From Terramyces sp. JEL0728 (taxonomy: Eukaryota > Chytridiomycota > Chytridiomycetes > Rhizophydiales > Terramycetaceae): DNA of 14,094 nucleotides. The stretch spans positions 1-14,094 of the forward strand of contig JADIIU010000210.1 in NCBI GenBank assembly GCA_027603945.1, read 5' to 3'. Made by a program: the position numbers and the translations under genes. The notes beneath the pieces were generated by a model that was not told where the DNA came from, searched no databases, and was given only the letters and a program-made list of their open reading frames with translations. Shown here in pieces: positions 1 to 14,094 of this stretch; position 1 is the first letter of the stretch; each line of letters opens with the position of its first letter.

Positions 1-971
1 GCCTCACCGTTGACTACTTTAAACGCAGAATCGAGTTGCTTGGCGTAGGGACTGGTTTCATCAGTGTAGGGCCGAGTTGATTTTCCCTTCAAGATTTCAT
101 CAACTGCAGAGCCGATATCAATATATCTGTTTTGCTTGTTGGTTTTCCACATTCTATTGACCGCAATGTTACTTAGAGGTCCGCAAGATAGGATAAACAG
201 CGTATTGGTATATTCTGCTGCCAGTCTGTCCCAAGTATGTTTGATTTCCTGGTGGTGAGATTCATACCACTCCAAACCGTGGTCTGGACACTGGACAAAT
301 TCTTTTAGAGTAGTAAATGTGTTTGCATGAAGCTTGCTGGCTTCGCTTGCAAAAATAACTACATCCCCTGCTTCTCCTTCTTGGATTTTCTTTAGCAGGT
401 TCTTTGTCCTTTTGTAATTGAAATTAACAAACAAATTGGCGTATGAAATGTAGTCTAAGCGTTGTTCTGTCATTGCCATGTAGCTATTCAACGATCCAAC
501 GTTATCATCTACAGGAAAACAGTCTGGGTTAAAGCAAATTACAAAACATAGGTTCTCCAAAGTGTCCAACGAGCGTGTCAGCCAGATCTGCAGATAATAT
601 TGACTCTGCTCCCCCACTGTACTTCCAGTTATCTTGCTCTGAAGTCAGTGGTTCCTTTTCTAACACAGCTAACTCGCCATCTCCATATCTGAGAACACCA
701 ACGCTTGCAGTTTTATCTAGAATGTGCTTCGCAACCAGCTAATATTAGAGCAAATTACAATCCAATCGTGATCCATCGGTCCAGCTATCTTGCGTTCACG
801 TAACTGTACTTCATGTTTAACAATTTGTTCCCTGCTAGTAAAATCAAAAGAGCAATAGAACCCCAACGATAGCAGCACTACGACAAAGAAAATAGCGGTT
901 CGCTGTACTTTTGAAATAGAAACTTGGTATTTCATTGGACAGCAAATTTTTCGTCTAACTTTACGTGTCAT
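1..971 (-). CDS. GT-D-fold glycosyltransferase-like type II membrane protein (3' end cut by window)
   Basis: Three exons on the minus strand: 971-759, 738-543 and 523-1; the C-terminus lies beyond position 1, so 310 residues are visible. Introns 758-739 (20 nt) and 542-524 (19 nt) are GT-AG with CTAAT and TTAAC just before the acceptor. Residues 1-24 are basic and cytosolic, and about 25-43 (IFFVVVLLSLGFYCSF) form a signal anchor, so the protein should sit in the Golgi or ER with a lumenal catalytic part. After splicing, VGVLRYGDGELAVL (about 84-97) matches the R-x-GDGE signature of the GT-D fold family (PF08759). Further on, LFVNFNYKR, VVIFAS, ILSCGPLSNI and IDIGSAVDEIL are also family-like, followed by a TRPYT segment. 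The sugar donor and acceptor cannot be inferred. It is transcribed divergently from another membrane-anchored glycosyltransferase at 1370. The exon structure is well supported; the family call is from motif memory. Confidence 0.72.
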
Positions 972-1369
972 GTACTGGATGATCTCAGTAAATATTAAAA
1001 GTCGATGTTCTGGATGATCTCAGCTAAATTGAATAATATAGAGCACAGTACATAAAAGATTAATTACTATAAAATGTACAGACTAAATAATGAAATCGAC
1101 CTCCTGCACTACTGGAAATTGGATATCGTAATATATGAGTAAACATTATCAATAATATAACTTTTTAAATAAACATCAACATCTATACACTTAAAATTTC
1201 AAATGGCTTGGACAGCGACCCAAAATACGGTACTCGTATAAAGTACTAGTAACTCGGCTTCAATATGGATCAATCACATATAATGTGCCATTTTGCATTC
1301 ATACCTTGCTGTTAGGATAGGTTATGCAACGCGTCCTGTGTTTAGCCAACGCGAAAAATTTCTCACAAA
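972..1369. promoter_or_regulatory. Shared divergent promoter region of two glycosyltransferase genes
   Basis: This 398 bp gap separates the start codons of two divergent genes for type II membrane glycosyltransferases. It is AT-rich and contains no open frame of note. It holds a 14 bp direct repeat close to the left gene. No tRNA or other RNA gene was seen. Most other divergent gaps in this window are much shorter (36 and 133 bp), so regulatory sites are plausible here, but none is identified. Confidence 0.5.
975..1023. repeat. 14 bp direct repeat in divergent promoter
   Basis: CTGGATGATCTCAG occurs at 975-988 and again at 1010-1023, 35 bp apart start to start, with partly similar flanks (both followed by an A-rich stretch). 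It lies a few bases upstream of the ATG of the minus-strand glycosyltransferase gene. It could be a duplicated transcription factor site or a chance microduplication in the leader. Confidence 0.6.
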
Positions 1370-2766
1370 ATGACTGCTGTTCCATTAAAGAAGAGAAACT
1401 TTGTGATCGCTTCCTTGGTAGGATTAATTGGTATCGCGCTGCTTATTTCGCTATTGTAACAGTTTGTTAACCCAGTGCACTCAAAGATCCGATTTCTTCG
1501 TTTCAGATAAACAATGAAGATTCTCCTGACCATTACCAGGTGTATGATAATGGCACACTCGGTATAGATATTTACAACACCGGAAAGAAACTCCCATTCA
1601 AGGACTTTATGTCGTTTTATCCTTTGGCCGATGCACGAGCTGCACTTGCTAGCGGCAACGCAGAACAGATTGGTATGTACCGATCGCTATTGCTAGAATA
1701 TACTTTTACTTATATTCAAAAACCCCCATTAAAGAAGCCGAATCCCAGTTGTACCAGACCGGAATTACCTACCCCTCAATGTAATGCTGTCTATCCAAAG
1801 GTATTCAGTGGTAATAGAGAAACTCTGGCAAAAATCGGTCTAGCTATTCAATTTGGCATCGAAGTCGACACGCTCTGGATTGCGCTTGAGCAATATTATG
1901 GTCTGGTGGACAAAGTCTTTATTATTGAATCCACCAGAGCACACAAGAGCCATACGAAAAAGCCAATTGTATGGGATAGGATCAAGAACTCTCCAAGATT
2001 CATCAAATTCAGCAACATGGTTGTACACATGGTGATCGATGACATTCCACTCGCAGTCGATACCGGTAGTATTTGGGAAATGGAGGGCTATCAAGAAACA
2101 ATCCGCTGGAAAAAGTTTTTGGAATGGAATGAACAAATGAAATTCTTTGGTGATAACGACTATATTGGCTTTGGCGATACTGATGAAGTTCCTAGTTTAG
2201 AAAGTTTGAACTATATCAAACATTGCCAGCTTGTAGAAGGAATTACTTCTTTTGACGTTGGCATTTGGTTCCCAATGGGGGCTGTTGACGATGCTTTTCG
2301 TCCAGATTTCCCTATCCCGGGGTATGCTTACACTTTAGGCGATCCGTCTTTTTATACTATCAAATCAGCTATGGAAGTTGGCAAAACTGCTACACCTAAT
2401 CGTTTAAGGGGAAGGAGTGGATATGCAATTGTAGGAGGTAAGATGCAACTAAATATAGGTATGCATATGTCCAACTATGCCTATTTACCTGCGTTTTACA
2501 GCAAAATCGCTACCTGCACTGAATGTCCTGGATTTGACTATGTCCTCAACTTGTTTGAAAAGGTATTGAACGCAAAAACAATCAAAGAAATTGAAGACGA
2601 CGAGTATATTAGCTCTTGGACTGGCTATAAAGATAGAATGGTAAAAGTTGCCACATTGGACGAATTGAACAAACATGCAGTTCAATTACCATGGTTCTTG
2701 GAGTGCAACCTTGATCTTTTTCCTGCCTGGAGCCATATCCATGACACACGTCTTGATAAGAAATAA
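1370..2766 (+). CDS. GT17 family glycosyltransferase (beta-1,4-mannosyl-glycoprotein GlcNAc-transferase-like)
   Basis: Exons 1370-1455, 1476-2437 and 2459-2766 give 451 residues. Intron 1 (1456-1475, 20 nt) carries TTAAC before CCAG and removes an in-frame stop; intron 2 (2438-2458, 21 nt) is in frame and stop-free. The start is the ATG at 1370, because it supplies a signal anchor (about residues 11-31, FVIASLVGLIGIALLISLLF) expected of a Golgi type II enzyme. The lumenal part matches Glyco_transf_17 (PF04724): VDTLWIALEQYYGLVDKVFIIE near 159, the GDTDEVP acidic motif at 262-268 (probable metal/donor site), SFDVGIWFPMG and YTLGDPSFY. Removing intron 2 restores VGGMHMSNYAYLP, which reads like the GGMH segment of fungal GT17 enzymes. 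Animal members add the bisecting GlcNAc to N-glycans; the fungal substrate is unknown. The stop codon lies within an AATAAA. Confidence 0.88.
2438..2458 (+). other. 21-nt in-frame, stop-free intron in GT17 gene
   Basis: The segment starts GTAAGATGCA, contains ACTAAA and ends TATAG. It is a multiple of three without a stop, so naive ORF calling retains seven residues (GKMQLNI). Splicing joins VGG to MHMSNYAY, restoring a conserved GGMH motif. Donor, branch-like site, acceptor and length agree with the other introns in the window. Confidence 0.8.
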
Positions 2767-2767
2767 A
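2762..2767 (+). terminator. Poly(A) signal overlapping the GT17 stop codon
   Basis: AATAAA spans the TAA stop (2764-2766) of the GT17 gene. The next gene on the opposite strand ends at 2828, so 3' ends of the two convergent transcripts must be very short or overlap. Confidence 0.55.
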
Positions 2768-2818
2768 TTTGCTGAAAGTTGGAGAAGCTCTGCAAAAAAT
2801 AACAGTGCAGATTATGTA

Positions 2819-2824
2819 TTTATT
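2819..2824 (-). terminator. Poly(A) signal just past the Rieske-DUF455 stop codon
   Basis: On the minus strand AATAAA begins 4 nt after the TAA stop (2830-2828), which is itself followed by an in-frame TGA. The 61 bp convergent gap 2767-2827 contains nothing else that I recognise. Confidence 0.55.
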
Positions 2825-2827
2825 TCA

Positions 2828-4133
2828 TTAGTTTCCTGCCATTGGTTCATAGAATTTTGCATCTAGACCAGCTTTCAAGCGATCTTCATCGTTGAAAGGA
2901 GGTCTAAGCGGACCAAAGAACAAGTTTTTTACAATATGGTGGAATTTTTCATATCTATCTACTCCAGTCTGGCTGCAAATGTACGTAAACCATTTTTGCC
3001 CCCTAAAGACATGTCCTACTTCATCATTATGGATTTTTTCCAGTTTAACTACACTCTCGTGATCGTTTGCCTTCTTGAATTTTGCAATAGTAGATGGGTT
3101 TACATCCAACCCTCTCGCTTCATGCACCATATGCACAATTGCCAGTCTATCCAATAAATTACCACTGGTTAATGTTGCAGAATCCCATAGACCATCGTGG
3201 ACCGGCAAGGATCCATAATGAGACCCCAAATCCTTTAACCTCTCCACTAGAAAGGTGAAATGGGTAGCCTCTTCTTTTGCAACTTGGACAAAATCTGTAC
3301 AAAATTCGTCTGGAATTTTTTCACCATTAAATTTGGAATCACAAAACCGAGCAATGATATCCCAAGCCAAATCTATAGCCCACTGTTCCACATTAGCTAG
3401 TGCGTGCAATATTGCTATTCGTGATTGAACAGACCCGCCTTTCCCAATCTTTTTCGTTTTCCAGCGATCGACAAACTGTAATTCCGCATGTCTAGCTGGC
3501 CTATCTGGCACTGGAATAGTAGCTCCAACTTTTAATTCTCCCTTTTCCCATTTATCTGCTACCAAATAGGTTAATTCGACTTTTTCTGTAGGATCTGGAG
3601 TATTCAAAATCTGTACTGCACATTCTACTAATGTTTTTCCAGATATGTTTATATTATCAATCTTTTCTGCAATCTCTCTAATTTCATCCTTTGTTTCAAC
3701 AATTTTGCAATCCCTCTTGTAATTTGGAATCGAGATAAACCTAATTTCCAATTTATCAGCTGACTCATAATCTAAATATACTTTATCATCCTGCAGCACT
3801 ACATTGAATACCGCAGTTTGAAAAATATCGTCACTGAAATTAATTCGTTGTTACTCAACACTCTTTCCTGTCTTGACTGAGAAACGATAGGCGTGCCATG
3901 GACAAATCAGATGCAGCTCTTTTTTGCAGCCGGCAGTGTCTTCAATATCCTGAATTTCTACTGGTCCTTTGTACAATGGTCCACCACTACATTAATAATT
4001 GTTACCTATGCGGACATGTGCTCTCCATACAAAAATATTCATCCCCATGTCTATACACTACTAACGAATGTTTATCGGTAGTGACCAGTGCCCGCTGTTC
4101 AATAAAAAGTTTCTGTTCGCCGACCAACAGCAT
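2828..4133 (-). CDS. Rieske [2Fe-2S] - DUF455 ferritin-like fusion protein
   Basis: Exons 4133-4006, 3986-3855 and 3833-2828 encode 421 residues; introns are 4005-3987 (19 nt, TTAAT) and 3854-3834 (21 nt, TTAAT). Residues 1 to about 105 form a Rieske domain with C40-P-H42 and C71-P-W-H74, the two Cys and two His that bind a [2Fe-2S] cluster. The first intron lies immediately after the CPH box, so the domain is visible only after splicing. Residues about 150-421 match DUF455 (PF04305), a ferritin-like four-helix family. Possible diiron ligands are E236, E275-x-x-H278, E325 and E358-x-x-H361 (EATH, HEAR and EVGH motifs). The architecture suggests an oxygenase or oxidase in which the Rieske centre passes electrons to the diiron site; the substrate is unknown. 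There is no obvious targeting peptide. Its ATG is 36 bp from that of MCTS1. Some upstream in-frame sequence is open, but the ATG at 4133 is the first. Confidence 0.87.
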
Positions 4134-4169
4134 TTGAAATATTTTCTTGCGAAAAAAAAAGCAACTCAA
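4134..4169. promoter_or_regulatory. 36 bp bidirectional intergenic region between Rieske-DUF455 and MCTS1
   Basis: The whole space between the two divergent start codons is 36 bp and contains a run of nine A (4152-4160), read as T9 toward the Rieske-DUF455 gene. There is no room for a conventional promoter, so core elements and leaders must overlap the coding sequence of the opposite gene. Confidence 0.6.
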
Positions 4170-4712
4170 ATGTTCAAGAAATTCAACCCAAAGCAAGACA
4201 TTTCAGGACAGACTCAGGCCAAATCATCTGTTCAGAGAAATATCAGAGCAAAGATTTTGGAACAAATGCCTTTACTTGAACCACACATTGAAGAGATATT
4301 GCCAAAAAAAGCTGCACTTTTCATCGTCAAATGTTTAGATAGAGTTTCAATTATACAAGTCAACGGCGAATCGCTCTTTTTCCAGCACTTTGACGGTCCA
4401 TTTGTCCCAAACTTGAAGCTGTTGCAGAAATATCCAGACATTTTACCAAAAGTGCAAGTTGATCGCGGAGCGATAAAATTCGTGCTGAAAGGGGCAGATA
4501 TTATGTGTCCTGGTGTTACTTCTAAAGGCGGTAGCATTCCGGATGGATTGGAAAAAGATCGCATGGTTTGTGTGATGGCTGAGGGTAAACAGCACGCACT
4601 TGCTGTAGGACTACTTTCAATGAGTTCAGAAGAAATCAAGTCCATCAATAAGGGGGTTGGTCTACTAAATATGCATTATTTGAATGATGGGCTATGGGCA
4701 ACTCTGAAATAA
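4170..4712 (+). CDS. MCTS1: MCTS1/Tma20 ribosome recycling and re-initiation factor (PUA domain)
   Basis: A single exon encodes 180 residues, almost the length of human MCTS1. The ATG at 4170 begins MFKKF, the conserved family N-terminus; an in-frame upstream ATG at 4068 is rejected because it would add non-conserved sequence lying inside the divergent gene. Conserved blocks are ILPKKAALFIVKCLDRVSI, INGE-like VNGESLFFQ, GPFVPNLKLLQKYPDILP, VDRGAIKFVLKGADIMCPG (start of the PUA domain, PF01472, about residues 95-170), MAEGKQHALAVG and the C-terminal HYLNDGLW. In animals and yeast it pairs with DENR/Tma22 on the 40S subunit to remove tRNA after termination and to aid re-initiation. It is intronless, unlike all neighbours except the mucin-like gene. 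An AATAAA overlaps its stop codon. Confidence 0.95.
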   Translation: MFKKFNPKQDISGQTQAKSSVQRNIRAKILEQMPLLEPHIEEILPKKAALFIVKCLDRVSIIQVNGESLFFQHFDGPFVPNLKLLQKYPDILPKVQVDRGAIKFVLKGADIMCPGVTSKGGSIPDGLEKDRMVCVMAEGKQHALAVGLLSMSSEEIKSINKGVGLLNMHYLNDGLWATLK

Positions 4713-4713
4713 A
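4708..4713 (+). terminator. Poly(A) signal overlapping the MCTS1 stop codon
   Basis: AATAAA covers the TAA stop (4710-4712). Cleavage 10-30 nt downstream would fall inside the 3' end of the convergent GRWD1 coding sequence. Confidence 0.6.
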
Positions 4714-4721
4714 ATGTAATT

Positions 4722-4727
4722 TTTAAT
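4722..4727 (-). terminator. Possible ATTAAA poly(A) signal of GRWD1
   Basis: On the minus strand ATTAAA begins 6 nt after the GRWD1 stop (4735-4733). It lies in the 20 bp convergent gap, so cleavage would fall within the MCTS1 coding region and the two mRNAs would overlap antisense. Confidence 0.4.
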
Positions 4728-4732
4728 GAAGA

Positions 4733-6217
4733 TTAAGCGTTAAATGTTTTGAAAACATTGAATCCATCATATGCGGTGCTGATGATTACGCCAGGGGCTT
4801 GCTTGTGCCAATGTAATTCTTTGATATTTTGTTGTCCTTGGTGAATAAATAACAATTGAGGAGGGACTTCTATTTGCTGGCCACCTGCCCCAATTGCAAC
4901 CATAGGCTCTTCCTCTTCATCTCTTTCTAATGCAAGATCCCATATAGTCAACTGTTCATCAGCCCCAGAAACAGCCAGGACAGATGATTCTGTCGGATGC
5001 CAATCAATAGAGGTAATAGGACCTTTGTGCCAACTGAACGTAGCAGCAGTTTCGGGAGTCTTTTTCGATGATGGCCAAGTTCTTAGATCCCAAATGCTGA
5101 ATACACCAGAATCAGATCCAGATGCCAGCAAATATTCAACAGACCTCAAGTTACCGATTAATTACCTATTCCAGCTGATAACATTCACGTCACTATCGTG
5201 TGCGTGTACTGATAACTGTGGTTTGTTTTTAGTTCTAGAATCCCAAATTTTGACTGTTTGATCAGCAGAACAAGTAGCAAACACACCTCCTTGGCTGGGA
5301 GACCATTGAATATCTTCGATAGAGCTTTTATGGCCTGTAAAAGCAGTCTTGTCAGTGGTGAACCCGGAATCGGTTTTAGTAGTTAGGAAAATTCTTCCTT
5401 TTCCATCTCCAGTCAATAAATGTCCAGATTGAATTGGCGACCAATCAATACCGTAGCCTTCATATGCTCCATGATTAGTGATAGTGTAAATCGGTTTAGT
5501 ATCTCTCGGTGGAATAAGTCCAGGAATATCAAAAGAATCGACATGAGAAGTAATATCATAAATATTCACTTTACCGGTTTCAGACATTGCAGCAACAATG
5601 GATACTTCAGGATGTGGCATTGACTATATTAGATATAACTACCCTAATTCTGTTGACACCTCCTTCGTGTGCGATGGTCTTGAATTCCAAGACAGGATCT
5701 TCATCTTCATTTTCATCATCTGAAACTTCTTCGTCGTCGTCATTTTTAGTTTTGTGAAGTGAAGACATCTTCATGATATAAATCTTGTTTTCATTTGCAG
5801 TTGGCGCTTGTGAACCAGCAACGGTATAGCATGCCATTGGGAAATTAGCTCTTCCGCTTCCTAATTTGTCCTGCAAGATGTCAAAGCTTAAACATGGCCA
5901 TTCAACATTCATCTTGTGAAGCATATCGTAGGTGGATTGGTCGGCAACCAGTTCTTCTCCTTCTTCCAACTCTCTCCCTGGCAGGTATACTGGGAGGTTT
6001 TCTGGCTTATCTTGATCTTCTTCGTCGTCGTCCATGGCTATCTTAGTATTTAAAAACCTTCATCGTTGTCCTCGTCGCTGTCATTGTGGATGATAACTTC
6101 TCCTTCTCCATCATCCATATCGTCTTCAATTCTATCTTCGAACTCGCCCATTCCGTCATCTTCGATTTTCATCCGCTGCTCATGGTCTTTTGTATTTTCC
6201 CTTTTCTTTCCAACCAT
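4733..6217 (-). CDS. GRWD1: GRWD1/Rrb1 glutamate-rich WD-repeat ribosome assembly factor
   Basis: Four exons: 6217-6058, 6037-5643, 5623-5166 and 5144-4733, giving 474 residues, close to human GRWD1. Introns are 6057-6038 (20 nt), 5642-5624 (19 nt) and 5165-5145 (21 nt). The start at 6217 opens a Lys-rich then acidic N-terminus (about 1-66). PVYLPG at 69-74 and EWPCLSFDI at 99-107 form the histone-binding-type N-terminal module (CAF1C_H4-bd). An acidic loop (NDDDEEVSDDENEDEDP) precedes GGVNRIR. The WD40 propeller follows, with VKIWDSR, FSIWDLR and LTIWDLA blades and conserved SADQ, GSDSG and SGADEQ turns. Yeast Rrb1 is the dedicated chaperone of ribosomal protein L3 in 60S assembly; GRWD1 also binds histones. 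It converges on MCTS1 with 20 bp between stops. Confidence 0.93.
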
Positions 6218-6225
6218 TTTCAAAG

Positions 6226-6244
6226 TTGAAAAAAAGAAAAAAAA
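6226..6244 (-). promoter_or_regulatory. T-rich leader motif upstream of GRWD1
   Basis: Read on the minus strand the motif is eight T, C, seven T, then CAA, 9 nt before the ATG at 6217. It matches 17 of 19 positions with the motif at 6802-6820 upstream of PWP1. It may be a core promoter or transcription start element. The rest of the 146 bp gap 6218-6363 holds nothing recognised. Confidence 0.4.
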
Positions 6245-6363
6245 GTGACACTATTCCAGATGATATCTGCTCACTCTTGTTTCCAGCGCACAATAATTTT
6301 AGCCTCATAGTTTCTGGAGCAAGATTGAGATCATGTAAGACCAAACGGCTATAGAAATTAAAT

Positions 6364-6700
6364 CTAGTGTTCCTTTTCCTTTTTATTTAGTAATAATGTC
6401 CCCGACACCATCAGTAACGCTCCAAACCACCACTTGAGTTCAACCTGCTCGCCCATCATATATCCAAACAAGCCGGTGCTTATGATATTACTTGCCGAGT
6501 TAATAACGGTCGCTTTGATGGTGCTGGTCTTTGAGAGAGCCATGGTGTAGGTTTTGAACATCAAAAGGTTGGATCCAAGTACGAAAACTATGGAAATGGG
6601 ATATTTTTGAATATACCTTATTAATAACAATCTACTTGCTAAACACTGATGCGGAACAAGCGAGAATTCCACTCGCGATCGACAAAGCCATCCAACTCAT
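6364..6700 (-). CDS. TMEM42: TMEM42-like small EamA/DMT-fold membrane protein
   Basis: Two exons, 6700-6636 and 6616-6364, encode 105 residues; the intron 6635-6617 is 19 nt with TTAAT three bases before its AAG end. The ATG at 6700 gives MSWMALSIASGILACSASVF, the expected first helix. About four hydrophobic helices follow: residues 4-20, 28-45 (SIVFVLGSNLLMF), 58-75 and 83-98 (WWFGALLMVSGTLLL). The block ATVINSASNIISTGLFGYMMGEQ corresponds to the ATVTNTASNF-type segment of animal TMEM42 and the EamA half-repeat. It is a half-size member of the drug/metabolite transporter superfamily and would need to dimerise to transport; the substrate is unknown. The C-terminus KEKEH fits a KXKXX ER-retrieval signal. 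It lies divergent from PWP1 and ends in TAG. Confidence 0.8.
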
Positions 6701-6833
6701 CTTTTCTTCAGGAAGAAAAAAGAATATTTCCAAAGCAACGTGCGAATATATTACTAGCACTGTTTAAAGCTCGCAGATGATTTATCCACTGCTCCTACAT
6801 ATTTTTTTTCTACTTTTCAAAAACAAAAAAAAT
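6701..6833. promoter_or_regulatory. Divergent promoter region TMEM42-like / PWP1 with T-rich motif
   Basis: This 133 bp gap contains the motif T8-C-TAC-T4-CAA at 6802-6820 followed by an A-rich run up to the PWP1 ATG. Another T-rich tract lies on the minus strand about 10-20 nt upstream of the TMEM42-like ATG. The former closely resembles the element upstream of GRWD1. Confidence 0.4.
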
Positions 6834-8418
6834 ATGATTTCTGCTTTAGCTTGGGTTAGAAAAGGAGCTGCTCAGAATAAACCAGAAAAACTAGTACTCA
6901 CAGATGAGGAATATGGTCGTATCCAAGAGCAAATGGGAATTGAATTGGAACAAGCAAAGGAAGATTTGCAACAAGAACAGGATATTAGCGAAAATGTTGA
7001 AGACAAATACGATTTGGCAAATTATGACCAAGAAACTAATCAGCAAGCAATGTTTTCCAATGTGAAGGGGCTTGCGTACTATGAATCAAATGAAGAGGAT
7101 CCTTTTATTGGTAGAATATAGTTAATCAGAATTAAAGGAAGAGGATGAAGAAGACGAAGTACTTATAGAAGATTCGGACAATCTATTATTGGGGTGTAAA
7201 ACTGAAGATGATGTTTCTTACTTGGAAGTTTACATTTACGAAGAAGAGGAAGACAACTTGTACGTTCATCATGATATTATGCTTCCTTCATTCCCATTAT
7301 GCTTGGAATGGCTTGATTTCCACGTTGGACGTAAGCAAGAGAGACAAGGAACTGGTAAGTGGCAAAGTCATTTGCAGCAAAGACTTGAAAAGCTCAGGAC
7401 TAATCCATAGGAAACTATGTAGCTGTCGGAACCTTTGATCCGCAAGTTGAAATTTGGGATTTAGACACCATCGATGGTGTATTCCCTGAGGTTATACTTG
7501 GAAAGATTCCTGATGGGACCTGCGCTGTCAAATCCACCAAAGGAAAACATGGTCCTGCTAGAGTTGCAAAGCGACCGCAGCCAGAAAGACATGTTGATGC
7601 GGTAATGTCGATTTCTTGGAATAAGAAACAACGAAATATCCTAGCTACTGGGTCTGCAGACACCACAGTCAAAGTGTGGGACTTGCAGAAGCCTGAAATT
7701 GCTGTAGTCTCTTATTCCCACCACAAGAATAAGGTGCAGTCTGTTGAATGGAATTCATTTGAACCTACTGCGCTGTTGACTGGTGGTTACGATAAACTTG
7801 CTTGCTGTTTCGATTCAAGACAAGCGGATAAGGTTGCTGAATGGAAATTAAGTGCTGATGTGGAATGTATGAAATGGGATCCACACCACGCTGAAAGGTT
7901 TTATGTAAATATTATTAATTGCCAGGTTAGTACTGAAGATGGTATTGTCAAATGTTTCGATGCTAGAAATCCCAGCACCACTCTTTTTACGCTGCACGCT
8001 CATGATGCTGCCGTTTCGGCTTTAGATGTTAATCCGCATATTCCGGGATTTTTGGTTACAGGTTCATCTGACAAACAAGTTAAACTGTGGTCGATAGGGG
8101 ATAAGCCAAAATGCATTGTATCAAGAGATTTGGATGCTGTAATTATTATTTTAAAATTAGGGAAAGGTATTTTCAGCAAATTTCTCTGTTGATTCTCCAT
8201 ACGTCTTGGCGGTAGGAGGAAGCAAGGGCAAAGTAGTGTTGTGGAATGTTGGCGATAATAACTCTGTCAAACGCGCGTTTCCAAACAGCCAACGCGGTCC
8301 TGCCAAGAAAGAGCTAATTGAAGTTGAAGAAGAGGAAGAGGTAGAAGAAGATGACGATGAACCACAAGATGAAGTAATGGAAGAAGACTATTCTGACGAG
8401 GATGGAGATCATGTTTAA
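6834..8418 (+). CDS. PWP1: PWP1 periodic tryptophan WD40 protein, ribosome biogenesis
   Basis: Five exons: 6834-7110, 7130-7354, 7411-7904, 7926-8138 and 8161-8418, giving 488 residues (human PWP1 is about 500). Introns are 19, 56, 21 and 22 nt; the third (7905-7925) is in frame and stop-free. The start at 6834 gives MISALAWVRKGAA, matching the family VAWVR-G-A N-terminus; an upstream in-frame ATG at 6777 only adds leader sequence. Conserved blocks are NVKGLAYYESNEEDPF, LYVHHDIMLPSFPLCLEWLDF, GNYVAVGTFDPQVEIWDLD, HVDAVMSISWNK, GSADTTVKVWDL, GGYDKLACCFDSR, STEDGIVKCFDARN and GSSDKQVKLWSI, followed by an acidic tail. Yeast Pwp1 is a nucleolar factor for 60S assembly and 5.8S/25S rRNA processing; human PWP1 also supports rDNA transcription. 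It neighbours a second 60S assembly factor, GRWD1. Confidence 0.94.
7355..7410 (+). other. 56-nt intron of PWP1, the only one not ultra-short
   Basis: It opens GTAAGT and ends CTAATCCATAG. Splicing joins GGAACTG to GAAACTATG and gives GTGNYVAVGTFDPQVEIWDLD, the conserved family sequence. It contains an earlier potential acceptor (CAG ending 7377, a 23-nt intron), but using that leads to a stop within three codons. Confidence 0.85.
7905..7925 (+). other. 21-nt in-frame, stop-free intron in PWP1
   Basis: The segment begins GTAAATATTA, holds TTAAT and ends TGCCAG. Read through, it adds seven residues (VNIINCQ) inside a WD40 blade. Spliced, it gives RFYVSTEDGIVKCFDARN, which aligns without a gap to the family (ASTDDGFVYNLDAR in human). 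Confidence 0.85.
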
Positions 8419-8470
8419 ATTATAATATTTCATAAAGGGCTCATTTCAATTGCAAATGTTAAATTAACAA

Positions 8471-8476
8471 TTTATT
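8471..8476 (-). terminator. Poly(A) signal of the mucin-like gene
   Basis: On the minus strand AATAAA lies 12 nt after the TAA stop at 8491-8489. The gap between this stop and the PWP1 stop (8419-8488) is 70 bp. Confidence 0.5.
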
Positions 8477-8488
8477 AAAGGTACGAAC

Positions 8489-9394
8489 TTAAAGCAAAAG
8501 GAAAGCAAGTAATACTGAAGCAGATGCGAAATAAGACATGCTTAATGCGGAAGAAGGAGCTGTGGTTGTCATGTATGCGGCAGCGGTGGTTGTTGCAGCG
8601 GCAGTTGTAGGAGCTACGTATCCGTTGGTGGTTGTAACAACAGGCACTGAGGAAGCATATCCAGCTGTAGTTGTAGGAGCAGCAGTAGTAGGAGCTACAT
8701 ACCCACTAACTGTAGTTGTAGGAACAGCAGTTGTAGGAGCTACATATCCACTAACCGTAGTTGTAGGAGCAGCAGTTGTAGGAGCTACGTATCCACTTGC
8801 TGTAGTAGTTGGAACAGCAGTTGTAGTTGCAGCTACATACCCTGCAGTGGTTGTTGTTGCAGCGGCAGTTGTAGTTGCAGCTACGTATCCACTTGCTGTA
8901 GTAGTAGGAGCAGCAGTAGTAGTTGCAGCTACATAACCTGCAGAAGTGGTTGTTGCAGCAGCAGTTGTAGTTGCAGCTACGTATCCACTAGCTGTAGTGG
9001 TAGGAGCAGCAGTAGTAGTTGCAGCTACATAACCTGCAGAAGTGGTTGTCGCAGCGGCAGTAGTAGTGGCAGCAGCAGTTGTAGTTGCAGCTACATAACC
9101 TGCGGAAGTGGTTGTCGCAGCGGCAGTTGTTGTTGCAGCGGCAGTAGTAGTTGCAGCCACATACCCTGCGGAAGTGGTTGTTGCAGCGGCAGTTGTAGTT
9201 GCAGCAGCAGTAGTAGTGGCAGCTACATAACCTGCAGTGGTTGTAGTTGCATCAGCAGTTGTTGTTGCAGCAGCAGTTGTAGTTGCAGCCACATACCCTG
9301 CGGTAGTGGTTGTTGCAGCGGCGGTTGTTGAGCTGTCTGTAGATTGTGCGTATACACTTGAGATAGCTAGTAATAATGCTGCGGTGAATTTCAT
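8489..9394 (-). CDS. Thr/Ala-rich repetitive GPI-anchored mucin-like cell-surface protein
   Basis: A single exon encodes 301 residues. MKFTAALLLAISSVYAQ is a secretory signal peptide, with cleavage expected near A16-Q17. The body consists of 13 GYVA-led repeats of Thr and Ala with occasional Pro. Repeats nearer the N-terminus are of the type GYVAATTTAAATTTAAATTT; those nearer the C-terminus are GYVAPTTAAPTTTVS. The sequence is made for dense O-glycosylation, with one Tyr per repeat. The C-terminal ASASVLLAFLLL after a small-residue region (PSSALSMS) is a GPI attachment signal. It is probably a cell-wall or cell-coat protein; no enzymatic domain is present. The clean signal at both ends, the poly(A) signal and a TATA box support the minus frame over the repeat-driven open frames on the other strand. 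Its 5' end and upstream region are duplicated with WDR70. Confidence 0.85.
   Translation of the reverse strand: MKFTAALLLAISSVYAQSTDSSTTAAATTTTAGYVAATTTAAATTTADATTTTAGYVAATTTAAATTTAAATTTSAGYVAATTTAAATTTAAATTTSAGYVAATTTAAATTTAAATTTSAGYVAATTTAAPTTTASGYVAATTTAAATTTSAGYVAATTTAAPTTTASGYVAATTTAAATTTTAGYVAATTTAVPTTTASGYVAPTTAAPTTTVSGYVAPTTAVPTTTVSGYVAPTTAAPTTTAGYASSVPVVTTTNGYVAPTTAAATTTAAAYMTTTAPSSALSMSYFASASVLLAFLLL
8555..9343 (-). repeat. Degenerate tandem coding repeat (GYVA / Thr-Ala units)
   Basis: The units are about 45-66 bp, built from GCWGCH and ACAACW-type codons around a GGNTAYGTRGCW core. Because of the trinucleotide-rich composition the region is open in several frames on both strands. 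Copy number is likely to vary between strains. Confidence 0.85.
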
Positions 9395-9774
9395 CTAGTT
9401 AATGCCTACTAGAAAATGCGCGTTTATGTTATTTATACTTGAACATTCAAGCTGGCCCGGCATGAGTTTGTTTGACATGACGTAACGTGTTTGGTTTATC
9501 GGTCGATTGGAAACTTCATTAAAATATAAGCTTAAAAGAACTAAAATATTCGCTTTTGGCACACCGATTGTTTAAATCAAATTAGATATTTCAGAGATAT
9601 CTGACGGACACAAGATTTATTCGGCTGTAACACAATATGCCAAAAACTTTAAACCCAGGGGAAGGCCAATATCAACAAATAGAGATTTAAATCGACCTTT
9701 ATTGTCAATTTGGGTTTGTTGGGGAAAGAATTGCATGTCGGAAATTTTGCCATATTCTTTGATCACAATCAAAA
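9395..9774. promoter_or_regulatory. Divergent promoter region of mucin-like gene and WDR70 copy 1
   Basis: This 380 bp AT-rich region lies between two divergent start codons. Toward the mucin gene it has a TATA-like box; it also has a TGACGTAA (CRE/ATF-like) sequence at 9478-9485. A CCAAT at 9666-9670 lies about 105 bp upstream of the WDR70 ATG. The same region recurs without visible change at 11754-12133. No RNA gene was seen. Confidence 0.5.
9430..9437 (-). promoter_or_regulatory. TATA box of the mucin-like gene
   Basis: TATAAATA on the minus strand lies about 36-43 nt upstream of the ATG at 9394. A TATA box suits a strongly or inducibly expressed wall-protein gene. An identical copy is at 11789-11796 in the second repeat unit. 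Confidence 0.5.
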
Positions 9775-11536
9775 ATGAATGAAGACGAAATGATGGCAGC
9801 TATGGGGCTGCCTACTTCTTTTGGAAAGAAGGCATATAAAAAGGAGATTCAAAAAAGACAAATTACTAGTACAAAGATTGAAAAGCGCAAAGTAGAGGAA
9901 ACATTTGAACCAAAAATTGAACCAAATGTTAATGAAAAGGACGAGCAAGAGGACCAGCCGAATGAGGCGGAATCAGAAGATGAAGACGATAACCGAGTAG
10001 ACGAGTTGCCGTTAATGTCGTTTGGAAACTTGGAAGGGCATGAAAAGCCAGTTACATGCTTCTCTGTAGATCCTGCAGGCAGCAGGTATTTTAATTCTAA
10101 TGATAGACTAGTTACCGGGGGAAGAGACAATAGCTTTAAACTATGGGATTTTCACTCGATGGGTGCTTCGTTAAAGTCATTCAAATCGGTTGAACCTGCA
10201 GAGGGAAATCCAATTAGAGATGTTCAGTTTTCCCTTGGAGGCGATTTAATGTTAGTTGCCCCAAGCACACATCAGCTTCATGTATACAAAAGAGATGGAG
10301 AAGAGCTATTTCAATGCATCAAAGGGGATATGTACGTTAGAGATTATCGCAAAGTTCAAGGACATACTTCTCAGCTTACTTCTTCAAGATGGCATCCAAA
10401 TGATAAGAACCTGTTCATGACTTCATCCCTTGATTCGACAATCAGAATATGGGATTTAAATAATATTCAAAATAACAAGAAAGGCTCTATCCACTGTATG
10501 TTTGTCAGATTTAGCGGGACAGTTGGAAAGACACCAGTAACCTCTGCTAGCTATTCGAATGATGGGCGATATGTAGTGGCTGGAGATTCGACGGGAGGGA
10601 TAAGAATATGGAAATCACTTGGTTCTTACTCTGGTGCTGCAGAAAAGACGATCAAGGATGCGCATTCAAATGGAGTCGCGATAACGAGCGTTCAAATGGC
10701 CTTAAATGGGTTGCATATCACTTCAAGATCAATGGATGATACAGTAAAATTATGGGATGTCAGAAACCTTAAACAGCCAATTGGAGTCGCAAAAGACATG
10801 ACCTGTTTCCATGAAGAAGCAAATACTATTTATTCACCAAATGAGAGGTACATTTTGGCTGGAACTGCTGTAAAGAAAGAGCAAGGACCAGCCAAAATTG
10901 TTGTGTTTGATAGACATACTTTAAATAGAGTGAATGAGATTGAAGTTCCAACTTCTTGCATTCGCTTAATGTGGCCAACGAAATTAAACCAACTATTTGC
11001 CGGGCTAGGGAATGGGCAAGTCCGGGTATTTATTTCAGACTTTAGTCATGGTGGGATTACGGTTCCATTGTCCAAGGGAAGGAAAAAGTTGGCAGTTGAC
11101 GATTATGATATGTATATGGGAGGTGTAGTTGCCTCCGGATATCTCCTTGACCCTGAACCCGAACCGGATGAATTTGTTGTAATCAAGAAATCTTGGACTG
11201 GCGATCGTTTGGCCAAACAGCCTGGTAAATTGTATTTAATATATAGAACTACCGCCAGAAGTTATTAGAAACAAGAACAGAAGAACGGGGGGAATGAATG
11301 TTACAGAGCATTTGATGAAGACTATGACCAAAAACACAACGCGACAGGAAGATCCTCGAGAGGCTATTTTGAAGTATGCCGATAAAGCGAAAAGTACTGT
11401 GTAATTAATTATAGATGATCCATACTGGATTGCACCGGCGTACAAGAAGACTCAAGATAAACCTGTGTTGGCAGAAAAAGTATATGAAGATGAAGCTGAA
11501 TATGTTCGAGACCAAAAGAAACGCAGAAGACAGTGA
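9775..11536 (+). CDS. WDR70: WDR70 WD40 protein, copy 1
   Basis: Exons 9775-11224, 11247-11393 and 11415-11536 encode 572 residues (human WDR70 is about 650). Introns are 11225-11246 (22 nt, TTAAT) and 11394-11414 (21 nt, TTAAT). Without splicing the frame would end at 11268 and lose about 90 residues, including the conserved tail TTRQEDPREAILKYADKAK and NDPYWIAPAYKKTQDKP, which aligns with the EDxPYWVSPAY-type C-terminus of animal WDR70. The N-terminus has MMAAMGLPTSFGKKA, a family-like FGKK motif, then an acidic stretch (about 55-76). The WD40 region begins with GHEKPVTCFSVDP; other blades include TGGRDNSFKLWDF, SSLDSTIRIWDL and SRSMDDTVKLWDV. ECIKGD-like QCIKGDMYVRDY is also conserved. WDR70 is nuclear; fission yeast and human forms act with CUL4-DDB1-type ligases on histone H2B ubiquitination in DNA repair. 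Budding yeast lacks it. Confidence 0.93.
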
Positions 11537-11608
11537 TCGTACTTATGGAAATCACATCAACTTATTTGAGATAATCTTTACAATTAGTTTCAATATGGTC
11601 CATTCTGA

Positions 11609-11614
11609 AATAAA
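11609..11614 (+). terminator. Candidate poly(A) signal of WDR70 copy 1
   Basis: AATAAA lies 72 nt after the TGA stop, much further than for the other genes here. It is conserved in copy 2 despite nearby changes. Confidence 0.4.
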
Positions 11615-11645
11615 GTGCAAATTAGTAATTGATAATGATGAGCAT

Positions 11646-11753
11646 TTATTCAAAAAAGGGATGAACTACTATTGAGTGCCATTTCCAAGATTTGTGCAGC
11701 ATTATTCTTTCCAGTCGCTTGAACCAATTGGGAAAACCTGCGGTGAATTTCAT
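11646..11753 (-). pseudogene. Truncated mucin-like 5' end fused to WDR70 3' flank (35-codon chimeric ORF)
   Basis: The duplication carried the mucin promoter, TATA box, leader and the first 16 coding bases (MKFTA). At the junction (11738) the frame continues into reversed WDR70 downstream sequence and stops after 35 codons. The signal peptide's hydrophobic core is lost, so it is probably a non-functional remnant, though its promoter appears intact and could drive an antisense transcript into the WDR70 copy 1 3' end. Confidence 0.7.
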
Positions 11754-12133
11754 CTAGTTAATGCCTACTAGAAAATGCGCGTTTATGTTATTTATACTTG
11801 AACATTCAAGCTGGCCCGGCATGAGTTTGTTTGACATGACGTAACGTGTTTGGTTTATCGGTCGATTGGAAACTTCATTAAAATATAAGCTTAAAAGAAC
11901 TAAAATATTCGCTTTTGGCACACCGATTGTTTAAATCAAATTAGATATTTCAGAGATATCTGACGGACACAAGATTTATTCGGCTGTAACACAATATGCC
12001 AAAAACTTTAAACCCAGGGGAAGGCCAATATCAACAAATAGAGATTTAAATCGACCTTTATTGTCAATTTGGGTTTGTTGGGGAAAGAATTGCATGTCGG
12101 AAATTTTGCCATATTCTTTGATCACAATCAAAA

Positions 12134-13895
12134 ATGAATGAAGACGAAATGATGGCAGCTATGGGGCTGCCTACTTCTTTTGGAAAGAAGGCATATAAAA
12201 AGGAGATTCAAAAAAGACAAATTACTAGTACAAAGATTGAAAAGCGCAAAGTAGAGGAAACATTTGAACCAAAAATTGAACCAAATGTTAATGAAAAGGA
12301 CGAGCAAGAGGACCAGCCGAATGAGGCGGAATCAGAAGATGAAGACGATAACCGAGTAGACGAGTTGCCGCTAGTGTCGTTTGGAAACTTGGAAGGGCAT
12401 GAAAAGCCAGTTACATGCTTCTCTGTAGATCCCGCAGGCAGCAGGTATTTTAATTCTAATGATAGACTAGTTACCGGCGGAAGAGACAATAGCTTTAAAC
12501 TATGGGATTTTCACTCGATGGGTGCTTCGTTAAAGTCATTCAAATCGGTTGAACCTGCAGAGGGAAATCCAATTAGAGATGTTCAGTTTTCCCTCGGAGG
12601 CGATTTAATGTTAGTTGCCCCAAGCACACATCAGCTTCATGTATACAAAAGAGATGGAGAAGAGCTATTTCAATGCATCAAAGGGGATATGTACGTTAGA
12701 GATTATCGCAAAGTTCAAGGACACACTTCTCAGCTTACTTCTTCAAGATGGCATCCAAATGATAAGAACCTGTTCATGACTTCATCCCTTGATTCGACAA
12801 TCAGAATATGGGATTTAAATAATATTCAAAATAACAAGAAAGGCTCTATCCACTGTATGTTTGTCAGATTTAGCGGGACAGTTGGAAAGACACCAGTAAC
12901 CTCTGCTAGCTATTCGAATGATGGGCGATATGTAGTGGCTGGAGATTCGACGGGAGGGATAAGAATATGGAAATCACTTGGTTCTTACTCTGGTGCTGCA
13001 GAAAAGACGATCAAGGATGCGCATTCAAATGGAGTCGCGATAACGAGCGTTCAAATGGCCTTAAATGGGCTGCATATCACTTCAAGATCAATGGATGATA
13101 CAGTAAAACTATGGGATCTCAGAAACCTTAAACAGCCAATTGGAGTCGCAAAGGACATGACCTGTTTCCATGAAGAAGCAAATACTATTTATTCACCAAA
13201 TGAGAGGTACATTTTGGCTGGAACTGCTGTAAAGAAAGAGCAAGGACCAGCCAAAATTGTTGTGTTTGATAGACACACTTTAAATAGAGTGAATGAGATT
13301 GAAGTTCCAACTTCTTGCATTCGCTTAATGTGGCCAACGAAATTAAACCAGCTATTTGCCGGGCTAGGGAATGGGCAAGTCCGGGTATTTATTTCAGACT
13401 TTAGTCATGGTGGGATTACGGTTCCATTGTCCAAGGGAAGGAAAAAGTTGGCAGTTGACGATTATGATATGTATATGGGAGGTGTAGTTGCCTCCGGATA
13501 TCTCCTTGACCCCGAACCCGAACCAGATGAATTTGTTGTAATCAAGAAATCTTGGACTGGCGATCGTTTGGCCAAACAGCCTGGTAAATTGGATTTAATA
13601 TATAGAACTACCGCCAGAAGTTATTAGAAACAAGAACAGAAGAACGGGGGGAATGAATGTTACAGAGCATTTGATGAAGACTATGACCAAAAACACAACG
13701 CGACAGGAAGATCCTCGAGAGGCTATTTTGAAGTATGCCGATAAAGCGAAAAGTACTGTGTAACTAATTATAGATGATCCTTACTGGATTGCACCGGCGT
13801 ACAAGAAGACTCAAGATAAACCTGTGTTGGCAGAAAAAGTATATGAAGATGAAGCTGAATATGTTCGAGACCAAAAGAAACGCAGAAGACAGTGA
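12134..13895 (+). CDS. WDR70: WDR70 WD40 protein, copy 2
   Basis: The same three-exon structure as copy 1, shifted by 2359: exons 12134-13583, 13606-13752 and 13774-13895, 572 residues. Both 22-nt and 21-nt introns keep GT, TTAAT or CTAAT, and AG. By eye the coding exons differ from copy 1 at 15 sites, 13 of them synonymous; the protein changes are M81V and V329L. An apparent third change near the end of the unspliced frame (Tyr to Asp) lies inside intron 1 and does not affect the protein. The dominance of silent changes means both copies have been under purifying selection since they separated, or that they are alleles placed in tandem. The first 633 bp of the unit, including the first 79 codons, are identical to copy 1. 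Confidence 0.93.
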
Positions 13896-14094
13896 TTGTA
13901 CTTGTGGAAATCACATCGACTTATTGAGATAATCTTTACAATTAGTTTCAATTGGTCCATTCTGAAATAAAATGCAAATTAGTAATTGATAATGATGAGC
14001 ATTTATTCAAAAAAGGGATGAACTACTATTGAGTGCCATTTCCAAGATTTGTGCAGCATTATTGTTTCCAGTCGCTTGAACCAATTGGGAAAAC
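13896..14094. other. 3' flank of WDR70 copy 2 to window edge
   Basis: AT-rich sequence with AATAAA at 13966-13971. Compared with copy 1 it has five substitutions and two single-base deletions in about 200 bp. No gene is seen. Confidence 0.6.

Follow-up and report, generated by a model that had tools for sequence, protein, structure and literature searches.

Tiny introns in the window

The window, that is, the whole stretch of DNA analysed, corresponds to a contig of 14,094 bp from the soil chytrid Terramyces sp. JEL0728, in which 17 distinct introns were placed in seven genes. These introns, together with their counterparts in a second copy of the WDR70 gene, are as follows:

524-542, minus strand: 19-nt intron, gene at 524-935; score 10.8, branch TTAAC
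739-758, minus strand: 20-nt intron, same gene; score 12.2, branch CTAAT
1456-1475, plus strand: 20-nt intron, GT17 glycosyltransferase gene 1370-2766 (PF04724)
2438-2458, plus strand: 21-nt intron, GT17 gene; branch CTAAA
3834-3854, minus strand: 21-nt intron, Rieske + DUF455 gene 2828-4133 (PF04305, PF22543)
3987-4005, minus strand: 19-nt intron, within the Rieske domain of that gene
5145-5165, minus strand: 21-nt intron, RRB1/GRWD1-like WD40 gene 4733-6217; branch GTAAC
5624-5642, minus strand: 19-nt intron, RRB1/GRWD1-like gene
6038-6057, minus strand: 20-nt intron, RRB1/GRWD1-like gene; GTT start
6617-6635, minus strand: 19-nt intron, EamA-type transporter gene (end at 6364); score 7.1, branch TTAAT
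7111-7129, plus strand: 19-nt intron, PWP1 gene; removed in GenBank model P0121
7355-7410, plus strand: 56-nt intron, PWP1 gene; 5' site GTAAGT; removed in P0121
7905-7925, plus strand: 21-nt intron, PWP1 gene; kept in GenBank HDV01_003195 as 7 extra residues
8139-8160, plus strand: 22-nt intron, PWP1 gene; mis-spliced in the GenBank model
10086-10106, plus strand: 21-nt intron, WDR70 copy 1; removed in GenBank model P0001
11225-11246, plus strand: 22-nt intron, WDR70 copy 1; removed in P0001
11394-11414, plus strand: 21-nt intron, WDR70 copy 1; removed in P0001
12445-12465, plus strand: WDR70 copy 2 counterpart of 10086-10106
13584-13605, plus strand: WDR70 copy 2 counterpart of 11225-11246; one substitution, outside the splice signals
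13753-13773, plus strand: WDR70 copy 2 counterpart of 11394-11414; one substitution, YTAAY kept

The lengths comprise 19 nt (five introns), 20 nt (three), 21 nt (six), 22 nt (two) and 56 nt (one). An earlier, sequence-only reading of this DNA had described 16 introns in seven genes; all of these are present, but the total is 17, with six rather than five introns in the 21-nt class. As that reading had also held, with 15 of 16, nearly all start with GTA (now 16 of 17, the exception being 6038-6057). Its description of a nuclear segment from a fungus-like organism was right as to the nuclear genome, but the organism is a true fungus. The protein of gene 524-935 gave no family match in a Pfam search. 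Gene 4733-6217 matched PF12265 and WD40 families in Pfam, the RRB1/GRWD1-like name being assigned by eye. The by-eye reading of the EamA-type gene was tested afterwards, the spliced piece scoring 29.4 bits against PF00892 (cut-off 28.2).

At the informative junctions, homologous proteins lack the residues that read-through of these segments would encode. The 10086-10106 junction was insertion-free in 120 of 120 homologs, and that at 7905-7925 was unchanged in 116 of the 119 covered homologs, with deletions in two and the seven additional residues in P0121 alone. No length change was seen at 7355-7410 in 102 of 120 aligned homologs, nor at 8139-8160 in 106 of 115 covered homologs; among the 99 homologs covering 11394-11414, 80 were unchanged, one bore an insertion (+11) and 18 bore short deletions. 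The junctions at 7111-7129, lying in an acidic stretch that is variable in homologs, and at 11225-11246, in a loop whose length varies among homologs (49 of 115 unchanged), provide weak tests. The GenBank annotation models some tiny introns and misses others. From the sequence, we infer that these segments of the window are excised from RNA.

The three introns of WDR70 copy 1 recur in the second copy (12445-13773). When duplicated copies were compared, indels were found at 2 of 442 intron sites, at none of 10,716 exon sites and at 9 of 4,174 intergenic sites, both intron indels coming from the first 3-kb copy pair and none from a longer pair compared later. Among genic sites, 1-nt indels were accordingly confined to introns, and the intron differences preserve the splice signals.

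Intron lengths across the genome

Intron lengths were tabulated beyond the window using a gene search with no preference for length or motif, applied to the window and 20 further 10-kb stretches. In this length-blind search, 139 of 259 GT-AG introns (a count that includes noise at decoy level) measured 19-22 nt, as compared to 17 of 225 with the decoy ends TG-GA, 15 of 200 with CT-AC and 9 of 219 with GT-GA. The sharp 19-22-nt peak is thus specific to GT-AG ends, none of the three decoy pairs showing it, and the genome-wide occurrence of such introns proposed from the window is supported for the sampled genome. In 200 kb, the pattern GTA...YTAAY...AG occurred 223 times at 19-22 nt versus 99 times in reversed sequence, and at each length from 23 to 99 the forward count fell below the reversed one; as the reversed control carries about twice the background, it is a strict one. 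Across the whole 15.0-Mb assembly, a strict 20-nt pattern was found 1,162 times, against 83 for the reversed pattern.

A trained gene model, itself biased towards tiny introns, yielded 318 introns in 115 genes from 200 kb of the 15 Mb, with 311 introns at 18-23 nt and 300 at 19-22 nt; 95 of the 115 genes were interrupted. Internal exons had a median length of 214 nt and a 95th percentile of 923 nt. Extrapolation from the 200-kb sample, if typical, gives some 23,000 tiny introns in the whole genome, in an assembly that holds duplicated stretches. Read-through proteins suggest that Gorgonomyces and other relatives likewise possess introns of 19-20 nt; P0005 and P0152, also put through frame restoration, were uninformative.

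A shortage of introns of 3n length (too few 21-mers in the length-blind search) was dropped and judged a search bias, since the motif count is smooth across lengths. An in-frame stop was present in 50 of 59 21-nt introns (expected 39.6; P = 0.0016), as if intron retention were policed, this being one of four lengths tested with a model that somewhat disfavours stopless 3n introns (two uncalled candidates). A separate class of long introns was also rejected, as GTA...YTAAY...AG is not in excess at lengths above 22 nt. Many introns predicted as 'long' enclose a tiny one joined to the wrong acceptor, or else resemble noise, and a few look real, such as the 56-nt intron in PWP1 and one of about 62 nt in Isy1, the latter by eye.

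Splice signals and intron class

The consensus comprises exonic A-A-G followed by GTA at the 5' site and a TAA-type branch motif, with the branch A at intron position 14-15, 5-6 nt before the last G. Before any intron model was introduced, YTAAY was found in 88 of the 139 introns of the length peak; in 83 of these, its A is 4-7 nt away from the intron end. Exact YTAAY, earlier counted in 12 of 16 introns, occupies the branch position in 13 of the 17 window introns, as read by eye from the sequences, and in 188 of the 311 modelled ones, and is therefore a majority feature rather than a rule. The near-fusion of branch site and 3' splice site that the sequence-only reading described was borne out in the sample but is not unique to this genome.

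The usual 5' splice-site consensus is CAG/GTAAGT, to which the sites found here show, over positions -3 to +6, a mean of 5.6 matches of 9; they depart from the usual form in having no preference for G at +5 (0.20 versus 0.19 in the intron interior). Minor, U12-type introns carry the 5' site RTATCCTT and the branch CCTTAAC, from which the observed consensus differs, and that class was rejected. The introns instead combine features of the major, U2-type class, namely GT-AG ends and a branch motif near the 3' end that matches U2, in a genome encoding splicing factors.

The splicing machinery

The sequence-only reading had suggested that U1, U2, SF1 or U2AF might be lost or changed. A U2 snRNA was found (140 bits) with its GUAGUA region intact, as were genes for every splicing protein sought, namely, SF1, U2AF65, U1C, U2A', Isy1 and Cwc25. 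The reconstructed SF1 includes a doubtful 36-nt intron. The U2A' gene, a by-eye reading tested afterwards (198 bits to PDB 5mqf_W), contains intron doublets at L012 5813-5853 and 6097-6138, and abutting introns with a 0-nt exon occur in it.

An RF00003 search of the genome for U1 snRNA returned nothing, and two sequence patterns also failed to locate a U1 gene: ATACTTACCTG occurs at four places, none a U1 gene and one lying, by eye, in a phospholipase C gene, and GATCANGAAG...TTGCAC occurs at two, neither convincing by eye. U6 snRNA was likewise not found by an Rfam search of the genome or with a gapped core pattern, two sub-threshold Rfam matches being rejected as they lie inside a predicted coding gene. 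Loss of U1 or U6 is not claimed, since absence from the assembly and divergence of the sequence cannot be told apart.

Isy1 and Cwc25

In Terramyces and some related chytrids, the widely conserved N-terminus of Isy1 is replaced. Among the 120 homologs listed, 70 start with M-x-R-[NS], many of the others being annotated from a later methionine. The glycine plug of Cwc25 is intact (MGGGDLNLKKSWHP, as in the CWC25 homolog of PDB chain 5yzg_X), such that only one of the two branching-factor changes of the ciliate Stentor is seen. The altered Isy1 N-terminus is a Stentor trait encountered here as well, and need not be general across tiny-intron genomes. The chances appear even that this change reflects drift specific to the Rhizophydiales and unrelated to intron size: the altered cases may descend from one ancestor, Cwc25 is unchanged, and the pairing of Isy1 with intron size leaves out the intron sizes of Globomyces and Kappamyces. 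Against drift stand the wide conservation of this segment elsewhere and the reported alteration of the same region in Stentor, whose introns are also tiny (PMC9505925).

Interpretation

Taken together, the segments are very probably major-class, U2-type spliceosomal introns that have shrunk, throughout the nuclear genome of a chytrid, almost to the smallest size that still functions. In the mechanism proposed, exonic AG and the adjoining GUA would provide most of what is recognised at the 5' site, positions +4 to +6 helping little, and SF1/U2AF, followed by U2, would take the branch and AG as a single 3' module that lacks a pyrimidine tract downstream of the branch. Intron definition would be sequential, with U1 handing off to U6 before or during U2 docking, because the U1 and U2 particles would hardly fit together on 20 nt. 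A lariat loop of 14-15 nt would be tolerated in the active site, possibly aided by the replaced Isy1 N-terminus.

A wider proposal is put forward tentatively and may well prove wrong, namely that several families of the Rhizophydiales possess a spliceosome adapted to introns of around 20 nt. Pairing of U1 with positions +4 to +6 would be relaxed and the Isy1 N-terminal segment entering the catalytic centre replaced, in parallel to Stentor but with the Cwc25 plug kept, while back-to-back introns with exons of 0, 1 or 3 nt would be removed successively, as in recursive splicing.

The same introns could, alternatively, be recognised by exon definition, with U1 and U2 pairing across the exon and then being juxtaposed. 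The median internal exon is compatible with this and the clash of U1 and U2 on 20 nt would be sidestepped, but the 95th percentile of internal exon length is 923 nt, the U2A' gene includes a 0-nt exon, and intron definition is held probably to prevail when small introns are combined with long exons (PMC5014332), making exon definition rather unlikely. It is hardly credible that the segments are not introns but low-complexity insertions that keep the frame, programmed frameshifts, or indels introduced by sequencing or assembly. Some of them do preserve the reading frame without a stop codon, and the GenBank PWP1 model retains one, but the length peak requires GT-AG ends and comes with a common branch motif, homologs lack the residues, and genic 1-nt indels occur only in these segments. 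Removal by a non-spliceosomal route, whether resembling tRNA splicing or by DNA elimination as for the internal eliminated sequences of ciliates, would accommodate the failure to find U1 and U6 snRNAs, yet is extremely improbable given the GT-AG ends, the branch motif, the intact branch-binding region of U2 and the six splicing-protein genes.

In the literature searched, no description of such tiny introns was found for any fungus. The word 'intron' appears once in PMC13391722, as a program setting, and not in PMC11797018, and the main text of PMC11649378 does not mention chytrids. If the spliceosomal reading is true, a fungus with thousands of tiny introns and recognisable factors, sufficiently close to yeast for swap experiments, would render minimum intron size and U1/U2 spacing directly testable. 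Terramyces, whose introns approach the shortest known, could serve in the laboratory for probing the lower size limit of introns that the spliceosome can excise. Gene models of this clade, such as the GenBank PWP1 of JEL0728, can hold retained or mis-spliced introns, with effects on comparative work.

Comparison with known systems

Earlier accounts of introns near 20 nt and below concern nucleomorphs, heterotrich ciliates and mikrocytids (PMC10245619), and a 2025 paper still ranks a Trichomonas intron of 23 nt among the shortest known (PMC12316389). As in such tiny-intron genomes, nearly all modelled Terramyces introns lie within a few nt of one another, in the range of about 15-22 nt. Branch sites within a few nt of AG are reported from the Guillardia nucleomorph and some intron-poor yeasts, all intron-rich species studied in the same work having variable 3' sequences (PMC2483917). 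Some intron-poor yeasts and protists resemble Terramyces in a strong branch motif near AG (PMC2483917) but have few introns, and the likeness covers branch-to-AG distance, not intron length.

The chlorarachniophyte Bigelowiella natans carries numerous 18-21-nt introns in its nucleomorph (PMC10245619, PMC2483917), the vestigial nucleus of an endosymbiont whose genome is strongly reduced, in contrast to the 15-Mb fungal nuclear genome of Terramyces. Mikrocytos mackini has uniform 16-17-nt introns of conserved sequence, and U1 is not among the snRNAs identified there either; it is, however, an intracellular parasite with 224 introns and 17-19 identified spliceosome proteins (PMC10245619), as opposed to the thousands of introns in Terramyces, where every splicing protein sought was found. 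Stentor coeruleus, like Terramyces, is free-living and has thousands of introns within a length window of a few nt, a U at +5 in its commonest intron sequence (GUAAUUUUUAUAUAG), a 5-nt tail after the branch A and an Isy1 N-terminus that is not conserved (PMC9505925). It differs in intron length (15-16 versus 19-22 nt in Terramyces), branch position (10-11 versus 14-15), the absence of a strong branch consensus as opposed to a TAA-type motif, loss of the Cwc25 glycine plug that Terramyces retains, and the share of genes bearing introns, 18% (PMC9505925) as compared to 95 of 115 sampled in Terramyces.

Length and signals of introns across the genome

The proposal of the sequence-only reading that introns of 19-22 nt are a genome-wide style was borne out in 20 contigs of the Terramyces sp. 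JEL0728 assembly (15,016,339 bases; 231 contigs), where introns with GT-AG ends peaked at these lengths and those with three decoy ends did not. Terramyces is a true fungus, placed in the Chytridiomycota (Rhizophydiales; Terramycetaceae). The sample comprised one 10-kb stretch per contig from C1-C20, whose lengths are 157-520 kb. It was searched for genes by dynamic programming, with any GT-AG intron of 10-120 nt being allowed at equal cost and no branch motif being used. In genes of at least 150 codons from this sample and the window, 139 of 259 GT-AG introns were 19-22 nt long. By contrast, such lengths accounted for 17 of 225 introns with TG-GA ends, 15 of 200 with CT-AC ends and 9 of 219 with GT-GA ends, with no peak, indicating that many of the 259 GT-AG calls of other lengths are search noise. 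Motif spacing alone also peaked at 19-22 nt.

A model trained on these length-blind introns, and favoring tiny introns by design, called 318 introns in 115 genes of the 200-kb sample, 95 of them interrupted (18 nt: 2; 19: 76; 20: 139; 21: 59; 22: 26; 23: 9; longer: 7). The median internal exon was 214 nt. Extrapolating from 311 tiny introns per 200 kb to 15 Mb yields ~23,000, while a strict 20-nt pattern, seen in 13/311 introns and present genome-wide in an excess of 1,079 over the reversed pattern, extrapolates to a similar total.

In the trained-model introns, exon positions -3 to -1 prefer A-A-G (0.45, 0.58, and 0.54), followed by A at intron positions +3 (0.90) and +4 (0.56) and T at +5 (0.51) and +6 (0.63); G at +5 reaches only 0.20, the level of the intron interior (0.19). 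The modeled branch adenosine lies at position 14 or 15 in 278/311; counted from the 3' end, it precedes the last base by 5-6 nt in 273/311. An exact YTAAY pentamer, earlier claimed for 12 of 16 window introns, remains the majority form in the sampled genome, at the lower proportion of 188/311. The stretch from the 5' site to the branch is T-rich (0.40 vs. 0.26 in coding sequence). Because the pentamer and NAG are separated by 1.5 nt on average, an ordinary pyrimidine tract cannot fit between branch and AG.

Introns of the window and their homologs

Gene models on both strands of the window place 17 distinct introns, rather than the sixteen first counted, in the seven genes first recognized, together with three repeats in the second WDR70 copy. 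Spliced window proteins matched the Pfam families GT17, Rieske with DUF455, WD40 with CAF1C_H4-bd, and EamA (29.4 bits; cut-off 28.2); that of the gene at 524-935 matched no Pfam family. A WDR70 exon from the window shows a 98% match to a Terramyces sp. JEL0728 protein across 99% of its length. All three WDR70 introns are absent from the GenBank WDR70 protein, and the GenBank PWP1 model (HDV01_003195) treats its introns variously.

Introns of PWP1 in HDV01_003195
19-nt intron and 56-nt intron: both excised
7905-7925: 21-nt intron, retained as seven additional residues
8139-8160: 22-nt intron, mis-spliced

Since deposited gene models include some of these introns, the information is in part already public. 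Similar errors may be present in other GenBank gene models of the Terramyces clade.

One further window gene is uninterrupted:
8489-9394, minus strand: intronless gene for a protein of 301 aa with Ala/Thr-rich repeats

By eye, its product resembles a GPI-anchored mucin, with a signal peptide at one end and a hydrophobic stretch at the C-terminus.

Junctions were compared in the best 120 of 450 WDR70 homologs and the best 120 of 2,226 PWP1 homologs. At the PWP1 21-nt junction, 116 of 119 covered proteins were unchanged and two had deletions, with the sole insertion being in HDV01_003195 itself. Length was likewise unchanged at the first WDR70 junction in 120/120, at the third in 80/99 (one insertion, 18 short deletions), at the fourth PWP1 junction in 106/115, and at the 56-nt junction in 102/120. 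The second WDR70 intron (49/115 unchanged) and the first of PWP1 (48/119) test little because both lie in variable loops. Read-through residues, named earlier as evidence against introns if found in homologs, are therefore absent at the informative junctions. Tiny introns that have GT-AG ends and a branch motif interrupt genes whose homologs lack them, and the splicing proteins sought are encoded; judged from sequence, the segments are very probably real spliceosomal introns.

Duplicated copies and in-frame stops

Three duplicated stretches were aligned, namely L045/L046 (98.6% identical), L042/L043, and the WDR70 tandem copies. Coding sites held 90 substitutions and no indels in 10,716, intron sites four substitutions and two indels in 442, and intergenic sites 44 substitutions and nine indels in 4,174. 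Six of 20 introns differed between copies, with splice signals kept. Both intron indels were of 1 nt, such that the frame would shift were the intron translated. Both fell in the 3-kb pair L028/L029, which prompted the choice of the longer L045/L046, where no further intron indels were seen.

On retention, 50 of 59 21-nt introns would introduce an in-frame stop, against 39.6 (SD 3.4) in random phase (P = 0.0016), a test slightly biased by the search, as two stopless 21-mers scoring at least 7.5 went uncalled inside exons. No clear excess was seen for 19-, 20-, or 22-nt introns (P = 0.29, 0.16, and 0.75). A related analysis of in-frame stops has been reported for ciliates (PMC5014332).

The WDR70 tandem copies (9379-14094) are identical in 2,335 of 2,359 aligned columns; the contig ends where the unit ends, and the pair may thus represent two haplotypes that were fused during assembly. 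Near-identical stretches also occur on separate contigs, C30 and C33 (L042/L043) and C111 and C199 (L028/L029, L045/L046), a pattern that either a diploid assembly with unmerged haplotypes or recent duplication would produce.

Relatives and abutting introns

Predicted proteins of relatives made without splicing go off frame at Terramyces intron positions. Degenerate back-translation of these proteins with permissive residue sets indicates that a 19-nt deletion restores all 10 of the residues expected in P0134 of Gorgonomyces (next best 6/11) and 14/14 in the JGI protein P0004 (next best 7/14), and a 20-nt deletion 5/6 in P0146; P0152 and P0005 were uninformative in this test. This suggests that Gorgonomyces and other relatives have introns of 19-20 nt.

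In Terramyces, pairs of tiny introns lie directly next to each other, leaving an exon of 0 nt:
L012 5813-5853, plus strand: pair scoring 10.3 and 7.6
L012 6097-6138, plus strand: pair scoring 9.3 and 7.2
L002 5234-5277, plus strand: pair scoring 8.4 and 1.9

The U2A' gene contains both L012 pairs, and its spliced product aligns there without gaps to PDB 5mqf_W. The two introns of each L012 pair may leave in succession, by recursive splicing, or together as one intron of 41-42 nt.

Splicing machinery and comparison with known systems

Of the factors flagged earlier for possible loss or change, U2 snRNA (single copy, 140 bits, branch-binding region intact), SF1 (helix-hairpin, KH, and two zinc knuckles), and U2AF65 (two Pfam RRMs) are present, the last scoring 251.7 bits against the TIGR01642 cut-off of 310.3 in a gene interrupted by introns. 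U1C retains its zinc finger, and U2A' yields a 198-bit alignment to 5mqf_W. U1 and U6 snRNAs were not found in the assembly, where U2 was. U1 would recognize AG/GUA, with branch and AG forming a single module read by U2, and the two would act in sequence rather than together; such sequential intron definition is favored, if modestly. Among the open-licence papers listed in searches, none was found to describe introns of this kind in chytrids or other fungi, although mention elsewhere is possible.

Terramyces Isy1 starts MAPKTLAQKQ. Among the best 120 of 342 homologs, 70 begin M-x-R-[NS]; of the remaining 50, many are annotated from a downstream Met. By eye, the N-terminus is complete but departs from the canonical form in Boothiomyces, Globomyces sp. 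JEL0801, Kappamyces sp. JEL0680, Gorgonomyces, and JGI P0312, calls that rest on annotated starts, possibly wrong (P0254, P0320, and P0359 also start oddly). Spizellomyces, Fimicolochytrium, Powellomyces, Chytriomyces, and Polychytrium have the canonical form; the Batrachochytrium salamandrivorans entry begins MLYRF and says nothing on the N-terminus. The Terramyces gene itself can be modeled as follows:
L030 1963-2027, minus strand: Isy1 with a 1-nt and a 3-nt exon lying between three tiny introns

By eye, this model brings E-D-K back at canonical spacing; alternatively, a single 70-nt intron would give the N-terminus annotated for Boothiomyces P0241.

In Stentor, according to PMC9505925, two features at the active site have lost their conservation, the N-terminus of Isy1 and the glycine plug of Cwc25. 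Since the Rhizophydiales changes may be one event, there are, with Stentor, two independent Isy1 cases at best. An altered Isy1 might make a 14-15-nt lariat loop easier, and a link between this change and tiny introns is possible, though less likely than not. Cwc25 sets the two systems apart: that of Terramyces begins MGGGDLNLKKSWHP, the same as PDB chain 5yzg_X, unlike that of Stentor, a ciliate with tiny introns.
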